A stretch of 64,000 nt of DNA from Chloroflexota bacterium (GCA_014360825.1 JACIWT010000008.1:1-64000), one strand, 5' to 3'; shown: positions 1 to 64,000, numbered from the stretch's first letter. Numbers and translations are program-made. Notes: generated from the letters alone by a model not told the origin.

Positions 1-1
1 C

Positions 2-284
<283 letters not shown>

Positions 285-380
285 TCCTGTATTCACCCGA
301 TGGCATGATTTGACGGTAATCCCAATTGGATGTACAATTTGGAATGACACAAAGATCATCCAAGTGAGAAGACGAGGTCT

Positions 381-635
381 ATGACCGAAAGCCGCACCAA
401 CATTCGCAAGGTTACCATCTCGTTGCCCCGCCATCTGTTGGAATACGCTGACCGGAAAGCAGCGCAAATGGGCATCAGTCGGAGCCAGGTGCTCGCCGAC
501 CTGTTGGCCGAGATGGCTGCCCGCGAACGCGACACATTGGCCGCCGAGGGCTACCGCTTCTATGCGCAGGAGGCCGAGGAGTTTGCCGCTGCCAGCCTGC
601 CTGCATCTTCAGAGGCGATGGGCTCATGTTCGTAA
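381..635 (+). CDS. Ribbon-helix-helix antitoxin, MazE/CopG-like
   Basis: This 84-residue protein begins with a short beta strand and two helices (about residues 8-45: VTISLPRHLLEYADRKAAQ, then SRSQVLADLL). That is the pattern of a ribbon-helix-helix DNA-binding antitoxin. The rest is an acidic, alanine-rich tail that would wrap a toxin. Its end overlaps the start of the MazF/PemK-like gene by 10 bases, the normal coupling of a toxin-antitoxin operon in which antitoxin comes first and the complex represses its own promoter. The family call rests on pattern and context; the exact antitoxin family was not determined. Confidence 0.8.
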   Translation: MTESRTNIRKVTISLPRHLLEYADRKAAQMGISRSQVLADLLAEMAARERDTLAAEGYRFYAQEAEEFAAASLPASSEAMGSCS

Positions 636-1006
636 AGCGCGGCGAAATCTATTGGGTGCAATTTGATCCTGTAAAGGGCAGCGAGCAGGGCGGGCTGCGC
701 CCTGCCCTCGTGGTACAGCAGGATGTCGGCAATCGCTATAGCCCCACCACCGTCGTCGTAGCCATCACAAGTACACTTCCCCCACGGCCCTACCCCTTCG
801 TCGTCATCGTGGACCCCGCAGAAAGCGGCCTGCCCGACCGCAGCGCCGTCAATTGCGCTCAAATAGCCACTATCCAGAAAGATGGGCCGGGCTCACTCTT
901 GCGGCCACCCAGGGGCGAAAACGAAATCCGACCCATCGGCCGCTTGAGTGCGGAGAAAATGGCAGAGGTGGACGCTGCGCTCAAGTACAACCTCGGGCTG
1001 GATTAG
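626..1006 (+). CDS. MazF/PemK-family mRNA interferase toxin
   Basis: The 126-residue product starts KRGEIYWVQFDPVKGSEQGG, followed by RPALVVQ, the classic N-terminus of MazF/PemK (SH3-like barrel) ribonucleases. The conserved Arg of the RPALVV segment and the later TS segment are present. Such toxins cleave single-stranded RNA at short motifs and are neutralised by the cognate antitoxin encoded just upstream (10-base overlap). The length fits the family (about 110-130 residues). The ATG at 626 lies inside the antitoxin gene, which is typical for translational coupling. Confidence 0.9.
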   Translation: MFVKRGEIYWVQFDPVKGSEQGGLRPALVVQQDVGNRYSPTTVVVAITSTLPPRPYPFVVIVDPAESGLPDRSAVNCAQIATIQKDGPGSLLRPPRGENEIRPIGRLSAEKMAEVDAALKYNLGLD

Positions 1007-1050
1007 CGGCGATGGGTTCAAAAACCTCCCGCAGGGTCGGGAACCTGTGG

Positions 1051-1200
1051 GGGGATCTCGCGGCTCTGTGACCCGCGCATTCCCTCATTGACCCCCAACC
1101 TATTCTCCTTACGTTCCGCCGCAGTTGCACTGCGGGTCGCCTGGGGCAATCGCCGCTGAAGTGGAAGTGCGCGGCAGTACAACTGCCGCTGAACAATGCG
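1051..1200. repeat. 150-bp direct repeat, copy 1
   Basis: Nearly identical to 1364-1513 (offset 313 bp). Differences seen by eye are single bases, for example GCATTCC against GCACTCC and CTGGGGC against CTTGGGC. It contains an inverted repeat around CGCAGTTGCACTGCG and ends with the CGGCAGT-ACAACTGCCG hairpin. Nothing suggests a protein. The adjoining 1007-1050 carries a degraded CCTCCCGCAGG-type hairpin. Confidence 0.9.
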
Positions 1201-1224
1201 GAGATGCGAGCCAGCGACCACTTA

Positions 1225-1345
1225 CGAGCAGCCCCGCCGTCGAATGAAATCGCCCGTGTGCGACGGCTACGTATAGGAAGTCCCTGCGGGACTTGATAAC
1301 TGTAGCCAGCGGATTCATCCGCTGGCGTCGCTCAAAGCCCTCCCG
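1225..1345. repeat. Hairpin island between the two direct repeats
   Basis: A string of inverted-repeat words: GCCGTCGAATGAAATC..., the dyad AGTCCCTGCGGGACT, and GCCAGCGGATTCATCCGCTGGC read as two arms around a short centre. The same words recur in islands at 16.8, 26.9, 30.7, 40.6 and 44.6 kb. No coding potential is seen. Confidence 0.8.
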
Positions 1346-1363
1346 CAAATTCGGGAATCTGCG

Positions 1364-1513
1364 GGGGATCTCGCGGCTCTGTGACCCGCGCACTCCCTCA
1401 TTGACCCCCAACCTATTCTCCTTACGTTCCGCCGCAGTTGCACTGCGGGTCGCCTTGGGCAATCGCCGCTGAAGTGGAAGTGCGCGGCAGTACAACTGCC
1501 GCTGAACAATGCG
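1364..1513. repeat. 150-bp direct repeat, copy 2
   Basis: Second copy of the repeat at 1051-1200, same orientation, same internal hairpins. Followed by two perfect 14-bp tandem units CCTCACGCATCACC at 1533-1546 and 1547-1560, which run into the 3' end of the radical SAM gene. Confidence 0.9.
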
Positions 1514-1555
1514 TCTTTTGGCCCGTTGACCCCCTCACGCATCACCCCTCACGCA

Positions 1556-2341
1556 TCACCCCTCCCCCCTCACGCCCCTGTAAAACGCCCTCACCCTCAC
1601 CCCCGTCTCCTTCTCCCCCCACCGGGCGATCTCCTCGAGCCTCTGCGGGGAGACCAACGCGATGCGGGCATCGGGGACGGGCCGGTCGGTGGAATAAATG
1701 TGCACCTCTCGGGGCCGGATGCGGGCGATCTGCTGAAAGTAGGCTTGCAGGTCTTCGGCCGTGGCATTGGAAGGCGTCCCCTCGATCAACACCGTCTGAA
1801 TGTAGATGCCCGACAAGGAGGAAAGCAACTCGAGGATGCTCGTGAAGCGGACTCCCCTGGCTGGCCGGTTGATCAGGCGGAATTTCTCCTCCGTCCCCAC
1901 GTCCAACTTGAATACGGGGACGTCTATCTTGGGGAGACTTTCGCGCACCGAATCATACACCAGGCCGGTGGAATTGGACAGCAGGGCGATTTTGACCTCG
2001 GGCCTGTACTCATCCCGGATCTTCACCACCGCATCCACCAATTCCGCGAATTGTGGGTGCAGGGTGGGTTCGCCGTTCCCCGAAAAGGTGAGGTAATCGA
2101 AGTCCAGCGCCGACCGCGCTGCCTGCACTACCGCTCTTACCACATCGTCCAAGGACGGTAGATCCGACAGGCACGGCCGGACGTCTAGGGTGTGTTTCTT
2201 CGTCCAGCCGTAGTGGCAATAGACGCAGTTAAAGGAGCACAGTTTGTAATCCCCAGGCATCAGGTTGATGCCCAGGGATTTGCCCAATCTCCGGGAGTTC
2301 ACCGGGCCATAGAGGATGCCCACTTGCAGCGGGAGCAGCAT
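1556..2341 (-). CDS. Radical SAM protein (COG0731-like Fe-S oxidoreductase)
   Basis: This 261-residue protein has the radical SAM cluster motif CSFNCVYC (CxxxCxxC) near residue 35, followed by an FSGNGEPTLHP segment that corresponds to the GGE-type SAM-binding motif. The family is known for radical SAM TIM-barrel enzymes of the wyosine-synthase-like COG0731 group; many bacterial members have no known substrate. A GGAGGTGAACG ribosome site precedes the ATG. The last few codons (GVRGEG) are read from the CTCACGC repeat at 1533-1575, so the natural C-terminus may have been altered by repeat spread. The gene stands between repeats and a small zinc-finger gene read in the same direction. Confidence 0.85.
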   Translation of the reverse strand: MLLPLQVGILYGPVNSRRLGKSLGINLMPGDYKLCSFNCVYCHYGWTKKHTLDVRPCLSDLPSLDDVVRAVVQAARSALDFDYLTFSGNGEPTLHPQFAELVDAVVKIRDEYRPEVKIALLSNSTGLVYDSVRESLPKIDVPVFKLDVGTEEKFRLINRPARGVRFTSILELLSSLSGIYIQTVLIEGTPSNATAEDLQAYFQQIARIRPREVHIYSTDRPVPDARIALVSPQRLEEIARWGEKETGVRVRAFYRGVRGEG

Positions 2342-2434
2342 CGTTCACCTCCATCTCGCGCCAGACCCTGAGTGCACGCCCCCACTGGCCCTGGAAGAGC
2401 AGGCAAAGAGCCGTTTGATCCCGCCTACCGGCGT

Positions 2435-2578
2435 CTATGAGGCCTTCGTCATCCTGAACAGTTTGGTTCCGCAGACCGGGCACGTGCCCTTGATCGCCGG
2501 CCGACCGTTCTTCAGAACGACGCGTTCTGGCTTCTCCATTTCCTGCGTCTTCTTGCACTTTAAGCAATACGCCTTCAC
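2435..2578 (-). CDS. Small zinc-ribbon protein, DUF5679 type
   Basis: The likely product has 47 residues and starts at a GTG (2578) behind a strong AAAGGAGGTCC ribosome site. A longer upstream extension in frame has no such signal and unlikely composition. Two CxxC knuckles (YCLKCKKTQEM and GTCPVCGTKLFR) flank a KNGRPA core, which is the DUF5679 pattern. Proteins of this family are tiny, common in actinobacteria and Chloroflexota, and have no known role; a zinc-binding fold is expected. Its own transcription is likely, since the next gene upstream on this strand is only a relic. Confidence 0.8.
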   Translation of the reverse strand: MKAYCLKCKKTQEMEKPERVVLKNGRPAIKGTCPVCGTKLFRMTKAS

Positions 2579-2752
2579 TTTTGGACCTCCTTTGTTAGGT
2601 AGAGCAACTGAACCGATTTCCAATACGTTTATGTCAAGTATACGGTGAGGGAGGCAGTCTGTTTTCTTTACTCCCCACAACAGGAGATCCAGAGGTGAAC
2701 GGGCATTTTTTCGGCGGCGATCTCCAGGAGAAGTATGCCACACTTTACGGCA

Positions 2753-3137
2753 TTAGTCAACCAGCACGATCGGCAAGTGAACCCACGCCACCACCTTCCA
2801 CCACTCGTCCGCCCCGATATCAGGCCTGGCATCACGAGGGCGACCGTCGAGGTCATCGGGCGGCGCTGCAGGTGGCAGACCAGCGTCTATGGCCGGGCTG
2901 CCCTCCCGCAGGTGGTAATCCCCGTCGGTGCCCCAGGCCGGGCGCAGGAAAAGCGGCCTGGGCGGTGCCGGAAGGCGGGGTGATGATGTCGGCGTCGTAC
3001 TCGCGCAGGACGTAGCGGCCGCCCAGGATGACCAGCGTGTCACCAGGGGCCAGTTGCCGCGAGCCATAGCCGGGGGTGGCCCAGGGTCGGTCGCGGGTGC
3101 CGGGGTTGGCGTTATCGCCGTCCGGGGCGACGTAGAC
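2753..3137 (-). pseudogene. Relic of a secreted right-handed beta-helix protein
   Basis: Two matching pieces lie in different frames. From about 3137 to 2964 the frame reads VYVAPDGDNANPGTRDRPWA and continues with the PGDTLVILGGRY pattern that opens many extracellular beta-helix (DUF1565-like) proteins. From about 2956 to 2753 another frame reads YHLREGSPAIDAG, DLDGRPR and PDIGADE, the usual C-terminal end of the same type of protein. The long middle, which normally holds the helix coils, is missing, and so is the signal peptide. This points to an internal deletion plus frame change. The relic abuts the arsR promoter at 3148. Confidence 0.75.
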
Positions 3138-3147
3138 AGAGAGCGAT

Positions 3148-3175
3148 TTGACAATCTGCGACAAAGTAGTATAAT
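3148..3175 (+). promoter_or_regulatory. Promoter of the arsR operon
   Basis: A perfect -35 box TTGACA (3148-3153) and a perfect -10 box TATAAT (3170-3175) are separated by 16 bases. The start of arsR at 3252 follows about 70 bases later. The -10 box overlaps the inverted repeat at 3173-3192. Confidence 0.85.
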
Positions 3176-3192
3176 TCAACCCGCGTTGAATT
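3173..3192. promoter_or_regulatory. Probable ArsR operator
   Basis: A perfect inverted repeat AATTCAAC-CCGC-GTTGAATT, 8-bp arms and 4-base centre, sits on and just after the -10 box. ArsR-family repressors bind such dyads over the promoter and leave when arsenite binds. Assignment to this ArsR is an inference from position. Confidence 0.75.
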
Positions 3193-3251
3193 ATTACCGC
3201 CGTTTGTAACCTGTGGGATGGACTGATGGGGATGCGAAAAGGAGCGCTGTG

Positions 3252-3644
3252 ATGGATCCAAGCGTAGCGGATAGGAGAAAACTGGCTGGCCTGTTCCGCG
3301 TGCTCAGCGAACCCAATCGTTTGGCGATCTTCGACTTGCTGATGCAAGGCGTGCAGTGCAATTGCGAGATCGGCAAGCGCCTGGGACTGCCCATGAACCT
3401 GGTCTCGCATCACCTCCGGGTGCTGCGGGATGCCGGGCTGGTGGAAGCCCAGCGCGAGCCCACCGATGCCCGCTGGGTGTATTACTCCGTCAAGAAGGCG
3501 GCGCTGACCGAATGCTGCGCCCGCATCACGGAGTTCCTCGCACCATCGCGCATCCAACCTCGCCTGCCATCATGCGGGCCGGCATCCGCCCAGCCGATCA
3601 CCGAACGCCTTGTGCCCAGCGCAATCCACCTCGAACGAGATTAG
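3252..3644 (+). CDS. arsR: ArsR-family metalloregulator (arsenic type)
   Basis: A winged-helix repressor of about 130 residues. The ATG at 3252 follows AAAAGGAGCG at a good distance. It has the ArsR core LFRVLSEPNRLAIFDLLMQG, a recognition region MNLVSHHLRVLRDAGLV and a wing WVYYS. Cys36 and Cys38 (VQCNCEI) match the CxC arsenic-binding pair of classic ArsR proteins. A further Cys pair (TECCARI) lies towards the C-terminus and could serve as extra ligands. The tail after about residue 105 is proline-rich and not typical of the family. It is followed by glutaredoxin and ArsM, so arsenite is the likely inducer. Confidence 0.9.
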   Translation: MDPSVADRRKLAGLFRVLSEPNRLAIFDLLMQGVQCNCEIGKRLGLPMNLVSHHLRVLRDAGLVEAQREPTDARWVYYSVKKAALTECCARITEFLAPSRIQPRLPSCGPASAQPITERLVPSAIHLERD

Positions 3645-3686
3645 ACGGAGGATGGAATCTCTCTGTAGCGAAGAAAGGAACCGTCT

Positions 3687-3914
3687 ATGGCCGAGCAAAC
3701 GAACGTCACAGTGGAAATCTTCACCAAGCCCGGGTGTCCTTATAGTCGGGCGCTGAAGCGCAAACTCGAGCACGACGGCACGCCCTACGTGGAGCACAAC
3801 GTGCAAAAGGATGCCGCCGCATTGCAACGCATGCTGGCCCTCAACGGTGGGCAGCGCAACGTGCCCACCATCCTGATGGGCGAGGAGGTGATCGTCGGCT
3901 TTCACGGAATGTGA
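3687..3914 (+). CDS. Glutaredoxin-like protein
   Basis: A 75-residue thioredoxin-fold protein with the active-site motif CPYS (TKPGCPYSRALKRKL), the cis-Pro segment NVPTILM and the final GFHGM typical of short glutaredoxin-family proteins. The motif has one catalytic cysteine plus Ser, as in monothiol types. It lies 42 bases after arsR, which suggests co-transcription. A role in supplying reducing power for arsenic handling, for example for the methyltransferase that follows, is an inference. No arsenate reductase of the ArsC type is seen. Confidence 0.85.
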   Translation: MAEQTNVTVEIFTKPGCPYSRALKRKLEHDGTPYVEHNVQKDAAALQRMLALNGGQRNVPTILMGEEVIVGFHGM

Positions 3915-4021
3915 ACGGTATAGCAAGTCGGCCGTGAGCCGGCGCGGAACCCTGGGAGAAGAGAGCACCAGACGTAATTTATGTCAAAAATATCCTGAAT
4001 TCCAACTACGAGGTAATACCA

Positions 4022-4792
4022 ATGGAGACATCGAAAACGCAAAGAATCGTGAGGGAAGCCTACGGCAAGATCGCCCAAGGGCAAGGAGGTTGTGGCTGCA
4101 GTTGTTGTGGACCCAGTCCGAGAGAATTCGCGATGGCCATTGGCTATTCCGAAGAGGAACTGACGGTGATACCCGAAGAGGCGAACCTGGCCCTCAGTTG
4201 TGGAAACCCCACCGCCCTGGCCAGCCTGAAAGAGGGCGAGGTGGTCCTGGACCTTGGCTCGGGTGCCGGGTTCGATTGTTTCCTGGCTGCCGCCAGAGTG
4301 GGCCCAACCGGCAAGGTCATCGGGGTGGATATGACGCCCCAGATGCTTGAGCGGGCAAGGGATACGGCCAGAAAGCATGGGTTCGGCAATGTCGAGTTTC
4401 GGCTCGGCGAGATCGAAAACCTGCCGGTTGCAGATAACTCGGTGGATGTAGTGATCAGCAACTGCGTGATTAACCTCTCGCCCGATAAGCCCAAAGTCTT
4501 TCGCGAGATCTACAGGGTGCTGAAGCCAAATGGGAGGATAGCGATTTCGGATGTTGCTCTGCGCCGCGAACTCCCCAGGGAGGTTCGAGAGAGTCCGGAG
4601 GCGTACGTCCGTTGTGTTGGCGGGGCAATATTGGTGGACGAGTACCGAAAAATCGTCGAGGCATCCGGGTTGAAAGATGTGAGAATCATCGTCGAAGAGC
4701 CTTCCTGTTGCGTAGAGTCTATCAACGAGGGTCTAAAAGGCGAATCCGTGGCGGAATGCGTAGCGAACATTTACGTGGAGGGACATAAATGA
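4022..4792 (+). CDS. arsM: Arsenite S-adenosylmethionine methyltransferase
   Basis: This 256-residue protein has the class I methyltransferase fold with motif I VLDLGSGAGFD and the family signature SNCVINLSPDK. Cys60 (ALSCGNP), Cys148 (SNCV) and Cys198 (VRCVGG) line up with the three cysteines that bind As(III) in known ArsM enzymes; the 50-residue distance between the last two is the same as in the well-studied algal enzyme (from memory). An unusual cysteine cluster GCGCSCCG at residues 23-30 also fits many bacterial members. The enzyme methylates As(III) stepwise, giving volatile or excreted methylarsenicals. It is probably the last gene of the arsR unit, after a 107-base gap. Confidence 0.93.
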   Translation: METSKTQRIVREAYGKIAQGQGGCGCSCCGPSPREFAMAIGYSEEELTVIPEEANLALSCGNPTALASLKEGEVVLDLGSGAGFDCFLAAARVGPTGKVIGVDMTPQMLERARDTARKHGFGNVEFRLGEIENLPVADNSVDVVISNCVINLSPDKPKVFREIYRVLKPNGRIAISDVALRRELPREVRESPEAYVRCVGGAILVDEYRKIVEASGLKDVRIIVEEPSCCVESINEGLKGESVAECVANIYVEGHK

Positions 4793-4846
4793 AATCGGCG
4801 GCGATCTCTCCGACCGCCTCTGGTGATGGGAAAGGATAGCGCAGCA

Positions 4847-5107
4847 ATGAACGAACAGGAACTGGAAGAACTGGTGGCTTCGGTCACGCCAGAAAGAGTC
4901 CGCCAACTGGTGTTGGAACTGGAACCCCAGCAACCCAAAGCCGATCGGGGCACGGTCCCCCTCTACGCCCTGCTGGAGGCCCTGACCGCGCACCTGCCCC
5001 TGCGCGAGGCGGCCGCGCGGTCACCCGTCGAGATGCGCCTGCGAAAGGCGATCATCGCCGCAGTGGCGCAGATTGAGGGCATGACTTTCGTCGAAGGCGA
5101 CGCTTGA
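4847..5107 (+). CDS. Unknown small acidic protein, first gene of the Suf-like operon
   Basis: The product from the ATG at 4847 has 86 residues (an in-frame ATG at 4823 is possible; the later one has GGAAAGGA upstream). It is rich in Glu, Leu and Ala and looks all-helical: LEELVASVTPERVRQLVLEL, a middle segment with PLYALLEALTAHLPLREAAA, then MRLRKAIIAAVAQIEG. There are no cysteines and no membrane segment. I do not recognise the family. It comes 55 bases after arsM and leads a run of genes that ends in sufC/sufB-like genes, so it may belong to that operon. Confidence 0.6.
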   Translation: MNEQELEELVASVTPERVRQLVLELEPQQPKADRGTVPLYALLEALTAHLPLREAAARSPVEMRLRKAIIAAVAQIEGMTFVEGDA

Positions 5108-5259
5108 TGAACCCCTGATTTCATCTCCCTGGAGGGGAGATAGGGCCCATTTGGATTTCCCTCTCCTGATCGGGCGAGGGGTTTCGCAGTGCGGCGAGGG
5201 TGGAGAGCGGCGCATCTGACATCCTGCGCGCCGGCTGCGCAGAACGGAGAACGCGAACG

Positions 5260-5406
5260 ATGAAGAAAGCGTTGGTGGTGCCACTGACCGAAGAGGAACT
5301 GCAGAGTTTGTGTCGCATCCTGCTGGACCGAGACGAGAAGGAGGCCTTGCGCTTCCTGGAGGAGCATCTCAAGAAGCCGGCCAACGAAGCACTGGCCGGC
5401 GGCTGA
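5260..5406 (+). CDS. Unknown 48-residue protein
   Basis: A short protein starting at the ATG at 5260 behind CGGAGAACG. It reads MKKALVVPLTEEELQSLCRI followed by a charged helix (RDEKEALRFLEEHL). One cysteine is present. The first half has the look of a strand followed by a helix; no known family is recognised. It sits 90 bases before the iron-sulfur protein gene and 150 bases after the previous small gene, in the same direction. Because it is so short, the coding call depends on the ribosome site and on context. Confidence 0.55.
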   Translation: MKKALVVPLTEEELQSLCRILLDRDEKEALRFLEEHLKKPANEALAGG

Positions 5407-5495
5407 AAGGTGCTCATCGAGGTGCCCGGGGCGGGCATCCAAAAAGCGGATGGGCAGCGGCTGTTCTGAAAGAGGGAACGGCTGAAGAGGCAACA

Positions 5496-6041
5496 ATGAC
5501 CGGAAACGATTTGTTATTGCACAGTTTCGCCATCACCCATATACTGGATTGCATCGCCGACCCGACCAAGAACCGGGTCATTGCCGAGTTCTCTGACAAC
5601 GTTGCTGCTGTCTTCCCTTATCTGAACGCCACCATCCCCAATCTGATGTATAATCCTGGGGCCAATAGTGTCACCATCAAGCGGCAATGGCGCATCCTCA
5701 CCTTTTACCCGCACGTGGCAGTGATGGCCAAAGTGGACGGGGTCGAGGATGCGGTCGCTCAACTCACCTGGTTTCAGGAACTGTGCAACGAGACCTGGCA
5801 GCGACGGGCGCAGATCAAGCCCTGCTACGAACCGCGAAAGTTGCTGGGGCCACTCGATGTTTATCTTTTGTTGCCACGGCTTAACTGCAGGGATTGTGGT
5901 GAGGCTACCTGCATGGCCTTCGCTTTCGAACTGCTATTGGGTGGCCGCCACCTTTCGGAATGCCGGCGTTTGAGCGAACCAGAATACATCGAGGGTGGCC
6001 GGCGGTTAGCACAACTCTTGGGAATAGATGAAAAATGCTGA
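5496..6041 (+). CDS. Iron-sulfur protein with an ACDS/CdhD-type 4Fe-4S domain
   Basis: The ATG at 5496 follows GAAGAGGCAACA and gives 181 residues. The N-terminal 110 residues are not recognised. Near the C-terminus LPRLNCRDCGEATCMAFAFE and a later SEC give the CxxCxxxxC-x(n)-C pattern of the Fe-S domain found in the corrinoid/Fe-S subunits of CO dehydrogenase/acetyl-CoA synthase and in RnfB-like proteins. The gene overlaps the SufC-like gene by 7 bases, so the two are translated together. It could be a client or a scaffold of the Suf-like pair; that is inference. No CO dehydrogenase genes are in the window. Confidence 0.75.
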   Translation: MTGNDLLLHSFAITHILDCIADPTKNRVIAEFSDNVAAVFPYLNATIPNLMYNPGANSVTIKRQWRILTFYPHVAVMAKVDGVEDAVAQLTWFQELCNETWQRRAQIKPCYEPRKLLGPLDVYLLLPRLNCRDCGEATCMAFAFELLLGGRHLSECRRLSEPEYIEGGRRLAQLLGIDEKC

Positions 6042-6772
6042 GATTGGAGAACGTAACGATTATCCCCGCCAATTCTGGCGAAGCCATCGTCCACGACGTT
6101 AGTTTCACCGTGCGGGAGCGGGAGATCCACGCCCTGGTGGGCCCTAATGGCTCCGGTAAGTCTTCCATCGCCTATGCCATCATGGGACTGGCGGGCTACC
6201 GCCCCCAGCAGGGGCGCATTTACTTCCGGGACCAGGACATCACCGCGCTCTCGGTTACCGAACGAGCCCGCTTGGGCATCACTTTGGCCTGGCAGGAGCC
6301 GGTTCGCTTCGAGGGCATCACCATCGGGGATTACGTCTGCGCCGGCATCCGCGATGGAGATGGCCAGCGCGTGCGGGAGGCCCTGACCCTCGTCGGCCTG
6401 GATCCCGATCTGTATGCCACGCGCAAAGCCGATGCTTCCCTGAGCGGTGGTGAGCGCAAGCGGGTCGAACTGGCGGCAGTGGTGGCTATGCGACCACGAC
6501 TGATGATCCTCGACGAGCCCGATTCTGGACTGGACATCATCGTCTACGATGAGTTGCACGAGATGCTGTCTCGGATTCGCCGCGACACCGGCGCGGCCAT
6601 CCTGCTCATCACCCACCGCGAGGAGACAGGGGACATCGCCGACGCAGCCACCTTGCTGTGGCAGGGGCGGGTGCTGAAGACCGGCGACTTCTCCGAAGTG
6701 ATGCAAGTCTATTGCCTGGCGGCAGGAAGGAGGGAGCGATGTCGCAGCAAGTACTGCCCTATGCCATCTTAG
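6035..6772 (+). CDS. sufC: SufC-like ABC ATPase
   Basis: A 245-residue ABC ATPase with Walker A GPNGSGKSS, signature LSGGERKRVE and Walker B LMILDEPDSGLD. The DSGLD ending and the signature are those of SufC, the ATPase of the SUF iron-sulfur cluster machine, rather than of a membrane transporter. It overlaps the preceding Fe-S protein gene by 7 bases and the SufB/D-like gene by 34 bases. The last 20 residues are read over the start of that gene. With only one SufB/D-like partner, this resembles the minimal SmsCB (SufCB) form known from archaea and anaerobic bacteria. Confidence 0.88.
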   Translation: MLRLENVTIIPANSGEAIVHDVSFTVREREIHALVGPNGSGKSSIAYAIMGLAGYRPQQGRIYFRDQDITALSVTERARLGITLAWQEPVRFEGITIGDYVCAGIRDGDGQRVREALTLVGLDPDLYATRKADASLSGGERKRVELAAVVAMRPRLMILDEPDSGLDIIVYDELHEMLSRIRRDTGAAILLITHREETGDIADAATLLWQGRVLKTGDFSEVMQVYCLAAGRRERCRSKYCPMPS

Positions 6773-7686
6773 AGAGCGCGCGAGAGGTGGGCTTCGATGT
6801 GGACACGATGCTCCAGCCCGACACGCCAAAATTCTTCCTCAACTTCAACCAGATCACCGCGGTCCAAGAGGTGCCGGGACTCATCCTGACCGGACGAGAA
6901 CTGCCGAACGGCGTCATGGCCGACGTCATCGTCACCAAAGGGACGAAGATCAAGCGCCCCATTCACCTCTGCTTCGGCGTCCTCCCCGAAGAGGGAGTGC
7001 AGGAGATTGTGCCGCGCTTCATCATCGAGGACGAGGCAGAGGCATTGATCCTGGCCCACTGCAGTTTCCCCCAGGCCCGCAATCTGACCCACCGCATGGA
7101 GGCCCAGGTGATGATCGGGCGCGATGCCCTGTTTTTCTACGAGGAGCGACACTACCACGGCCCCTACAGTGGCGCTCACGTGTACCCCGCTTTTGAGGTG
7201 GACGTTGGTCCAGGCAGCCGTTTCGAGACCGTCTTCTCCCTCACTCACGGCACAGTGGGCGAATTGGTCATCTACCTCGACGTCTATGCCCACGAAAGGG
7301 CAAAAGTGGAGGCGGTGGCCAAAGCCTATGGCCGCAGCGAGAAAGACCGGGTGCGCATCCGCGATGGCATCTTCCTGGAGGGGCGGGACGCCAGCGGGGT
7401 GATCCGCCTGCGGGCAGCGGCCACGGGCGGCGGCGATGTGTTGATGGTGGGCATCACCGAGGCGAACGCTCCCGGGGCAAAAGGGCATGTGGACTGCAAG
7501 GAGATCGTGCAGGGCGCGCACTCTACGGCCCGGGCGATCCCCATCGTGCGGGTAACCGATGATCAGGCCCGGGTGACCCACGAGGCAGCGGTGGGGCGGG
7601 TGAGCCAGAAGGAATTGGATACCCTTATGGCCCGCGGTTTGACCGAACAGGAAGCCGTGGATATGATTGTGAAAGGGATGCTGTGA
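6739..7686 (+). CDS. sufB: SufB/SufD-family scaffold protein (minimal SufB)
   Basis: Starting at the ATG at 6739 behind AAGGAGGGAGCG, the product has 315 residues, shorter than classic SufB (about 470). It shows the SufBD beta-helix core and the family ending: GHVDCKEIVQGAHSTARAIP, then VTHEAAVGRVSQKELDTLMA and RGLTEQEAVDMIVKGML. In SUF systems SufB with SufC builds Fe-S clusters. The Cys and His of the GHVDCKE region are candidate cluster ligands. No SufS, SufU or SufD is nearby, so sulfur must come from elsewhere or the pair is specialised. Co-directional with the MIP18-type gene two genes on. Confidence 0.88.
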   Translation: MSQQVLPYAILESAREVGFDVDTMLQPDTPKFFLNFNQITAVQEVPGLILTGRELPNGVMADVIVTKGTKIKRPIHLCFGVLPEEGVQEIVPRFIIEDEAEALILAHCSFPQARNLTHRMEAQVMIGRDALFFYEERHYHGPYSGAHVYPAFEVDVGPGSRFETVFSLTHGTVGELVIYLDVYAHERAKVEAVAKAYGRSEKDRVRIRDGIFLEGRDASGVIRLRAAATGGGDVLMVGITEANAPGAKGHVDCKEIVQGAHSTARAIPIVRVTDDQARVTHEAAVGRVSQKELDTLMARGLTEQEAVDMIVKGML

Positions 7687-7698
7687 AGGAAGACGCTC

Positions 7699-8298
7699 AT
7701 GGAGATAAGATACCAATACAAAGGCGTGCCCAGGTTCCGGATCCCCCAACCCTGGTATGAGCATACCAATTGGGAGCCTTGGGACGAAGATCGGGTCAGT
7801 TGGCTTTTGGTCAACCGCAATCGGCGGCTCATTGTCCAGGCTCTCATCCAGGGGCCACTGACCCTGGATGAGTTGAGGGAGCGGCTGCAGGTCCACCTGA
7901 GCCCTTATCTAACCGACCGCAGTGGCCTCGCGCTGAATATTTCGCCGGAGGCACTGACCAATCACCTGCACGTAATGGAGCACCACGGACTGATCCGCCT
8001 GGAGGGAGATCGCTACGCGTTGAACTTGCCGGTCCTGACGCTGGACGACCAGCAAAGGATGGGCCCTCTGGGCGAGGCGTTGGGGCGAGAACTGGCCGAA
8101 CGCTTGCGCCAGGCAGAGATGGAGCCCGAATGGTTGGATCCGCTTTTGGAGCGGGCCACGACGACGGCTTTGGAAACGTTAGACGATGATTACGAGTGGG
8201 AGACCTATCGGCGTTGGGTCGAGGAATACGATGCGGATGTCCACCGTAACCGGACGGTGGCCAGGGCGAGGATACATAAAGTGGAGGGAAAATGCTAA
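7699..8298 (+). CDS. Winged-helix domain protein, unknown target
   Basis: 199 residues. The middle holds an ArsR-like winged helix: RRLIVQALIQGPLTLDELRE, a recognition part SPEALTNHLHVMEHHGLI and a wing RLEGDRYALN. The N-terminal 35 residues are rich in aromatic residues (YQYKGVPRFRIPQPWYEH); the C-terminal part is a long charged helix. No cysteine cluster is seen in the DNA-binding part, so it is unlike IscR or SufR. It follows the SufB-like gene by 12 bases and overlaps the next gene by 7, so it is probably the local regulator of the operon. That role is an inference. Confidence 0.7.
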   Translation: MEIRYQYKGVPRFRIPQPWYEHTNWEPWDEDRVSWLLVNRNRRLIVQALIQGPLTLDELRERLQVHLSPYLTDRSGLALNISPEALTNHLHVMEHHGLIRLEGDRYALNLPVLTLDDQQRMGPLGEALGRELAERLRQAEMEPEWLDPLLERATTTALETLDDDYEWETYRRWVEEYDADVHRNRTVARARIHKVEGKC

Positions 8299-8573
8299 CA
8301 CAAGAGACCATTCTGGACGCTTTGCGTTCAGTAACAGACCCGGAGATCGGGATGAGCGTGGTGGATCTGGGCATGATCCGCGAGATCGTGCTGGGTGATA
8401 AGGGAAAAGTGGAGATTAAGATGGTGCTGACCACCCCCTTCTGCCCCTTGGCCAATATGCTCGTGGAACAGGTGCGCCATGCGGCGGCGGTCGTGCCCGG
8501 AGTGCGAGAGGCGAAAGTAACCCTGTTAGACGAGCCTTGGGACCCGTCCTGGATGAAGCAATCCGCGCCGTGA
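8292..8573 (+). CDS. MIP18/SufT (DUF59) Fe-S assembly protein
   Basis: 93 residues with the MIP18 pattern: LRSVTDPEIGMSVVDLGMIR at the N-terminus and TTPFCPLANMLVEQV around the conserved cysteine. Proteins of this family (SufT, CIA2, PaaD-like) help mature iron-sulfur proteins. The ATG is 4 bases after a GGAGGG site and overlaps the winged-helix gene by 7 bases. Its presence next to SufC/SufB strengthens the reading of this operon as an Fe-S assembly unit. Confidence 0.9.
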   Translation: MLTQETILDALRSVTDPEIGMSVVDLGMIREIVLGDKGKVEIKMVLTTPFCPLANMLVEQVRHAAAVVPGVREAKVTLLDEPWDPSWMKQSAP

Positions 8574-8645
8574 GCAGATGAACTCCATTGGCACAGCCGG
8601 CGAGGGAACCACAGGCAAGACAGTTTGGCAAAAGGACGGACAGGG

Positions 8646-9425
8646 ATGGAAACAAAAGGCATCATTCAGGCGTTATCGCAGTGTCTTGAGGCCAACGAAC
8701 CAGTGGCCCTGGCCACCGTGGTGGAGATAAAAGGCGCTTCGCCCGCCCAGGTGGGCTTCAAACTGTTGGTGCGCCCCGATGGAAGCGTGATGGGAAACAT
8801 CGGCGGCGGGGCGCTGGAGCAGCGAATACGGACGGAAGCGATGGCTGCCCTGAGCGAAGGCAAATCCCGCCTGGTCCATTACACCCTGCGCGAGAAAGGC
8901 GCCGATGCCGTGGGGATGCTGTGCGGTGGCGAGGCCACCGTGTTCGTCGAGGTGTATCAGCCAGCGCCCGTCCTGCTCATCGTCGGCGGCGGACACATCG
9001 GCCGCCCATTGGCCGAAATGGCGCGCATCCTGGGCTTCCACGTCCAGGTGGTGGACGTGCGCCCCGATCGCGCCACCACCCCCCAATTCGATCCGGCCAC
9101 CATCACCCCCTGGACTTATGTGGTGGTCATCACCGAGAGCCACATCACCGACGAGCAAGCGCTGCGCCAGGTGCTTGGCACTTCAGCCGCTTACGTGGGT
9201 ATGATCGGCAGCCGGCGCAAGGTGGGCGTGATCTTCGATCACCTGCGCGCTGAGGGCGTGCCGGAGGAGCGGCTGGCGCGCGTCCATGCCCCCATCGGGC
9301 TGGACCTGGGCGGTCGCTCGCCAGCCGAGATCGCCCTGGCTATCCTGGCGGAGATCGTGCAGGTGCGCTATGGCGGGACGGGGACGCCGAAGGCGCAAGT
9401 CGCCGAGGAGAGAGCCGAGGCTTAA
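8646..9425 (+). CDS. xdhC: XdhC/CoxI-family molybdenum-cofactor maturation protein
   Basis: From the ATG at 8646 (GGACGGACAGGG upstream) the protein has 259 residues with both XdhC halves: an N-terminal XdhC_CoxI domain (PVALATVVEIKGASPAQVG, GGGALEQ, CGGEATVFVE) and a C-terminal Rossmann domain (VLLIVGGGHIGRPLAEMA, YVGMIGSRRK, GLDLGGRSPAEIALAI). Family members bind molybdenum cofactor, help insert its sulfur and load it into xanthine or CO dehydrogenase-type enzymes. No such enzyme is in the window. It is 72 bases downstream of the MIP18 gene and its end overlaps the convergent YkoP-like gene by 4 bases. Confidence 0.9.
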   Translation: METKGIIQALSQCLEANEPVALATVVEIKGASPAQVGFKLLVRPDGSVMGNIGGGALEQRIRTEAMAALSEGKSRLVHYTLREKGADAVGMLCGGEATVFVEVYQPAPVLLIVGGGHIGRPLAEMARILGFHVQVVDVRPDRATTPQFDPATITPWTYVVVITESHITDEQALRQVLGTSAAYVGMIGSRRKVGVIFDHLRAEGVPEERLARVHAPIGLDLGGRSPAEIALAILAEIVQVRYGGTGTPKAQVAEERAEA

Positions 9426-10009
9426 TCCCCCTCCCGCTGGCTATCTCCGCCGTAGCGGCGCAGGAACTCATCGGCGGACATCCATATCTCCGCCCGGCGC
9501 AGGCGGATCAGTTGCCGGCGTCGCAGGCTGACGGCGTTAAATGTCCACATCAGGCACCAGGCGTAGAAATTCTCCCAGAATTCGCCAAAACGTCCCAAAG
9601 GGCTGTGAAAAGGCACGACAGTGAACCCCAGCCGTTCCATCAGACGCATCCCAGAGGGGCGGTCTGGGGAAAGTAAGACCGTCACCCCACCGAGGGCGCG
9701 CGCCCCGGCCAGTCGCGGGTCGTGCTCCATCTGCCGGGCCAAACTGCGCAGCGAGTGAATCAGCATCCGCCGCACCCGGGTGGCCCAGATCAGGTCAGGG
9801 CCGGCCGATGGCAGCGCTGGGATATGCTCGTTCCAGAGGTGGAGTTCCAACACCGGCTCGCCGGCTTCCACGACCTCCTGCGATAGTGCCAGCGGGTGCG
9901 GCGCGACCGTGAGGCGCAGGCGCAACAGGCAATCCTCATCCTCGCAGTACTCGAAGACCCCGTAGGCTGCGCGGAGCAGGCCGTCGAAGCGGCGGATCAG
10001 GGTGCGCAT
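9422..10009 (-). CDS. YkoP-like domain protein
   Basis: 195 residues without signal peptide. The N-terminal half (RRFDGLLRAAYGVFEYCEDE and later ELHLWNEHIPALP) matches, from memory, the YkoP-like domain often found beside polysaccharide deacetylases and lipid-related enzymes in Firmicutes and Chloroflexota. A segment RLMERLGFTVVPFHSPLGRF follows, then a Trp-rich piece (WENFYAWCLMWTFN) and a basic tail. The biochemical function is not known. It starts 3 bases after the EamA-type transporter gene and so is co-transcribed with it. The family call is tentative. Confidence 0.6.
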   Translation of the reverse strand: MRTLIRRFDGLLRAAYGVFEYCEDEDCLLRLRLTVAPHPLALSQEVVEAGEPVLELHLWNEHIPALPSAGPDLIWATRVRRMLIHSLRSLARQMEHDPRLAGARALGGVTVLLSPDRPSGMRLMERLGFTVVPFHSPLGRFGEFWENFYAWCLMWTFNAVSLRRRQLIRLRRAEIWMSADEFLRRYGGDSQREGD

Positions 10010-10012
10010 CCC

Positions 10013-10393
10013 TTACCGCCCGCCGATCAGGGTGATGCCTGCCACCACAAATAAGGTGCCCAGCCAATGGGCAGACGAGATCGGTTCGTCGAAGAGCCAT
10101 CGCGCTGCCACCACCTGCACGCCGATCACTGCCAGTCCAGTGGTGACCGGGTAGGCCACGTGCAGGGGGACGAAACGCAAGAGTCCGGTCAACGTGAGCA
10201 CGGTGATGAACCCGGCCAGGTTGCCGACGATTTGCCAGGCCAGGAAGCCCCGCCAAGTCTGGCTGGTGGCGGAGAATTTGAAGCAGGAGTTGGCGATGAC
10301 ATTGCAGAGCAGGTTGCCACCCACCAGGGCGATGGGCACTGCGGTGTTGCCCCCAGCCAACGTTTGACTATTGGGTCGAAAACTGCGCCACAT
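10013..10393 (-). CDS. Small EamA/SMR-type membrane transporter
   Basis: 126 residues with about four hydrophobic segments (for example LAWQIVGNLAGFITVLTLTG and the final LGTLFVVAGITLIGG). This is the half-size layout of drug/metabolite transporter-superfamily proteins, which work as dimers. The YPVTTGLAVIGVQVVAA and FDEP segments are typical for EamA-like members. The ATG follows GGGAGGCGTTCCT. The substrate cannot be told. It forms a two-gene unit with the YkoP-like gene, 3 bases apart. Confidence 0.75.
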   Translation of the reverse strand: MWRSFRPNSQTLAGGNTAVPIALVGGNLLCNVIANSCFKFSATSQTWRGFLAWQIVGNLAGFITVLTLTGLLRFVPLHVAYPVTTGLAVIGVQVVAARWLFDEPISSAHWLGTLFVVAGITLIGGR

Positions 10394-10518
10394 AGGAACG
10401 CCTCCCGTTCTCGCCGCCGAGTGAATTCAACGGCTGCGTTTGTGAACTTCGGAAGGAACTCTTGCCCTTGAGGGCTATTTTCAAAACACGAATATTAGGA
10501 GACGGTTGCGCATCTTTG

Positions 10519-10969
10519 TTAGACTACTCTGATCTCTTTCACCAACAAGCCCAGCAATTCCTTGGCCTGCTCTATCGTCCGCGTTTCGTTCAGGATCGCA
10601 CCCCTCTCTATCTCGCCGCTCCTGGCCGAAAGACCGATGAAGGGCCAGGAGGCTACTGTGATGGGTTGCATATGCAACATGAGCGCGAATTCCTGCAAGT
10701 GATGAAGGGTTTGGAAGGCGTTGAAACTACTGCCGCTGGCGGAAACGCAGATGAGGGCGCAAGGTTTACCCGCGAGTATCGTCTTCTATGACACATTCGT
10801 AGGGCTTCTGCGCACAGAGGTCGAAACAGAGTTCGCAGGGCCGGATGTTCAACTCGGCTACTTGCAGGATTACCGTCTCGACCTCAGGTAACCCCTGGAA
10901 TATCTCCCTGAGGAGCAAGTAGGAGTTGCCGTCCTTCCGGTTTGACCCGGCAATGCCCAGGATTTTCAT
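10519..10969 (-). pseudogene. Broken NAD(P)H-dependent FMN reductase
   Basis: The intact start (ATG 10969, MKILGIAGSNRKDGNSYLLL) has the flavodoxin-fold phosphate loop of the FMN_red family and the CELCFDLCAQKPYECVIEDD cysteine region. The frame then hits a stop at about 10766. A second frame from about 10775 down to the TAA at 10519 reads GKPCALICVSASG and continues to KELLGLLVKEIRVV, the second half of the same family. About 40-50 residues between EDD and GKP are missing, so an internal deletion with frame change has destroyed the gene. Confidence 0.8.
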
Positions 10970-11030
10970 GCTTCACCTCTTTCCGCAGCATTGTCTGCTA
11001 TTGCCTCCGTGCGGTCTGTGCATCGATTTT

Positions 11031-11414
11031 TCACCAGTGGATGTGGATCTCTTTCGCAGCGTTCCGTCGCCAAATCGAGAGCCCTGCGTGAGAGACGCGA
11101 ACCACCGCACCCATTCGCTTTGCTTCTGTGTCCAATTCTGGATGACGCAGAATACGGCGCACAAAAATGGCAACTTCGTCTTTCCCCACAGCCAGACAAA
11201 CCAAACAGTACCGAGGATGGCATAGTTTGCGGTTGTAGAAGCCCAAGTCACGGGTGAAGAAAGTAACATCGCGGAGTTCATGCAAAAAGGGGATGATTTC
11301 TTCATCCTTCATCCCCTTTCGCCCCACATCCAAACCGATTTGACGGGCTGAAATTCCCCACGCCTGCAGCAGACTCCGCTGGTCCTCGAGGACATTTTCA
11401 TCCAGGACATTCAT
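11031..11414 (-). CDS. DUF5615/Mut7-C-like PIN-type toxin
   Basis: 127 residues. The start MNVLDENVLEDQ gives the acidic pair used by PIN-like nucleases, and TFFTRDLGFY gives the second acidic cluster; the family (DUF5615) is known to pair with DUF433 antitoxins. It starts on the stop codon of the DUF433 gene (TAATG, 1-base overlap), the standard coupling. A ribonuclease toxin is the likely role. The C-terminal third (HAGLSIWRRNAAKEI) is less conserved. Confidence 0.82.
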   Translation of the reverse strand: MNVLDENVLEDQRSLLQAWGISARQIGLDVGRKGMKDEEIIPFLHELRDVTFFTRDLGFYNRKLCHPRYCLVCLAVGKDEVAIFVRRILRHPELDTEAKRMGAVVRVSHAGLSIWRRNAAKEIHIHW

Positions 11415-11677
11415 TAGGAGATTGGCTCCAGAGCAAATTCATCTGCGTGCTTAAGAAATGCCTCGCTTGACAACTTTACAGCCTCAGCGATCGCCTCTTT
11501 GGTGATGCTATTGTGCCATTGTTCGATGATCGTCTCCCAAGCCATTCCTTCGGCGACCATCTCGAGCACGTCGGAAACGAATATGCGTGTGCCGCGAAAG
11601 GTTGGCTGACCGTGACAGATCTCCGGATCAGCGACAATATAGCGCCCTAGCAGCCTTGCTTGTGCTTTCCCTTTCAT
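11414..11677 (-). CDS. DUF433 antitoxin
   Basis: 87 residues with the DUF433 pattern: YIVADPEICHGQPTFRGTRI, VSDVLEMVAEGMAWETII, then a helix-turn-helix-like TKEAIAEAVKLS. DUF433 proteins are small DNA-binding antitoxins that precede DUF5615 toxins, as here. The ATG is preceded by GGGGGTATCAAG. The 135 bases upstream (11678-11812) hold no gene and probably the promoter. Confidence 0.85.
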   Translation of the reverse strand: MKGKAQARLLGRYIVADPEICHGQPTFRGTRIFVSDVLEMVAEGMAWETIIEQWHNSITKEAIAEAVKLSSEAFLKHADEFALEPIS

Positions 11678-11812
11678 CTTGATACCCCCGTAAAGTAACC
11701 CGATTATACATCAAAGCATGGCGATTTGCCAACATCCACGTATTGCAAGGCAAGACGTCGTAGCCCGTCGCACTCAGTCCCCCAATCCTCGCACCACCAT
11801 TCCACACAGCCC

Positions 11813-12442
11813 TTAGCCGACTCTCTCCACCGGATGCCTCAGGACCGTGCGCAACTTCTCCGGCTTGGCTCGGCGCGGGTCCCCCAGGTAAATCTCGTGG
11901 TGCTTGCCACAAAAGCGGAGACCGTTCTCCCGAGCAAACGCCATCATTCGCTCGATGGTCTGCGGTTCCTCCGAATATGGCCCCAGGTGCATGGTCTGCA
12001 CACAGAGGCCCTCGCGAAAGTCTTCGAAACGGAGGCGAGATAATGCCGGGGTGTCTCTCTTCTTCTTGAGTTGTTGCAGGGCTTCGTGGAACATCTCCGC
12101 GGTGATGTGATCGGGCTGCAGGATCATCATGGTCCACTTCCATTCCTGCTGCTTGCTCCAATCGAACTCCCCCGAATCCGTCCACCAAAGCCCCTCCAGC
12201 GCCATCACGGTGTAATCAATGGGGTTGGTTTTTCGAAGTTTGGACATGAACTTCAACGTATACGACACCCCGTACAAAGCGCCTATCGCATCCTGAAACC
12301 CCTGGGATGTCTCTGGGGTCTCACCGGGCCGGATGGCGCCGTCTATCATGACGAAGTGCAAATTCGGCACATCCACCAGTTCCACCACCTTCGCCGACGG
12401 TGCGTACAGATGCTTCAATTCTTTCCTGAGGTCAATTTTCAC
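11813..12442 (-). CDS. GyrI-like small-molecule-binding domain protein
   Basis: A GTG start at 12442 behind AAAAGGAGGATATCC gives 209 residues; a longer frame upstream has no start signal. The protein reads like stand-alone GyrI-like (SHS2/AraC effector-binding) proteins: KVVELVDVPNLHFVMIDGAI near the N-terminus, a Trp-rich middle (ALEGLWWTDSGEFDWSKQQE, WKWTMMILQP) and a C-terminal YLGDPRRAKPEKLRTVLRHP. Such proteins bind or hydrolyse small molecules. No DNA-binding domain is fused. A lone gene, 40 bases after the VOC gene in the same direction. Confidence 0.85.
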   Translation of the reverse strand: MKIDLRKELKHLYAPSAKVVELVDVPNLHFVMIDGAIRPGETPETSQGFQDAIGALYGVSYTLKFMSKLRKTNPIDYTVMALEGLWWTDSGEFDWSKQQEWKWTMMILQPDHITAEMFHEALQQLKKKRDTPALSRLRFEDFREGLCVQTMHLGPYSEEPQTIERMMAFARENGLRFCGKHHEIYLGDPRRAKPEKLRTVLRHPVERVG

Positions 12443-12482
12443 TGCGGATATCCTCCTTTTCTGGGTGAACGTCCTGCTCCGT

Positions 12483-13094
12483 TCAGACGGAAATGCTCCT
12501 GTGTCCGGACCACTTCTCCAACCAGCCCGCTCCCCACAGCAGACGGGGCGGCGGGCGAAATCTCCAGCCGCCGATCCGCCAGCAAATGAACTCGAAGACG
12601 TAGCCCAGCGCCCCGACCGTGTCCATATAGGCGAAGTCCACATTCACCGGCCCCATCGCCAACATACCCCGGACCCACACCGGCACCCCGGCGGCAGCAA
12701 GCCCCTCCGCCCATGCGTCCACATCTCGAACCAACACCCCGATGTGATGCAGGACAACCCTCCCCTGGGGATCCAGGCCCTGGTTGTAGAAATCGGAGCC
12801 TGCCAGCGGCTCCAACAGTTCCAGTTCGATGCCCTGATAGTAGGCCAAACCCATCCTGCCGCGAACCCTCCGCTCTTCTCCGCGCTCGAGCCAGAGCACC
12901 GGCGCACCACCCGCGATGAAGAAGGGCCCGATGCCCTGCCCTTCCAGAGCCCCGGCTGCTCGCTCGACATCTGGGACCACCAGGCCCAATTGGTGGATTG
13001 GGGGCAAGTGATGCGTGTCCCTGAAGGCGCGGGCCAAATCATTCACGGCGGCGTGGAAGTCCGGGGTTTTCAGCCAATCATCGAAAAGTAGCAC
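12483..13094 (-). CDS. VOC-family (glyoxalase/epimerase-like) metalloprotein
   Basis: 203 residues with two VOC repeats. The expected metal ligands are visible: His in HQLGLVVPDVE, Glu in GIELELLEPL, His in LHHIGVLVRDVD and Glu in YVFEFICW. The arrangement resembles methylmalonyl-CoA epimerase and other vicinal-oxygen-chelate enzymes; the substrate is unknown. The frame starts with GTG at 13094, just after a GGTGAGGGA site. The C-terminus (after about residue 180) is Trp-rich and not part of the fold. Confidence 0.8.
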   Translation of the reverse strand: MLLFDDWLKTPDFHAAVNDLARAFRDTHHLPPIHQLGLVVPDVERAAGALEGQGIGPFFIAGGAPVLWLERGEERRVRGRMGLAYYQGIELELLEPLAGSDFYNQGLDPQGRVVLHHIGVLVRDVDAWAEGLAAAGVPVWVRGMLAMGPVNVDFAYMDTVGALGYVFEFICWRIGGWRFRPPPRLLWGAGWLEKWSGHRSISV

Positions 13095-13132
13095 TCCCTC
13101 ACCCCCTCAAGCGGCTGGGTGAGCCCCTCCGA

Positions 13133-13831
13133 CTACATTAACCCCATCATAGCGGCCAAGGATTGCAGATCCGGAACCTCCAAGTCCGGTCGGGCTTGCG
13201 CGGGAGGAGTCGCCCCAAAGCCTGGTTTGTTGTGGCGCCGGTTTACCCATACAGTAGCCAACCCAAGTGCTTTGGCTGGGGCTATATCGTGGTAGAGGCT
13301 TTGGGCAACGTGTAGGATTTTGCCCTTGGGCAACCCGATCCTTTCAAAAGCGAGGTGGAAATTGTTCAAAGAAGGCTTGTAGGATCTGGCTTGCTGGGCG
13401 GTGATCACCCAGTCAAACTGCGTTTGCAGTCGCTGGGCGGAGAAGGCGAAAAGGTCGTCATCAATATTGGAGATGATGGCCAGTTTGTACTTCTTCTTCA
13501 GCGCCTGCAAAGCGGGAGCGGAATCCGGAAAAGCCGGCCAGTCTTTCACCGACTCCGCAAAACGCTGCAATTCCGCCTGCGATGGTGTGAACCCCAGCCT
13601 GGAGCCAAATCCTTCCAGCACCATCCTCAGCACGGTCTTGTACTCGCGATACTCCCCTCGCTCGGCCTCGGACTCCAATTCGGCGTAGAGTTCGAGCGCT
13701 TTGTCGAGCGTGAGGCGGACGTCATGCCTGGCGAAGATAGGCTGTAGAGTCTCACAGATGCCGGTCTCCCAATCAATCAACGTGCCGTAGCAATCAAAGG
13801 TCAGGACTTCAAAGTCATCGAAGTTCAACAT
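13133..13831 (-). CDS. HAD hydrolase, haloacid dehalogenase type II-like
   Basis: The ATG at 13831 follows CCGGGAGAATTCAAC; an in-frame ATG 36 bases upstream lacks a site. Motif I is FDCYGTLIDWE with the nucleophile Asp, motif II is AIISNIDDD, then the catalytic Lys in ARSYKPSL and a final acidic motif around YHDIAPAKALGLATVW. These match type II haloacid dehalogenase-like HAD enzymes, which act on 2-haloacids or on phosphate esters. The real substrate is open. A single gene between the VOC gene and a metallopeptidase, all read leftward. Confidence 0.85.
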   Translation of the reverse strand: MLNFDDFEVLTFDCYGTLIDWETGICETLQPIFARHDVRLTLDKALELYAELESEAERGEYREYKTVLRMVLEGFGSRLGFTPSQAELQRFAESVKDWPAFPDSAPALQALKKKYKLAIISNIDDDLFAFSAQRLQTQFDWVITAQQARSYKPSLNNFHLAFERIGLPKGKILHVAQSLYHDIAPAKALGLATVWVNRRHNKPGFGATPPAQARPDLEVPDLQSLAAMMGLM

Positions 13832-13928
13832 GTTGAATTCTCCCGGGATTGTTGCATGTGGATCCATTCAAGGAACCGCGGCTGAGCCGCAGGCTGGTAG
13901 CGCGGAGCGCGCGGGCCGAAAGTGCGCG

Positions 13929-14807
13929 TTAGCCATTGTACCCTCTCATCCGCTCCAGAACCGGGCGCAAATGGACCTCGACATCCTCCAGCAAGGCGAT
14001 CTCTTTCAGACTGAATCTTCCCCGTAGTTCCTGGATCACTTCGTATCCCAAGAAGTAACCTGTCTCGCTCCTGCCGCAGATCTCAAACCACGAACCGAAA
14101 AACGGGGAGATGGGTTCCCCCGCATCTACCGTTCTCACGAACTCGGCGGCCAGCCAGTCCCTGTGTCCCTGACACCAGTCGAGCCAATCACCGTTGCCAC
14201 GACTCATTTGATGCCAGGCATCCGAACCCAGTATCAGACACTCGCAATATTGTGCGAAACCCTCTTCGTAGAGTTGCCACCAGGGTCCAGAGCCGATGCG
14301 TTTCCCCTGTTGTGCTCGCCAATGACGATGCACCAGATGTCCGATCTCATGGGCAACCAAACCCGTGATGGCTTCAGGCTCACTCCAGCCGCACTCGGCG
14401 ATGTTCTCTAACCCAAACAGAATCGCCGGCGAACCACGAAACGTCGTCGCCCATCCCGCCCCGCAACCAATGCCCACGTAGAGGACGAAAACCGCCTCGC
14501 TGTCGAAGTGAAGCACCTGTTGCGCTTTGGAATAGATGTGCTCGCAAGATCGTAGTAGATTCTGATGAGCCCGTTGCATAGCGGGAAGTCGCTCCGCCAG
14601 ATAGGGGAACACCCTCTCGCGGGCAATCTGTCGCCAGTCTATGTTTTGCGAAGAATAATCTTCGATTTGCTGAGCCAGGAGTTCCGGCCACAGTGACATA
14701 TACTCCGTTGCCCAACCTTCTATCTGGTCATCCAGGGATTTAGCCTGGGCCCCAGTCCAATAGGTCAAGAAGGCAGGGAAAGTATCCACAAACTCGCACG
14801 TAGGCAT
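13929..14807 (-). CDS. Zinc-dependent metallopeptidase-like protein
   Basis: About 292 residues from the ATG at 14807. The zinc motif VAHEIGHLVHR (HExxH) lies mid-protein, followed 25-30 residues later by YEEGFAQYCE, where a Glu acts as third ligand in gluzincins. This is the layout of the COG5504/DUF2268 predicted Zn-dependent proteases. There is no signal peptide or transmembrane stretch, so it should be cytoplasmic. Function of the family is not known. A GTG 18 bases upstream could be an alternative start. Confidence 0.75.
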   Translation of the reverse strand: MPTCEFVDTFPAFLTYWTGAQAKSLDDQIEGWATEYMSLWPELLAQQIEDYSSQNIDWRQIARERVFPYLAERLPAMQRAHQNLLRSCEHIYSKAQQVLHFDSEAVFVLYVGIGCGAGWATTFRGSPAILFGLENIAECGWSEPEAITGLVAHEIGHLVHRHWRAQQGKRIGSGPWWQLYEEGFAQYCECLILGSDAWHQMSRGNGDWLDWCQGHRDWLAAEFVRTVDAGEPISPFFGSWFEICGRSETGYFLGYEVIQELRGRFSLKEIALLEDVEVHLRPVLERMRGYNG

Positions 14808-14887
14808 TGCGTCACTCGTCCACACATAGGCTGGCGAACGGCCTGGGCTTGAGCCGCGCCGACGGCTGGAGGCCAGGTTAGCGATAT

Positions 14888-15385
14888 CTAAGTCTGCGGC
14901 GGATCTTCGGTGGCTCTCATCTGATAGTACTTCCTCGTGTGTCCCTCAAAGCCACGATTCGCCTTCTCGACTTGCTGTCGCAGCCATTCCGTCTTGCCCA
15001 GGGCCCTGTACTGTCGGGAGCGCTCCATCATCCCCGGGTCTTCTCCGACCCTCTCACAGGGAAATTCATCGCAATCGAAACAGATCTCGAGCCCGCGTTC
15101 CCTGCAACATTTCCGGATCTCGCAGTCGGGATTTCCATCCCCACCCTTGCAACACCTGTGACAAACAAGCCAGGTATCGGGCTTGCTGAAGAAGTCCAGC
15201 CCCTTGCGGAATTCTCGGTAATCGAATTCGTGTAGTTCCTGTGGCATCCAGTGCTGGTATCCCTGCGCATCCACCCATTCAGCGAGAAGGGCAACCAGGT
15301 CTCTGAATTTCGTGTAACCGCACCATCGCGCACAGTTCCCGCCATAGAAACCGCAGTAGGTGATCAAGTCTTCGTCTTTCACCAT
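14888..15385 (-). CDS. Cysteine-rich DUF3795 protein
   Basis: 165 residues with 13 or more cysteines: ITYCGFYGGNCARWCGYT at the start, then LVCHRCCKGGDGNPDCEI and FDCDEFPCERV. This is the DUF3795 pattern, expected to bind several zinc ions or a cluster; the function is unknown. The family is typical of anaerobes. The ATG follows AAAAAGGAGCATCTCG. The gene stands alone; the following 84 bases towards the next gene hold nothing recognisable. Confidence 0.88.
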   Translation of the reverse strand: MVKDEDLITYCGFYGGNCARWCGYTKFRDLVALLAEWVDAQGYQHWMPQELHEFDYREFRKGLDFFSKPDTWLVCHRCCKGGDGNPDCEIRKCCRERGLEICFDCDEFPCERVGEDPGMMERSRQYRALGKTEWLRQQVEKANRGFEGHTRKYYQMRATEDPPQT

Positions 15386-15469
15386 CGAGATGCTCCTTTT
15401 TGGGCTGGTGTGGGATGGGGCGCCGGGTTTGGTGGTGCCGCAGAATGTGGTGTCGACTAGAATGAGATT

Positions 15470-16537
15470 TTAGCCAGTCGAGTTAGTAAGTAAACTATTG
15501 CCAGATATAAACACCCGCTCGTAAGCCCGCCGGATGATTTCAAAAGATATGTCAACGGCCCGAAGAACTTCCGCAGCGCTTAGCCGGATCTCGCGTCCTT
15601 CCATCTCTCCAGACCGAACTCTCTCGAGATATTTGCGATCAATAACTCCCAAATTGTGAGTAATAGGATGCCGCTTCTCAAATGCAAGTCCAAGGTCATT
15701 CAAATCCCTCTCACTGATACCCTCAAAGAGTTCTAAACCTACGTGATTTCTGAAAGTTTCCGCCGCTGCAGCAATGTTCTGATACGAATTACGAATGTTG
15801 CGCTCCACTACACGGTCGACCTCTTCAGGTGCCATGCCGCTCCTAAGCAAGTGCCGTCTTGTTATCGCTTTTAGAACGGCTTCAAAGATTGATACAACAT
15901 CCTCAAGGGCGTTCTCAATATCTCGGGCGGCAACTCGGGCACCAAGTTCGAGCCGACGCGCATCGACGGTGGCGAGAGTCTTTCGGACAACAGCGAGCTC
16001 CTCACTAACGTGGCTTATGAAGATATCAGTTCCACAATCTGGGCACCAAGTCGCAAGACCAAACACTGCGTGTTCAAGCCCGCAATGGGGACAAGTAAGG
16101 TCCCGTCGTAACTCTTCCTCAACTGGACGAGAAACCGGACTCAGTCTGGCTTCCCTATAGGAGATTTCAAGCGAGAGGAGACCACCATCTATCTTTTTCT
16201 TTCCAGCGGGTCCGAGGTCAAGCGCCTCCCGAATAGTGCGATTGATACCTTTAATGGCCTCATTTCCTACCAATTGCAAGACATATTTCTGCTGAGCCTT
16301 CGTCAAGAATTCGCTCGGGGAGTCTCCATGTCGACAATAGGGACAATATGCAATAGATTGACCCTGAGTGATGCCAGTTCCTGGTTTCACTTTGAAGTAT
16401 CCAGGTGAGCACGTTTGGTCAGGGCATTCACGCCCGACCATCCCGTCCGCATCAAGAGGAATTTTCACTCTGAATTCATATCTGTTAGGTCCAACACGGC
16501 GGCCTCCTAATGGGCCGCCTTCTTCGAATATTGACAT
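15470..16537 (-). CDS. Zinc-ribbon protein with a C-terminal HEPN-like domain
   Basis: The ATG at 16537 behind GGAGTTGTTTTCA gives 355 residues. Zinc-binding pairs are seen at CPDQTC, YCPYC, TCPHCGLEHAVFG and TWCPDCG. The C-terminal 150 residues are helical and carry EKRHPITHN, an R-x4-H motif as in HEPN RNases. Zinc ribbons plus HEPN are seen in phage-defence and stress proteins, but I do not recognise this exact family. The DNA is clearly richer in A and T than its neighbours, a sign of recent transfer. It is flanked by a repeat island at 16.8 kb. Confidence 0.6.
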   Translation of the reverse strand: MSIFEEGGPLGGRRVGPNRYEFRVKIPLDADGMVGRECPDQTCSPGYFKVKPGTGITQGQSIAYCPYCRHGDSPSEFLTKAQQKYVLQLVGNEAIKGINRTIREALDLGPAGKKKIDGGLLSLEISYREARLSPVSRPVEEELRRDLTCPHCGLEHAVFGLATWCPDCGTDIFISHVSEELAVVRKTLATVDARRLELGARVAARDIENALEDVVSIFEAVLKAITRRHLLRSGMAPEEVDRVVERNIRNSYQNIAAAAETFRNHVGLELFEGISERDLNDLGLAFEKRHPITHNLGVIDRKYLERVRSGEMEGREIRLSAAEVLRAVDISFEIIRRAYERVFISGNSLLTNSTG

Positions 16538-16784
16538 TGAAAACAACTCCGACAACGCCAAACTATCTGGATGTATCAAGGCTGGCTATCTATAGCTGTA
16601 CCAAATGGCAGGTACAGAATCTGCACAATGCGCCACAGAGTTACGTATTATGGATTTTGCCTTTACACGGATTTTCAATTGGTTTACAATCACATTATAA
16701 GGCCAGGCTCCCCGTTTGTCAACGTGTTTTCGCCCACCCCAAACCCCACGCCACCCGGCTCGAAATGGAAACCTCCCCAACCGC

Positions 16785-16985
16785 CAAAACAGTCCCGCAG
16801 GGACTTCCTGCCTGTAGCCGTCGAATTCCATTCGACGGCAGGGGCAGGCGCATGCAATCGCCCCACCCGGGCGATTTCATTCGACGGCGGGCGCAGGCGC
16901 ATGCAATCGTCGCACCCGGGCAATTTATTCGACGGCTAATTCAGGTGCATGCAGCGGTCGCAGGCGGGCAATTCATTGGAGGCGA
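16785..16985. repeat. Hairpin island
   Basis: It begins with the dyad AGTCCCGCAGGGACT and continues with four degenerate units built on TTCGACGGC..., each followed by GGGGCAGGCGCATGCAATCG or a variant. The unit GCAGGCGCATGCAATCG repeats at 16850 and 16890. No gene. The rest of the gap 16538-17146 is A/T-rich (16580-16710), presumably holding the promoter of the HEPN gene, then a short unique stretch with the ribosome site of the aminotransferase gene. Confidence 0.8.
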
Positions 16986-17146
16986 GGAGGCTGGGCGTAG
17001 ACGGACGTTCCACCCTTCACAAAAGCCGCAAAATGTGATAAAATGGCGGTGAGCAAAAGGTCCCGGCGACGATGGCCAGCCCCGAACTTGCCGCCAGACG
17101 CTGGGAACCGCCTGGGAGAAAAACTGCACACATGGAGGGAAACACA

Positions 17147-18325
17147 ATGTCTGTGACGTACCGTGATCTCAATCCGCCAGCCCGGCTCCTCCTGGGCCCC
17201 GGCCCCAGTAACGCCGACCCCCGCGTCCTGCGGGCCATGACTACAGCGCCGATCGGCTATTTCGACCCCGACTTCTTCCAAATCATGGACGAAACCAAGC
17301 AGTTGCTCCAATACACCTTCCAGACCAGTAATCCCCTCACCCTCCCCATCTCCGGCACCGGCACTGCAGGTATGGAGGCGGCGCTCTGCAACGTCATCGA
17401 GCCCGGCGACACCGTGGCCGTGTGCGTCAGCGGCTTCTTCAGCGACCGAATGTGCGACATCGTCGAGCGCTGCCAGGGGAAACTGATCCGCATCGAGGCG
17501 GAGTGGGGCCGCATCATTGACCCCCAGCAGGTCGAATCCGTCCTGAAGCAGTCCAAGGTCAAGGTGGTGGCCGTCGTGCACGCCGAGACTTCCACCGGCG
17601 TTCTCCAGCCCCTGGGAGATATCAGCCGCCTGGCTCACAAATATGGAGCCCTTCTGCTGGTGGACGCGGTGACATCCTTGGGCGGCTGCCCGCTCAAGGT
17701 GGACGAGTGGGGTCTGGATGTGGTGTACAGTGGCAGCCAGAAGTGCTTGAGTTGTCCGCCTGGGCTGGCGCCCATCACCTTCTCGGCACGGGCGCAGGCG
17801 GTCCTGGACGGGCGGCGCACCAAGGTGCCGAGTTTCTACCTCGACCTGTCCCTCATCCGGCGCTACTGGGGTGAGGAACGGGTGTATCACCACACCCCGC
17901 CCACCAATATGTGCTACGCCTTCCGAGAGGCCCTGCGCGTGGTCCAAGAGGAGGGGTTGGAGGCTCGCTGGCAGCGCCACGAACTGAATCATCGCGCCCT
18001 GATGGCTGGGCTGCAGGCCATGGGACTGGAGCCTTTCGCCCAGGCGGGCCACTGGCTGCCCTCGCTGAACGTCGTGCGCGTCCCGGAGGGCATCCAGGAC
18101 GCCAAGGTGAGGGGCAGGCTACTCCAGGATTACGGCATCGAGATCGGCGGGGGATTGGGCAAACTGAAGGGGCAGATCTGGCGCATCGGCCTGATGGGCT
18201 ACAACTCCACCAGGAAATCGGTCCTCCTATTCCTCGCCGCGCTGGAGGCGGTGCTGCAGGCGGAGGGATATCCGGTGCGGTCTGGAGCTGCCCTGACCGC
18301 TGCGGAACAGGTGTATCGAGGATGA
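17147..18325 (+). CDS. Alanine-glyoxylate/serine aminotransferase, class V
   Basis: The ATG at 17147 behind GGAGGGAAACAC gives 392 residues, the usual length for AGXT-type enzymes. Landmarks are LLLGPGPSNADPRVL at the N-terminus, SGTGTAGMEAAL for cofactor phosphate binding, DAVTSLGG with the PLP-binding Asp, and GSQKCLSCPPGL with the Schiff-base Lys. AGXT-type enzymes transfer an amino group from alanine or serine to glyoxylate, giving glycine. It overlaps the aldolase gene by 4 bases (ATGA). Together with the HOGA1-like aldolase and GlcD this points to glyoxylate handling. Confidence 0.9.
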   Translation: MSVTYRDLNPPARLLLGPGPSNADPRVLRAMTTAPIGYFDPDFFQIMDETKQLLQYTFQTSNPLTLPISGTGTAGMEAALCNVIEPGDTVAVCVSGFFSDRMCDIVERCQGKLIRIEAEWGRIIDPQQVESVLKQSKVKVVAVVHAETSTGVLQPLGDISRLAHKYGALLLVDAVTSLGGCPLKVDEWGLDVVYSGSQKCLSCPPGLAPITFSARAQAVLDGRRTKVPSFYLDLSLIRRYWGEERVYHHTPPTNMCYAFREALRVVQEEGLEARWQRHELNHRALMAGLQAMGLEPFAQAGHWLPSLNVVRVPEGIQDAKVRGRLLQDYGIEIGGGLGKLKGQIWRIGLMGYNSTRKSVLLFLAALEAVLQAEGYPVRSGAALTAAEQVYRG

Positions 18326-19218
18326 AAGGGTTATCGCTATCGGGAGTATACGCTCCCATCCCCACCCCTTTCGACAACGACGGGGCCGTCGCACACGACA
18401 AATTGGCCGAGAACATCGCCAAATGGATGGAAACACCCCTCGCGGGGCTCGTGGTCCTGGGCAGCAACGGTGAATACGTCTACCTGAGCGATGAGGAAAA
18501 GGTAGAGGTGCTGAAAACTGCCCGCCAGGCTATCCCCAAAGATAGACTGTTCATCGCCGGCACAGGCTGTGAGTCCACCCGGTGCACTTTGGAACTGACG
18601 GAGCGCGCCGCGGCGATCGGGGCCGATGCGGCCATGGTCATCACCCCGAGTTATTACACCAAGGCGGACCCTGCGGCGATGCAGCGGCACTTCCTGCAGT
18701 TGGCCGAGCACTCCCCGTTGCCCATCCTCCTGTACAATATGCCGTCCCGCACGGGCGTTGACCTCTCGGCGGAAACCGTGTTGAAACTGGCACAGCATCC
18801 CAACATCATCGGCATTAAGGACAGCGGGGGGAACGTGGTCAAGTTAGGGGACATTATCCGGGCTGCTCCCCCACACTTCAGTGTCTTGGCCGGCTCAGCC
18901 TGTTTTCTCTACCCGGCTCTGATTCTGGGCGCGGTGGGCGGGGTTGCGGCCCTCGCCAACATCGCTGCGGAACAGTGCTATCGCCTGTACCAGTGCGCTC
19001 GAGAGGGACGGCACGATGAAGCACGACAGTTGCAGTTGAAGATGATCCCTGCCAACACTGCCGCAACTGCCCGCTTTGGCGTCCCAGGCCTGAAATTAGC
19101 CCTGGATTGGCTGGGCTACTACGGTGGGCCACCGCGCTCGCCCCTTGGACCGCTCGACGAGGCTCAACAAGCCGCGTTGCGCGCCACCTTGGTCGAAGGG
19201 GGGATTTTGCCAGCCTGA
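18322..19218 (+). CDS. 4-hydroxy-2-oxoglutarate aldolase-like protein (DapA family)
   Basis: 298 residues, a DHDPS/NAL-type TIM barrel. The Schiff-base Lys is in GIKDSGGN and the catalytic Tyr in LLYNMPSRTG. Where DapA has GTTGE, this protein has VLGSNGEYVYLSDEEK, and it also shows AGTGCEST, LAGSACF, GAVGGVAALAN and a WLGYYGGP ending. These match, as I recall, human HOGA1, which splits 4-hydroxy-2-oxoglutarate into pyruvate and glyoxylate. With an aminotransferase for glyoxylate upstream, that activity is favoured over lysine synthesis. The ATGA overlap with the upstream gene shows tight coupling. Confidence 0.85.
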   Translation: MKGLSLSGVYAPIPTPFDNDGAVAHDKLAENIAKWMETPLAGLVVLGSNGEYVYLSDEEKVEVLKTARQAIPKDRLFIAGTGCESTRCTLELTERAAAIGADAAMVITPSYYTKADPAAMQRHFLQLAEHSPLPILLYNMPSRTGVDLSAETVLKLAQHPNIIGIKDSGGNVVKLGDIIRAAPPHFSVLAGSACFLYPALILGAVGGVAALANIAAEQCYRLYQCAREGRHDEARQLQLKMIPANTAATARFGVPGLKLALDWLGYYGGPPRSPLGPLDEAQQAALRATLVEGGILPA

Positions 19219-19236
19219 GCAGGGGAGGCATCGCAA

Positions 19237-20634
19237 ATGTATAAGAAAGTCGACGCTGGCATTGTCGAGGCGCTGCGCCAGATCGTGGGCGAGAGCAATG
19301 TCCTGGTGCGCGCCGAGGACATGGAGCCCTACACCCACGACCAGGTGGTGGGTTTGCGCGCCGATCCAGAGGTGGTGGTCAGGGTCACCAGCGCCCAGCA
19401 GATCTCCGATATCTTCCGGCTGGCCCAGCAAGAGCGGGTGCCGGTTACCCCGAGGGGAGCGGGGTGGGGGCTGAGCGGCGGGGCGGTGCCGATGTGTGGC
19501 GGGATCGTCCTGTCGCTGGAGAAGATGAACCGCATCCTGGAGATCGACAAGGAAAACCTGATGGTCACCGTCGAACCGGGGGTCATCACCGGCGACATCC
19601 ACCGCGCGGTGGAGGCAGAGGGACTGTTCTACCCGCCAGACCCAGCCAGCCTCGATTCGTGCACCATCGGGGGGAACATCGCCGAGTGCGCCGGCGGTCC
19701 GAGAGCAGTCAAGTACGGCGTGACCAGGCACTACGTGTGCGGTCTGGAGGCAGTGCTGCCCTCGGGCGATATCATCACTTGCGGCGGGAAACTGGTCAAG
19801 AACGTTACCGGCTATGACCTGGTGCAACTCTTGATCGGCTCAGAGGGTACCCTGGCAGTGGTAACCAAAATCATCCTGCGCCTGATCCCCTTGCCCAAAG
19901 TGCAGGTGGACCTACTGGTGCCGTATGACGATTTCCAGGCGGCGGCCAACACCGTCTCCGCCATCATCGCCCATCGTATCGTGCCCACCACCATCGAGTT
20001 TATGGAGCGAGACAGCATTCTGGCCGTAGAGCGCCTCCTGCAGCAGGAAGTGCCATACGACGACGCGGAGGCTCATTTGCTCATCCAACTCGACGGCAAC
20101 CGCCGGGAGGCGGTGGATGCGGATTTCGAGGAGGTAGGCGACTTGTGCCTGGAACACGGGGCGCGCGACGTGATGGTGGCCAGGGATCGGCTCACCCGCG
20201 ATCGGCTGTGGCACGCCCGGCGCATGATCATCGAGGCCCTCAAGCATGAGAGCCCCATCAATCACATGGAGGACGTGGTGGTGCCACGGTCCGAGATACC
20301 GCCTTTGCTGAAGGGGATCAAGGACATCTCCAGGAAGCACGGGGTACGCATCATTAACTTCGGCCACGCCGGCGACGGCAACGTGCACGTCAACGTCCTC
20401 AAAGACGACCTCGCTGATGAGCAATGGGAGGTGGTGGTGCCAGCCGTCGCCGAGGAGATATACCGGCTCACCCTGTCATTGGGGGGAATGATCACGGGCG
20501 AGCATGGGGTCGGCGCCACCCGCCGTCGGTATCTCCCCTTGGCGCTGGACGAGGCTCAGATCGAGGTGATGCGCCGCATCCGGGCCGCCTTCGACCCCCA
20601 TCAGATCCTGAACCCGGCGAAGATCTTCCCGTAA
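19237..20634 (+). CDS. glcD: GlcD-type FAD-dependent 2-hydroxyacid oxidase
   Basis: 465 residues, the full length of the GlcD/lactate dehydrogenase family. The FAD-binding part reads PVTPRGAGWGLSGGAVP and PASLDSCTIGGNIAECAGGP; the C-terminal cap has FGHAGDGNVHVNV with metal-binding His residues and GEHGVGATRRRYL; it ends FDPHQILNPAKIFP. The enzyme oxidises glycolate to glyoxylate or D-lactate to pyruvate, usually with Fe-S partners GlcE and GlcF, which are missing here. GGGGAGGCATCGCAA precedes the ATG. 18 bases after the aldolase gene, so third gene of the operon. Confidence 0.92.
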   Translation: MYKKVDAGIVEALRQIVGESNVLVRAEDMEPYTHDQVVGLRADPEVVVRVTSAQQISDIFRLAQQERVPVTPRGAGWGLSGGAVPMCGGIVLSLEKMNRILEIDKENLMVTVEPGVITGDIHRAVEAEGLFYPPDPASLDSCTIGGNIAECAGGPRAVKYGVTRHYVCGLEAVLPSGDIITCGGKLVKNVTGYDLVQLLIGSEGTLAVVTKIILRLIPLPKVQVDLLVPYDDFQAAANTVSAIIAHRIVPTTIEFMERDSILAVERLLQQEVPYDDAEAHLLIQLDGNRREAVDADFEEVGDLCLEHGARDVMVARDRLTRDRLWHARRMIIEALKHESPINHMEDVVVPRSEIPPLLKGIKDISRKHGVRIINFGHAGDGNVHVNVLKDDLADEQWEVVVPAVAEEIYRLTLSLGGMITGEHGVGATRRRYLPLALDEAQIEVMRRIRAAFDPHQILNPAKIFP

Positions 20635-20648
20635 GATGCCAGCCAAGA

Positions 20649-21080
20649 TCAAGACTCATTATGTAGAGCAACAACTGTGCGCATATCAGCGATAAACATC
20701 CGGAAGTCGTCCAATTCCATGCGCAAGATGTGCTTCACTTCCTCGGGGCTGACATCATTGTATAAGTGCACAACCCGATTGCGGAAAGCATTCATGGCCA
20801 GATAGGTTTCCACATGACTCGCCGGCATCAGACCTTGGCTGGCCATCACCAACAATGCCTCGCGTCCATCGCTGGGCGTGCCTAGTCGCAGGCGAGAAAT
20901 GACGTGATCCACGCAGTCCAGCATAGCCTCAACGCACATTTGCAGCAAGTGCACGGCTGTGTACAGATTACGAAAGTCGCTGTCAAACTCGGCGTCCTCC
21001 AGACTACTAAGGCGCGTTAGAAGGGCAAGATTGTCCTCAATGACCCCTAATTTTCGTTCGATGATCTCTCGGTCAATCAC
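20649..21080 (-). CDS. hepT: HepT-like HEPN toxin (DUF86)
   Basis: 143 residues with the helical DUF86/HEPN fold and the RNase motif FRNRVVHLY, an exact R-x4-H-x-Y. It starts with GTG inside the end of the mntA-like gene (8-base overlap). In the MntA/HepT system, HepT is the RNase toxin and MntA inactivates it by adding AMP groups to the Tyr of this motif (family knowledge). The gene order, antitoxin first, fits. The stop lies 15 bases from the end of glcD on the other strand. Confidence 0.9.
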   Translation of the reverse strand: MIDREIIERKLGVIEDNLALLTRLSSLEDAEFDSDFRNLYTAVHLLQMCVEAMLDCVDHVISRLRLGTPSDGREALLVMASQGLMPASHVETYLAMNAFRNRVVHLYNDVSPEEVKHILRMELDDFRMFIADMRTVVALHNES

Positions 21081-21489
21081 GTGACGCCGTCCCGAAAAAC
21101 TCCTGCAGCCGGCGATTGCGGCGGTAAGCGGTGGCCCGCCTGGCTTTCAATACGCCTTCGATGAAATCAGACACGGCGATCGGATCACGCTCGAAAAGGC
21201 TGATGCCGCTGATGGCGCGATGCTGCAGCAAAAGGCTGGCCCGATTCAGGTGAACCACTTCCACCGGCAGACCGGTCGCCTCAATCAATTTCGCTTCCAG
21301 GCGCGCCACATCGCGTCCAGTGATCGTTGGGGCCGCCTCCGCAGTGAATAGTACCGCCACATCCACGTCGCTATGAGGCATGGCACAGCCTTCGACCTGT
21401 GAGCCGTAGAGAAAGGCAGCCAGGATCCGTGGATCGGCAGCAAGTATCTTCTTGAGCCTTTCCAGTGCCGGGATCATATCTTTGCGCAT
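21073..21489 (-). CDS. mntA: MntA-like minimal nucleotidyltransferase antitoxin
   Basis: 138 residues. The polymerase-beta motif FLYGSQVEGCAMPHSDVDVAV is GS-x10-DxD, the hallmark of MntA, followed by a third acidic strand (PVEVVHLN). MntA neutralises HepT by AMPylation. GAGGAAAGTCG lies before the ATG. The basic C-terminus (ARRATAYRRNRRLQEFF) is usual. It forms a bicistronic unit with hepT. Confidence 0.9.
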   Translation of the reverse strand: MRKDMIPALERLKKILAADPRILAAFLYGSQVEGCAMPHSDVDVAVLFTAEAAPTITGRDVARLEAKLIEATGLPVEVVHLNRASLLLQHRAISGISLFERDPIAVSDFIEGVLKARRATAYRRNRRLQEFFGTASRD

Positions 21490-21566
21490 CGACTTTCCTC
21501 GCCTGTCCCAAATTATACTGCGGGCGGGAGCGAATCACAAAGTGTCACCATGTGCTGCATCTGCTC

Positions 21567-21599
21567 AGCCTTGCGAAGGTTCTAAACCTTCGCAAGGCT
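21567..21599. repeat. Long perfect hairpin
   Basis: Two 15-bp arms (AGCCTTGCGAAGGTT and its complement) around CTA. It lies 10 bases after the end of the permease gene and before mntA, so it could end the permease transcript, although there is no T run. The same word appears at 30965-30998. Confidence 0.8.
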
Positions 21600-21608
21600 A
21601 TAACTCCT

Positions 21609-22100
21609 TCACACCAACCGGCTGGCGGCATTCGCCACCAGCCCAGCGATAGGTGGCACCACAAAGGTGATGACGTAGCGCACCAGGGCCGGCTTCGGGC
21701 CGATCAGCGCTATCTCCGTGGGCAGACGCGACACTGACCACAAGGCCCAGGCAGAGACAAATCCTACCACCGCGCCCAGACCTGCCCCGGCCCGGTGGAG
21801 CGAAGCCACCAGGGGGAAGACCGCGTAGGGCGAGCCGGGTACCAATCCGCCCAGCACGCACCCGATAAGCACTCCTCTGACACCTGCCCCTGCGCCCAGC
21901 CAGCGGGTGATCAGTTCCTTAGGAACCAGCACCTGGATCAGCCCGGCGATCACGAAGCCCAGCAACAGGATCGCCAGGTTCGACCATATCATGCGCCCGG
22001 CAGCCAACAGCCCGGCCAGCGGTAGCCCGCGTCCTCGCCAGAAGGCGATTGCCATCAGTATCACCGCCACGGCAGCCAGAATCAGCGTCGCCGTATCCAT
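21609..22100 (-). CDS. Membrane permease-like protein
   Basis: The ATG at 22100 follows AAGAGGAGCAGGGCG and gives 163 residues. There are about five hydrophobic segments, for example ILLLGFVIAGLIQVLVP and YVITFVVPPIAGLVANA. The pattern of ELITRWLGAGAGVRGVLIGC and GGLVPGSPYAVFP resembles half of the YraQ/ArsP (DUF318) permeases, which export thiols or organoarsenicals, but the protein is about half their length. Substrate unknown. The upstream DUF523 gene ends 24 bases inside its 5' side, so the two overlap only if an earlier start is used. Confidence 0.6.
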   Translation of the reverse strand: MDTATLILAAVAVILMAIAFWRGRGLPLAGLLAAGRMIWSNLAILLLGFVIAGLIQVLVPKELITRWLGAGAGVRGVLIGCVLGGLVPGSPYAVFPLVASLHRAGAGLGAVVGFVSAWALWSVSRLPTEIALIGPKPALVRYVITFVVPPIAGLVANAASRLV

Positions 22101-22123
22101 CGCCCTGCTCCTCTTGTGTAGGT

Positions 22124-22615
22124 TCACCTTGCGCTTTGCCTCATCCACTCCGCCGCCTTCTCGATCTCCGCCTCACTGAACACCCTCACCCCCGCCCGCT
22201 CTAATATCGCCACCGTCACCCCTCGGCCACGCTTTTTCACTCCCGTGAAACTGCCGTCGTAGATGAACCCCCTGCCGCACGACGGGCTGCCATCCTTCAT
22301 CACCGCCACCTTCACTCCCTCTGCCCTCGCCAGATCGAGCGCCCGCCTCGCCCCATCCAAGTAGATACCCGTTACCTCTCTCCCGCCCGCCTCTCGCACA
22401 ATCGCCTCGCCGACGAGGACATCCCCGCCCTCTCCGCCAATGATCTCCGCCGGCTCCCTGGGGATGCTCATGCCGGCAGCCACTTCTGGGCAGAACGGGA
22501 TAATACGACCCTCGGCTCGCCACTCTTGCAAAATCGTGCTCCGCACGGCAGCGTCAGAGCCATCATAGCGCACCCGGCAACCCAAAAGACAAGCACTGAC
22601 GAGGATTTTGATCAT
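22124..22615 (-). CDS. DUF523 (YbbK-like) protein
   Basis: 163 residues with the DUF523 motifs ILVSACLLGCRVRYDG, PFCPEVAAGMSIPREPAEI and MKDGSPSCGRGFIYDG. Conserved cysteines suggest metal binding. In some bacteria the domain is fused to DUF1722 or acts in thiouracil removal from RNA; a role here cannot be fixed. Followed on the same strand by the permease-like gene. No strong ribosome site is seen before the ATG. Confidence 0.88.
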   Translation of the reverse strand: MIKILVSACLLGCRVRYDGSDAAVRSTILQEWRAEGRIIPFCPEVAAGMSIPREPAEIIGGEGGDVLVGEAIVREAGGREVTGIYLDGARRALDLARAEGVKVAVMKDGSPSCGRGFIYDGSFTGVKKRGRGVTVAILERAGVRVFSEAEIEKAAEWMRQSAR

Positions 22616-22700
22616 GCTTGCTGTCTGGCTAACCCTCTTTACAAGAATGACTCTTTCTACAGGCGGTTGTGGGGGCCTGAATGAACCTCGTTACCCCATC

Positions 22701-23207
22701 TCAGTTTTCTGCCAAGAGGCCGATCAGAAAAGTGGGAACGTTTATTGGCAGCACGCTGAAGCACGTATGGGCCAGGGAGTAATCAGCCATATTCTGGACA
22801 CTCTTAGGACGCGTAGGGAAGAACGAACCCGGGTCGGCGGGCACAATCAAAACAGCCAAGGAGAGGAGGCCGTTCGCTAATCCATACTGAAACTTGTAGT
22901 AATCTCTGTACAACGCCGCGCTGTTGCCAAACTGTATTTCTACGAATACGAGGCCCTTTCTGAAATCACCGATAAGTCTGGGATCTCGGCTAAGCAAAGG
23001 TTGAGGTTCCCAGCCTCGGTTGCGGAACTCACGCCCAAAGGCTCTATTGTATCCCGCCTGATGCTTGTAGGTAGTGCCGTCTTCGCGGTAACCGAATTCG
23101 TAAGCCCATCGGACTGCTGCAATGACTGATTGGACTTCTTGAATCTCGTCACGAAGGGTCTCTCTTAAGTAATCACCGCAGTGGAAGAATGCTGTCGTGC
23201 TTTTCAT
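22701..23207 (-). CDS. BglII-like type II restriction endonuclease (orphan)
   Basis: 168 residues. The segment DFRKGLVFVEIQFGN has Asp81, Glu90 and Gln92, the same +9 and +11 spacing as the active-site Asp, Glu and Gln of BglII (recalled as D84, E93, Q95). It continues YRDYYKFQYGLANGLLSLAVLIVP, as in the BglII/BstYI fold. DNA is A/T-richer than the surroundings. No methyltransferase gene is adjacent in the window, so it would be an orphan or a retained host-protection relic. The ATG has only a weak GGTGG site upstream. Confidence 0.7.
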   Translation of the reverse strand: MKSTTAFFHCGDYLRETLRDEIQEVQSVIAAVRWAYEFGYREDGTTYKHQAGYNRAFGREFRNRGWEPQPLLSRDPRLIGDFRKGLVFVEIQFGNSAALYRDYYKFQYGLANGLLSLAVLIVPADPGSFFPTRPKSVQNMADYSLAHTCFSVLPINVPTFLIGLLAEN

Positions 23208-23338
23208 AGGCTACCACCTTTACTGGGATTAACAATAGCAACAGCCACACCAGAGGGCATCAGTCCATGTAAGTTGCTTACACAAAGGTTTACAATGCGT
23301 ACCTGCGATAATGCGTGCTGACATGTGCTTTTCTCGCG

Positions 23339-24262
23339 CTACCGGGGGTCCACGTCCCAAACCACGAAGAACTCAGTGCTGCATTTGTCGCACAGCACCG
23401 GGATGGCGTACGCGCCTTTGTCATCCTCTTGGTGATAGTAGGGAACCATCGGCGCCCTGGGTGGTACCGCGATCCCCAAGTTCATCGCCCCGCAGTGCAC
23501 ACAAGAGCAGGGGATGACGGAGAAGTCCAGACCGTATTTCATCCGGGCGATCTCGGCGGGGAAAAGTTCGGTTGAACCCTTGGCAATGGCACGACCAAGG
23601 ACCCGACCTGCCAGATGGGCCCGATGGGGGTCCGAAGCCAGGTCTTGCTGGTAGATGGAGATCAACCGCCGCACGGCATTCGGGGGCTCGCCAAGGAGGC
23701 GCGACGCAGCGATGCGAACGTCTGAATCGCCATCCTGCAGATCGGCAAAGAGGCTCTCGAAGGCCGCATCGGCCTCGGGGCCGGTGCGCCAGAGTTGACG
23801 GGCTTGCTGCTCCATCGCCTGGAGCCGGTCCGCCTTTTCGCCCCCACCGGCCTCGATCTCGGCTCGGCGCTTCTCCTGGCGGATCTCCTCCATCACCCGC
23901 TGACTGTCCAAAACCAGCGAGTAGTCCCCTCGGCGTTGGCCGAATTCCAGCGCTTGTTGAAGATCCGCCAGTGCCGCGTCGTAATTCTTCAGCAGCCGGT
24001 ACGAGACGCCCCGTTGCCAAAAGACCACGCCCACGTGCAGGGAGGTCGTGTTCGGATCGAGCAGGCCCAGGATTTCCGTGCACATCGCCACCGCCTTCCT
24101 GCGGTCTGCCTCTGAGACGCCGAGTTTTTTGACGCTTTCCCACAACTGCAGCGCCCGCTCGTCGGCACTTCCCGGCAATCTTCGCGCTGGAGAGACCTCG
24201 GGCTGTGTGCCCGGCGCACCTTTTGTCTTCCCCTTCCCCAGTAATCGGTCCAAAAACCCCAT
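23339..24262 (-). CDS. TPR-like protein with C-terminal zinc ribbon
   Basis: 307 residues. Residues about 70-130 have a tetratricopeptide-like stretch (RGVSYRLLKNYDAALADLQQ), followed by a charged coiled segment (EEIRQEKRRAEIEAGGG) and a HEAT-like piece (DSDVRIAASRLLGE). The C-terminus has CSCVHCGAMNLG and VLCDKCSTEFFV, four cysteines of a zinc ribbon. The N-terminal MGFLDRLLGKGK is amphipathic. AAAAGGAGTACGAACA precedes the ATG. Family unknown; possibly a protein-interaction adaptor. Confidence 0.65.
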   Translation of the reverse strand: MGFLDRLLGKGKTKGAPGTQPEVSPARRLPGSADERALQLWESVKKLGVSEADRRKAVAMCTEILGLLDPNTTSLHVGVVFWQRGVSYRLLKNYDAALADLQQALEFGQRRGDYSLVLDSQRVMEEIRQEKRRAEIEAGGGEKADRLQAMEQQARQLWRTGPEADAAFESLFADLQDGDSDVRIAASRLLGEPPNAVRRLISIYQQDLASDPHRAHLAGRVLGRAIAKGSTELFPAEIARMKYGLDFSVIPCSCVHCGAMNLGIAVPPRAPMVPYYHQEDDKGAYAIPVLCDKCSTEFFVVWDVDPR

Positions 24263-24285
24263 TGTTCGTACTCCTTTTGTGCCCG

Positions 24286-24322
24286 TATCCTCCCGCAGGT
24301 TTGGACAACCTGCGGGAGGATA
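24286..24322. repeat. Long hairpin
   Basis: Two 16-bp arms (TATCCTCCCGCAGGTT and its complement) around TGGAC, just upstream of the TPR/zinc-ribbon gene. The word CCTCCCGCAGGTT recurs at 29.3, 40.65 and 44.76 kb. The rest of the gap to 24407 shows no gene. Confidence 0.85.
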
Positions 24323-24407
24323 GTAGCCATCGCTAATGACGCACTATGGACGATGGGTATTTTGTTGCGGGCAATACTGCCCTCGTGTACAGTGCCCGTC
24401 CCTGCGG

Positions 24408-25553
24408 TTATTTGCCCTGTAACTTACGGAGTACCAGCCCGACCATAGCCTCCATGTTGATCCTGCGGAAGAGAGCATCGTTATCGCGATAGATCTTGGG
24501 GGGTCGCTTGCGGAGCACCATGCGCAACGCTCCCTGCGGACATCTGGAGACACACTGGCCGCACCCGATGCAATTTTCAGTCTTGACCACAAGGCGGTGG
24601 TCCATAGTGGAGAAATTGTGTAACTGGCAGGCCTCTACGCATTCGCCACACAACGTGCAACTGGACTCATCGAAGGCCACCACAAAGCGCGACGGCGCGC
24701 CAACGTTCTTCTGTCCGCGCACGATGGCCTTCATCACCGCACAAGAGCAGGCGCAACAGTTGCACAGGGTCTGGATCTTGCCCTCACAGTTGCTCACATT
24801 GTGCACCAGGCCCTGTACCTCGCAGTCGCGCAGGATGCGCATCGCCTCGTCGTAGTCCACGCGGCGACCATAGCCCGATTCGAGTTTGATCATCGCCAGT
24901 TCGTTGAAGTAGAAGCAGGTCTCGAGAGGATGCCCACAACCCTCACCCAGCAATTTCTTCGTTGAACGGCAGTAACAGTCGGCAACGGCGATGATCGGCT
25001 CCTTCTTGATCATCTCGGAGATGACGTCAATGGGCAGCACCTGGCGGGGGTCCGGCACGACCTCGTGGATGGGGATCTCCACGCGCTCGGTTTCGCCGGT
25101 GAGGGTCGCTTCCACAGGCAGCACCCGGTAGTAGGGCGTGCGGGTGGGGATGACGTCCACCGCCCCTTCGATGAAAGCGTTCATCACTTTCACGCACACG
25201 GCGCGCATCGGCGAATCCTCCTTGAGGCGCACCTGGAATTCCAACAGGGCGATGACCGGTGCGCGCCCGCACAGGCGACCCGAGGGCGAAACATAGGAGT
25301 CAATGATGCCTTCGGGGATGAGGCGCTGCACTATCTCGTGCAACCTTTCCCGCGGGATCCCGATTTTGGCTGCCTTCTGCTCGAGTTTTTCGATGGGGAT
25401 CATCCCGAAAAAGGGGAGCAAAAAGAAGACGCGCAAGTCCTCTTCGGTGAGAGTGGCTTGCAGCGCCTCTTTGAACTCCTGGCGATTGGGCAATTGGCCC
25501 AACTGAAACTCGTAGAAACGGATGAGTTCCTCGTAAAGATCCTTTTCGCCCAT
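24408..25553 (-). CDS. 4Fe-4S ferredoxin-type protein with extra cysteine clusters
   Basis: 381 residues behind a CGGAGGTCGCT site. The N-terminal 130 residues are helical with a winged-helix-like part (KIGIPRERLHEIVQRLIPEG). Cysteine groups follow: ADCYCRST, GEGCGHPLETC, SNCEGKIQTLCNCCACSC, then two ferredoxin motifs CTLCGECVEAC and CIGCGQCVSRCP. This layout is known from anaerobe proteins annotated as 4Fe-4S binding proteins; their reaction is not known. A soluble redox or regulatory role is likely. It stands 30 bases after the intein-bearing gene. Confidence 0.8.
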   Translation of the reverse strand: MGEKDLYEELIRFYEFQLGQLPNRQEFKEALQATLTEEDLRVFFLLPFFGMIPIEKLEQKAAKIGIPRERLHEIVQRLIPEGIIDSYVSPSGRLCGRAPVIALLEFQVRLKEDSPMRAVCVKVMNAFIEGAVDVIPTRTPYYRVLPVEATLTGETERVEIPIHEVVPDPRQVLPIDVISEMIKKEPIIAVADCYCRSTKKLLGEGCGHPLETCFYFNELAMIKLESGYGRRVDYDEAMRILRDCEVQGLVHNVSNCEGKIQTLCNCCACSCAVMKAIVRGQKNVGAPSRFVVAFDESSCTLCGECVEACQLHNFSTMDHRLVVKTENCIGCGQCVSRCPQGALRMVLRKRPPKIYRDNDALFRRINMEAMVGLVLRKLQGK

Positions 25554-25583
25554 AGCGACCTCCGCGTTATTGTTTTGATAGGC

Positions 25584-26756
25584 TCAAGATGAGAAAGCCC
25601 GTCCATGGCTACACAGCGGACGGGCTGCTTGCTTGAGAGTATACTCGCTACTTTGCGCGTCGAGATAGCGCAAGAACCGTTTCTCATATTCGGAGCTGCA
25701 GTTGTGCACAGCACAGACGTCGGTGAGGAAGGTATGTGCCCCTTCGACCTCCAGATCATAGACTTCTTCCTCGCTTTCCACACATTCAATGGAGGTGATT
25801 CCCGCTGGCTGTAGATTGACCCCACCCTGACTCTCCCCGACATCGGGGAGGGCGAAGACGATGTCCCCTACCTTCAGGGTGACTGCACGGCGCCATTGGC
25901 GGTAGTGATCCTCGGACGGCGCCGCTTCCTGCGTGGCCTCCAGGATACACTCCAAAACGGCTTCGCGGTGATGGAGAACGTCCTCGTTCGTGACGCGCAT
26001 AATGTTTAGGCCAAGGGCTTCGAGATATTCTGTTCGCGCGGCATCGTATTCCTGGCTTTCTGGAGCAAAATGGGAATCGCCATCCACCTCGACTACAAGG
26101 CCGGCTTCCCAAGAGTAGAAGTCCACAATGTAAGGCCCAATGGGATGTTGACGGCGGAATTTTACACCTAGTTGCTTGCCTCGTAGGCCTTGCCAGAGCA
26201 TATGTTCAGCTGCGGTCATATCTTTGCGCAATTCGCGCGAGCGTGGAAAATGCTCTCGAGGGACGTGTTTCCAGGTACGTTGGGCCCCGTAGGATAGGGT
26301 GCGCTTCTGGCAGAGCACCTGATGATCCTCAGTCACCCACAACATTTGAGTGTGGAGATTGTGTCGGATGCCAACCATCAGGCCCCGGTGACGCTTGCGG
26401 ATGGTGCGCAGCACACAGTGAGGTTGGCCATCGTGGGTGATCACCCAATCCCCCGGGTTGAGATTTTCGATGGGGATAGGCGAATACCCCACCCCAGCCC
26501 TCCCCGACATCGGGGAGGGAGACCCCGCCCCACCCGTTCCCTCCCCGTTGACGGGGAGGGAACGGGATAGCGAGGGAGAAGTCCCCCCGTTGACGGGAGG
26601 ATTTAGGGGGGTCAACACCCGCGTCCCCTTACGAACGCAGAAGAGGTCAGCAACGAGGTCATCTTCGCCGGAAAGAGCCGTACTGTCGTGGACTATGATG
26701 CGAGAGAGATCCCCCAAGTTCTTTATGCGGCATCCATTAAGATCGCGGGATACCAC
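25584..26756 (-). CDS. Intein-bearing gene with short, unrecognised host flanks
   Basis: The 390-residue frame consists of about 39 residues of host protein (IVHDSTALSGEDDLVADLF), a 313-residue intein and 38 residues of host protein (CSSEYEKRFLRYLDA...). The GTG start used here is arbitrary: the frame stays open further upstream and reads LLLVSAGKYEEQENV before it. A strong AAGGAGGTCGCT-ATG lies at 26811, but in another frame that stops at 26737, so the host gene seems frameshifted at its start. The host protein is not recognised and the C-terminal flank is very short. This is probably a decaying host gene that keeps an intact-looking intein. Confidence 0.65.
   Translation of the reverse strand: MVSRDLNGCRIKNLGDLSRIIVHDSTALSGEDDLVADLFCVRKGTRVLTPLNPPVNGGTSPSLSRSLPVNGEGTGGAGSPSPMSGRAGVGYSPIPIENLNPGDWVITHDGQPHCVLRTIRKRHRGLMVGIRHNLHTQMLWVTEDHQVLCQKRTLSYGAQRTWKHVPREHFPRSRELRKDMTAAEHMLWQGLRGKQLGVKFRRQHPIGPYIVDFYSWEAGLVVEVDGDSHFAPESQEYDAARTEYLEALGLNIMRVTNEDVLHHREAVLECILEATQEAAPSEDHYRQWRRAVTLKVGDIVFALPDVGESQGGVNLQPAGITSIECVESEEEVYDLEVEGAHTFLTDVCAVHNCSSEYEKRFLRYLDAQSSEYTLKQAARPLCSHGRAFSS
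25701..26639 (-). mobile_element. Intein with DUF559 (Vsr-like) homing-endonuclease domain
   Basis: Splicing residues are present: Cys1 in CVRKGTRVLT (block A), WVTEDHQVLC (block B with the His), VYDLEVEGAHTFLTDVCAVHN (block F/G, with the C-terminal His-Asn), then +1 Cys. Between blocks B and F lies a DUF559 nuclease: LRKDMTAAEHMLWQGLRG, VDFYSWEAGLVVEVDGDSHF. This domain replaces the usual LAGLIDADG. About 43 residues after block A (LNPPVNGGTSPSLSRSLPVN and following) are read from palindromic repeats. Confidence 0.85.
26500..26566. repeat. Palindromes inserted in the intein coding region
   Basis: An 18-bp palindrome CTCCCCGACATCGGGGAG (26500-26517) and a palindrome with 16-bp arms CCCGTTCCCTCCCCGT around TG (26533-26566). 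The 18-mer has an identical copy at 25833-25850 in the same intein, but in a different reading frame. A third related word, CCCCCGTTGACGGG, follows near 26584. Confidence 0.9.
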
Positions 26757-26839
26757 GTTCTCTTGCTCCTCGTACTTGCCTGCCGAGACTAGCAGGAGGC
26801 TTGAGCGGCATAGCGACCTCCTTCCATCCGCAACCCCAC

Positions 26840-27057
26840 ACGCCAGCGGATGAATCCGGCGGCTCGGGTTCCAAAGTCCCTTCGGGACTTCTTACACGTA
26901 GCCGTCGCACACGGGCGATTTTATTCGACGGCGGGCCTCCAGATGCGGATTCCACCACCAATCCAGGGCAGGTATGGAAACCTGCCCCTACGTTATGTAA
27001 ATTTACCGTGCCAGCCCCCCTACACGTAGCCGCTGGATTTATCCGGCGGCGGGCCTA
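26840..27057. repeat. Hairpin island
   Basis: Contains ACGCCAGCGGATGAATCCGGC, AAGTCCCTTCGGGACTT, TACACGTAGCCGTCGC, a TTATTCGACGGCGGGC word, GGGCAGGTATGGAAACCTGCCC, and TACACGTAGCCGCTGG with GGATTTATCCGGCGGCGGGC. It reaches the stop codon of the MFS gene. Small reading frames in it are chance. Confidence 0.8.
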
Positions 27058-28347
27058 CCCCGCCTGCAGCGCTCGCTCCCGCTCTGCCCGTTCGCGCAAC
27101 TGGCCGCGCAATGTGGCAATGTCGTGCGGCACCAGATAGGCGACCACGGCGAAGAAGATAGCACATAACACCCAGGCCGAGACACAGATGAGCAGGATGG
27201 CGTTATGTAAAGAAGAGCGCACGGCGATAAGACCCGCCATCAGCGGCGCTAAGGCTGCCCCCGCCGACTCGATGAAGTACTGCACCGCCAGGGCACTGCT
27301 GCGCACCTCCGGCAGCGTGATGTCATAGACAATGGAAATGACATTTGGCGCAGCGATGGGAATGAACAGGGCGGTGATGCTCAATAGCACCAGAAACAGC
27401 CCCTGGTTCTCCACCGGAACGGCGAGCGTGACCACCAGCATAATGGCCCCAGCCAGGACCCCGGTCATCGCCACCAGGGCTCGCCCGCGTGGGGTGCGCT
27501 TGAAGAAGAAATCGCCCGCTGCCCCGCCCACAAAATACCCGGAGGCGAGCACCAACACCGCGATGGACATCGTAGTGAAGACCGCAGCGCTGGAATAGCC
27601 CCGCTCTGTCTCCAGGTAGCGGAAAAACCAGTAGGTGATTACGTTCCACGGAAAGACGCCGAAGAACCCCTGGGTGAAGAGCAGGATCAGGCTGCGTTTC
27701 TTGAATAACCCCAGCGCGGTCTGCAGGTCAAAGCGGTAAACCCCTATGCGTTCCAGGTCGCGCAGTTCCGGCTCGGCTTTGCCGCGCGGCACTTCGCGCA
27801 CCCCGAAGAAAATCACCGCCGCGAGCAGCACACCGAGCGACCCGGTGAGGTAATAGATGCCGCGCCAGCCCAACGTGCCGCTCAGCAGGAGGGCCAGCAA
27901 CATACCCAACATATAGCCGAGGGGCTGGGCGATATCCAAGATCCCGTAGATCTTGCCACGCATCTCGGGGCCGAAATAGTCGGCGATCAGGCTGTACAAG
28001 CCCGGATAGGAGGAGTCGTCAATCCCTGTGGTGGCGCGGGTGGCCAGGAAAGCGCCGTAGGTGGGGGCGATGGCGCTCAGCCAGGTAGTCGAGCCCCAGA
28101 TGAACGAGGCCAAAGCGAGCAATTTCGACCGCGCATAACGATCATAAAGATAGCCCCACAGCGGGTAGAGGATGGCCCCAACGATGAGCGCGCCGGTGAC
28201 TACTGCCCCCATCTGCGCCTCGTTGATCCGGAAGGTCTCCATGATCTGGCTGGTCAGCGGCCCGATGAGCAGTTTGTCGCACTGGTGGAGCAACATAAAG
28301 GCGAAGAAAACAGCGACTACGAACCAGCGGTGTTTGGAAGGTTTCAT
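27055..28347 (-). CDS. MFS transporter, 12 membrane segments
   Basis: 430 residues; the ATG follows AAGAAAGGAGACGCT. About 12 hydrophobic segments are visible. The loop 2-3 motif LWGYLYDRYARSKLL corresponds to the MFS GxLaDrxGRR signature, and DDSSYPGLYSLIADYFGPEMRG is reminiscent of the spinster/sugar-phosphate type. A central cytoplasmic loop holds VPRGKAEPELRDLERIG. The substrate cannot be told. The final residues (RAERERALQAG) end inside the hairpin island. Likely a single-gene unit. Confidence 0.85.
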   Translation of the reverse strand: MKPSKHRWFVVAVFFAFMLLHQCDKLLIGPLTSQIMETFRINEAQMGAVVTGALIVGAILYPLWGYLYDRYARSKLLALASFIWGSTTWLSAIAPTYGAFLATRATTGIDDSSYPGLYSLIADYFGPEMRGKIYGILDIAQPLGYMLGMLLALLLSGTLGWRGIYYLTGSLGVLLAAVIFFGVREVPRGKAEPELRDLERIGVYRFDLQTALGLFKKRSLILLFTQGFFGVFPWNVITYWFFRYLETERGYSSAAVFTTMSIAVLVLASGYFVGGAAGDFFFKRTPRGRALVAMTGVLAGAIMLVVTLAVPVENQGLFLVLLSITALFIPIAAPNVISIVYDITLPEVRSSALAVQYFIESAGAALAPLMAGLIAVRSSLHNAILLICVSAWVLCAIFFAVVAYLVPHDIATLRGQLRERAERERALQAG

Positions 28348-28413
28348 AGCGTCTCCTTTCTTCGAGAGAAGTCAAAAATGCCAACATCTTGCGCGATGTT
28401 GTGGAACCGACTC

Positions 28414-28824
28414 TTAACCCTCTGGTGGAAGCAAGGAGATCAGAGGGCGAAGTTCATTCAGGAACTGGATGCAGCGGGTCAGTTGGGTCTCGACATACTC
28501 TCGGTCAAACGAGATCAAAGCCACATAGTCTCCCTCTTGCCGATCCTCGAAAAGTTGGTCATAGAGTCTGCCCCACTGCACATCTAGCAAGCCGCTCTTG
28601 ATGAACTCGCGCTGGAAAGCAGCCCGGACTCCTGAATGCTTCTTAAAAGATAGTTGACGCTCTAAAAGTGCTGCACTCACCCCATAAAATGCGGCATAAT
28701 AGAGGCGATTCACGGCAAAAGCATAGGCTCCGGCTTCGAGTTCGCGTTGGGCAGAGGCCAGGCTTTCTTTGGCTTTGGCCCACCAATAACGGACTACTTC
28801 GGCGCGCTGTTCCTCAGCATTCAT
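28414..28824 (-). CDS. HEPN-domain protein (partner of MNT)
   Basis: 136 residues from the ATG at 28824, which overlaps the stop of the nucleotidyltransferase gene (ATGA). Typical HEPN helices are seen: YWWAKAKESLASAQRELEAG, NRLYYAAFYGVSAALLE and the RQEGDYVAL segment. Unlike HepT it lacks an R-x4-H-x-Y motif, so it may bind rather than cut RNA. Function as a pair with the neighbour is likely, either toxin-antitoxin or a metabolic regulator. Confidence 0.85.
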   Translation of the reverse strand: MNAEEQRAEVVRYWWAKAKESLASAQRELEAGAYAFAVNRLYYAAFYGVSAALLERQLSFKKHSGVRAAFQREFIKSGLLDVQWGRLYDQLFEDRQEGDYVALISFDREYVETQLTRCIQFLNELRPLISLLPPEG

Positions 28825-29165
28825 AGTGGGATGCCATCCTTGATGATTTCGTGTCGGAGGGGCAGCACCGCAACCGCACCTATTTCCCACGAGCGGCGGT
28901 CAATGACTAAAGTGCTGAAGTTCGTGTCATAGCGTAGATTCACTTCAAAGACCACATCGGTGATCTTATGGCGGGCAGGACGCGCCAGCGGATGCGTGGT
29001 TAAGACGAGCAAATCGAAATCGGATTCTTCATCCGCCTCCCCACGTGCAACCGATCCATACAAAATCAGGGCCTCAATCTCGAACTCTTCGAACAACCTA
29101 CGTCGTAATTCTGCCAAAGCCTGATGCTGGTTCGGTGTCAGAGCAATATCCTCAAGCCGCTTCAC
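28821..29165 (-). CDS. Minimal nucleotidyltransferase (MNT) of a HEPN/MNT pair
   Basis: The best start is the GTG at 29165, 7 bases after an AAGGAGG site; an in-frame TTG at 29228 lies almost on a -10-like TATAAT (29230-29235) and so is unlikely. The product has 114 residues with ILYGSVARGEADEESDFDLL, an exact GS-x10-DxD motif, and a third acidic residue in DVVFEVN. MNT proteins modify or silence their HEPN partner. Two such systems (this one and MntA/HepT at 21 kb) lie 7 kb apart. Confidence 0.87.
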   Translation of the reverse strand: MKRLEDIALTPNQHQALAELRRRLFEEFEIEALILYGSVARGEADEESDFDLLVLTTHPLARPARHKITDVVFEVNLRYDTNFSTLVIDRRSWEIGAVAVLPLRHEIIKDGIPL

Positions 29166-29282
29166 ACCCTTGAACCTCCTTGGGCCCCGCCTCAACGCAA
29201 CGGTGATAGGCTCTCCATACTCAACCAAAATTATAACATAGCCTCGACACAGGACAAACCCTGTATAGGCTACGGAACGTTA

Positions 29283-29318
29283 CCATCCTGCAGGTTCCTA
29301 AACCCGCGGGAGGGTCCC
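29283..29318. repeat. Imperfect hairpin next to a zinc-ribbon gene
   Basis: CCTGCAGGTTCCTAAACCCGCGGGAGG: a decayed version of the CCTCCCGCAGGTT palindrome. It lies 6 bases past the end of the zinc-ribbon gene at 29324 and could be its terminator hairpin. Confidence 0.6.
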
Positions 29319-29323
29319 CTTTG

Positions 29324-30514
29324 TTAGTGCCGCTCCATCTCCTGCCAGGTCAGGTTAGAGCCGATATTCGGGTTGAAGTTCGGGTCGTCGGTCAGGATGT
29401 ACTCGCCCAGGCTATTGGCCCAAGCATGGCGATAGCCACCCGGCAACTCCACCCCGTATTCTTTGTATGGATCGTGATACTCGTCCACGCCCCGGATCGC
29501 TTGGCTGAAGCCACTGGAAATCCGGTCGTACACCTGTTGCCGCTGGTAGTAGGAGTCCATCATCATATCGCTGATTTGGCTGGAGGTCTGGCTGATGATG
29601 CGGCTGAGTTGCCCGATGTGCTGGATCTGCTGGATCTGGTTCTGGATGAGGTATTGGCTGACCTGTGTGTAGCGGCTGTACCACTGCGGGTTGAGCCGGA
29701 AGGAGTGTGCGATGGCCCGGAAGAGGTCCGAGAGGTCATCCAATCGGTCGGCCAGGGCGCGGCAGGAGAAGAGGTAATCGGCCATCCAATAGATGTGCTC
29801 CACCGCTCCCATCATCACCGGCATGACAACACGGGTGATCTCCACCACTCCGAAGAGTTCCTCTTCGATAACTTTGCCGCCTTGTTGGTAGCGGAGGCGG
29901 ACTTTCGCCCCCTCGGCGGTGGTCATACTATCTGGGGCCACAGGGCTGGCCGCCCGCAACTGTTGGGCTAAGTCGGGCAGGCTTTCCTCGTGGACGATCT
30001 GCAGCCCGGGCATCTGCCCCCTGAAGCGCGGGACGACGATCTCGCGCAGGACTTGTTGCACTCCGGCGGGAGGTCGCACCTCGTTGCCATAGTAAAGACT
30101 GCCCACCGGGAACATCATGAGCACCATGGGGTTATTGGTCCAGTAAAAGGAAAGATTGGGGAAGACCTCGAAAACCTCTTCGCCACCGGGGTTGCGAACC
30201 TGGAAGGCGACCACAGCCGGCATCCCGGGGTTGTTCATCAGCCAGTGCACGCCGCCACTGAACTCCCAGCCGCTGGGGATGAGCATACGAAAGGCCTCGA
30301 TGCCGATGCCCTGGGTGTCCACGCAGGAGAACGTTTTCAGGCGCAACCCCTGGACGAAGGGTTCCTGTCCTGGCGTCGGGGTACCAGGCTTCTCTGGCCG
30401 ATAGCGGATCAGCCGCGAGCCGCAATAGGCGCAGATCACCTGCTCGCCGCCCGGTGGCAAACCGGCCCCACACTGAGGACAACGCTCCACGATAATCCGG
30501 GGTGAGTCAGACAT
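29324..30514 (-). CDS. Zinc-ribbon protein of unknown function
   Basis: The ATG at 30514 follows AGGAGGATGACC at a good distance; an ATG 6 bases earlier overlaps that site. 396 residues. Two CxxC pairs (RCPQCGAGLPPG and ICAYCGSRL) form an N-terminal zinc ribbon. The central part has IPSGWEFSGGVHWL and repeated Met/Pro-rich strands. The C-terminal 110 residues are rich in Gln and Ser (SQYLIQNQIQQIQHIGQLSR), a likely coiled coil. No membrane segment. Similar proteins occur in Chloroflexota and Firmicutes; function unknown. Confidence 0.7.
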   Translation of the reverse strand: MSDSPRIIVERCPQCGAGLPPGGEQVICAYCGSRLIRYRPEKPGTPTPGQEPFVQGLRLKTFSCVDTQGIGIEAFRMLIPSGWEFSGGVHWLMNNPGMPAVVAFQVRNPGGEEVFEVFPNLSFYWTNNPMVLMMFPVGSLYYGNEVRPPAGVQQVLREIVVPRFRGQMPGLQIVHEESLPDLAQQLRAASPVAPDSMTTAEGAKVRLRYQQGGKVIEEELFGVVEITRVVMPVMMGAVEHIYWMADYLFSCRALADRLDDLSDLFRAIAHSFRLNPQWYSRYTQVSQYLIQNQIQQIQHIGQLSRIISQTSSQISDMMMDSYYQRQQVYDRISSGFSQAIRGVDEYHDPYKEYGVELPGGYRHAWANSLGEYILTDDPNFNPNIGSNLTWQEMERH

Positions 30515-30574
30515 GGTCATCCTCCTGTAGTGCGTCTCGCTATGCCATTATACTGCATCACTGAGAAAAGGCAA

Positions 30575-31015
30575 AGCCACGCCAGCGGATGAATCCGCCG
30601 GCCGATGGTTGCGAAGCCACGCCAGCGGATAAATCCGCTGGCTACGGTTACAAAGTCGGCTAAAGCCGACTGGCAGACCACCGGCAACAAAGCCTTGGAA
30701 TGCATCCACCAAGTCCCGCAGGGACTTCCTACACGTAGCCGTCGAATTTATTCGACGGCGGGAGGGCGCAACCCCTCTCTCGTCAGGCGACCAATCCGGG
30801 GCAGGTATGGAAACCCGCCCCTACGTTATGCCCATGCCAGCGGATAAAGCCACCGGCTGTGGGCTGCGAAGCCACGCCAGCGGATGAATCCGCCGGCTAC
30901 GGTTACAAAGTCCCTGCGGGACTTCCTACACGTAGCCGCTGGATTCATCCGGCGGCGGGAGGGTAAGCCTTGCGAAGGTTCCAAACCTTCGCAAGGCTCA
31001 AGGCGCAAGGCTCAA
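30575..31015. repeat. Largest hairpin island
   Basis: At least ten palindromic words in about 440 bp: three GCCACGCCAGCGGAT-based units, CAAAGTCGGCTAAAGCCGAC, CAAGTCCCGCAGGGACTT, CGTCGAATTTATTCGACG, GGGGCAGGTATGG with its complement, AAAGTCCCTGCGGGACTT, CCGCTGGATTCATCCGGCGG and GCCTTGCGAAGGTTCC with its complement. Constant linkers CTACGGTTACAAAG and CCTACACGTAGCCG join them. It ends with imperfect repeats of CAAGGCTCAAGGCGCAAGG. No gene in 30530-31037. Confidence 0.9.
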
Positions 31016-31037
31016 GGCTACATCCGGGAGGGCATTT

Positions 31038-32555
31038 TTATGGCGCATACACCCGAATGGCAGCCTCACCGTCCACCGGACAATAGTACTCGCAGACGCC
31101 GCACCCGATGCACCGCCCGCGGAACACGCGAGGGCGCTGCACCCTCACTGTAGTGCCGTCGCCATACTGCATCCCGACCCATTCCAACCTGACCGCCTTG
31201 TTGGGTACCGGGCACATCTCCTCGCAGACGCCGCATGCGATGCAGCGATCCGGGTCCACGTGCGCCTTGCCAATGACCTGCTGTCGCTTCTCCGGCAGGC
31301 TCAGCGGCGGGATAGCCTGCACCGGGCACACCTGGCCACAGGCGTTACACGAATAATCGCAATATCCCAACCTTGGCACCAGCACCGGCGTCCATAGCCC
31401 TTCGAGACCCGCTTCGCCGATGGCCGGCTGAATAGCGCCCGTCGGGCAGGCACGGATACATTGCCCGCAGCGGATGCATTTGGAGAGCAGGTTGTTCTCT
31501 CGAGCCCCAGGCGGGCGGATGAGCCAGGGGTGGTCGCGCATGGCGAACAGGCCACTGCGGAATATGCTGAAGCCAGCTGCGGCTACGCCAAGGGCGATGA
31601 GCGCCTCCCGCCGGCTGGGATCGTAGTGGTTCCACTCGGCCAGCGACAGGTGGGCTGGGAACCCGACGGCCCTCTGCGGGCAGACGGTCAGGCATTCCAG
31701 GCACATCGTGCATTCACCGGGGTCGCTGGCATATCCCTTTTCGGGCCGGATGGTGCTGGTCGGGCAGACACGCGCGCAGGCACCGCACTGATTACACCGC
31801 TCGTTCACCTCCCGGCGCAGGACGCCGGCCTTGCTCAGCAGCCCGAGCAGCGCCCCGAGAGGACAAAGGTAGCGACACCAGAACCGTTGGCCCACCAGAT
31901 TCAGCGCGATCACAGCAACAAGCGCGCCTGCATACCATAGAGCGTAGCGATAGGAAACGGGCTGTGGTGGGAACAAGCGTGGCCGTATCAGGGCATCGAA
32001 GGCCAATACAGCGGGACGAAGCGCCCGGATCTGGTACAGGGTGGCCTCAGCAGCCGTAATCAGCCGGTCCAGCGCTGGCCACAGGCTGGCCGACAGGGTG
32101 CGGAACACGATGGTCAGGGGATCCGAAATCAGCAGGGTCAGGTTGGTGAGGACTGCGGCAGCGAGGATGGTCAGCAGCAGGAGATACTTCGCCCGGCGCC
32201 AGGAGTCTGGTAACCGGCTCCTCCCACGCCAGCGGCGCAAGGGAAACAGGTCCAGCAACGTCCCCAGGGGGCAAAGCCACCCACACCAGGCCCGGCCACA
32301 GACCAGGGTCAGGGCCACGGTGACCAACGCCAGCGCCGAGCCGGCCAGGAAAGTGCGGCTGGATAGCAGATGAGCCAACATCGCCAGCGGGTCCAACCGC
32401 ATGGGGAGATTGACCACTGTGCCAGGCCACCCGCCCCGCCGGGTCTCCACAAACAACACCACAAAGGCAAACAGCGCCCCGTACTGGACCACTCGACGCA
32501 GCATTGTCCAACGGCGACGCGGCCGTCCCACTTTGCGCCTCGTCTCAGCCGCCAA
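31038..32555 (-). CDS. NapH-like membrane polyferredoxin
   Basis: 505 residues. The N-terminal half has about five membrane segments with two CxxxCP motifs (RAWCGWLCPLG and FWCRYLCPLG), as in NapH/NosR/CcoG-type proteins. Six 4Fe-4S motifs follow: CNQCGACARVCP, CTMCLECLTVCP, CIRCGQCIRACP, CNACGQVCP, CIACGVCEEMCP and CIGCGVCEYYCP. It should pass electrons between the membrane and soluble partners. A TTG start 11 bases inside the end of the DUF362 gene is preceded by GGAGATCG. The two genes make one unit. Confidence 0.9.
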   Translation of the reverse strand: MAAETRRKVGRPRRRWTMLRRVVQYGALFAFVVLFVETRRGGWPGTVVNLPMRLDPLAMLAHLLSSRTFLAGSALALVTVALTLVCGRAWCGWLCPLGTLLDLFPLRRWRGRSRLPDSWRRAKYLLLLTILAAAVLTNLTLLISDPLTIVFRTLSASLWPALDRLITAAEATLYQIRALRPAVLAFDALIRPRLFPPQPVSYRYALWYAGALVAVIALNLVGQRFWCRYLCPLGALLGLLSKAGVLRREVNERCNQCGACARVCPTSTIRPEKGYASDPGECTMCLECLTVCPQRAVGFPAHLSLAEWNHYDPSRREALIALGVAAAGFSIFRSGLFAMRDHPWLIRPPGARENNLLSKCIRCGQCIRACPTGAIQPAIGEAGLEGLWTPVLVPRLGYCDYSCNACGQVCPVQAIPPLSLPEKRQQVIGKAHVDPDRCIACGVCEEMCPVPNKAVRLEWVGMQYGDGTTVRVQRPRVFRGRCIGCGVCEYYCPVDGEAAIRVYAP

Positions 32556-33558
32556 CGGCGATCTCCTCGATCTTCAGGTTGCCCAGATCGCTTCGCCCCA
32601 GTCCCATCGCCGTCCCCGCCCGGACGTAGGCCAGATCGTCGGGCTGTAGGCCGAATAACGTGGCGGCGTAACTGTCGGTGGCCACGATGTCAGTGCTGGC
32701 GATCACCGTGTCCAGTTTCCTCACATCATTCAGGCTGCCGCCCGTAGGCCCGTTGGCCACTAAGATACGCACCGCATCCACGACAGTCAGTGCCGGGCGG
32801 ATGCGGCTGGTGAGGTCGGCCAGCCGCTGGCCCAGGTTGGTGTGCATCGCCGGCCGGTTGAGGATCGTGCCCATCAGGTTCTTCATGCCCAAGGCGAGCC
32901 GGGCCAGACTGTGGTCCTTGGCAATGGGCACGTTGATTAGGGCGTCGGCCTTCAGGATATCGTCATAGATATCCCAACTGCGCAGGTCTAACCCCTGGGG
33001 GATGTCGGTCTTGACGAACTTGAACTTCGCCATGATCTCGATCTGACCGCCCGCTGCCAACACCTGCTCCTGGATCCCGCTGCGCACGTAGGCTTCCTCC
33101 GGACCACCGCCAAACGGGTAATCCATCACCCGCACCCGGCGCGCGCCCGCCTCCAAGCAAAGCCTGACCAGCGCGGCCACGACCCAGGGGTTGGTGGTCA
33201 CCGCGTATTCGTAGGTGTGATAGGCGACGCAGATGTTGGGCTTGATGACCACATCGTCACCGCGGCGCACGAAGCGCTCCATACCCCCCAGTGCGGTTAT
33301 CGCTCGTCGCACCAATTCCTCCGGCTCGCCGCCTCGCGCCACCGCCAGGTAGGGGTATTCCGCCGACGGGGTTGCGGTGGGCACAGCGGTCTCGCGCGCA
33401 ACGGCGGTAGGGGGCAACGGGATGTCTGTCGGCGGTGGCATCGTGGGCACGGGCATTTCCTGCCGCCGGCAGGCGCTCAGGTACCAGGCCCCGGCCAATG
33501 TGCCGAACCCCGCGGCTGCCAGCCGGCGTAGGAACTCTCGGCGGGTAATGTTTGACAT
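32545..33558 (-). CDS. DUF362 protein with Tat signal and lipobox
   Basis: 337 residues from the ATG at 33558 (GTGAGGAGTTGAGCCGC upstream). The N-terminus NITRREFLRRLAAAGFG is a twin-arginine signal, followed by a lipobox-like YLSAC. A Pro/Thr-rich linker leads to the DUF362 domain: VVIKPNICVAY, RVRVMDYPFGG, INVPIAKDH, GMKNLMGTI and ASTDIVATDSYAA. DUF362 proteins often pair with ferredoxins and are thought to be iron-sulfur associated. The overlap with the polyferredoxin gene suggests a surface-exposed electron carrier complex. Confidence 0.85.
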   Translation of the reverse strand: MSNITRREFLRRLAAAGFGTLAGAWYLSACRRQEMPVPTMPPPTDIPLPPTAVARETAVPTATPSAEYPYLAVARGGEPEELVRRAITALGGMERFVRRGDDVVIKPNICVAYHTYEYAVTTNPWVVAALVRLCLEAGARRVRVMDYPFGGGPEEAYVRSGIQEQVLAAGGQIEIMAKFKFVKTDIPQGLDLRSWDIYDDILKADALINVPIAKDHSLARLALGMKNLMGTILNRPAMHTNLGQRLADLTSRIRPALTVVDAVRILVANGPTGGSLNDVRKLDTVIASTDIVATDSYAATLFGLQPDDLAYVRAGTAMGLGRSDLGNLKIEEIAVGG

Positions 33559-33592
33559 GCGGCTCAACTCCTCACCTCATCCTCTTCGCTCC

Positions 33593-33619
33593 GTAGGACA
33601 AATTGCCAATTTGTCCTAC
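33593..33619. repeat. Perfect hairpin
   Basis: GTAGGACAAATT-GCC-AATTTGTCCTAC, two 12-bp arms and a 3-base centre, in the 62-base gap between the GpgS fusion and the DUF362 gene. It could end the transcript of the former or the read-through from it. Confidence 0.85.
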
Positions 33620-33620
33620 T

Positions 33621-35483
33621 CTAAGCCAAGGGCTCGAATTTCTCCCGGTATTCGGGTATCTCCATCATCGGCGGCCGCTCGTGATCGCGGATTTCCTCCA
33701 CTTCCAGGTAGTAGTGACGGGCCCCATAGCGGATCAGTTTCATGCTCCTGCTGAACTCCTCCAGCAATCTGATCTTATGCCGGTCCTCCAGCCGCTGTAA
33801 GAGTACCTGGATGATGGAGAAAGACATTTTGCTCAGCGCGAGCAAAGGCTGATTGTGGTGAATTCGCATCCGGAGATCTACCTGAGCGATGGAATGGAGG
33901 CCGAACCTTTCCAAAAGGTCAATCAGCAGGCCGATCTCCACGCCGTAGCCGGTGAAGAAGGGCAAGCGCTCCAGCGCCCGGCGTCGGCCGGCGTACTCCC
34001 CAGCCAGAGGCTGGATCAGGCCCGACAGTTCCGGCCAGAACAGGTTTAACAGGGGACGGGCCACCAGTTCGGTAACGCGCCCTCCCCCACTGGCTTGGAT
34101 TTTCCCAGCCTCTCGGAGAGGACGCCGATAGAAGCCCTTGACATACTGGATGCGACGTGAGCGCAATAGGGGCCCGATCAGGCCGTACACGAAGCGGGGG
34201 TGGATGTTTTTGATGTCAGTGTCTATCCAGACGATGATGTCTCCGCGCAGCACGTACAGGCTCTTCCACAGAGCCTCGCCCTTGCCCTGGTATGTGCCGT
34301 GCTGGGGCAATATCTGTGAGTGGAAGTACACGGGGATGCCCATCTCCTGCGCGATCTCCACGGTGCGGTCCGTTGAACCGCTATCTATGAGGACCATCTC
34401 GTCCAGGAGGGGCACCTCCTCCATCAAGGCAGAGCGGATGGTCCGGATGACGGTCCCGACCGTCTCCTCTTCGTTCAGGGCTGGCAGCCCCAGGCTGATG
34501 GTCAGCCCTTGTTTCCGCTTCTGCTCCAGTAGCCATCGCAGGTCAGCGAACTCGGCGCTGTCGAAGGTGTTCTCGGCAAACCACTTATCCACCAACACCG
34601 AGATGGAAGTGGAGATGGGCATAGGCAGTGGGCCTGGCTGCAGGGCCTGTTTGGTCGCCACTTCCATACCCCGACGGCTGCGCACCAAGATGAGCGCCTG
34701 ATGGGTCAACGCCGCCAATCGGGCGCCGATCGGTCCCAGCCGCGTCTCCGGCGCTGGCGGTGTCATACGGATAGAGGCCCCGATCACGATTACCTCGTGA
34801 CCACTGGCCTCGTGCAGGATGCTCTCTGGCACCTGTTCCACAACGGCCACCCGGCCGGTGATGCGAGGTCTCCCGCGCAAGAGCGGCAGAAACTGGCTTA
34901 GCGTCTGCTCCTCATCCCCCGCCCCTTCCTCAACAGCGTGAAACAGGGTGATCTCGGCGTCTTCTGCCTCGGCCAGGGCATCGGCAATGCGCAGGGCCAA
35001 GTCCACGTGGGGCGACCTGCTCCGGACAGGCAATAGGATGCGATCAATCCCTGTCAGATGGCCACGCACCAGAGCCACATCGCAGGGGGTCTCCTGTAGC
35101 AAGGCATCGATCGACTGGCCCAACACTTGATCGGATGCCTCAGATCGCCAAGGCAGGAGAAGCAGGTCAATTCGCTCCTTGGGAATGAGGGCCAGGATCT
35201 CGGGCCAGGGAGCGTGAGCCACGCGCACCCGAGCCTTCACCCACAGGGGGAGATGACGATAGGCCTGCTCTAGTTCGCGCAGGACCCGGCGCCTCTCTTG
35301 AGCCTCGAACGCCCCCGCGCTCAGTGGCTGTTCGCCAGGGACCTCGACCACACCGACGAGGGTCACCTGGCCCTCGCGGTCTTTCAATAGTGCGGCGGCA
35401 AGGCGCAGCAAGTTTTCCCCATCTTGGCGGTTCTCGACGGGGATCAAGATGCGGAACAGCCGTCGTTTCTTCCTCTTCGCCAC
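33621..35483 (-). CDS. Two UspA-like domains fused to glucosyl-3-phosphoglycerate synthase
   Basis: 620 residues from a GTG behind GGAGTGTTCC. Residues 1-140 and about 150-275 are two universal-stress domains (RILIPVENRQDGENLLRLAA; IDRILLPVRSRSPH; VIVIGASIRM). From about 330 a GT81-type glycosyltransferase begins: ISLGLPALNEEETVGTVI, VLIDSGSTDRTVEIA, VWIDTDIKN, GGGRVTELVARPLLNLFWP, QPLAGEYAGRR, FFTGYGVEIG. These match GpgS, which makes glucosyl-3-phosphoglycerate, the precursor of the compatible solute glucosylglycerate. The UspA fusion suggests nucleotide or stress sensing. 33 bases after the GT4 gene. Confidence 0.88.
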   Translation of the reverse strand: MAKRKKRRLFRILIPVENRQDGENLLRLAAALLKDREGQVTLVGVVEVPGEQPLSAGAFEAQERRRVLRELEQAYRHLPLWVKARVRVAHAPWPEILALIPKERIDLLLLPWRSEASDQVLGQSIDALLQETPCDVALVRGHLTGIDRILLPVRSRSPHVDLALRIADALAEAEDAEITLFHAVEEGAGDEEQTLSQFLPLLRGRPRITGRVAVVEQVPESILHEASGHEVIVIGASIRMTPPAPETRLGPIGARLAALTHQALILVRSRRGMEVATKQALQPGPLPMPISTSISVLVDKWFAENTFDSAEFADLRWLLEQKRKQGLTISLGLPALNEEETVGTVIRTIRSALMEEVPLLDEMVLIDSGSTDRTVEIAQEMGIPVYFHSQILPQHGTYQGKGEALWKSLYVLRGDIIVWIDTDIKNIHPRFVYGLIGPLLRSRRIQYVKGFYRRPLREAGKIQASGGGRVTELVARPLLNLFWPELSGLIQPLAGEYAGRRRALERLPFFTGYGVEIGLLIDLLERFGLHSIAQVDLRMRIHHNQPLLALSKMSFSIIQVLLQRLEDRHKIRLLEEFSRSMKLIRYGARHYYLEVEEIRDHERPPMMEIPEYREKFEPLA

Positions 35484-35516
35484 GGAACACTCCGATACCC
35501 AAGTGCCAGATGGGAC

Positions 35517-36788
35517 CTATCCGCACGAGGAACCGGGCGACAACAGCGGCAAGATGCGGTCCTCGAAAATGCGCTGCCAGGTATAATGGTCGCGCACCCG
35601 CCGGCGCAGGCAAAAGGTCTCATCGCTGCCCAGCACCTCTCGGATGCGCCGCGCGATCTGCTCTGGCTTCTGGCTCAAATCGAAAACGTGGATCCAATCG
35701 CCGCCGCTCTCGCGAAACGGCGCGATGTCGGAACAAAACACCGGCAGCCGGGTGAGCCCAGCCTCCAGCACCGGGATGCCGAAGCCCTCTTGCACGCTGG
35801 GGAAAAGCAGCGCGTCGGCGACCAAATACAGTTCCGCCAAGAGAGCATCATCTGGGACAAAGGGGGTCTCTTCTGTTCCCTGTTCGTAGAGGAAATGCAC
35901 GTGTTGTTCGACCCCCAGTTCCCGTCGCAGGCGCTGCAGCCGTTCCAGATAGGCGACGTTGGTGGGGTTGTGTGGCCCTGGCGGGCCGGTAACCACCAGG
36001 TGGGCCCGACAGCCCTGCTCGTGGAGGGCGGCAGTGATGCACAGGGCCAGTTCGATGTTCTTGCGCCGGGTGATGCGCGCCGGGAGGAGGAGCACCATCT
36101 CCGCCTCCAACAAACCCAGGGCGCTGACCAATTCTGTCGTCTGTGGGCGCAACCGCAGCAGCGCGGCGGCATCCACCCCCGGTGGCACCACTTGGATGTC
36201 CTCGGCAGGACAGTGGAACAGCGTCGCCAATTCCTCTCGCTGCGCTTCACTGACCACCACGTAGGTCACCCCTGGCCACGGCTGGCGCAACAGGTCCCAG
36301 GGGTAGCCCGGGTGTAACTCCGGGCGATACTGGGGCCTGCACCAGGCGAAATCGTGGCACCAAGCGATGAATCGGGTCATCTGCTGGTCCGAAAGTTCGC
36401 GCAATGCTGCCGTCAGCGCCAAGTTTTTATGTAGAGTCATGGCGTTGTGCACGATACAGGCATCGGTGCCAGCCAAGGCGGCGGCCAGTTCTCCGCGTAA
36501 GTCATCTCGTAGCCGCTCGAAGGCCGCGCTGACGGTGCCCTGATCCAGTTGTCGTTTCGCAGCCAGCGCCTCGGGGTGCTGAGAATAAAGTCGAGGGACG
36601 AGGCACACCGAAACGCGGGGATCAAAGGGTTCGCCCCGCCCCACAATCACCCGCACCTCGTAGCCGGCCTGGGCCAGCAGGCGAGCGTGATGGTAAATGG
36701 TGCTCTCCACACCGCCGACCACCGGCGGGCCAGCGTAGTGCAGGATGGCGACACGCTGCGGCTTCGCGCTGGTGCTCAAGGCGTGCAT
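35517..36788 (-). CDS. GT4-family glycosyltransferase
   Basis: The ATG at 36788 (site GAGGA 9 bases upstream) gives 423 residues. GT-B fold: N-terminal VAILHYAGPPVVGGVESTIY, C-terminal donor-binding LPARITRRKNIELAL and FPSVQEGFGIPVLEAGLTRL with the EGFGIPxxE motif of GT4 retaining enzymes. The acceptor is unknown; together with GpgS it might extend a glucosylglycerate-type solute or a glycolipid. It is the first gene of a two-gene unit read leftward; the 300-base gap on its 5' side holds a rightward promoter at 36973 and no other gene. Confidence 0.85.
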   Translation of the reverse strand: MHALSTSAKPQRVAILHYAGPPVVGGVESTIYHHARLLAQAGYEVRVIVGRGEPFDPRVSVCLVPRLYSQHPEALAAKRQLDQGTVSAAFERLRDDLRGELAAALAGTDACIVHNAMTLHKNLALTAALRELSDQQMTRFIAWCHDFAWCRPQYRPELHPGYPWDLLRQPWPGVTYVVVSEAQREELATLFHCPAEDIQVVPPGVDAAALLRLRPQTTELVSALGLLEAEMVLLLPARITRRKNIELALCITAALHEQGCRAHLVVTGPPGPHNPTNVAYLERLQRLRRELGVEQHVHFLYEQGTEETPFVPDDALLAELYLVADALLFPSVQEGFGIPVLEAGLTRLPVFCSDIAPFRESGGDWIHVFDLSQKPEQIARRIREVLGSDETFCLRRRVRDHYTWQRIFEDRILPLLSPGSSCG

Positions 36789-36972
36789 ACAACCCATTCC
36801 TCGGGAAAAGTCTCTAGCCCCATTGTACCCGAACAACACCACAGGCGCAAAGAGGCCTCGCCCCGCAATGCATTTCCGGCTACGAGCGCCAAAGGGTCTC
36901 ATCGAGTTAAGTCGAGGATTTCTCAAAATCCTGGGCTTTTTATTAAAAATTAAAAATCGGATATTTTGCCTA

Positions 36973-37001
36973 TTGCTTTCACACCCTTTATGGTGTATAA
37001 T
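36973..37001 (+). promoter_or_regulatory. Promoter of the zinc-ribbon operon
   Basis: TTGCTT (36973-36978), 17 bases, then perfect TATAAT (36996-37001). The leader to 37089 has a short stem (AAGCCTGCCACTTGTGGGCTT) and ends in GGAGAAGGAGGCGAC before the ATG. The region 36789-36970 is A/T-rich towards 36950 and shows no gene. Confidence 0.75.
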
Positions 37002-37089
37002 ATCGGAAAAGCAAGAAGCCTGCCACTTGTGGGCTTCGGGCTAACTATTGGCGGTTCTTTAACAATTCCCATAGGAGAAGGAGGCGACA

Positions 37090-37858
37090 ATGGCCAGGAA
37101 AAGAAAAAGTTGGTTTGATGAGGAGTCCAACGAGCCCATGTTTTCCAAATACGCGGAAAAGATGGAGAGTTGGCAGAAGGCTCTGGCCGACGGCGTGGTC
37201 CAGCCAGAAGAATTGCAACAGCAGGCGGAGAGAGTGAATGAGATGCTGCGCGCCCTGGAACCCAAACTCAACGACGAGTTGCACGGGGCAGGCTTTGCTG
37301 CAATTTTTCCAGGGCAAGGGGTATCAGACCCAGATGCTCCCAGGCCCAGGGGCAGATGGCGTAACGGTGCAGGCGAAAAAGGGGTCTGGCTGGATCACCA
37401 CTGCTACTTCTCAAGCCCTCACAGTAATGATGACTCCCCAGGGAGACAATCTGGTAGTGCAGACGGGGGGCGCCAGGTGGACGGAGAAAGTTGTGAGTGG
37501 CGCAGTGGCCGCTATTGTTTTCTGGCCGTTGGTTGCTCTCCCTGCCTACGGGGCTTATAAGCAGAAGGAGATCATTGACCAGACTTGGGAGTTCCTAGAC
37601 CAGTACATCGCCTCGGCCGGGGGCACGCTGACGGCTGCCCCGATGGCTGCCCCAGTCATGGCCCCGCCGGTAGCACCCGCACCAACGAAAGCCCAAGCCC
37701 GTTGCCCATCCTGCAACCAGCCAGTGCGGGCGGGAGCAAAGTTCTGCGATAATTGCGGGGCCTCATTGGTGCTTGCCTGCGCGAAGTGCGGGGCAGAGTT
37801 GCGCCCCGGGGCCAAGTTCTGCGATCATTGCGGGGCACCGGCGGAAGCGAAGGCCTGA
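37090..37858 (+). pseudogene. Zinc-ribbon protein gene with a frameshift (or a sequencing indel)
   Basis: The first frame gives about 66 good residues (ESWQKALADGVVQPEELQQQ, ALEPKLNDELHG). From about 37285 the sensible reading continues one base ahead as QALLQFFQGKGYQTQMLPG, VVQTGGARWTEKVV, a membrane segment FWPLVALPAYG, and two zinc ribbons at the end (RCPSCNQPVRAGAKFCDNCG and ACAKCGAELRPGAKFCDHCG). Removing one G from the GGGG run in CACGGGGCAGG joins both. This may be a sequencing error, a real decay or programmed shifting. The intact protein would have about 255 residues. Unknown family; paralogous ends with the next gene. Confidence 0.75.
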
Positions 37859-37877
37859 GCCAAAGAGATAGAGGGAT

Positions 37878-38459
37878 ATGAAGGGCTTTTTTTCCAGGAT
37901 TGGGAAGGCAATCGGGCGTTTCTTGCTGCGGCACTGGGCGGGCACTCTCATCGTGATCTTCTCCCTGCTGGCCCTCTTCACCGCATATCAGATGTGGCGA
38001 CTGGGTCCCGTTCTGGCGCTCTCTCTCCTGCCCCAGTTGGTTATCTGCCTCGTCCTCTTGGTGGGTGTGATCGCAGTTCGGCAGGTGGTCAAAGGGGTCA
38101 CGAAGGGTGGGGCACTGCAAACCCAAGTGGCGAAAGGAGTGGCCCAAGACACCCTGAGCCGAGGGCAGGCCGTTGTGGAGCGAGAAGTCGAGCAGGCGAA
38201 AAGTTCGCTCTCTGCCCTGGCCCAGGATGTGAAGGCGGATTTGGGGCGAGTGATCGGAGAGCAGACGGCCACCAGCACGCCCGTGCCCCCGGTCGCGCCG
38301 CGCTGCCCATCCTGCGGGCGCTTCGTGCGAGCAGGAGCCAAATTCTGTGACGGCTGCGGGGCAGCCTTGCTGGCCACTTGCCCGCACTGTGGTCGAGCCT
38401 TGCGGCCAGGCGCCAAATTCTGCGACGGCTGCGGGAAACCGATACGCCCGGTCGCTTAG
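37878..38459 (+). CDS. Membrane protein with a double zinc ribbon
   Basis: 193 residues. An N-terminal basic helix (FFSRIGKAIGRFLLRHWAG) and two membrane segments (TLIVIFSLLALFTAY; VICLVLLVGVIAVRQV) precede a charged linker and a double zinc ribbon: RCPSCGRFVRAGAKFCDGCG, then TCPHCGRALRPGAKFCDGCG. The ribbons are nearly the same as those of the preceding gene, so the two are likely paralogous in this part. 19 bases after the frameshifted gene; the large membrane protein follows. Confidence 0.8.
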   Translation: MKGFFSRIGKAIGRFLLRHWAGTLIVIFSLLALFTAYQMWRLGPVLALSLLPQLVICLVLLVGVIAVRQVVKGVTKGGALQTQVAKGVAQDTLSRGQAVVEREVEQAKSSLSALAQDVKADLGRVIGEQTATSTPVPPVAPRCPSCGRFVRAGAKFCDGCGAALLATCPHCGRALRPGAKFCDGCGKPIRPVA

Positions 38460-38546
38460 GGGGCAAGACACGTATTGCCCTTTCGCGCCGCGCCTGACGA
38501 GAGATCGTTGGCCACAGAGATCAATCCCACCGGAAGTGGGGGAAAC

Positions 38547-40553
38547 ATGACGGATGAGGGGGAGAGGAAGTCTCCTCACCCATTGCTGCGCCTGGGCCGC
38601 ATCCTTTTCTCGGCACTGCGAGATTATGTAGTCAACGTGCGGGTAAAAGATGAGGCGGCTGGGTTCGCCACACTGAGAGTCCTGGCACGCAGTGGGCCGC
38701 TATATTGGCCTGGCCTGGCAATCCTCTTGGTCAGTGTCGCGGCCACCGCTTACTTGAGCCTGCAAAGTGCCGGGGTCTCGATCCTGAGCATCGAAATATG
38801 GGAGGGGGAGGCAGTGAGGGTTCTTTCGGCTGCCCTGTACCTCTCCCTTTTTGTTATCTCGTTCGGCTGGGCGTATCTCCTCGTCGGCGCGGCTGCTGTG
38901 GGTCTGGGGGCTTACGTGCTGGCCGCTGCCTACGTTGCTTTCTATGGCCTGGCGGCGGGCTTCGGTCTGGCGGGCACTCCCTGGTTCGCCCTCATCCCCT
39001 TCTGGTTGCTTGTCACGGGCGCTTGGGTGGCCTCATCCCGGCCAACGCGTTGGCGACTCCCTCTCCTCTGCCTATTGTGTTACCTCGTGGCCCTGATTAC
39101 ATATTCCTCTCTACACCTGAAGACGATTCTGCCGGGAAATGAGGGCCGGCTGATCCTAGCGGCAGTTTACCTTGCTCTGGTGGCCAACCCCTGGACTCTG
39201 AGAGAGCGAGCCTTCAAGCCTTCCATCGCTTTCGCGGTGAGCGCCATCCTTTTCGTCGGTTTCTACGGCCTCAATCTCCTGCAGACCCCAGCCGAAGAGG
39301 TCCTCGGGGACACATTCCTCTCCCTCCACTACCTCTTGGGATTGGTGAGTCTCTTCTGGTTCTGGCTGGGATTGGACCTTTTCAACGGCGCACAAAGTCT
39401 GGCCAGATGGTTGGTAGATACGATCAAAGCGCTGGTACCATCCAGGATTCTCCGCCTGGTGATATTCTCCCTGTGGGGGATCTGGATTGCCATCGCCTAC
39501 CTCCTTATCCACGGGCCCACACTGGGCATGACCCAGTTCCTGTTGCACTACCGATTGGGAAGCGCCCTCTTGATGGCCTATATGTCCCTGGAACCCTCGA
39601 TGGTATTTGCGTCCGCACTCGATTATCATTTGTATCTCACCGTGGCCATCGTCTTGCTGGCCCTGGCATTGTGGCTGACGAAGAGATTATCGGCGGAGAG
39701 ACTGCTGGGACTATTCGGTCTCTCCGTGGCTGGTTTCCTCGTCCTATACGGCTATTTCGGTATCTGGTTCGCCTTCGGCTCGGAGGATTGGGAGAGCATC
39801 CTCGGGTTCTGGCCGCTCCTCATCTTCGTGGCCGGGATGTTCTGGGAGGTGCTGAAGGCCTCTGCCGGCGCCGTTTCTGGGACCAGGGCCCAGACCTCCC
39901 TGTACCTGAGTTTCCTCCTGCTCTTGGGGGGAATCTCCCTGCTGGAACTGCCGTCCGGCTCCCGGTATTTCCAGCAGGAACTCAGCCTGAACCCCCTCCT
40001 CGGCGTCCAGTACCTTGGCCTTCCCTATCTCCTCTACACCTTCCTCTACAAGCAGCGGCGCTACACCCCCGTCGCTCCCAGCCATCTCGCGCTCCTGTTT
40101 GCCCTGGGGATGCTGAGCGCCATTCCCTCTCTGATCTGGGCGAAGATCGTTTTTGCCCCCGTCGCCTGGCTGGTGGTCCTGTTGGCCACAGTCTGGCGTT
40201 GGGGGCGCTGGGATGAACTCTGGGATGGGTTGGTTTATGCTATCGCCTCGGCCCTGGGCTTCCTGGTCTTTTACACCCACCCGGTGATGATCCCCATACC
40301 CGCCTTCACGGGTTTTCTAGGGCGTTTCGTACAATTGCAGTCCCGCTACGCAGAGCACATCATCTGGCCATGGGAAGCCCGGTGGTGGGTGCTCTTGCTG
40401 GCGGTGTTGGAAGCAGCGGTCATCCTGGGATATCTATTGTCCCGGGCGCGTTTGGCGCAGGGACGCGCTCGCATCCTGTTCCTCATCCTTGGCCTCTCCC
40501 TGAGCCTCGCTTTCCTGGCCATTTGTGAATTCGCTATCGTCCGAGTCTATTAG
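38547..40553 (+). CDS. Large polytopic membrane protein, unknown
   Basis: The ATG at 38547 behind GTGGGGGAAAC gives 668 residues. Eighteen or more hydrophobic segments fill most of the protein (for example WLLVTGAWVA, LILAAVYLALVANPW, FWPLLIFVAGMFWEVL). The N-terminal 35 residues are cytoplasmic and charged. There is no recognisable transport signature, catalytic motif or large loop. Codon usage and GC match the neighbours. It closes a three-gene unit with two zinc-ribbon proteins; a role in envelope sensing or transport is only a guess. Confidence 0.75.
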   Translation: MTDEGERKSPHPLLRLGRILFSALRDYVVNVRVKDEAAGFATLRVLARSGPLYWPGLAILLVSVAATAYLSLQSAGVSILSIEIWEGEAVRVLSAALYLSLFVISFGWAYLLVGAAAVGLGAYVLAAAYVAFYGLAAGFGLAGTPWFALIPFWLLVTGAWVASSRPTRWRLPLLCLLCYLVALITYSSLHLKTILPGNEGRLILAAVYLALVANPWTLRERAFKPSIAFAVSAILFVGFYGLNLLQTPAEEVLGDTFLSLHYLLGLVSLFWFWLGLDLFNGAQSLARWLVDTIKALVPSRILRLVIFSLWGIWIAIAYLLIHGPTLGMTQFLLHYRLGSALLMAYMSLEPSMVFASALDYHLYLTVAIVLLALALWLTKRLSAERLLGLFGLSVAGFLVLYGYFGIWFAFGSEDWESILGFWPLLIFVAGMFWEVLKASAGAVSGTRAQTSLYLSFLLLLGGISLLELPSGSRYFQQELSLNPLLGVQYLGLPYLLYTFLYKQRRYTPVAPSHLALLFALGMLSAIPSLIWAKIVFAPVAWLVVLLATVWRWGRWDELWDGLVYAIASALGFLVFYTHPVMIPIPAFTGFLGRFVQLQSRYAEHIIWPWEARWWVLLLAVLEAAVILGYLLSRARLAQGRARILFLILGLSLSLAFLAICEFAIVRVY

Positions 40554-40559
40554 CGTGCT

Positions 40560-40940
40560 CGGGAACGAATACCCGGGCTATGCTCGCCAAGTCCCGCAGG
40601 GACTTTTCAGACGTAGCCGGCGGTGCGGTGTGGGCGGGACCCTCCCGCAGGTTGTGAACCTGCGGGAGGATACGACCTCGCGCGTTCCCCCGCAGTTGCA
40701 CTGCGGGTCGCCTGGGCAATCACGGCGGAAATGGACGGCAGTGCAACTGCCGCCGAACAGAAGTGATTGCGAACCTGCGGGAGGATGCGACCTCGCGTGT
40801 TCCCCCGCAGTTGCACTGCGGGTCGCCTGGGCAATGGTCGCCAGGCGGAAGCCTAGCCCGGAAATGGAATTTGGGCTACGCTCACCAAGTCCCGCAGGGA
40901 CTTTTCAGACGTAGCCGCCGGATTTATCCGGCGGCGAGGC
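40560..40940. repeat. Hairpin island with duplicated units
   Basis: The words AAGTCCCGCAGGGACTTTTC-AGACGTAGCCG (twice), CCCGCAGGTTGTGAACCTGCGGG, and two near-copies of GCAGTTGCACTGCGGGTCGC followed by CTGGGCAAT (40692 and 40808) with the partner GGCAGTGCAACTGCC. It ends with CCGCCGGATTTATCCGGCGGCG at the stop of the channel gene. The apparent reading frames in it are only repeat sequence. Confidence 0.88.
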
Positions 40941-42829
40941 TACCCTCCGGCCAGGACGATGATCCGATCTCCCTCGGAGAATGTAACCGGGGCCGACTTG
41001 TCGGGATTGAGGACTACCCCGTAAGCCTTCGCTGCGTCGTTGGCGTGGGCATGTAGCCAGTAGCCTAACGCCACCTCGCTTCGCCGTCGCGCCGCTTCCA
41101 CCACGGTGTAGAAGTTCAACGCACCGTTCAACCGCACGTAATCTGCCGCCGGTTTGAGGTATATCTCGGACCCCTCCGGATTGAAGAGGTCGGTGAAGAC
41201 CGCGTTGAGGGCTTTGTTCTCCGAAACCTGTGCCAAGATCAGGCTGATGATCTGCGTGCTGACGATGAAGTCGTCGGCTCGCGTAACCTCCGCCAAGTTC
41301 CGGTTGCGGACGTCCATCATCTCGCTGACGATGGAGAAGGGGTGCCCGGTGCGCTCGGCGATGTCGCGCAAGTGCAGGAGCGTGATCAGCGTGCGCGCAT
41401 CGGCTTGCTGGGCATCGAGGGTGTCGCAATAGCACAGGATGATCACGTGATTGTACGTCTCGATGGCCAGTCCGTCCAATGTGTGGCGGTCGGTCGTGTT
41501 TCCCAAGTGAAAGTGGACGGTCTGGTTACGGAGTCCAGCGCAACGCCGGGCGATCTCGGCTGCTCCGTCGGCGCAGTCGGCCACCACGGTAACCACCGAG
41601 CCCGGCGCCACATAGCGATCCAGTTCGTTGATGACAGACGGCGCGTGCCAATTCCAGCCCAGAATCAGGGTGCGCTCCGGACGTGCCTCTGCGACCTTGG
41701 GGGAATGGATGGCCTCCTCATGGATGCCCACATCCGTTCGCCCAGACAGTCGGATGGCGTCGTCGTCCTCGGCGATGGCAATGATCTGGTCGCCATCTTG
41801 AATGACGGTCTCCATCGGCGGGTTGAGTTGCAGTTTGCCGTTCTTGGGGTATATCCCGATCGCCGTGCAATCCTCATACGCCAGCAAGGCTTCGCCGAAG
41901 GTCTTGCCGGTGAGCGCGGGCTCGGCGTGGAAATATATCTCGTCGCCCTCGAAATCCAACAGTTCTGTGTAAACCACCGATAGGCCCGGCTGGCGGCAGA
42001 TCTGCGCGGTGATGCGCGCGACCAGGTCGCCCACCAGCACCAATTCCACCTCGTCGCGCCCCACTATCTGCGCCACCTCCCTGTTCTTCGGGTTGCGGAT
42101 CTCGGCGACGATGTGGTAGGGCTCGGGGCGGCGGTTGGGATTGTTGGTGATAGCCAAGAGGGCCTTGATCACACTGGAGTCGGGGTCATCTCCCTCGGGC
42201 GAAGGGATGATGATCGAGTGAGCGGTCTGCAGGCTGACGATGTCCAGGTCGCTCATCTCTATCGGGCTGCCGCGCCGACAGACGGCGCGGGTGCGGCCCG
42301 TCGAACCCACTTTGTCCCGGATCTCCTCCTCCATCTCCACTTTGTCTTTGTCACCCAGGATGACGATGCAGGATTTGGGTTGGTTGGCCTTGGCTGCCAC
42401 GAGTTCGGAGATAATAGAGAAGATGTGCGGGGCCCAGCCCAAGATAACGGTGTGGCCGGTCTCGGTAACCTTGGAGCGCCCCTTGCGCAAGTCCTCGATC
42501 TTGCTTCGAGTTATAGCCGTGAGCACACCGATGAGAGTGCCAGTGATGAAGATGCTGCCGAAGGTAACGGCCAGCATGAACAGCCGGTAGGGCCAGGTGG
42601 CATTATCGCCGTCGGGGATGCTGCGGCCCAATGTGTGCAGCAGGTTCATCCACAACAGGTCAATCAAGTTAGGCTGGGGTGCGATCCCCGTGGCCCAGAG
42701 GAAAAGCGAGGCCGCGAGAATCAAAGCGGCGGACGCCAAGGCCAGCCAGCCGATCAGCGCCACAGGCCCCTTGGACAGACTGTTGTCGAAAGCATAGCGC
42801 AGCCGGTCCCACAGCGAAGTCTTGCTCAT
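40940..42829 (-). CDS. CASTOR/POLLUX-type cation channel with RCK/TrkA-N domains
   Basis: 629 residues from the ATG at 42829 behind GGGAGGTGCGT. The N-terminus holds two to three membrane segments (VALIGWLALASAALILAA; LFMLAVTFGSIFITGTLIGV) with a pore-like region between. Two Rossmann modules follow: HTVILGWAPHIFSIISEL and ERTLILGWNWHAPSVINEL, plus TrkA-C-like parts (DGDQIIAIAEDDDAI). This is the DMI1/POLLUX family (ion channel first known from plant symbiosis signalling). It probably passes potassium or calcium under ligand control. Codes between two repeat islands. Confidence 0.88.
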   Translation of the reverse strand: MSKTSLWDRLRYAFDNSLSKGPVALIGWLALASAALILAASLFLWATGIAPQPNLIDLLWMNLLHTLGRSIPDGDNATWPYRLFMLAVTFGSIFITGTLIGVLTAITRSKIEDLRKGRSKVTETGHTVILGWAPHIFSIISELVAAKANQPKSCIVILGDKDKVEMEEEIRDKVGSTGRTRAVCRRGSPIEMSDLDIVSLQTAHSIIIPSPEGDDPDSSVIKALLAITNNPNRRPEPYHIVAEIRNPKNREVAQIVGRDEVELVLVGDLVARITAQICRQPGLSVVYTELLDFEGDEIYFHAEPALTGKTFGEALLAYEDCTAIGIYPKNGKLQLNPPMETVIQDGDQIIAIAEDDDAIRLSGRTDVGIHEEAIHSPKVAEARPERTLILGWNWHAPSVINELDRYVAPGSVVTVVADCADGAAEIARRCAGLRNQTVHFHLGNTTDRHTLDGLAIETYNHVIILCYCDTLDAQQADARTLITLLHLRDIAERTGHPFSIVSEMMDVRNRNLAEVTRADDFIVSTQIISLILAQVSENKALNAVFTDLFNPEGSEIYLKPAADYVRLNGALNFYTVVEAARRRSEVALGYWLHAHANDAAKAYGVVLNPDKSAPVTFSEGDRIIVLAGG

Positions 42830-42889
42830 ACGCACCTCCCCATTTCGCCCATGGTTTCTTTTGCTACCTTGATTTCTCGTGACTTGCTC

Positions 42890-42985
42890 CGGCGCAGTTC
42901 CCCAGGGTTCTGAACCTCATCCCCGGCCCTGTTCTCGGGCAGTGGAACTGCCCGAGAACAGGGCAGTTTCACTGCCCGACGAGGG
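42890..42985. repeat. Hairpin island
   Basis: Contains GTTCTCGGGCAGTGGAACTGCCCGAGAAC, two 12-13 bp arms, followed by a second partial copy GGGCAGTTTCACTGCCC. It fills the gap 42830-43015 before the HUMPS gene. No gene seen. Confidence 0.8.
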
Positions 42986-43015
42986 GTCAGGGGGTGAGGT
43001 AAAGCCACTAATCAC

Positions 43016-43756
43016 CTATTCGATGGTGGCCAGGAATTGCTGGGCCATCCCACCCACATCACTGTCGGCGCGAATGCCCTCCCAGGGCTTGCCCGGGGAA
43101 ACGATGTTGACCACGACGATGCTGGCACCGTTGAAAATCGCGCTGCGGGCCTCCCGGAGATCCACGCCGCCGGCAGCAGAGATAAGCACGTCGAATTTGC
43201 TGCGCACCCGGTTGACATGCCTGTAGCCAATGACCTTGCCTCGCGTGCCTTCCTCATCCCGCCCGCGGTGCAGTACCACCACCTGGGGCGGCTTTGCCAA
43301 CTGCATCATCACTCGCAGCGGGTCGCTCACGCCCAGCATGTCAATCATCGAATCTATCTCCAAGTCGGCGCAGGCGCTGATGAAACGATCCAGGGTCTCC
43401 ACCGGTGAACTGCCCAGCACCGTTGCCGCCGTAGCCCCGGCGGCGCGAACCATGGCTACCTCTTCGGCTCCGCCGTCCACAGTTTTCAGGTCCGCCACGA
43501 TGGGACCCGGCCAGTGTTCGCGGATAGCGCGAATGCCGGCCAGACCTTCGTTTTTGATGTAGGGCGTGCCGGCCTCGATCAAGATGCGGTCACTCTGCGG
43601 AATCAGGGGCAGAATTCGTCTGGCCTGGGCCCAATCCTCATTGAAAGCCAGTTGCAGGTAGCGAAGGTTGCTCTGCAGCCGGAGATCCGACCAAGCACGG
43701 GGGCGCTGCTCCGCCCTGGCAGCCTCGAGTTGCGGGCGCAGAATGCTTTGCCACAT
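43016..43756 (-). CDS. Orotidine-5'-phosphate decarboxylase/HPS-superfamily enzyme
   Basis: 246 residues with the HUMPS/KGPDC TIM-barrel layout: YLQLAFNEDWAQARRILPLI, LIEAGTPYIKNEG, IVADLKTVDGGAEEVAM (the DxKxxD catalytic motif) and LISAAGGVDLREA with SIVVVNIV. These enzymes act on sugar phosphates: 3-hexulose-6-phosphate synthase (formaldehyde fixation), keto-gulonate-phosphate decarboxylase or similar. No HPI partner is adjacent, so the substrate stays open. It begins 5 bases after the slipin gene. Confidence 0.85.
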   Translation of the reverse strand: MWQSILRPQLEAARAEQRPRAWSDLRLQSNLRYLQLAFNEDWAQARRILPLIPQSDRILIEAGTPYIKNEGLAGIRAIREHWPGPIVADLKTVDGGAEEVAMVRAAGATAATVLGSSPVETLDRFISACADLEIDSMIDMLGVSDPLRVMMQLAKPPQVVVLHRGRDEEGTRGKVIGYRHVNRVRSKFDVLISAAGGVDLREARSAIFNGASIVVVNIVSPGKPWEGIRADSDVGGMAQQFLATIE

Positions 43757-43761
43757 GCCGA

Positions 43762-44517
43762 TTACCCCTGGGCCACCCTTTGTATGACCTCCTCCATACC
43801 AGAGGGGACAAAGATGACGATTTTCTCCGAGGGGTCAGCGGCGATATCGCGGATGGTCTGCAGGGTGCGGAGGTGCAGTGCGCCGCTGCTTTTGGAAAGT
43901 ATCTCGGCGGCTTTCTGCAAGTTCTCAGCGGCCGACAGTTCGCCCTGCGAGGCGATGATCACCGCGCGGCGCTCGCGCTCGGCCTCCGCTTGCTTGGCCA
44001 TAGCCCGCTTCATCTCCGCCGGCAGTTCGATCTCCTGGATCTTGATGGACTCGATGTCTATGCCCCAATCCGAAGTCTCGGCATCCACGATCTTGCGGAT
44101 GTTGTTGGCGACCTGCTCGCGCTCACTGAGCACGAAGTCCAGTTCGCTGTTGCCGACCACGTCCCTGAGAGCTGCCTGGGTGTATTGCCGAACCGCGTAA
44201 CCATAGTCCTCGATCTTGATGATGGCGTCCTCCGGCCTTTCCACCTTGAAGTAGACCACCGTGTTGGCGAGGATAGTGATGTTGTCGCGGGTGATGACCT
44301 CTTGCCTGGGGATATCGGCAGTCTGGATGCGCATGTCCACCTTGCGCATGTTCTGGAAAACCGGGGCGATCCACATCAGGCCGGGCTCACGGGTACCACT
44401 GTACTTGCCCAGGGTAAAGACCACCCCGCGCTCATACTGGTACACGAGGCAGATGCCGGAGAGCAGGTAGATCAAGACGAGGGGGAATATCACCACGACC
44501 AATGCCAAGAGCCACAT
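43762..44517 (-). CDS. Slipin (SPFH/Band 7 membrane protein)
   Basis: 251 residues. One N-terminal membrane segment (LLALVVVIFPLVLIYLLSG) is followed by the Band 7 domain: QYERGVVFTLGKYSGTREPG, DMRIQTADIPRQEVITRDN, VVYFKVERPEDAI and the QAALRDVVGNSELDFVLSER region. It ends with a coiled helical part (RAMAKQAEAERERRAVIIAS). Slipins form membrane microdomains and usually come with an NfeD protease partner, missing here. AAGGAGGTATACG precedes the ATG. Probably an operon with the HUMPS enzyme. Confidence 0.92.
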   Translation of the reverse strand: MWLLALVVVIFPLVLIYLLSGICLVYQYERGVVFTLGKYSGTREPGLMWIAPVFQNMRKVDMRIQTADIPRQEVITRDNITILANTVVYFKVERPEDAIIKIEDYGYAVRQYTQAALRDVVGNSELDFVLSEREQVANNIRKIVDAETSDWGIDIESIKIQEIELPAEMKRAMAKQAEAERERRAVIIASQGELSAAENLQKAAEILSKSSGALHLRTLQTIRDIAADPSEKIVIFVPSGMEEVIQRVAQG

Positions 44518-44599
44518 CGTATACCTCCTTGTTATGTTAAATAAACCGGCGCTTGCACGAGGATTATACCTTGTTAGGGTTCACGCCCGGAAATGGAAT

Positions 44600-44812
44600 A
44601 AGCGCGCTGCCATCGCGCAGTCCTGCAGGGACTTCCCAAACGTAGCCGGTGGATTCATCCGCCGGCGAGGCTGTCTACTCGATCGGCCATGCCGGGATCA
44701 GGCCATCTATCTCACACATCCGGCGCATCGTCTCCACCAGAACTGCCGAGAACAGAGGGGGACCCTCCCGCAGGTTGTGAACCTGCGGGAGGGCGCAACC
44801 TCACCCGTCCTT
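44600..44812. repeat. Hairpin island
   Basis: AGTCCTGCAGGGACTTCCC, a GTAGCCGGTGGATTCATCC-GCCGGCG word, CAGAACTGCCGAGAAC and CCCTCCCGCAGGTTGTGAAC-CTGCGGGAGGG. The last palindrome ends just past the hydrolase stop. No gene in 44530-44800. Confidence 0.8.
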
Positions 44813-45658
44813 GCCCAAAAACTCCAGCACCGCGCGGTTGAATTCCTCTGTCTTCTCGCGCACCAGCCAGTGCCCGCACTCCGGAAAGACGCGCAACTCA
44901 GAGCCACTGATGAGCGAGTGGGCTCTTTCAGCCCAGGAGACGGGCACAAGGCGGTCTTTCTCACCGTGGAGGATGAGAGTGGGCACGGCGAGTTCCGGGA
45001 GCCTATCCACGAAGTTAGTGCGCAGCCCATTCCAGCGAGCCTCGCTTCTCTGAAAAGACCGGAACGCCTTCTCCACCCCCGGTTTCTTCACCAGTCGGTA
45101 AACCTCATCCACCAAATCGTCCGTAACCACCCGCCGATTGCAGACCAAGTTCTGCAGACTCAACCGCACCATCCACCGGCTCCGCCTCATGACCGCGTAC
45201 GTCATTTCATAGAGGAGCGGCATCCACACCACCAGATACGAGATCGCCGGCCAGGGGACTTCACTTCCCAGGCCGTAACTATCCACCAACACCAGTTTCT
45301 CCACCCGGTGCGGAGATTCGAGGCTGAAGCCCAAGGCGATCCCCCCGCCCATCGAAAGCCCAGCCAGGCTGGCCCGTTCCAAGCCCAGGGCGTCCATAAG
45401 ACGGCCCAGGAAGTGGACATAGTATTCGGTGCTGTATTCCACCTTTGGCTGATCGCTCTCCCCATATCCGGGCCAATCGGGGGCGAAAACCCGGTGGTGC
45501 TGAGAGATAGGCCCGATGCTGAGCCGGTACGAGAGAGAGGCGCAGTCCAGACCCCCACCGTGGAGCAGCAGGACCGGCGAACCTTGCTCGCCGGCCCTCA
45601 GATAGTGGATGCGCAGGCCCTCCACTTCGACCCATTTCTCCTGGACCTTCGTTTCCAT
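44801..45658 (-). CDS. Alpha/beta hydrolase
   Basis: The ATG at 45658 follows CCAGGGAGGAAAA; 285 residues. Oxyanion-hole region LLLHGGGLDCAS, nucleophile Ser in LAGLSMGGGIALGF, catalytic Asp in ILHGEKDRLVPV and His in PECGHWLVRE. This is a standard cytoplasmic alpha/beta hydrolase fold, near MhpC or haloperoxidase-like enzymes; the substrate cannot be predicted. It lies 23 bases downstream of the ABC-2 permease and may be co-transcribed. Confidence 0.88.
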   Translation of the reverse strand: METKVQEKWVEVEGLRIHYLRAGEQGSPVLLLHGGGLDCASLSYRLSIGPISQHHRVFAPDWPGYGESDQPKVEYSTEYYVHFLGRLMDALGLERASLAGLSMGGGIALGFSLESPHRVEKLVLVDSYGLGSEVPWPAISYLVVWMPLLYEMTYAVMRRSRWMVRLSLQNLVCNRRVVTDDLVDEVYRLVKKPGVEKAFRSFQRSEARWNGLRTNFVDRLPELAVPTLILHGEKDRLVPVSWAERAHSLISGSELRVFPECGHWLVREKTEEFNRAVLEFLGKDG

Positions 45659-45681
45659 TTTTCCTCCCTGGCAGATCACCC

Positions 45682-46416
45682 TCAATCGAGGATCAACCGC
45701 GCCCGCTGGAAACGGGCCATCGCCGCCGCGAGCAACCCGATGTCGAGCACAGTCATCACCGTCCCGCCGATGAGCGCGATCTTGGCTACATCCACCGCCG
45801 CCAGCATCTCAGCCAGGCGCAACCTCCACTCAACCGGCAGCGCCTGAATGCCGAATGTCGGGACGAACAGGAGCAACATAATACTGAGGCTCAAAATCTG
45901 CTGCGCCTGTCGCACCGTCGGGGCCCGCAGTGACACAAAGACGCCCACCGCGGCCACCAGCACGGCCCCCAACAGAGTGAATACCACGATGGCCAGACCG
46001 ATCTCAGGCGGGTAGAGCAATAGTTCACCGCGCCCATGGGCGAGGTTCACCGTCACCAAGCCCAGGAGCAGGCTGATCATCGTCAAGCCCCAGCCATATC
46101 CCACCGCGGCACCGACTTTGCCGAAGAGAATGGCCCGGTCCGAGAGACGGCTGGCCAGCAGCGTCTCCAGTATGTGCCGCTCGCGCTCCCCGGCGAAGGA
46201 GTCGGCAATCACGCTTGTCACCAGAAAAAGCGGTACCCACATCCAATAAAACAGCGCCACCGGCGATTCCACCCAATCGCGTCCCATCTGCAGGGGCAGA
46301 TAAATCCCGAAGACGGCCACGAACACCAGCAAGCCCAGCCTGCCTCCTCGGCCGCCACCCGAGAGGAGCATCTCCTTCCACTCTTTCCACATCACCGTCC
46401 AGATATCGGCGATCAT
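45682..46416 (-). CDS. ABC-2 type permease
   Basis: 244 residues from the ATG at 46416, which overlaps the stop of the ATPase gene (ATGA). Six hydrophobic segments: [48 protein letters not shown] and others. The cytoplasmic [20 protein letters not shown] motif is the known ABC-2 permease signature. The upstream reading frame continues to 46968 but covers the ATPase gene and is not used. Substrate unknown; may be a lipid or drug. Confidence 0.9.
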
Positions 46417-47345
46417 CGCTCTTCCTCCATCAGCGTCAAGAAGACCTCTTCCAGGCTTGCTTTGCCTCTCCGCACCTCTTCCACTTCTGCCCCCGCGCTC
46501 ACGATGAGGCTGACCAAAGGCGCGACGTCCACTTGACCACGCAAAGGAATCACCAGGCGGCTGTTCTGCACCTCGGCGCTGGCTACCTCGGGGCGTGCTC
46601 GGAGCAGTGCCAGGATCTCCTCGCCGAAGCCACGCCCGGTGATCTCCACTTGTGGCTCGCCGCTCCTGGTCCGCAATTCGTCGGGATGGCCGACCGCCAA
46701 CAACTTCCCGGCGCGGATAACACCCACCCGATGGCACAACTTCTCCGCCTCGGCCATATTGTGCGTGGTCAGGAAGATCGTCGCCCTCTCGCGCGCGGCC
46801 AGGCCAGCCAGGTCTTCGCGCAGGGCTGCCGCCGCCACTGGGTCGAGGCCTGCCGTCGGCTCGTCCATAAAAATCAAGGACGGGCGGTGAAGCAACGCCC
46901 GTGCCACAGCCAGTTTCTGCTTCATCCCCCGGCTCCAGGCCCGGACCGCTTCTTTCCTCCGCTCCCACAACCCCAGGTGTGTGAGCAGTTCCTGGATGCG
47001 CGCCTGCCGTTCTCCCTCGGGCAAGTGCCAGATGCGCCCGTAGAATTCCAGGTTGTCTTCGGCGCTCAATCGTTCGTAGAGGCCCGAGTGTTCGAGCAGA
47101 GCACCCGTTCGCTGGCGGATCTCGTCCGCCTGGCTCTGAGTGTCGAAGCCCAATACCTCGGCTCGCCCGCTGGTCGGTTCCAGCAAGCCCAATAGGAGGC
47201 GGATGGTCGTCGTCTTGCCCGCCCCATTGGGTCCCAGGAAGCCGAAGACGATGCCAGTTGGCACTTCCAAAGAGAGATTGTCCACGGCACGCACCGGGCC
47301 GAAGTCACGGGTGAGGTTCTCAATGCGAATGGCGATATCCGTCAT
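46413..47345 (-). CDS. ABC exporter ATPase
   Basis: 310 residues; the ATG at 47345 follows TTCTGGAGGAATTTGC. Walker A GPNGAGKTTTI, a signature WSRGMKQKLAVARAL, Walker B LIFMDEPTAGLDP and the switch His in FLTTHNMAEAE. CcmA/DrrA-type, with a C-terminal accessory domain (GEPQVEITGRGFGEEILALL and TLMEEER). It works with the overlapping permease. Signature WSRGMKQ rather than LSGGQ is common in this subfamily. Confidence 0.92.
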   Translation of the reverse strand: MTDIAIRIENLTRDFGPVRAVDNLSLEVPTGIVFGFLGPNGAGKTTTIRLLLGLLEPTSGRAEVLGFDTQSQADEIRQRTGALLEHSGLYERLSAEDNLEFYGRIWHLPEGERQARIQELLTHLGLWERRKEAVRAWSRGMKQKLAVARALLHRPSLIFMDEPTAGLDPVAAAALREDLAGLAARERATIFLTTHNMAEAEKLCHRVGVIRAGKLLAVGHPDELRTRSGEPQVEITGRGFGEEILALLRARPEVASAEVQNSRLVIPLRGQVDVAPLVSLIVSAGAEVEEVRRGKASLEEVFLTLMEEER

Positions 47346-47400
47346 GCAAATTCCTCCAGAATAGCGAAATCCATACCCCAAAGGATTATACCCGGGTCAC

Positions 47401-47877
47401 TCAACTTCTGCGAACTCGCACCACGACGGCAATGGCCAAGGCCGCCAGAAGAAGCCAGATGGCGACGATGACGGCGGCGGCTGCCCAACTCACCGGCCTG
47501 CCCTGACCTACAACTTCCTGAGCCCTCTCTCGACACTCGGCCAAAACCGGCGGTGGGATCATCTTCAGCGCCAGGGCAACCCCCAGGGGCACCAAGACCA
47601 AGTCATCCAGATAGCCCAGGATGGGGATAGGGTCTGGGATCAGGTCTATCGGGCTGAAGGCATACCCGACCACGCAAGCGGCGAACAGCCTGGCGTACCA
47701 AGGAACTCTGGGGTCTTTGTAAGCGAGATAGATGGCGTAGGTTTCCATTTTGAGTTGCCTGGCCCGCTGCACCCATCTCTCAACGACTGTCTTCACCTCT
47801 CCAGCGCCGCCTATCACCGCAAAATCTCTCTTGTTATGTGAACTGTGGCGTAATCGGTCATTCTCGATGAAATGCAC
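47401..47877 (-). CDS. YkvA-like DUF1232 membrane protein
   Basis: 158 residues. The DUF1232 core YKDPRVPWYARLFAACVVGY followed by AFSPIDLIPDPIPILGYLDD is clear, then LVLVPLGVALAL and a C-terminal membrane segment (AAVIVAIWLLLAALAIAVVV). These proteins are membrane proteins of unknown role. An inner ATG (METYAIYLAYK) may be an alternative start, since the region before it (residues 1-43) is less typical. 55 bases upstream of the ABC ATPase gene. Confidence 0.85.
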   Translation of the reverse strand: MHFIENDRLRHSSHNKRDFAVIGGAGEVKTVVERWVQRARQLKMETYAIYLAYKDPRVPWYARLFAACVVGYAFSPIDLIPDPIPILGYLDDLVLVPLGVALALKMIPPPVLAECRERAQEVVGQGRPVSWAAAAVIVAIWLLLAALAIAVVVRVRRS

Positions 47878-47890
47878 TCCCTCGCTGGCG

Positions 47891-48412
47891 TTATTTCACC
47901 CTCAGCGAGACAGTTTGCAGCGGGATTTCGCCATACCAGAATTCCACCGTGTAGGTTCCCGGTCTCAGATTCTTCTCCGGGTTGAAGTTCCCATAGCCGT
48001 TCCGCCCAGAGCGCACATTATACGCCTTCTCCATTACCACGCGGCCATTTGCGTCCATCAGCCTTGCCTTCACCTTCCCACAATCAGTGGGGTTCTCCAC
48101 GATGGGGAAGATGCCATCGGTGGGGGCGAAATCGGTGGCGGGAGAGCCCATTTCCTCCTTCGCCACCCAGGCGTCTATGGTTTTGTAGCAATCCTCGGCG
48201 AACGGCGTGCCTGGCGAGATAGAGGGCAAGGACGGGACGCCGGAGAGCAGGGGCTGAATCATCCCTTGCACGAGGCCGAACAGCTGGGGGCCAGCAAGAA
48301 AGACGAGCGCACCGATGAGAACGATGGTCGCCGTCCAGGCCCCAAGACAGCCCACACACCCGCCAACATACGCCTTCAGTAGGTATTTGACCGCCTCTGA
48401 GATACTTTTCAT
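47891..48412 (-). CDS. Membrane-anchored protein, unknown
   Basis: The ATG at 48412 follows GGAAGGAGGGAGGACAA and gives 173 residues. One membrane segment (TATIVLIGALVFLAGPQLF) is preceded by a Gly/Cys-rich stretch (YVGGCVGCLGAW). Outside it, a beta-rich domain has PGTYTVEFWYGEIPLQTVSL and a NVRSGRNGYGNF segment, like an Ig-like or bacterial surface domain. I do not recognise a family. It lies 13 bases upstream of the DUF1232 gene on the same strand. Confidence 0.65.
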   Translation of the reverse strand: MKSISEAVKYLLKAYVGGCVGCLGAWTATIVLIGALVFLAGPQLFGLVQGMIQPLLSGVPSLPSISPGTPFAEDCYKTIDAWVAKEEMGSPATDFAPTDGIFPIVENPTDCGKVKARLMDANGRVVMEKAYNVRSGRNGYGNFNPEKNLRPGTYTVEFWYGEIPLQTVSLRVK

Positions 48413-48443
48413 TTGTCCTCCCTCCTTCCGCATCCCGTTGCCC

Positions 48444-50309
48444 TCAACCGAGCACGCGGACTGGTTGAACCTGCCCTTTGAACTGGCTCATATACAGTCG
48501 GTAATAGAAGCCCTGCCGGGCCAGCAACTCCTCGTGCGTGCCGCGCTCGATGATCTCCCCCTCGTTGATCACCAGCACCTCGTCGGCGTCGCGGATGGTG
48601 CTCAAGCGGTGCGCAATCACAAAACTGGTTCGCCCTTGCATCAGCCGGCGCAGCCCGGCCTGGATCTGCACCTCCGTGCGGGTGTCCACGCTGCTGGTGG
48701 CCTCGTCCAAGATCAGGATGCCGGGATTGGATAGGACGGCGCGGGCAATGGCTATTAGTTGGCGCTGCCCCTCCGAAAGGTTGCTGGCCCGCTCGGAGAG
48801 CATCGTGGCGTAGCCCTGGGGCAATCGCTCGATGAACTGGTGAGCGTTCGCCAATTTCGCCGCGGCGATCACTTCTTCATCCGTGGCGTCCAGCCTGCCG
48901 TAGCGGATGTTGTCCATCACGGTCCCGGTGAACAGGAAAGTGTCCTGCAAGACCACACCCAACTGGCGCCGCAGGCTATCTCTCTTGATCCGGCGGATGT
49001 CTATCCCGTCAATGCGGATAGCACCGCCGTCCACATCGTAGAAGCGCGATAGGAGGTTGATCATCGTCGTCTTGCCGGCTCCCGTCGGGCCGACCAAGGC
49101 GATGGTCTGGCCCGGCTTGGCGTGCAGGCTCATATCCTTGATCACGGGCACGCCGGGCACATAACTGAAGTTCACGTGATCGAAGACCACATCGCCGGCA
49201 ACCCGCTCCAATTCCACCGCATCCGGGTCGTCGGGCAGTTCCGGCTGCTCGTCCAGCAGATTGAAGATGCGCTCTGCGCCGGCCAGCGCCGATTGCAGTT
49301 GGTTGTACAGGTCGCCCAATTGCCGCAGTGGGGCGGCGAAGCGCCGTGAGTAGGTGTAGAACGAAGCGATGGTCCCCACACTGGCCAGGCCGCGCAGCGT
49401 CATCCATCCGCCCAAGCCCGCCAGGATGGCCACGTTGGCGTTGCTCATAATGCCCATCAGCGGTGGAACCAGGAGCGAGTACGTCTGGGCGCGGATGCCC
49501 ACGTCCCGGGTGATTTGGTTGGCCTGCTCGAAGTCTGCCAATACCGCATCGCCGCGCCCAAAGGCCAGGATCACCCGCTGGCCACTGAACATCTCCTCCA
49601 GTTTGCCGTTGAGCACGCCCAGGTACATCTGGTACTGGCGGAAGCCCTCTCGCGTGCGCTGGCCCACAAAGCCCACCAGCCACAGCATCGCCGGGAACAC
49701 GATCATCGAGGCCAGTGTCAACCAGAAATTGATGGCGAACATCATCACCACGATCCCCACCAGCGACAGGATACCGGAAAACAGCGCCGTCACGTTCTGC
49801 GCCAGCACCATGCTGATAGCCTGCATATCGTTGGTCAGGCGGCTCATCAAATCCCCGTGGGGATGTTTGTCGAAGAAACTCAGCGGGAGTCTCTGCATGT
49901 GGACGAAAAGTTCCTGGCGTAGGGCGCGCATCGCGCGCTGGGATGTACGCGCCACCAGCAGGCTCTGTCCCATCTGGGCTGCCCAGGAGATCAAGTAAAT
50001 CCCCACTAACACCAGCACGATGCGCACGAGACCCGGCACATCGCGGGTCGTAATGTAACGGTCAATGGCCACGCCCATCAACCACGGCCCCAATAGATCC
50101 AACACGCTACTGACCACCACCAACAGCAAAACAACGAATAACGGCCTGGCGTAGGGGCGCAAGTAGTTCAGCAGACGCCGCAGCGTGCCGCGCACGTCGC
50201 GCGGCTTCTCGATTGGGATGCGCCCGTGCGCGTGTCCCGCCGGTCCCGGCATTCTGGGTCCGATGGGTGGTTCGCCGCGATGCTCTATTGGCCCACGTCT
50301 CTCATTCAT
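48444..50309 (-). CDS. Heterodimeric ABC exporter half, consensus ATPase site
   Basis: 621 residues: an N-terminal basic tail (about 45 residues, RRGPIEHRGEPPIGPRMPGP), six membrane helices, then the nucleotide domain with Walker A VGPTGAGKTT, signature NLSEGQRQLI and Walker B ILILDEATSSVD with the catalytic Glu. The neighbouring half has an Asp there. Such uneven pairs (TM287/288, LmrCD, BmrCD) export drugs or lipids. LSEGQ is a changed signature, as expected for the partner that completes the degenerate site. It overlaps the upstream half by 4 bases. Confidence 0.93.
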   Translation of the reverse strand: MNERRGPIEHRGEPPIGPRMPGPAGHAHGRIPIEKPRDVRGTLRRLLNYLRPYARPLFVVLLLVVVSSVLDLLGPWLMGVAIDRYITTRDVPGLVRIVLVLVGIYLISWAAQMGQSLLVARTSQRAMRALRQELFVHMQRLPLSFFDKHPHGDLMSRLTNDMQAISMVLAQNVTALFSGILSLVGIVVMMFAINFWLTLASMIVFPAMLWLVGFVGQRTREGFRQYQMYLGVLNGKLEEMFSGQRVILAFGRGDAVLADFEQANQITRDVGIRAQTYSLLVPPLMGIMSNANVAILAGLGGWMTLRGLASVGTIASFYTYSRRFAAPLRQLGDLYNQLQSALAGAERIFNLLDEQPELPDDPDAVELERVAGDVVFDHVNFSYVPGVPVIKDMSLHAKPGQTIALVGPTGAGKTTMINLLSRFYDVDGGAIRIDGIDIRRIKRDSLRRQLGVVLQDTFLFTGTVMDNIRYGRLDATDEEVIAAAKLANAHQFIERLPQGYATMLSERASNLSEGQRQLIAIARAVLSNPGILILDEATSSVDTRTEVQIQAGLRRLMQGRTSFVIAHRLSTIRDADEVLVINEGEIIERGTHEELLARQGFYYRLYMSQFKGQVQPVRVLG

Positions 50310-52111
50310 CGTCGGCCCTCCTGCGTCACGCTCCGGGTGTTCGGGCCACCCAGGGGTCCGTCACCTAATTGTGACTCGTAGATCTCGCGGTAGATCGGGC
50401 TACTGGCCAGCAACTCCGCATGCCGCCCCACCGCCGCGATGCGCCCCCTATCCAGCACCACGATCTTATCGGCGTTGAGCACCGTGCTGATGCGCTGCGC
50501 CACGATGAAAGTGGTGAACGGCTGCTGTCCGTTCGTTGCCGCTTCCTGTCGCAATGCCGCCAGCGCTGCCTCGATCTTGCTCTCCGTTTCTACATCCACC
50601 GAACTGGTGCTGTCATCCAGGATCAGCACTCTGGGACGCACGAGCAACGCGCGGGCGATGGCAATGCGCTGCTTCTGCCCGCCGGAGAGGTTCACCCCAC
50701 GCTGTCCCACCATCGTGTCGTAGCCCTGGGGGAGACTCATGATGAAGTCGTGCGCCTGCGCCACCTTGGCTGCGGCGATAACTTCCTCATCACTGGCATC
50801 CGGGCGCCCATAGCGGATGTTGTCGCGGATAGTCCCCGTGAACAGCACTGTCTCTTGCATGGCAATGCCCACCTGTCCACGCAGCGCCTTCAGGGGCAGG
50901 TCGCGGGTGTCCATACCATCCACCGTCACCCGCCCGGTCTTGACATCGTAGAAGCGGGGAATCAGATGAATCAGGCTGGACTTGCCCGAACCAGTCGCCC
51001 CCAGGATGGCGATGATCTCGCCGGGCTGGGCTGTCAGGCAGATGTCGCGCAGTACTGCCTCCCCACATTCCTCGCTATCGTAACTGAAGCACACGTCCTC
51101 GAAGGTTACCTGTCCTGTGAGAGCCACTGGTGCCGGGACCGTGGGCGCGTCCCGCACTTCTGGTTCGCTATCTAACACCTCCAAGATGCGCCGCGCTGAG
51201 GCTTCGGCTGCTGAAAGCGGGCCGATCAAGCCGCCCAACATCAGCATTGGGAACATACTGGCCATCAGATAATTGAACGTGGCTACGATCTCGCCCACCG
51301 TGAAGGACCCCACAGCCACGCCCCGGCCCCCAAACCATAGGACCCCGGCGATGCCGAAGTTGATGATCAGGTTCATCGTCGGGAACAAGAAGGCCAGGGT
51401 CTGCATCACCCGGATGCTGGTGTCCATCAAGGACACGTTGGCGCTGTCGAAACGCACGCTCTCGTGCTCCTCGCGCACGAAGGCTTTGACCACTCGCACT
51501 CCGGCCAGGTTCTCTTGTAACACTTGGTTGAGATCATCCAGCCGCTCCTGGACTTGCTGAAACATCGGGCGGGCTTTGCTGATCAGGGACGAGACCAATA
51601 TCAGCACAAAGACCATAAGCACCGCTAACAACGGTACGAGGCGCGGGGTGTTGAGCGCCAGCATCAGGATGCTACCTAACATCCACAGGGGCGCTCGGGT
51701 CAACATACGCAGTCCCATCATCGTCATCATTTGTACCTGCGTCACGTCGCTGGTGGCGCGCACCAGCAGTTGCCCGGTTTGCAGCCGGTCGAGGTTGCCG
51801 AAAGAGAAGGTCTGTACCTTGCGCACGATCGCGCTGCGCAGATCGGCAGCCATGTTCTGCCCCACTCGCACCGAGAGGACAGTGTTGGCGACGGCGAACA
51901 CCGCGCTGAGCAGTGCTACCCCCAGCATCACCAGTGAGAACAGCAAGATGGTGTTCATATCTCTCCTGGCGATGCCCTGGTCAATCACAGTCTGCGTCAG
52001 GCGAGGGATAGCCAAATCCTCCAGGACCACGCCAAACATCAGGAGCATGGCCAGAATCGCATCGCGCCGATATGGGGCAATATAAACCAAAATCCGTCTC
52101 AAAGAACTCAT
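50306..52111 (-). CDS. Heterodimeric ABC exporter half, degenerate ATPase site
   Basis: 601 residues with six membrane helices and a nucleotide domain: Walker A LGATGSGKSSL, signature NLSGGQKQRIAI, Walker B VLILDDSTSSVD. The position after the Walker B Asp is Asp, not Glu, so this half supplies the degenerate site while its normal LSGGQ completes the active site of the partner. It starts at GTGAGGAAGAT-ATG overlapping the MarR stop, so the three genes are translated together. Likely a multidrug or peptide exporter controlled by the MarR protein. Confidence 0.93.
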   Translation of the reverse strand: MSSLRRILVYIAPYRRDAILAMLLMFGVVLEDLAIPRLTQTVIDQGIARRDMNTILLFSLVMLGVALLSAVFAVANTVLSVRVGQNMAADLRSAIVRKVQTFSFGNLDRLQTGQLLVRATSDVTQVQMMTMMGLRMLTRAPLWMLGSILMLALNTPRLVPLLAVLMVFVLILVSSLISKARPMFQQVQERLDDLNQVLQENLAGVRVVKAFVREEHESVRFDSANVSLMDTSIRVMQTLAFLFPTMNLIINFGIAGVLWFGGRGVAVGSFTVGEIVATFNYLMASMFPMLMLGGLIGPLSAAEASARRILEVLDSEPEVRDAPTVPAPVALTGQVTFEDVCFSYDSEECGEAVLRDICLTAQPGEIIAILGATGSGKSSLIHLIPRFYDVKTGRVTVDGMDTRDLPLKALRGQVGIAMQETVLFTGTIRDNIRYGRPDASDEEVIAAAKVAQAHDFIMSLPQGYDTMVGQRGVNLSGGQKQRIAIARALLVRPRVLILDDSTSSVDVETESKIEAALAALRQEAATNGQQPFTTFIVAQRISTVLNADKIVVLDRGRIAAVGRHAELLASSPIYREIYESQLGDGPLGGPNTRSVTQEGRR

Positions 52112-52569
52112 ATCTTCCTCACGTCTATGTTTTCAGTCTCGCGCTCCAGATTGGCGATGATGTGCAGCATGAAACACCGCAGTTGCTCCTGCTCCTGCGG
52201 TGTGAAGCCCTCAAAGGTGCGCTCTTCGAGGGCGCGCCACGCCGCATTGACCGATTCCTTCAGGGCGCGCCCGGCCTCTGTCAGGTACACCCGCATCACC
52301 CGCTGGTCGTGCGGATCGGGCCGCCGCTCGATCAGACCCGCCGCTTCCATCCGCTGCAGCGAGGCGGTCATCGTGGCGGGCCGGACCATTGTGCGCTCCG
52401 CCAGTTCGGATTGCGTCAGCCCTTCTTGCTCCCATAACGCTGCCAGCACAAAGTGCTGCCCGCGGTACAGGCCCAGTTGATCCAGCACGGTGTGGGCGTG
52501 TATGCGGTGCAACTTGATGATCCGCCACAGGAGATGTCCCAGGCCCTCGGCCTCTGTACTCTCAGTCAT
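52108..52569 (-). CDS. MarR-family regulator of the ABC exporter
   Basis: 153 residues from the ATG at 52569. Winged helix: LYRGQHFVLAALWEQEGLTQ, SELAERTMVRPATMTASLQR, MEAAGLIERRPDPHDQRVMR with the DxRxxR-type wing. It starts the operon; an exact 16-bp-arm palindrome covers the promoter 20 bases upstream, so the protein most likely represses itself and the exporter until a ligand (often a phenolic drug) binds. Confidence 0.92.
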   Translation of the reverse strand: MTESTEAEGLGHLLWRIIKLHRIHAHTVLDQLGLYRGQHFVLAALWEQEGLTQSELAERTMVRPATMTASLQRMEAAGLIERRPDPHDQRVMRVYLTEAGRALKESVNAAWRALEERTFEGFTPQEQEQLRCFMLHIIANLERETENIDVRKI

Positions 52570-52587
52570 AAGTCCCCTTTGCCCATA

Positions 52588-52622
52588 ATAATTAGGCATC
52601 TAATATTTAGATGCCTAATTAT
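52588..52622. promoter_or_regulatory. MarR operator
   Basis: A perfect palindrome with 16-bp arms (ATAATTAGGCATCTAA and its complement) around TAT. It overlaps the -10 box and the start of the transcript of marR-exporter. MarR proteins bind dyads of 16-20 bp of the TTAG...CTAA type. Confidence 0.9.
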
Positions 52623-52646
52623 ATGACGGAATCGGATTTTTGTCAA
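52618..52646 (-). promoter_or_regulatory. Promoter of the marR-exporter operon
   Basis: TTGACA (52646-52641), 17 bases, TATAAT (52623-52618): an exact consensus sigma-70 promoter read leftward. The -10 lies within the palindrome at 52588-52622, so repression is expected. Confidence 0.92.
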
Positions 52647-52689
52647 ATGCCGCGATTCACAGAGTGTAGTTCGTCTTAGGGGCGACTTT

Positions 52690-52737
52690 AGCCAAGCGCT
52701 GTTCAGCGGCAGTTGCACTGCCGCGCAGTTCAGGGGA
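52690..52737. repeat. Short hairpin island
   Basis: GCGGCAGT-TGC-ACTGCCGC at 52706-52724, with partial copies of GTTCAGC on either side. It lies between the GNAT gene's 3' end and the marR promoter. Nothing else in 52647-52754. Confidence 0.8.
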
Positions 52738-52754
52738 ACCTAAGCATCTCTGTC

Positions 52755-53558
52755 TTATGACATCTGCCACGCTTCGACAACTTCTCTCTGGAAGGCTTCT
52801 CGGTCCAGGACGAAAGACTTGATAGGCCTGGCATTCACCACGCAGCCTTCAAAACCGCCCCGTTTCTCGACCTCCCCTGGTTCTCCGGATCTGCTTATCC
52901 ACCGCACCGGAATCCCCGGGATGATCTCTTTGACCACCTGCGCCGCCTTCACCAGGAAGACATAGGCGAAGGGGCAGAACGAGGGTCCGTAGATAATCAC
53001 GGCTTTGCCCCGGTCCTCACCCTGGGGAATATAGCAGGCCTCTTCCTCCTGACCGGGCGGATAGACAAAGCCCTCTTCCAGGGGATAATACAGGTAGTCA
53101 GGATCCTCACCCACTTGCTGGAAGCCCTTGCCCTTGAAAAACTGGCGTGCGGGATATTGGTCGGGCAGTTCCCCGGGGAAGGTCTTCGTCACCAGGGCCA
53201 AGGCTGGCTGGCCGTCGAACCAGGCCCTGGGTCGCCTCATATCCTCTATCAGATTGGCTAACAACCGTTTCCCAATCCCTTTTCGCCAGTGCTCCTTCTC
53301 ATGAACGAAGATGCAATGGATGTACACGACCCGTTCCTTGGGCACGGGTTTATACTGGATGAGACCCACCGGGGTGGAGCCCACGTAGGCCAACTTGGCG
53401 CACCCTCCCCACATCCGCAGCATCTCCTGCGCCCATTTGCGCTTCTCCTCCCTCCCCTTTGTGAAAGCGGGGTCGGCTATCCTCTCCGGTGGGATGCACA
53501 CTCGACACAGGTCCTCTACGTTCTCGGCAGTCACCTCGCTTATTCTGACCTCTTCCAT
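52755..53558 (-). CDS. GNAT acetyltransferase with YoaP-like C-terminal domain
   Basis: 267 residues. GNAT domain: VYIHCIFVHEKEHWRKGIGK with the acetyl-CoA loop, GIGKRLLANLIEDM, ARQFFKGKGFQQVG. After about residue 180 a thioredoxin-like domain with IIYGPSFCPFAYVF and a late cysteine (GGFEGCVVNARP) follows, the YoaP layout as I recall it. Function of YoaP proteins is not known. CTGAAGGGAGGAGGAG precedes the ATG. A single gene. Confidence 0.8.
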   Translation of the reverse strand: MEEVRISEVTAENVEDLCRVCIPPERIADPAFTKGREEKRKWAQEMLRMWGGCAKLAYVGSTPVGLIQYKPVPKERVVYIHCIFVHEKEHWRKGIGKRLLANLIEDMRRPRAWFDGQPALALVTKTFPGELPDQYPARQFFKGKGFQQVGEDPDYLYYPLEEGFVYPPGQEEEACYIPQGEDRGKAVIIYGPSFCPFAYVFLVKAAQVVKEIIPGIPVRWISRSGEPGEVEKRGGFEGCVVNARPIKSFVLDREAFQREVVEAWQMS

Positions 53559-53597
53559 CTCCTCCTCCCTTCAGTGCATGCGCCATTTCGCACCGTA

Positions 53598-53618
53598 GGA
53601 CAAGATGGCATCTTGTCC
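53598..53618. repeat. Perfect hairpin
   Basis: GGACAAGAT-GGC-ATCTTGTCC, 9-bp arms, between the radical SAM gene and the GNAT gene. Like the hairpin at 33593 it begins with GTAGGACAA, so both share one base word with different middle bases. Confidence 0.8.
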
Positions 53619-53684
53619 CACCCCCAATGCTCGCTTGCGCCAGCAAGGCTCACCATCGAGACGGCTGGCTTTTCTGCGGTTGCA

Positions 53685-54491
53685 TCATCCGCTCACTGCA
53701 ATACCGTATTTCCCGGCCAGCCTTTGTGCCCTGGCTATCAGTGCCTCGTGATAGGGCCAGCGGTTGGCGGCGATATGGTGGTATCCTTCCACCAGGTCTG
53801 GGTAATGGTTCTCCAGCACTCTTCTGACCCTCCCCCAGATCCCGCCGCTGAGTTTCATGCTGTCCACATACACGTAAGAGACGCCCGCCTTGGCCAGTTC
53901 CCCAAACAGGACGTCCATCTGCTCTTCCGTATCCGAAAGCAGGGGCAGGACCGGGCCGTAGAACGCCCAGGTCTTGATCCCCGCCTTCGCCAATTCGCTC
54001 AGGGCTTCCAGGCGTGCCGGGACGGGCGAGGAGCGAGGCTCGAACAGCCGCCGCACCCCGTCATCCGGAGTAGTGATAGTGAAACCCACCTCTACGTCCT
54101 GGAGGCGACGGAGCAGGTCGAGGTCGCGCAATACAAGTGCCGACTTGGTGAGGATGGAGATGGGGAAATCGTATGCGGTGAGCACTTCCAGGCAGGCGCG
54201 GGTGATCTCGTACTTCTTCTCGAGGGGCTGATATGGGTCGGTTACCGTGCCAATGGCGATGTTGCCCCGTTTCGCCCGGCGCATCTGCTTGGCCAGCACC
54301 TCTGGCGCGTTGACCCGTACGTCCACGAAGGTGCCCCACTCTTCCTTGTGGCCAGTGAAGCGCTTCATAAAACTGGCGTAACAGTAAACGCAGCCGTGCG
54401 CACAGCCCACATAAGGGTTGAGGGCGTAGTCCACGCCCTCAATGCCCGACTTGGTGAGGATAGATTTGCAGTGTATTTCTCTGATAATCAT
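53685..54491 (-). CDS. Radical SAM protein of the SplB/COG1533 type
   Basis: 268 residues. The motif YVGCAHGCVYCYA (CxxxCxxC) and later GTVTDPYQPLEKKYEITR fit the DNA-repair photolyase-like COG1533 (SplB) group; the final conserved cysteine of spore photolyase is not seen, so the reaction is uncertain. It overlaps the vapC gene by 4 bases (ATGA) and so is in the vapBC operon. COG1533 proteins often have unknown substrates. Confidence 0.87.
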   Translation of the reverse strand: MIIREIHCKSILTKSGIEGVDYALNPYVGCAHGCVYCYASFMKRFTGHKEEWGTFVDVRVNAPEVLAKQMRRAKRGNIAIGTVTDPYQPLEKKYEITRACLEVLTAYDFPISILTKSALVLRDLDLLRRLQDVEVGFTITTPDDGVRRLFEPRSSPVPARLEALSELAKAGIKTWAFYGPVLPLLSDTEEQMDVLFGELAKAGVSYVYVDSMKLSGGIWGRVRRVLENHYPDLVEGYHHIAANRWPYHEALIARAQRLAGKYGIAVSG

Positions 54492-54937
54492 GGTTTAGCC
54501 TGATCGGCGGTCCCAACCCAGTGAATATGGGGGAATTCATCGCGGACCGCATTGTAAAGTTTCTCGTCGGCCGTCCAGAACTCGGCACCCATCATCTCGG
54601 CCAGAGCCAAGTAGTAGGCGTCGTAGGCAGCGGGGCGGTTCAAGCGAACGGCCAGGTCGAGGGCGCGAAGGGAAAGCCCAGGCGGATCAAGAAGTTCAAT
54701 CGCCAGGGACAGAGCCACCTCCAGGGCACGTCGAGCATCTGGCAAGGACATCGTGCCTCGCATTACTTTGCGCCGCAAGGCTGATGTGGCTTCGCATTGG
54801 AGCAAGGTGGGGGCAATTACCCGAATGCCTCCTTGCATCCACTCAGCCCACAGAGTTAGAGCCCGCTCGCTCTGAGTTTCGGCAGTGACCAAGGCAACAA
54901 CGATGCTGGCGTCAACGCAGACCGGTGATCTCGGCAT
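54488..54937 (-). CDS. vapC: VapC-type PIN toxin
   Basis: 149 residues from the ATG at 54937 (GGAAGAGCGAG upstream). The four acidic residues of the PIN domain are present: VDASIVVALVTAE, LLQCEATSALRRK, YDAYYLALAEMM and FWTADEKLYNAV. It overlaps the antitoxin gene by 26 bases. VapC toxins cut tRNA or rRNA. The next gene in the operon is a radical SAM protein, which is unusual for vapBC. Confidence 0.92.
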   Translation of the reverse strand: MPRSPVCVDASIVVALVTAETQSERALTLWAEWMQGGIRVIAPTLLQCEATSALRRKVMRGTMSLPDARRALEVALSLAIELLDPPGLSLRALDLAVRLNRPAAYDAYYLALAEMMGAEFWTADEKLYNAVRDEFPHIHWVGTADQAKP

Positions 54938-55178
54938 CTCGCTCTTCCCGCATCTGACGGATGTCCTCGACGCCACTGGGCATCTCGCCGTACCTCTGTC
55001 GAAACTCCTCCTGCAAAGCCCGGAGTTGTTCTATGCTCTGCAACCGCCGCCGCTGTTGTATTTCCCGCTCCATGGCCTCGGCGATGACTCGTGAACGCTC
55101 CCCGGCGGGGATGATGCGCTTGATCTCTTCCCAAAGTTCACGGGGGAAAACGAGGGAAACCCGTACTGTATTCGCCAT
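54912..55178 (-). CDS. vapB: Ribbon-helix-helix antitoxin of VapC
   Basis: 88 residues from the ATG at 55178 behind TTGGAGGTATGT. RHH pattern: NTVRVSLVFPRELWEEIKRI, AGERSRVIAEAMEREIQQRR, then a long acidic helix that would bind the toxin. It opens the operon, and an A/T-rich promoter lies just upstream. Confidence 0.85.
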   Translation of the reverse strand: MANTVRVSLVFPRELWEEIKRIIPAGERSRVIAEAMEREIQQRRRLQSIEQLRALQEEFRQRYGEMPSGVEDIRQMREERDAEITGLR

Positions 55179-55212
55179 ACATACCTCCAATACATACAAT
55201 CTATCTATACTT

Positions 55213-55241
55213 ATTATACACCATCATCGCTTTTCCGTCAA
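55213..55241 (-). promoter_or_regulatory. Promoter of the vapBC operon
   Basis: TTGACG (55241-55236), 17 bases, TATAAT (55218-55213), read leftward. Just downstream the leader has GTATAGATAGATTGTATGTATT, a possible antitoxin-binding region with repeated GTAT words. Confidence 0.85.
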
Positions 55242-55334
55242 CCTTTCGCGCTTCCTCAAGACTCGCAGTGCACCACAAGATTTGTGGGTCCGTTGGAGAC
55301 AACTCGGCCCAGAGAATAAGTCCGTCCTTTTCAC

Positions 55335-56660
55335 TTACCTGCGCTTCCTCTTCTCACGTCCCCGGAAGCGCAACACCAGCGGCGTGCCCTCGAACCCCCA
55401 TCGCTCGCGGATGCGGTTCTCCAAGTAGCGCTGGTAGGAGAAGTGCACCAGTCGCGCGTCGTTCACGAAGAAAACGATGGTCGGCGGGTCCACCTCGGGC
55501 TGGGTGGCATAATAGAAAGCCAGGCGTTTGCCCGCCTTCGAGGGCGGGGCGTGGCGGGCGATGGCATCGGCCACCAACTCGTTGAGTTCGCCCGTCGGGA
55601 TGCGCTGAAAGCGTTGTTCGCGCACCCGCAGCGCCGTATCCATCACCTCGCTCACCCGCAGACCCGTCAGCGCCGACACGTACAGAATAGGCACCCAGGG
55701 CATAAAACGGAGTTGCTCGCGAATGCGGGTGGTGAATTCCTCCATCGTGTGGGCTTCTTTCTTGACCGCATCCCACTTGTTCACCACCAACACCAGGCTC
55801 TTGTAATCCTCCAGGATGTAGCCGGCAATGTGGGCGTCTTGGGCGGTGATGCCCTCGATGGCATCTATGAGCAGGAGCACCACATCAGCGCGGTTGATGG
55901 CCTTCAAGGCCCGCAACACGCTGTAGCGCTCCACGCCGCGGTCAATGGCCCCTCGTTTGCGGATGCCCGCCGTGTCCACCAACACCACCGGTTGGCCTTT
56001 CCAGGTGAGGGGGGTATCGAGGGCGTCGCGGGTGGTGCCGGGGATCTCGCTGACGATGGCCCGCTCCTGGCCCAGGATGCGGTTGAGGAGCATGGATTTG
56101 CCCACGTTGGGTCGCCCGACAATGGCAATGCGCACTCCCTCGGGCATCTCCTCCTCGGCTACCTTGGGCAGCGCAGCCACTACTGCATCCAACACCTCGG
56201 CCACGCCGGTACCGTGCAGCGAGGACACAGGGTACACTTCGCCCAGGCCCAGTTCGTAGAACTCCAGGGCGTGGGCGCGGCGCTCGGCGTTGTCGGCCTT
56301 GTTGGCGGCCAGGATGACGGGCTTGCGGGTGCGACGCAGCACGCCGGCGATGTCGTGGTCGGCGGGGACCAGGCCGTCCAGTACGTCGGTGATGAAGATA
56401 ATGGCGTCGGCCTCGGCGATGGCCACCTCGGCCTGAGCGCGCACCTGGGCGGTCAGGTCGTCCGCCTCGCCGAGCACCAACCCGCCAGTGTCAATGAGGG
56501 TGAAGGTGAGGCCGTTCCACTCCGTATCGCCGTACAGCCGGTCTCGAGTGGTGCCCGGCACATCCTCGACGATGGCCAGGCGTTGGCCGATGGCGCGGTT
56601 GAAAAAAGTGGATTTGCCAACGTTGGGTCGCCCCACGATGGCCACAAGGGGCTTGCTCAC
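55335..56660 (-). CDS. der: GTPase Der (EngA)
   Basis: 441 residues with two tandem GTPase domains and a KH-like end. G1 motifs GRPNVGKSTFF and GRPNVGKSMLL, G3 DTGG and DTAGIRKRG, G4 NKAD and NKWD. The C-terminal domain ends with FEGTPLVLRFRGREKRKRR. Der acts in 50S ribosome assembly and is essential in most bacteria. A GTG start behind AAAGGTGTTCT is likely. It is 120 bases downstream of cdaR on the same strand. Confidence 0.97.
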   Translation of the reverse strand: MSKPLVAIVGRPNVGKSTFFNRAIGQRLAIVEDVPGTTRDRLYGDTEWNGLTFTLIDTGGLVLGEADDLTAQVRAQAEVAIAEADAIIFITDVLDGLVPADHDIAGVLRRTRKPVILAANKADNAERRAHALEFYELGLGEVYPVSSLHGTGVAEVLDAVVAALPKVAEEEMPEGVRIAIVGRPNVGKSMLLNRILGQERAIVSEIPGTTRDALDTPLTWKGQPVVLVDTAGIRKRGAIDRGVERYSVLRALKAINRADVVLLLIDAIEGITAQDAHIAGYILEDYKSLVLVVNKWDAVKKEAHTMEEFTTRIREQLRFMPWVPILYVSALTGLRVSEVMDTALRVREQRFQRIPTGELNELVADAIARHAPPSKAGKRLAFYYATQPEVDPPTIVFFVNDARLVHFSYQRYLENRIRERWGFEGTPLVLRFRGREKRKRR

Positions 56661-56689
56661 AGAACACCTTTCACTGCCTGGCTAAGCAT

Positions 56690-56757
56690 TGTTAGGACGG
56701 CTTTCCATAGCCGCCCGTAAGGGACAGGTATGGAACCCTGCCCCTACACCTATGCCC
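56690..56757. repeat. Hairpin island
   Basis: GGACGGCTTTCCATAGCCG-CCC and GGGACAGGTATGGAACCCTG-CCCCTAC, variants of the GGGGCAGGTATGGAAACCTGCCCC word of the 27 and 30.8 kb islands. Fills the gap between cdaR and der. Confidence 0.75.
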
Positions 56758-56783
56758 ATCGCCTTTCACTGCCAATGGCATGC

Positions 56784-58007
56784 TTAGCGCACCGTGATCT
56801 GAACCTCGACCGTTTCGGGGACAACGCTCTTCACTGCCAAACCTAACCCTTCGGTCAGGCGAACGGTGGGTTTCACCTGATGCGTCCCCACGCCCAAGCG
56901 GGCCAGATCTACCACCACTTGCACGTCCTCGTCCTTCAGTTTCTGCAACACTGGCAGGGGACCGGAAAGGATGATGTCCACGGTTTCGGGAGAGATGGTG
57001 GCTTTGTAGCCGGAGCGCAAACCCTGGATGACGATAGTGCGTCGCACGGTCTGCCCGCCCAGGCTGGCCTGGATAGAGACGCGCACCTGCACACCCTCGC
57101 TCACTCCTTCGCCCAGCACCAGCACTCCCTCCGGCAGGGCGAGTGGCACGCGCTGCACCACATCCTCATCGGCTCCGGAGACATCAATTGGCTGGGTATC
57201 CAGCACCCCGGGGAGTTTCCCGATCACATCGGGATTGCCGAACACCGTAACCGCCGACGGTTCCACCGTGATGCTGCTCACCCAATAGCCTGGGGCTGGC
57301 GTACCCGTCAGCACCACCCGCACTGTCAAAGTCCGGTATCCCAACTGCTCCTCGATGGGCACCGTCACCATTACCGAAGTCGGATTCACCGCCAGACCGT
57401 TGATGACATTGCCATCACGGTCCAGCAAGATCACCTTTGCACTGGTGTGGACTGTGGTCCGAGCCCCGCGCAGCGAGACGTCCGCCACCGCTTCGGCTAC
57501 CCCGTCCACCAATGAAGCCGCACCACTTACTGTGACTTCGGTGGGCGACACCTCCGGCAACTTGGAGATGTAGCCCAGGGGTACGCTCTCCTCATCCAGT
57601 ACCCGGGCCCGCACCCTCAACTTACGTTGACCCTGTCGCTCCAGGCTGAATTGCGCCGTCTTGGGTTTGTAATCCTGGATGCGCACCTGCCGCTCGTCAC
57701 AACGGACGACGATGGGCACCTCGTGTGTCCCAGGGCCCAGGCCAGCCATATCCAATGTGGCGTGGAACCGGTCCACAGTGAGCGTCGTCCACATCCTATC
57801 CGGGGCCAGGATAGTAACTTTCACCGTGGCCGGGATCTCGCCCGCAGCCACTAGGTCTTCGCTCTTGTTCAGCACCTCCACCGGGATGGGCGGGCCGAAC
57901 TCCCCTGCTCGCGGTTGGTTCTCCAAGAGTGCCCCAACCCACACCACCACCGACAGGACAACGGCAAGGAACATCGAAGGCCAATTTTGTGTCAACCAGC
58001 GCGCCAT
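56784..58007 (-). CDS. cdaR: CdaR-like YbbR-domain protein
   Basis: 407 residues. One N-terminal membrane segment (NWPSMFLAVVLSVVVWVGAL) anchors four YbbR repeats outside the cell (VEVLNKSEDLVAAGEIPATV; GYISKLPEVSPTEVTVSGAA; YWVSSITVEPSAVTVFGNPD; GYKATISPETVDIILSGPLP). CdaR regulates CdaA and sits next to it in Firmicutes and here. The ATG follows CGAGGGTAGCG and lies 2 bases from the end of cdaA. Confidence 0.93.
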   Translation of the reverse strand: MARWLTQNWPSMFLAVVLSVVVWVGALLENQPRAGEFGPPIPVEVLNKSEDLVAAGEIPATVKVTILAPDRMWTTLTVDRFHATLDMAGLGPGTHEVPIVVRCDERQVRIQDYKPKTAQFSLERQGQRKLRVRARVLDEESVPLGYISKLPEVSPTEVTVSGAASLVDGVAEAVADVSLRGARTTVHTSAKVILLDRDGNVINGLAVNPTSVMVTVPIEEQLGYRTLTVRVVLTGTPAPGYWVSSITVEPSAVTVFGNPDVIGKLPGVLDTQPIDVSGADEDVVQRVPLALPEGVLVLGEGVSEGVQVRVSIQASLGGQTVRRTIVIQGLRSGYKATISPETVDIILSGPLPVLQKLKDEDVQVVVDLARLGVGTHQVKPTVRLTEGLGLAVKSVVPETVEVQITVR

Positions 58008-58009
58008 CG

Positions 58010-58873
58010 CTACCCTCGCAGTTCGCTCTGTTGCCGGCCAACTTCAGAGCGCGCCTCTTTCTTCCACAGAGTCGGCAGCCAGGTGGGAATGGCGCGCTCC
58101 GGCAGTGGGCGGTATTCCTCTTGCAGGAGGCGACGCAGGCGGGCCTCGTCCAGCCGGCGCACCATACGCCCGTTTTTGGCCAGACTGATGATGCCTGTCT
58201 CTTCAGAGACCACCACGGCCAGGGCATCGGTTTGCTCGGTGATGCCGATGGCGGCGCGGTGCCGTGTGCCCAGGTGTTTGTCGGCCAGTTCCATGCTGGT
58301 GAGCGGCAACACACAGGCGGCGGCGACGATGCGGTCCTCGCGGATGATGACCGCACCATCGTGGAGGCTGGTGTTGGGGAAAAAGATGGTGGTCAGCAGA
58401 TCGGCAGAGACCTCGGAGTCCATCTCCACGCCCGTCTCGGCGAAATCCTGGAGGCCAGTGGAGCGCTCCAGGATGATGAGCGCGCCGTGGCGCTGCTCCG
58501 CCAGTTGGCGGCAAGCCCGGGCCACGTGGGCGATGACCCGGCTGGCGGTGGCCTCGCGCACGCGCAGGTCCACCAGCCCGCCCGCGCGCCCCAGCCGTTC
58601 CAGTGCCCGGCGCAATTCCGGCTGGAAGACGACGATGATGCCCACCATCAGTGCGCCCGCCGCCTGGCGGAAGAGCCAGCGCAAGGCAGGCAGGTCGAGG
58701 AAATTGGAGAGGATCACCACCAAGACGATGAGCACCACTGCCCCTCGCGCCAACTGCACTGCCTGGGTGCCCTCGATGAGTTTGAGGACGACGAAGAAAA
58801 TGATCGAGACCAGCAGGATGTCAACGACCGCTTTGATATCGAATTGGGCGACGATCCACAGTAATTGTTCCAT
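58010..58873 (-). CDS. cdaA: Diadenylate cyclase CdaA
   Basis: 287 residues from the ATG at 58873. Three N-terminal membrane segments (AVVDILLVSIIFFVVLKLIE; GAVVLIVLVVILSNFL; AAGALMVGIIVVFQPELRRA) precede the DAC domain with LHDGAVIIREDRI (DGA) and GTRHRAAIGITEQTDALAV (RHR). The enzyme joins two ATP to c-di-AMP, which controls potassium and osmolyte balance in many bacteria. With cdaR it makes the classic cdaA-cdaR unit. A POLLUX-type channel and a glucosylglycerate gene elsewhere in the window fit osmotic control. Confidence 0.94.
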   Translation of the reverse strand: MEQLLWIVAQFDIKAVVDILLVSIIFFVVLKLIEGTQAVQLARGAVVLIVLVVILSNFLDLPALRWLFRQAAGALMVGIIVVFQPELRRALERLGRAGGLVDLRVREATASRVIAHVARACRQLAEQRHGALIILERSTGLQDFAETGVEMDSEVSADLLTTIFFPNTSLHDGAVIIREDRIVAAACVLPLTSMELADKHLGTRHRAAIGITEQTDALAVVVSEETGIISLAKNGRMVRRLDEARLRRLLQEEYRPLPERAIPTWLPTLWKKEARSEVGRQQSELRG

Positions 58874-58934
58874 CCCACTCACTCATTGCAAGACGCCAAG
58901 CAACCCTTTCTGGTTCCCAATCCCGCCGCTGAAT

Positions 58935-59030
58935 TGATGCGGCGGCCACGCCAGCGGATAAATCCGCAGGCTACGGGTTGCAAAGTCGGCTGAAGCCGAC
59001 TGGCAGTCCGCTTCAGCGGGCTTGGCAATG
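58935..59030. repeat. Hairpin island
   Basis: GGCCACGCCAGCGGATAAAT-CCGCAGGC, CTACGGGTTGCAAAGTCGGC-TGAAGCCGACT, and CCGCTTCAGCGG. The words match the islands at 30.6-30.9 kb. It ends before the hicBA promoter. Confidence 0.85.
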
Positions 59031-59051
59031 AATTAGCCCCTTCTTTTGGAC

Positions 59052-59079
59052 TTGACTAACCAATATTTGCTACTATAAT
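59052..59079 (+). promoter_or_regulatory. Promoter of the hicBA operon
   Basis: TTGACT (59052-59057), 16 bases, TATAAT (59074-59079), about 40 bases before hicB. The stretch TGCTATTAGAAGCA just after it is a weak dyad that could be the HicB operator. Confidence 0.85.
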
Positions 59080-59118
59080 GCTATTAGAAGCAGAATCATT
59101 ACCGTGAGGAAAACATTT

Positions 59119-59334
59119 ATGAAAGAATATCAATTTCCTGTGATTATCGAATATGACCCTGAAGAGAACGTCTACTTGGCCGATTGTCCCCTTTTACAAG
59201 GATGTTACACAGACGGCAAGACCTACGAAGAAGCGTTAGAAAACATTAAGGACGCCATAAAATTGTGCATCGAATCGCGTTTGGCCGTCGGTGATCCGGT
59301 TCCCACCCCAGAATTGGTCAGGGTCGCCGTATAA
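59119..59334 (+). CDS. hicB: HicB-family antitoxin
   Basis: 71 residues from the ATG at 59119, behind GTGAGGAAAACATTT. HicB core: FPVIIEYDPEENVYLADCPL, LQGCYTDGKTYEEALENIKD, AIKLCIESRL. No separate DNA-binding domain is fused, so it is the short type. It overlaps the toxin gene by one base (TAATG). Confidence 0.93.
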   Translation: MKEYQFPVIIEYDPEENVYLADCPLLQGCYTDGKTYEEALENIKDAIKLCIESRLAVGDPVPTPELVRVAV

Positions 59335-59561
59335 TGCCCGATAAACTCCCATCGGTCCAAGCGCGGCAAGTGATTAAGGTCCTAGAGGCCCTTGGTTTCC
59401 AGCGAATCAAACAATCAGGCAGCCATGCCACTTATCGCCATCCCAACGGACGTTGGACCATTGTTTCGATCCACCCAAGCAAAACCATTCCCAAAGGCAC
59501 ATTGCGCAAAATTCTCCGCGATGCCGGCTTGACCCCAGAAGAATTCGTTGATTTACTCTAG
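59334..59561 (+). CDS. hicA: HicA-family mRNA interferase toxin
   Basis: 75 residues with the double-stranded-RNA-binding-like HicA fold: VIKVLEALGFQRIKQSGSHA with the catalytic His, TYRHPNGRWTIVSIHPSKTI, PKGTLRKILRDAGLTPEEFV. The antitoxin gene comes first here, unlike the hicA-hicB order of E. coli but common in other phyla. Gap 59562-59647 beyond it shows no gene. Confidence 0.95.
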   Translation: MPDKLPSVQARQVIKVLEALGFQRIKQSGSHATYRHPNGRWTIVSIHPSKTIPKGTLRKILRDAGLTPEEFVDLL

Positions 59562-59647
59562 ACAAAAATCAGGCATCTTCATTAATACAACCCCTACTAT
59601 ATCACCACTGCTACCCCGATTTGTAGCCCCAAATTCCATCACACCCG

Positions 59648-60574
59648 TCACCCCCCACCCAGCAAGATGGCCAGGATGGCTTTCTGCACGTGCATCCGGT
59701 TCTCGGCCTGGTCGAAGATGACCGAGTGAGGCCCATCGGCCACCCCATCGGTGATCTCCTGGCCCCGATGCGCGGGCAGGCAGTGCATCACGATGACGTC
59801 GGGCCTGGCCCTGGAGACCAAGGCAGCGTTCACCTGGTAGGGCGGGAAAACCTCCAGTCGCTTCTTCTGTTCGGCTTCCTGGCCCATGCTCACCCAGGTG
59901 TCGGTGTAGATCACATCGGCCCCCTTCACTGCCGCCACCGGGTCATGGGTCAACTCCACAGTGCTTGAATTCTCCCGAGCGAAGGCGAACGCCATCTCCA
60001 CCACCCGCCCGTCGGGCTCATAGCCCTCCGGTGTAGCGGCCACAATGTCCATCCCCACTTTGCTGCAGCCAAACAGGAGCGAGTGCAAGACGTTGTTTCC
60101 ATCGCCCACCCAGGCTAATTTCAACCCCGTCAGCCGCCCTTTCTTCTCGAGGATGGTGAAGAGGTCGGATAGGGCCTGACAGGGATGGCTGTAGTCGGAA
60201 AGACCGTTGATGACCGGCACACGGGAATAGCGGGCCAGTTCCTCCAGGTCGGAGTGGGCGAAGACGCGGGCCATAATGCCATCCACATAGCGGCTGAGGA
60301 CGCGGGCCACGTCGGCGACGCTTTCGCGCTTGCCCAGTTGGATCTCGTCAGGCGAGAGATAGAGAGCGTGGCCACCCAGATGCTTCATCGCCATCTCGAA
60401 GGAGACGCGGGTGCGCAGCGAAGGTTTCTGGAAGATCATGCCCAGCGACTTGCCCACCAGCCGTGGGATATTGCCGCCGGCGGCCCATTCCTCCTTGAGT
60501 TCTTGCGCCAAATTGAGGATGTCCCAGATCTCGGAACTGGAAAGATCAGCGAGGGAAATGAGGTCCTTCTTCAT
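59648..60574 (-). CDS. argF: Ornithine carbamoyltransferase
   Basis: 308 residues. Carbamoyl-phosphate site [13 protein letters not shown], ornithine loop [12 protein letters not shown] and the [12 protein letters not shown] motif are all in place; the C-terminal half has [15 protein letters not shown]. It makes citrulline from ornithine and carbamoyl phosphate, in arginine synthesis or the reverse. CTTAGGGAGGCAATGCA precedes the ATG. It stands alone; no arginine genes are adjacent. Confidence 0.96.
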
Positions 60575-60664
60575 TGCATTGCCTCCCTAAGAGTGTCCAT
60601 CACGCGGTTTATGAGACTTGCACATATTATAACACAAAAGGGAGGGAATGCGTAACGCCAATGT

Positions 60665-60707
60665 GTAGGGGCAGGTCTGTAGGGGCAGGTCTGAGACCTG
60701 CCCCTAC
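60665..60707. repeat. Hairpin with tandem half
   Basis: GTAGGGGCAGGTCT occurs twice in tandem (60665-60678, 60679-60692), followed by G and the complement of the second copy, so the dyad has 14-bp arms around one base. It overlaps the stop codon of the HD gene. Confidence 0.9.
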
Positions 60708-61435
60708 GAGAACAGATCTATGTCATTGATCCGTAACTGGAATTTGCAGCCCAGGAATCGCACCGCCCGCCGGGCGATCAACATGCGAGTCATGAAGATC
60801 TCGAAGTATTCCATCACCTGGGAGAGAGAGGTGTCAATGTCCACTTCGAAGGCGATGGTGCGCTTCTCGGCGTCCACGCGCACGAAGGAGCGCTTGGCGG
60901 AATAGTTCACTCGGTCGTGGATATCGAAGGACAGGGGATCGGGGTTCTGCACACGGGAGCGGTGCACGTCGGCCTTATCGGCGATGATGACCGCGGCAGA
61001 GATGGGGCTCACCGGATCGCCGCGCTCTTCCTCATGGTTGCCGATGGCGGCGATGATGTAACTCACTTCCTCGTAGTCCATACCCAGGCGTCTGAGCACC
61101 TCCTGAGCGATGAAGGCGCCAGAGTGGGCGTGGTTCTCGCGGTGGACGACGTTGCCGATGTCGTGCAGGTAGCCAGCGATCTCGGCCAGTTGGGCCTGGC
61201 GCTCGGGGTAGCCCAGGCGGAGGAGGATGTTGCGGGCGATACTGGCCACCAGGCTGGCGTGGCGCTCGCCGTGCTCGGTGAAGCCCAGGAGTGCCATCTG
61301 CTCGGCGCCGCGCTTGAGGTAGGCGATCACTTGCGGGTCGCGGCGCACGTCATCCAGGGTGACCAGTTTGACCTGCGGTGCTGCCACCTCTTTCGCTTTG
61401 ACTTTATTCACTGCGTTGGTCGAGAGTTTGCTCAT
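60704..61435 (-). CDS. HD-domain phosphohydrolase
   Basis: 243 residues from the ATG at 61435 (a GTG at 61474 is possible and would add 13 residues). HD motifs: [53 protein letters not shown] and [13 protein letters not shown] phosphohydrolases cut nucleotides or nucleotide second messengers. The last third (VEYFEIF-type helices ending [16 protein letters not shown]) is unusual. It slightly overlaps the membrane gene upstream if the GTG is used. Confidence 0.85.
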
Positions 61436-61470
61436 CGCGTCTAACTCGCCTGTTCCTCCCAGGTGAACGT

Positions 61471-62319
61471 TCACCCTGCCACTGCCAGCGCGGCCACCAC
61501 CATGCTGAGCGCCAGGTAGCCCTGCACCCGGGCCGCATAGTCACCGACCCCGGCATCGCCCTGGCGAACTGGCTCCCAGAGCAACTGCGGTGGCAGCAAT
61601 AGGCCCACCACCAGTGCGGCCAGTGGCACCCGGATCGCGACCAGCAGTGCCACTGCCAGCGCCTGGGGCAGGGCACGCAGCCAGCCTGGTGCCTCCGGCC
61701 ACGAGATGGCCCACATGCTCAGGGCATAGAGCAGGCTTGCCACCAGTGAGGCTGGGTTTCGGCCACCGAAAGCGGCGAACCCCGCCCACCACGTCAGCAG
61801 AAACGTCCCGGCTACGGCGATTTGCCTCCGCTCACCCATTGCTTCGCATATCACAGCCAGCCCGACCAAGGCCAGAGTCAACCACACCAGTGGCGGACCC
61901 AGGTGCCAAGACAGCGACAGGGCGAACAGCGTCCCCAGCGCCACGGTGGCAACATTCGCCTTCACACGCCCGCTGCGGGTGCGCCACTGGGCCACGACCT
62001 GAGCCCACCGGACCGACAGGTTGTGGGCGAGAGAACCCCGCACGGTGTAGGGCAACACGGGTGGGTCCGCGGGGCGGCGCTTCGGGCCCTGCAGTGCCCT
62101 TCGCCAGTCGGTTTCCACTATCGCCCACCAGATCGAGCCCCACAGGGGCCCCACTAAGAGCAGCGCCAGCGCCAGCCGGGCGGCAAAGCCAATCCCTAGC
62201 CTGGGCCCGGCTGAGAGAGTCCCGCAAATCAGGGCCAGCGGTGTAGCCAAATAGGATAGTGGCGCCGCCGGATACGTCACCGGCCCGGCCCAGCGCCATG
62301 TTAATGTAGGAGAAGGCAT
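61471..62319 (-). CDS. Polytopic membrane protein, unknown
   Basis: 282 residues from the ATG at 62319 behind GAGGGGAACACC. About seven hydrophobic stretches: [66 protein letters not shown] and a final [13 protein letters not shown] basic cytoplasmic loop holds [17 protein letters not shown]. No family is recognised. It is next to the HD gene on the same strand. Confidence 0.65.
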
Positions 62320-62387
62320 CGTCAAGGTGTTCCCCTCGTCAATGGAACAAGAGTTGGAAGTCGCAGCAAAGTGCCTTTTCGATGTGC

Positions 62388-62960
62388 TCACCCCGGCTGT
62401 ACCGCCTCTGTTTGCAGCCGGGCCCACAGTTCATTTAATCCCAACGAAGTTACCCACTCTGCTATGTATATTTCATCCAGTCGCCCCCGCTGGATTTCAT
62501 ATACGCCAAGCGCATCTTGAAAGTCCTGCTCCCATTGGGTTTCGCGATACCAGAGTAACTTCGAAAGAATGGCATCTTCAGGTGAACTGATGTAGACTAG
62601 CCGGCCACCACTTAGCAAAGGCTCGCGACGCCGGCGCTGGAAGGCCTCACACCGATAGGGATCAGTTCCGAGAACCCAGAAATCGATCTTGAAGCCCGTG
62701 TCGAGATGAACCAGATTGAACTGGCTATACTGTTCCACCGCCTGGCGCATAGACTCAGCATCGGCATAGAAACGATCGTCAAGAGCGCTGGCCAGATCTT
62801 GTGTTACCGCAACAGGGATCTGCACTACCAGATCAACATCATGAGTGGCGCGGGGCCGGCCCCAGAAACTCGTGGCAAAAGAACCTACCACCATGTAGGG
62901 AACAGAGCGCAGTTCCAGTTCTTCCACTACCAAGCCCAGGATTTCATCTGGCGTCATCAT
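62388..62960 (-). CDS. Nucleotidyltransferase-fold protein
   Basis: 190 residues. Motif YMVVGSFATSFWGRPRATHD followed by VDLVV is a GS-x13-DxD active site of the polymerase-beta superfamily; a third acidic residue is in FKIDFWVLG. This resembles AbiEii-type toxins and related families that pair with small proteins. It overlaps the small gene upstream by 4 bases (ATGA), so both may form a toxin-antitoxin-like pair. Confirmation is needed. Confidence 0.75.
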   Translation of the reverse strand: MMTPDEILGLVVEELELRSVPYMVVGSFATSFWGRPRATHDVDLVVQIPVAVTQDLASALDDRFYADAESMRQAVEQYSQFNLVHLDTGFKIDFWVLGTDPYRCEAFQRRRREPLLSGGRLVYISSPEDAILSKLLWYRETQWEQDFQDALGVYEIQRGRLDEIYIAEWVTSLGLNELWARLQTEAVQPG

Positions 62961-63196
62961 CGGCGCCCCTCAAGATATCTCTCCACTTGGGCGAAAAGTT
63001 CAGGCGACAACATGCGACGTCGCAACTCCTGACTCAGTGCCTCGGGACTGATGTCCGCATTCTGTTGTCGTATGGCCCGGACAGCCATTTCTTGCACCAT
63101 CGCGCTGAGTTCCAGAGCGATGCGCAGGCGTTGCTGGGGGGTCAGACGACGGTAAATGTTAATCCTGTGCCGCTCGGCGGCCGAATGCTCGGTCAT
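62957..63196 (-). CDS. Small helical partner protein (possible antitoxin)
   Basis: 79 residues: RINIYRRLTPQQRLRIALEL, then helices rich in Arg, Glu and Gln (SPEALSQELRRRMLSPELFA). No DNA-binding motif is clear. It precedes and overlaps the nucleotidyltransferase gene (ATGA), as antitoxin genes often do. Similar small proteins of this pattern accompany nucleotidyltransferases in Chloroflexota and cyanobacteria; that is my recollection and would need a search. Confidence 0.65.
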   Translation of the reverse strand: MTEHSAAERHRINIYRRLTPQQRLRIALELSAMVQEMAVRAIRQQNADISPEALSQELRRRMLSPELFAQVERYLEGRR

Positions 63197-63315
63197 GGCT
63201 CTATCGCTGGCCTAATTGTAATGCCTTAAATCTTACCTCTTGATTATAACCCCGCCTTGCAATCCGGGCAAACAAGTCACCACAAAGACCCGAAGGCACA
63301 AAGACGTCCCCATTG

Positions 63316-63375
63316 TTCCCCCGCAGTTGCACTGCGAGGAAATGTTGCGCTGCCGCGTGCTTCCACTTCAACGGC
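63316..63375. repeat. Hairpin island
   Basis: CCCGCAGTTGCACTGCGAGG followed by AAATGTTGCGCTGCCGCGTG and CTTCCACTTCAACGGCGTTGCG: a decayed copy of the 1.1/40.7 kb module. It overlaps the end of the DUF3786 gene. The gap 63197-63315 shows nothing else. Confidence 0.7.
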
Positions 63376-64000
63376 GTTGCGCTTCCTTTTTCAGCCGTGT
63401 TGCCACCAGTCCGCCCAACACCGCCAAATCCTCCGTCGGCAGGTAGTGTGCTGCCGAGGCATCGAAGAGAACATTGGCAGCGGCGGGAAACTCCTCATCG
63501 CCACGGTGCAATACCACCGCCACCGGCACCCGCGGGAGTATGCGGAACATGAACGCGGCGTCGCCGTATGTCAGCCGATCCCCACCCAGAGCCACTGCTG
63601 CGGCGATGAAACCCTCCAGGTCATCGCCGAAGCGGCGGACCAGGATGCCTGCGCTACGTCCTTGGAAAGCGGGGTCGTATCCGAGCCCGCCGGGCAATTC
63701 GCGGAAGGAAATCCAGCGATCGGCGGGAAGGGTGCCATCTGCGGTCAGTAGGTAGTGAAGCATCAGTAGTTGCTCGGTGACCGAAGGTTCTGCCCCGCTG
63801 GCGGCATGGCGCACTGTCACCTTTGGGAAAGTGATCGCGTATTCATCGCCCCAGAAGCGCAGGAGGAAATGGCCGCGGTTTCCTTCCTCGGGGACGAATT
63901 CGCAGGCTGCGCGGTACGCCGTTAAGTAGGGATCCAATTGCTGCATATCCTGGTAAGCCTTGTACAGGGCCAGCAGATGGGCTTCTTGTCTGGTTCGAGC
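63368..64000 (-). CDS. DUF3786 protein (5' end probably outside the window)
   Basis: From the stop at 63368 the frame is open to the right edge: 18 codons lie before the first ATG at 63946, so the start may be beyond the window. The visible part reads RGHFLLRFWGDEYAITFPKV, EQLLMLHYLLTADGTLPADR, WISFRELPGGLGYDPAFQGR and VLHRGDEEFPAAANVLFDAS, the DUF3786 pattern. Function unknown; the family is found mainly in anaerobes with cobalamin-dependent methyl transfer. It might bind a corrinoid or metal. Confidence 0.8.
   Translation of the reverse strand, partial: ARTRQEAHLLALYKAYQDMQQLDPYLTAYRAACEFVPEEGNRGHFLLRFWGDEYAITFPKVTVRHAASGAEPSVTEQLLMLHYLLTADGTLPADRWISFRELPGGLGYDPAFQGRSAGILVRRFGDDLEGFIAAAVALGGDRLTYGDAAFMFRILPRVPVAVVLHRGDEEFPAAANVLFDASAAHYLPTEDLAVLGGLVATRLKKEAQRR

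Follow-up and report, generated by a model that had tools for sequence, protein, structure and literature searches.

A SufC-like ATPase and a SufB-like protein are encoded side by side, with no cysteine desulfurase next to them, near the start of the 64,000-nucleotide stretch of DNA analysed here (the window), and we asked which Fe-S assembly machine this pair represents and which enzymes it serves. The original prediction was a candidate new machine dedicated to a molybdenum or CO-dehydrogenase-type enzyme. Our data indicate that the locus encodes a known machine, the SMS system, as a divergent copy in new company. The best explanation, to which we assign a probability of roughly one half, is an ArsR-repressed polycistron that would make an SMS-type Fe-S scaffold together with helper proteins and serve molybdenum hydroxylases. 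SMS has no desulfurase or carrier of its own. A recurring bacterial set in which SmsC and SmsB (SmsCB) are accompanied by XdhC, MIP18, and an as yet unnamed Fe-S protein with its 48-residue partner therefore bears on sulfur supply, cluster delivery, and client choice, since it suggests specific proteins as candidate carrier, reductant, and client.

Organization of the operon

The window belongs to a bacterium of the class Anaerolineae whose genome is 97.9% complete. All genes between 4847 and 9425 are on the + strand and closely spaced, as predicted, with overlaps of 7 nt (FeS/SmsC and WH/MIP18) and 34 nt (SmsC/SmsB) and a spacing of 12 nt between SmsB and WH (Table 1). Pfam and NCBIfam confirmed the families proposed for FeS (PF04060), SufC, the SUFBD core, the winged helix, MIP18 (PF01883), and XdhC. 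The MIP18 protein carries the conserved DPE and T..CP motifs in its PF01883 domain, and XdhC contains both the XdhC_CoxI domain and the XdhC_C Rossmann domain. The two small proteins (sm1 and sm2) had been regarded as early genes; ArsR, Grx, and ArsM in fact stand first, and the layout indicates that the transcription unit begins at ArsR (3252) rather than at 4847 and takes in Grx and ArsM. Neighbouring genes on both sides lie on the − strand (1556-2341 upstream and 9422-10009 downstream). From gene spacing we infer a single polycistron of approximately 3252-9425, although gaps of 54-152 nt ahead of sm1, sm2, and FeS leave room for internal promoters. The perfect inverted repeat ahead of ArsR is probably the ArsR operator.

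Table 1. Coordinates of the operon features within the window
Feature	Position	Strand	Basis or remark
Promoter TTGACA-16-TATAAT	3148..3175	+	12/12 matches, sigma-70
Perfect inverted repeat ATAATTCAAC-CCGC-GTTGAATTAT, 10-nt arms; putative ArsR operator	3171..3194	.	Overlaps −10 box
ArsR/SmtB repressor, CxC metal-site motif (QCNCEI)	3252..3644	+	PF01022; motif read from sequence
UXX-star glutaredoxin-like (Grx) selenoprotein, probable	3687..3923	+	UGA 3912-3914 as Sec; end U-T-V-stop
Hairpin 3' of UGA, probable SECIS, 5-bp stem, 5-nt loop CGUGA	3926..3944	+	5 pairs in 6 sequences
ArsM arsenite methyltransferase	4022..4792	+	NF008823, 335 bits, cut-off 263
sm1, 86 aa, unnamed conserved family	4847..5107	+	Homologues in relatives
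sm2, 48 aa, C-terminal Gly-Gly, unnamed conserved family	5260..5406	+	Homologues in relatives
FeS, ~110-aa N-terminal domain and CFeSP-type 4Fe-4S domain	5496..6041	+	PF04060
SmsC ATPase, non-canonical C-terminal cysteines	6035..6772	+	PDB match, alignment
SmsB, short type, 315 aa	6739..7686	+	SUFBD core; PDB match
Winged-helix protein (WH; HTH_20, ArsR-like)	7699..8298	+	Present only in window and L155
MIP18/DUF59 (SufT-like), DPE and TPFCP motifs	8292..8573	+	PF01883; motifs read from sequence
XdhC-family Moco chaperone, nearest model XdhC_rel_AOR	8646..9425	+	Profile match

A search against Rfam gave no match. An inverted repeat (ATCTCCC/GGGAGAT) at 5123-5141, between sm1 and sm2, lacks a T run and might serve in processing or attenuation. 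Outside the operon, a pair of small ORFs at 381-1006 resembles, by eye only, a MazE/MazF toxin-antitoxin module and is followed by apparently repeated DNA at approximately 1018-1545.

The scaffold is a divergent SMS system

The closest PDB matches of SmsC and SmsB are MJ0035 (9h78; E 2.6e-69) and MJ0034 (9h7y; E 2.5e-64), respectively, both nearly full length. MJ0034 and MJ0035 form the SmsC2B2 complex of Methanocaldococcus jannaschii, a minimal SMS system in which a [4Fe-4S] cluster is held on SmsC by C218, C239, and C242, the sulfur source is sulfide, and there is no desulfurase (PMC12192291). Like its counterpart in M. jannaschii, the window SmsB is short and lacks a long N-terminal region, a type typical of the methanogen clade (PMC12442378). 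The two systems also share adjacent smsCB genes, an SmsC with Walker and ABC signature motifs, and a locus without SufD or SufS. SmsC and SmsB homologues lie together in one operon here, SufE is likewise absent from the locus, and SmsB is the only SufBD protein of the genome; the SUF combination of SufB, SufC, and SufD with SufS plus SufE or SufU was not found. Homology thus identifies the pair as a short (methanogen-type) SmsC/SmsB SMS system, an already known machine. Since a lone SufB/SufC pair is what the published SMS system consists of (PMC12192291), its presence is expected, and the claim of a new machine falls. The lack of a cysteine desulfurase noted originally holds at the locus but not in the genome, where two of three IscU homologues adjoin IscS (contigs C14 and C21).

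The window system differs from that of M. jannaschii in its position inside an ArsR/molybdenum operon and in the C-terminus of SmsC, where the ligand pattern C218, C239, and C242 is not kept. A Trp occupies the C218 position, which is Cys in 39/39 other relatives aligned, the C239-x-x-C242 spacing is absent, and three cysteines occur at shifted places. Because the number, position, and spacing of C-terminal cysteines vary among SmsC proteins (PMC12192291), we treated the ligand cysteines as a variable trait rather than a strict criterion. The copy is divergent: the stem that it shares with locus L155 measures 1.54 substitutions per site (the median branch is 0.12). With the standard ligand Cys lost, the window SmsC may or may not bind a cluster in the published way, which makes this protein a ready-made test case for the published cluster site.

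The gene set recurs in relatives

Apart from the pairs sm2-FeS and SmsC-SmsB, relatives other than L155 do not retain strict gene order. The conditions under which the original prediction was to be given up therefore yield a mixed answer: order is lost, but the small proteins are conserved and the gene set recurs. L155, a stretch of 3005 bp in another assembly (G076:C38), is collinear with 6115-9065 of the window at 89.8% identity, and dN/dS between the two is 0.04-0.17 for SmsC, SmsB, WH, MIP18, and XdhC. We read the SmsC-SmsB-WH-MIP18-XdhC order as being under purifying selection. The L155 assembly represents another family, and its two sampled congeners (G007 and G045) do not carry the stretch; L155 could be either a recent transfer or a contaminant contig.

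A run in one relative lies on one strand at locus L190 (family f40) and reads XdhC-SmsC-SmsB-small ORF-MoeA-XDH FAD-XDH 2Fe2S-XDH Mo-XDH Mo2-sm2-FeS, with overlaps at XdhC/SmsC and XDH/sm2. Shorter versions are SmsB-MIP18-FeS (L205, f32) and SmsC-SmsB-MIP18 with XdhC about 6 kb further (L060, f19). In genomes G002 and G003 (f2), SmsCB has XdhC, MIP18, and a gene for an XDH Mo subunit in its vicinity. At L124/L055 and L142/L053, FeS or its paralogue, MIP18, XdhC, XDH, and the cluster SmsCB-ArsR-Grx-sm1 fall within about 30 kb, and a NifX-like gene lies within about 30 kb of that cluster in G002/G003. Partial sets occur as XdhC-sm2-FeS (L129), sm2-FeS-XdhC (L256), and sm2-FeS followed by a tungsten-type radical SAM maturase (L255).

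SmsB lies within 20 kb of a FeS-family gene in 8 of the 22 genomes that have both (0.37 expected; 6/20 when the window genome and G003 are set aside) and is linked to sm1 in 5/8 (0.03 expected). These figures, like that for sm2 and FeS given below, presuppose that genes are placed at random and that genomes are independent of one another, and therefore serve as guides only. Most SmsB loci in the class have no FeS or XdhC alongside, and sm1 and sm2-FeS are found also without SmsCB. Loci L065, L060, L054, and L142 are rich in genes for YlbF/HcsL-like, UshA-like (seleno)protein, and FeS-dicluster proteins and tungsten radical SAM maturases, which suggests a recurring anaerobic metal/redox gene pool.

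Two small proteins and a two-domain Fe-S protein

Neither sm1 nor sm2 matched Pfam or NCBIfam, in keeping with the prediction that they have no recognised family, and both proved to be conserved. We found sm1 in 16/396 class genomes; it adjoins the UXX-star Grx in four (G001, G002, G003, and G006), is close to SmsCB in G002, G003, G181, and G204, and has an Fe-S gene nearby in two others (G013 and G135). A single-sequence AlphaFold model of sm1 (pLDDT 77) had no PDB match. The sm2 protein is present in 31/396 class genomes and is 48 aa long with a Gly-Gly end in 27 of the 29 sequences read. In 26 of the 28 genomes with both genes, no more than 5 kb separates it from an Fe-S-family gene (0.11 expected). 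A phylum-wide profile search for sm2 returned only few weak extra matches, so within the phylum its range looks largely confined to Anaerolineae. The sm2/FeS pair deserves attention for its repeated company with SmsCB and molybdenum-hydroxylase genes.

FeS had been called an ACDS-type Fe-S protein. Its C-terminal domain of about 50 residues is indeed the N-terminal 4Fe-4S domain of the corrinoid Fe-S protein gamma subunit (ACDS/CFeSP), but the remainder of that protein, the corrinoid-binding and TIM-barrel parts, is absent. FeS instead has an N-terminal domain of its own (~110 aa), beta-rich in a confident model (pLDDT 87) that also contains the 4Fe-4S domain; structure matches to this N-terminal domain are TBP/OGG1-like and weak (E above 0.1). 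A second member of this two-domain Fe-S family, about 35% identical, is encoded elsewhere in the window genome (L141, G000:C11), beside dicluster ferredoxins and a thioredoxin-like membrane protein.

Candidate clients of the scaffold

XDH-type molybdenum hydroxylases require [2Fe-2S] clusters as well as Moco. The L190 run supports a tie of the operon to these enzymes rather than to CODH/ACS. XDH genes near SmsCB also occur in G002 and G003. The molybdenum half of the predicted client survives; we saw no sign of a link to CODH/ACS. Proximity to xanthine dehydrogenase genes, which the original prediction had named as a check, is seen in relatives but not in the window genome, whose two Mo-hydroxylase loci are both on other contigs and unlinked to the operon; the genome also encodes 8 AOR-type genes. 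XdhC is known to bind and protect Moco during its sulfuration by a desulfurase (PMC2997495). The window XdhC resembles XdhC/CoxI Moco chaperones in having both Pfam domains and, in relatives, linkage to XDH genes, and differs from them in being apparently co-transcribed with an Fe-S scaffold and in having no target enzyme in its operon. Among the papers listed, we found no relevant one linking SufB/SmsB with XdhC. We infer client specificity for Mo hydroxylases from these gene neighbourhoods.

In the mechanism that we favour, As(III) or another thiophilic metalloid, the presumed inducer, or a similar stress would release ArsR, and the selenoglutaredoxin and ArsM would take the metalloid and thiol side. 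SmsC2B2 is predicted to build [4Fe-4S] clusters, with sulfur probably supplied as sulfide or persulfide since the operon encodes no desulfurase. The sm2/FeS pair and MIP18 may hand electrons or clusters to client enzymes, and XdhC would load and protect sulfurated Moco in xanthine-dehydrogenase-type Mo hydroxylases. A stricter version is unlikely, namely that SmsCB is a dedicated Fe-S line for molybdenum hydroxylases (and perhaps for tungsten enzymes too) and that sm2, with its 48 residues, is an adaptor or a sulfur-relay peptide that uses its C-terminal Gly-Gly to act on the two-domain Fe-S protein.

It is possible, if doubtful, that SmsCB is a general housekeeping scaffold for many Fe-S proteins of an anaerobe, with loosely related metal/redox genes as neighbours and XdhC and MIP18 as passengers. 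Such a role would suit the sole SufBD homologue of the genome, the absence of FeS and XdhC beside SmsCB in most relatives, and the shuffled assortment of anaerobic metal/redox genes that surrounds such loci throughout the class. However, the separate IscS/IscU pairs could cover that job, and linkage among XdhC, XDH, and FeS is repeated in several families. Deletion of SMS in Methanosarcina acetivorans left growth and total Fe-S content unharmed (PMC10500019), and this dispensability fits a special rather than a universal role.

The regulatory genes at the head of the operon could also be taken to mean metalloid-damage repair, in which ArsR induces SmsCB, ArsM, and the selenoglutaredoxin to rebuild clusters that arsenite or other thiophilic agents have destroyed, with XdhC and MIP18 part of the same response. 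We consider this improbable, despite the CxC motif of ArsR, the presence of ArsM, the perfect promoter and dyad, and the retention of SmsCB-ArsR-Grx-sm1 in G002 and G003. The operon has no arsenite efflux pump, ArsM does not adjoin Grx in G002/G003, and a search for the dyad upstream of ArsR at L053 and L055 found none; moreover, restriction to stress would be odd for the only SufBD scaffold of the genome. A CODH/ACS-type corrinoid activation line is by far the least probable reading and was rejected: FeS has only the 4Fe-4S domain of ~50 residues in common with the corrinoid protein, reading the FeS loci (by eye and with a limited reference-protein set) turned up no neighbouring CODH/ACS gene, and sequences that match whole ACS gamma homologues sit elsewhere, at loci of their own.

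A probable selenoprotein

The Grx ORF contains an in-frame UGA (3912) followed by ACG GTA TAG, at which plain ORF callers cut the selenoprotein short. Reading UGA as Sec gives a whole-model match to the UXX-star glutaredoxin-like selenoproteins (NF041212; 93.5 bits, cut-off 66), whereas the match to UXX-star family 1 is 67 bits, under its cut-off of 72. The Sec-X-X-stop end and a hairpin after the UGA are shared with NF041212; pairing with sm1 sets the window Grx apart. An in-frame C-terminal U-X-X-stop is present in 7 genomes in all: in each of the five homologues inspected this site reads UGA-(Thr/Ala)-Val-stop, and a sixth homologue came from a pattern search of the loci. All cells of the hairpin are paired and 3/5 pairs covary among 6 sequences, although single-sequence folding energies are not unusual, and the hairpin is probably a SECIS. 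A tRNA-Sec is encoded in the genome (71 bits, with ARAGORN in agreement), and the UGA is probably read as Sec. ArsM and sm1 also share a frame (region 4790-5107) across a single UGA, which we judged to be chance; fusion of the two through this UGA (4790), read as Sec, was rejected, as relatives carry sm1 without ArsM and with its own conserved start (MNEQEL).
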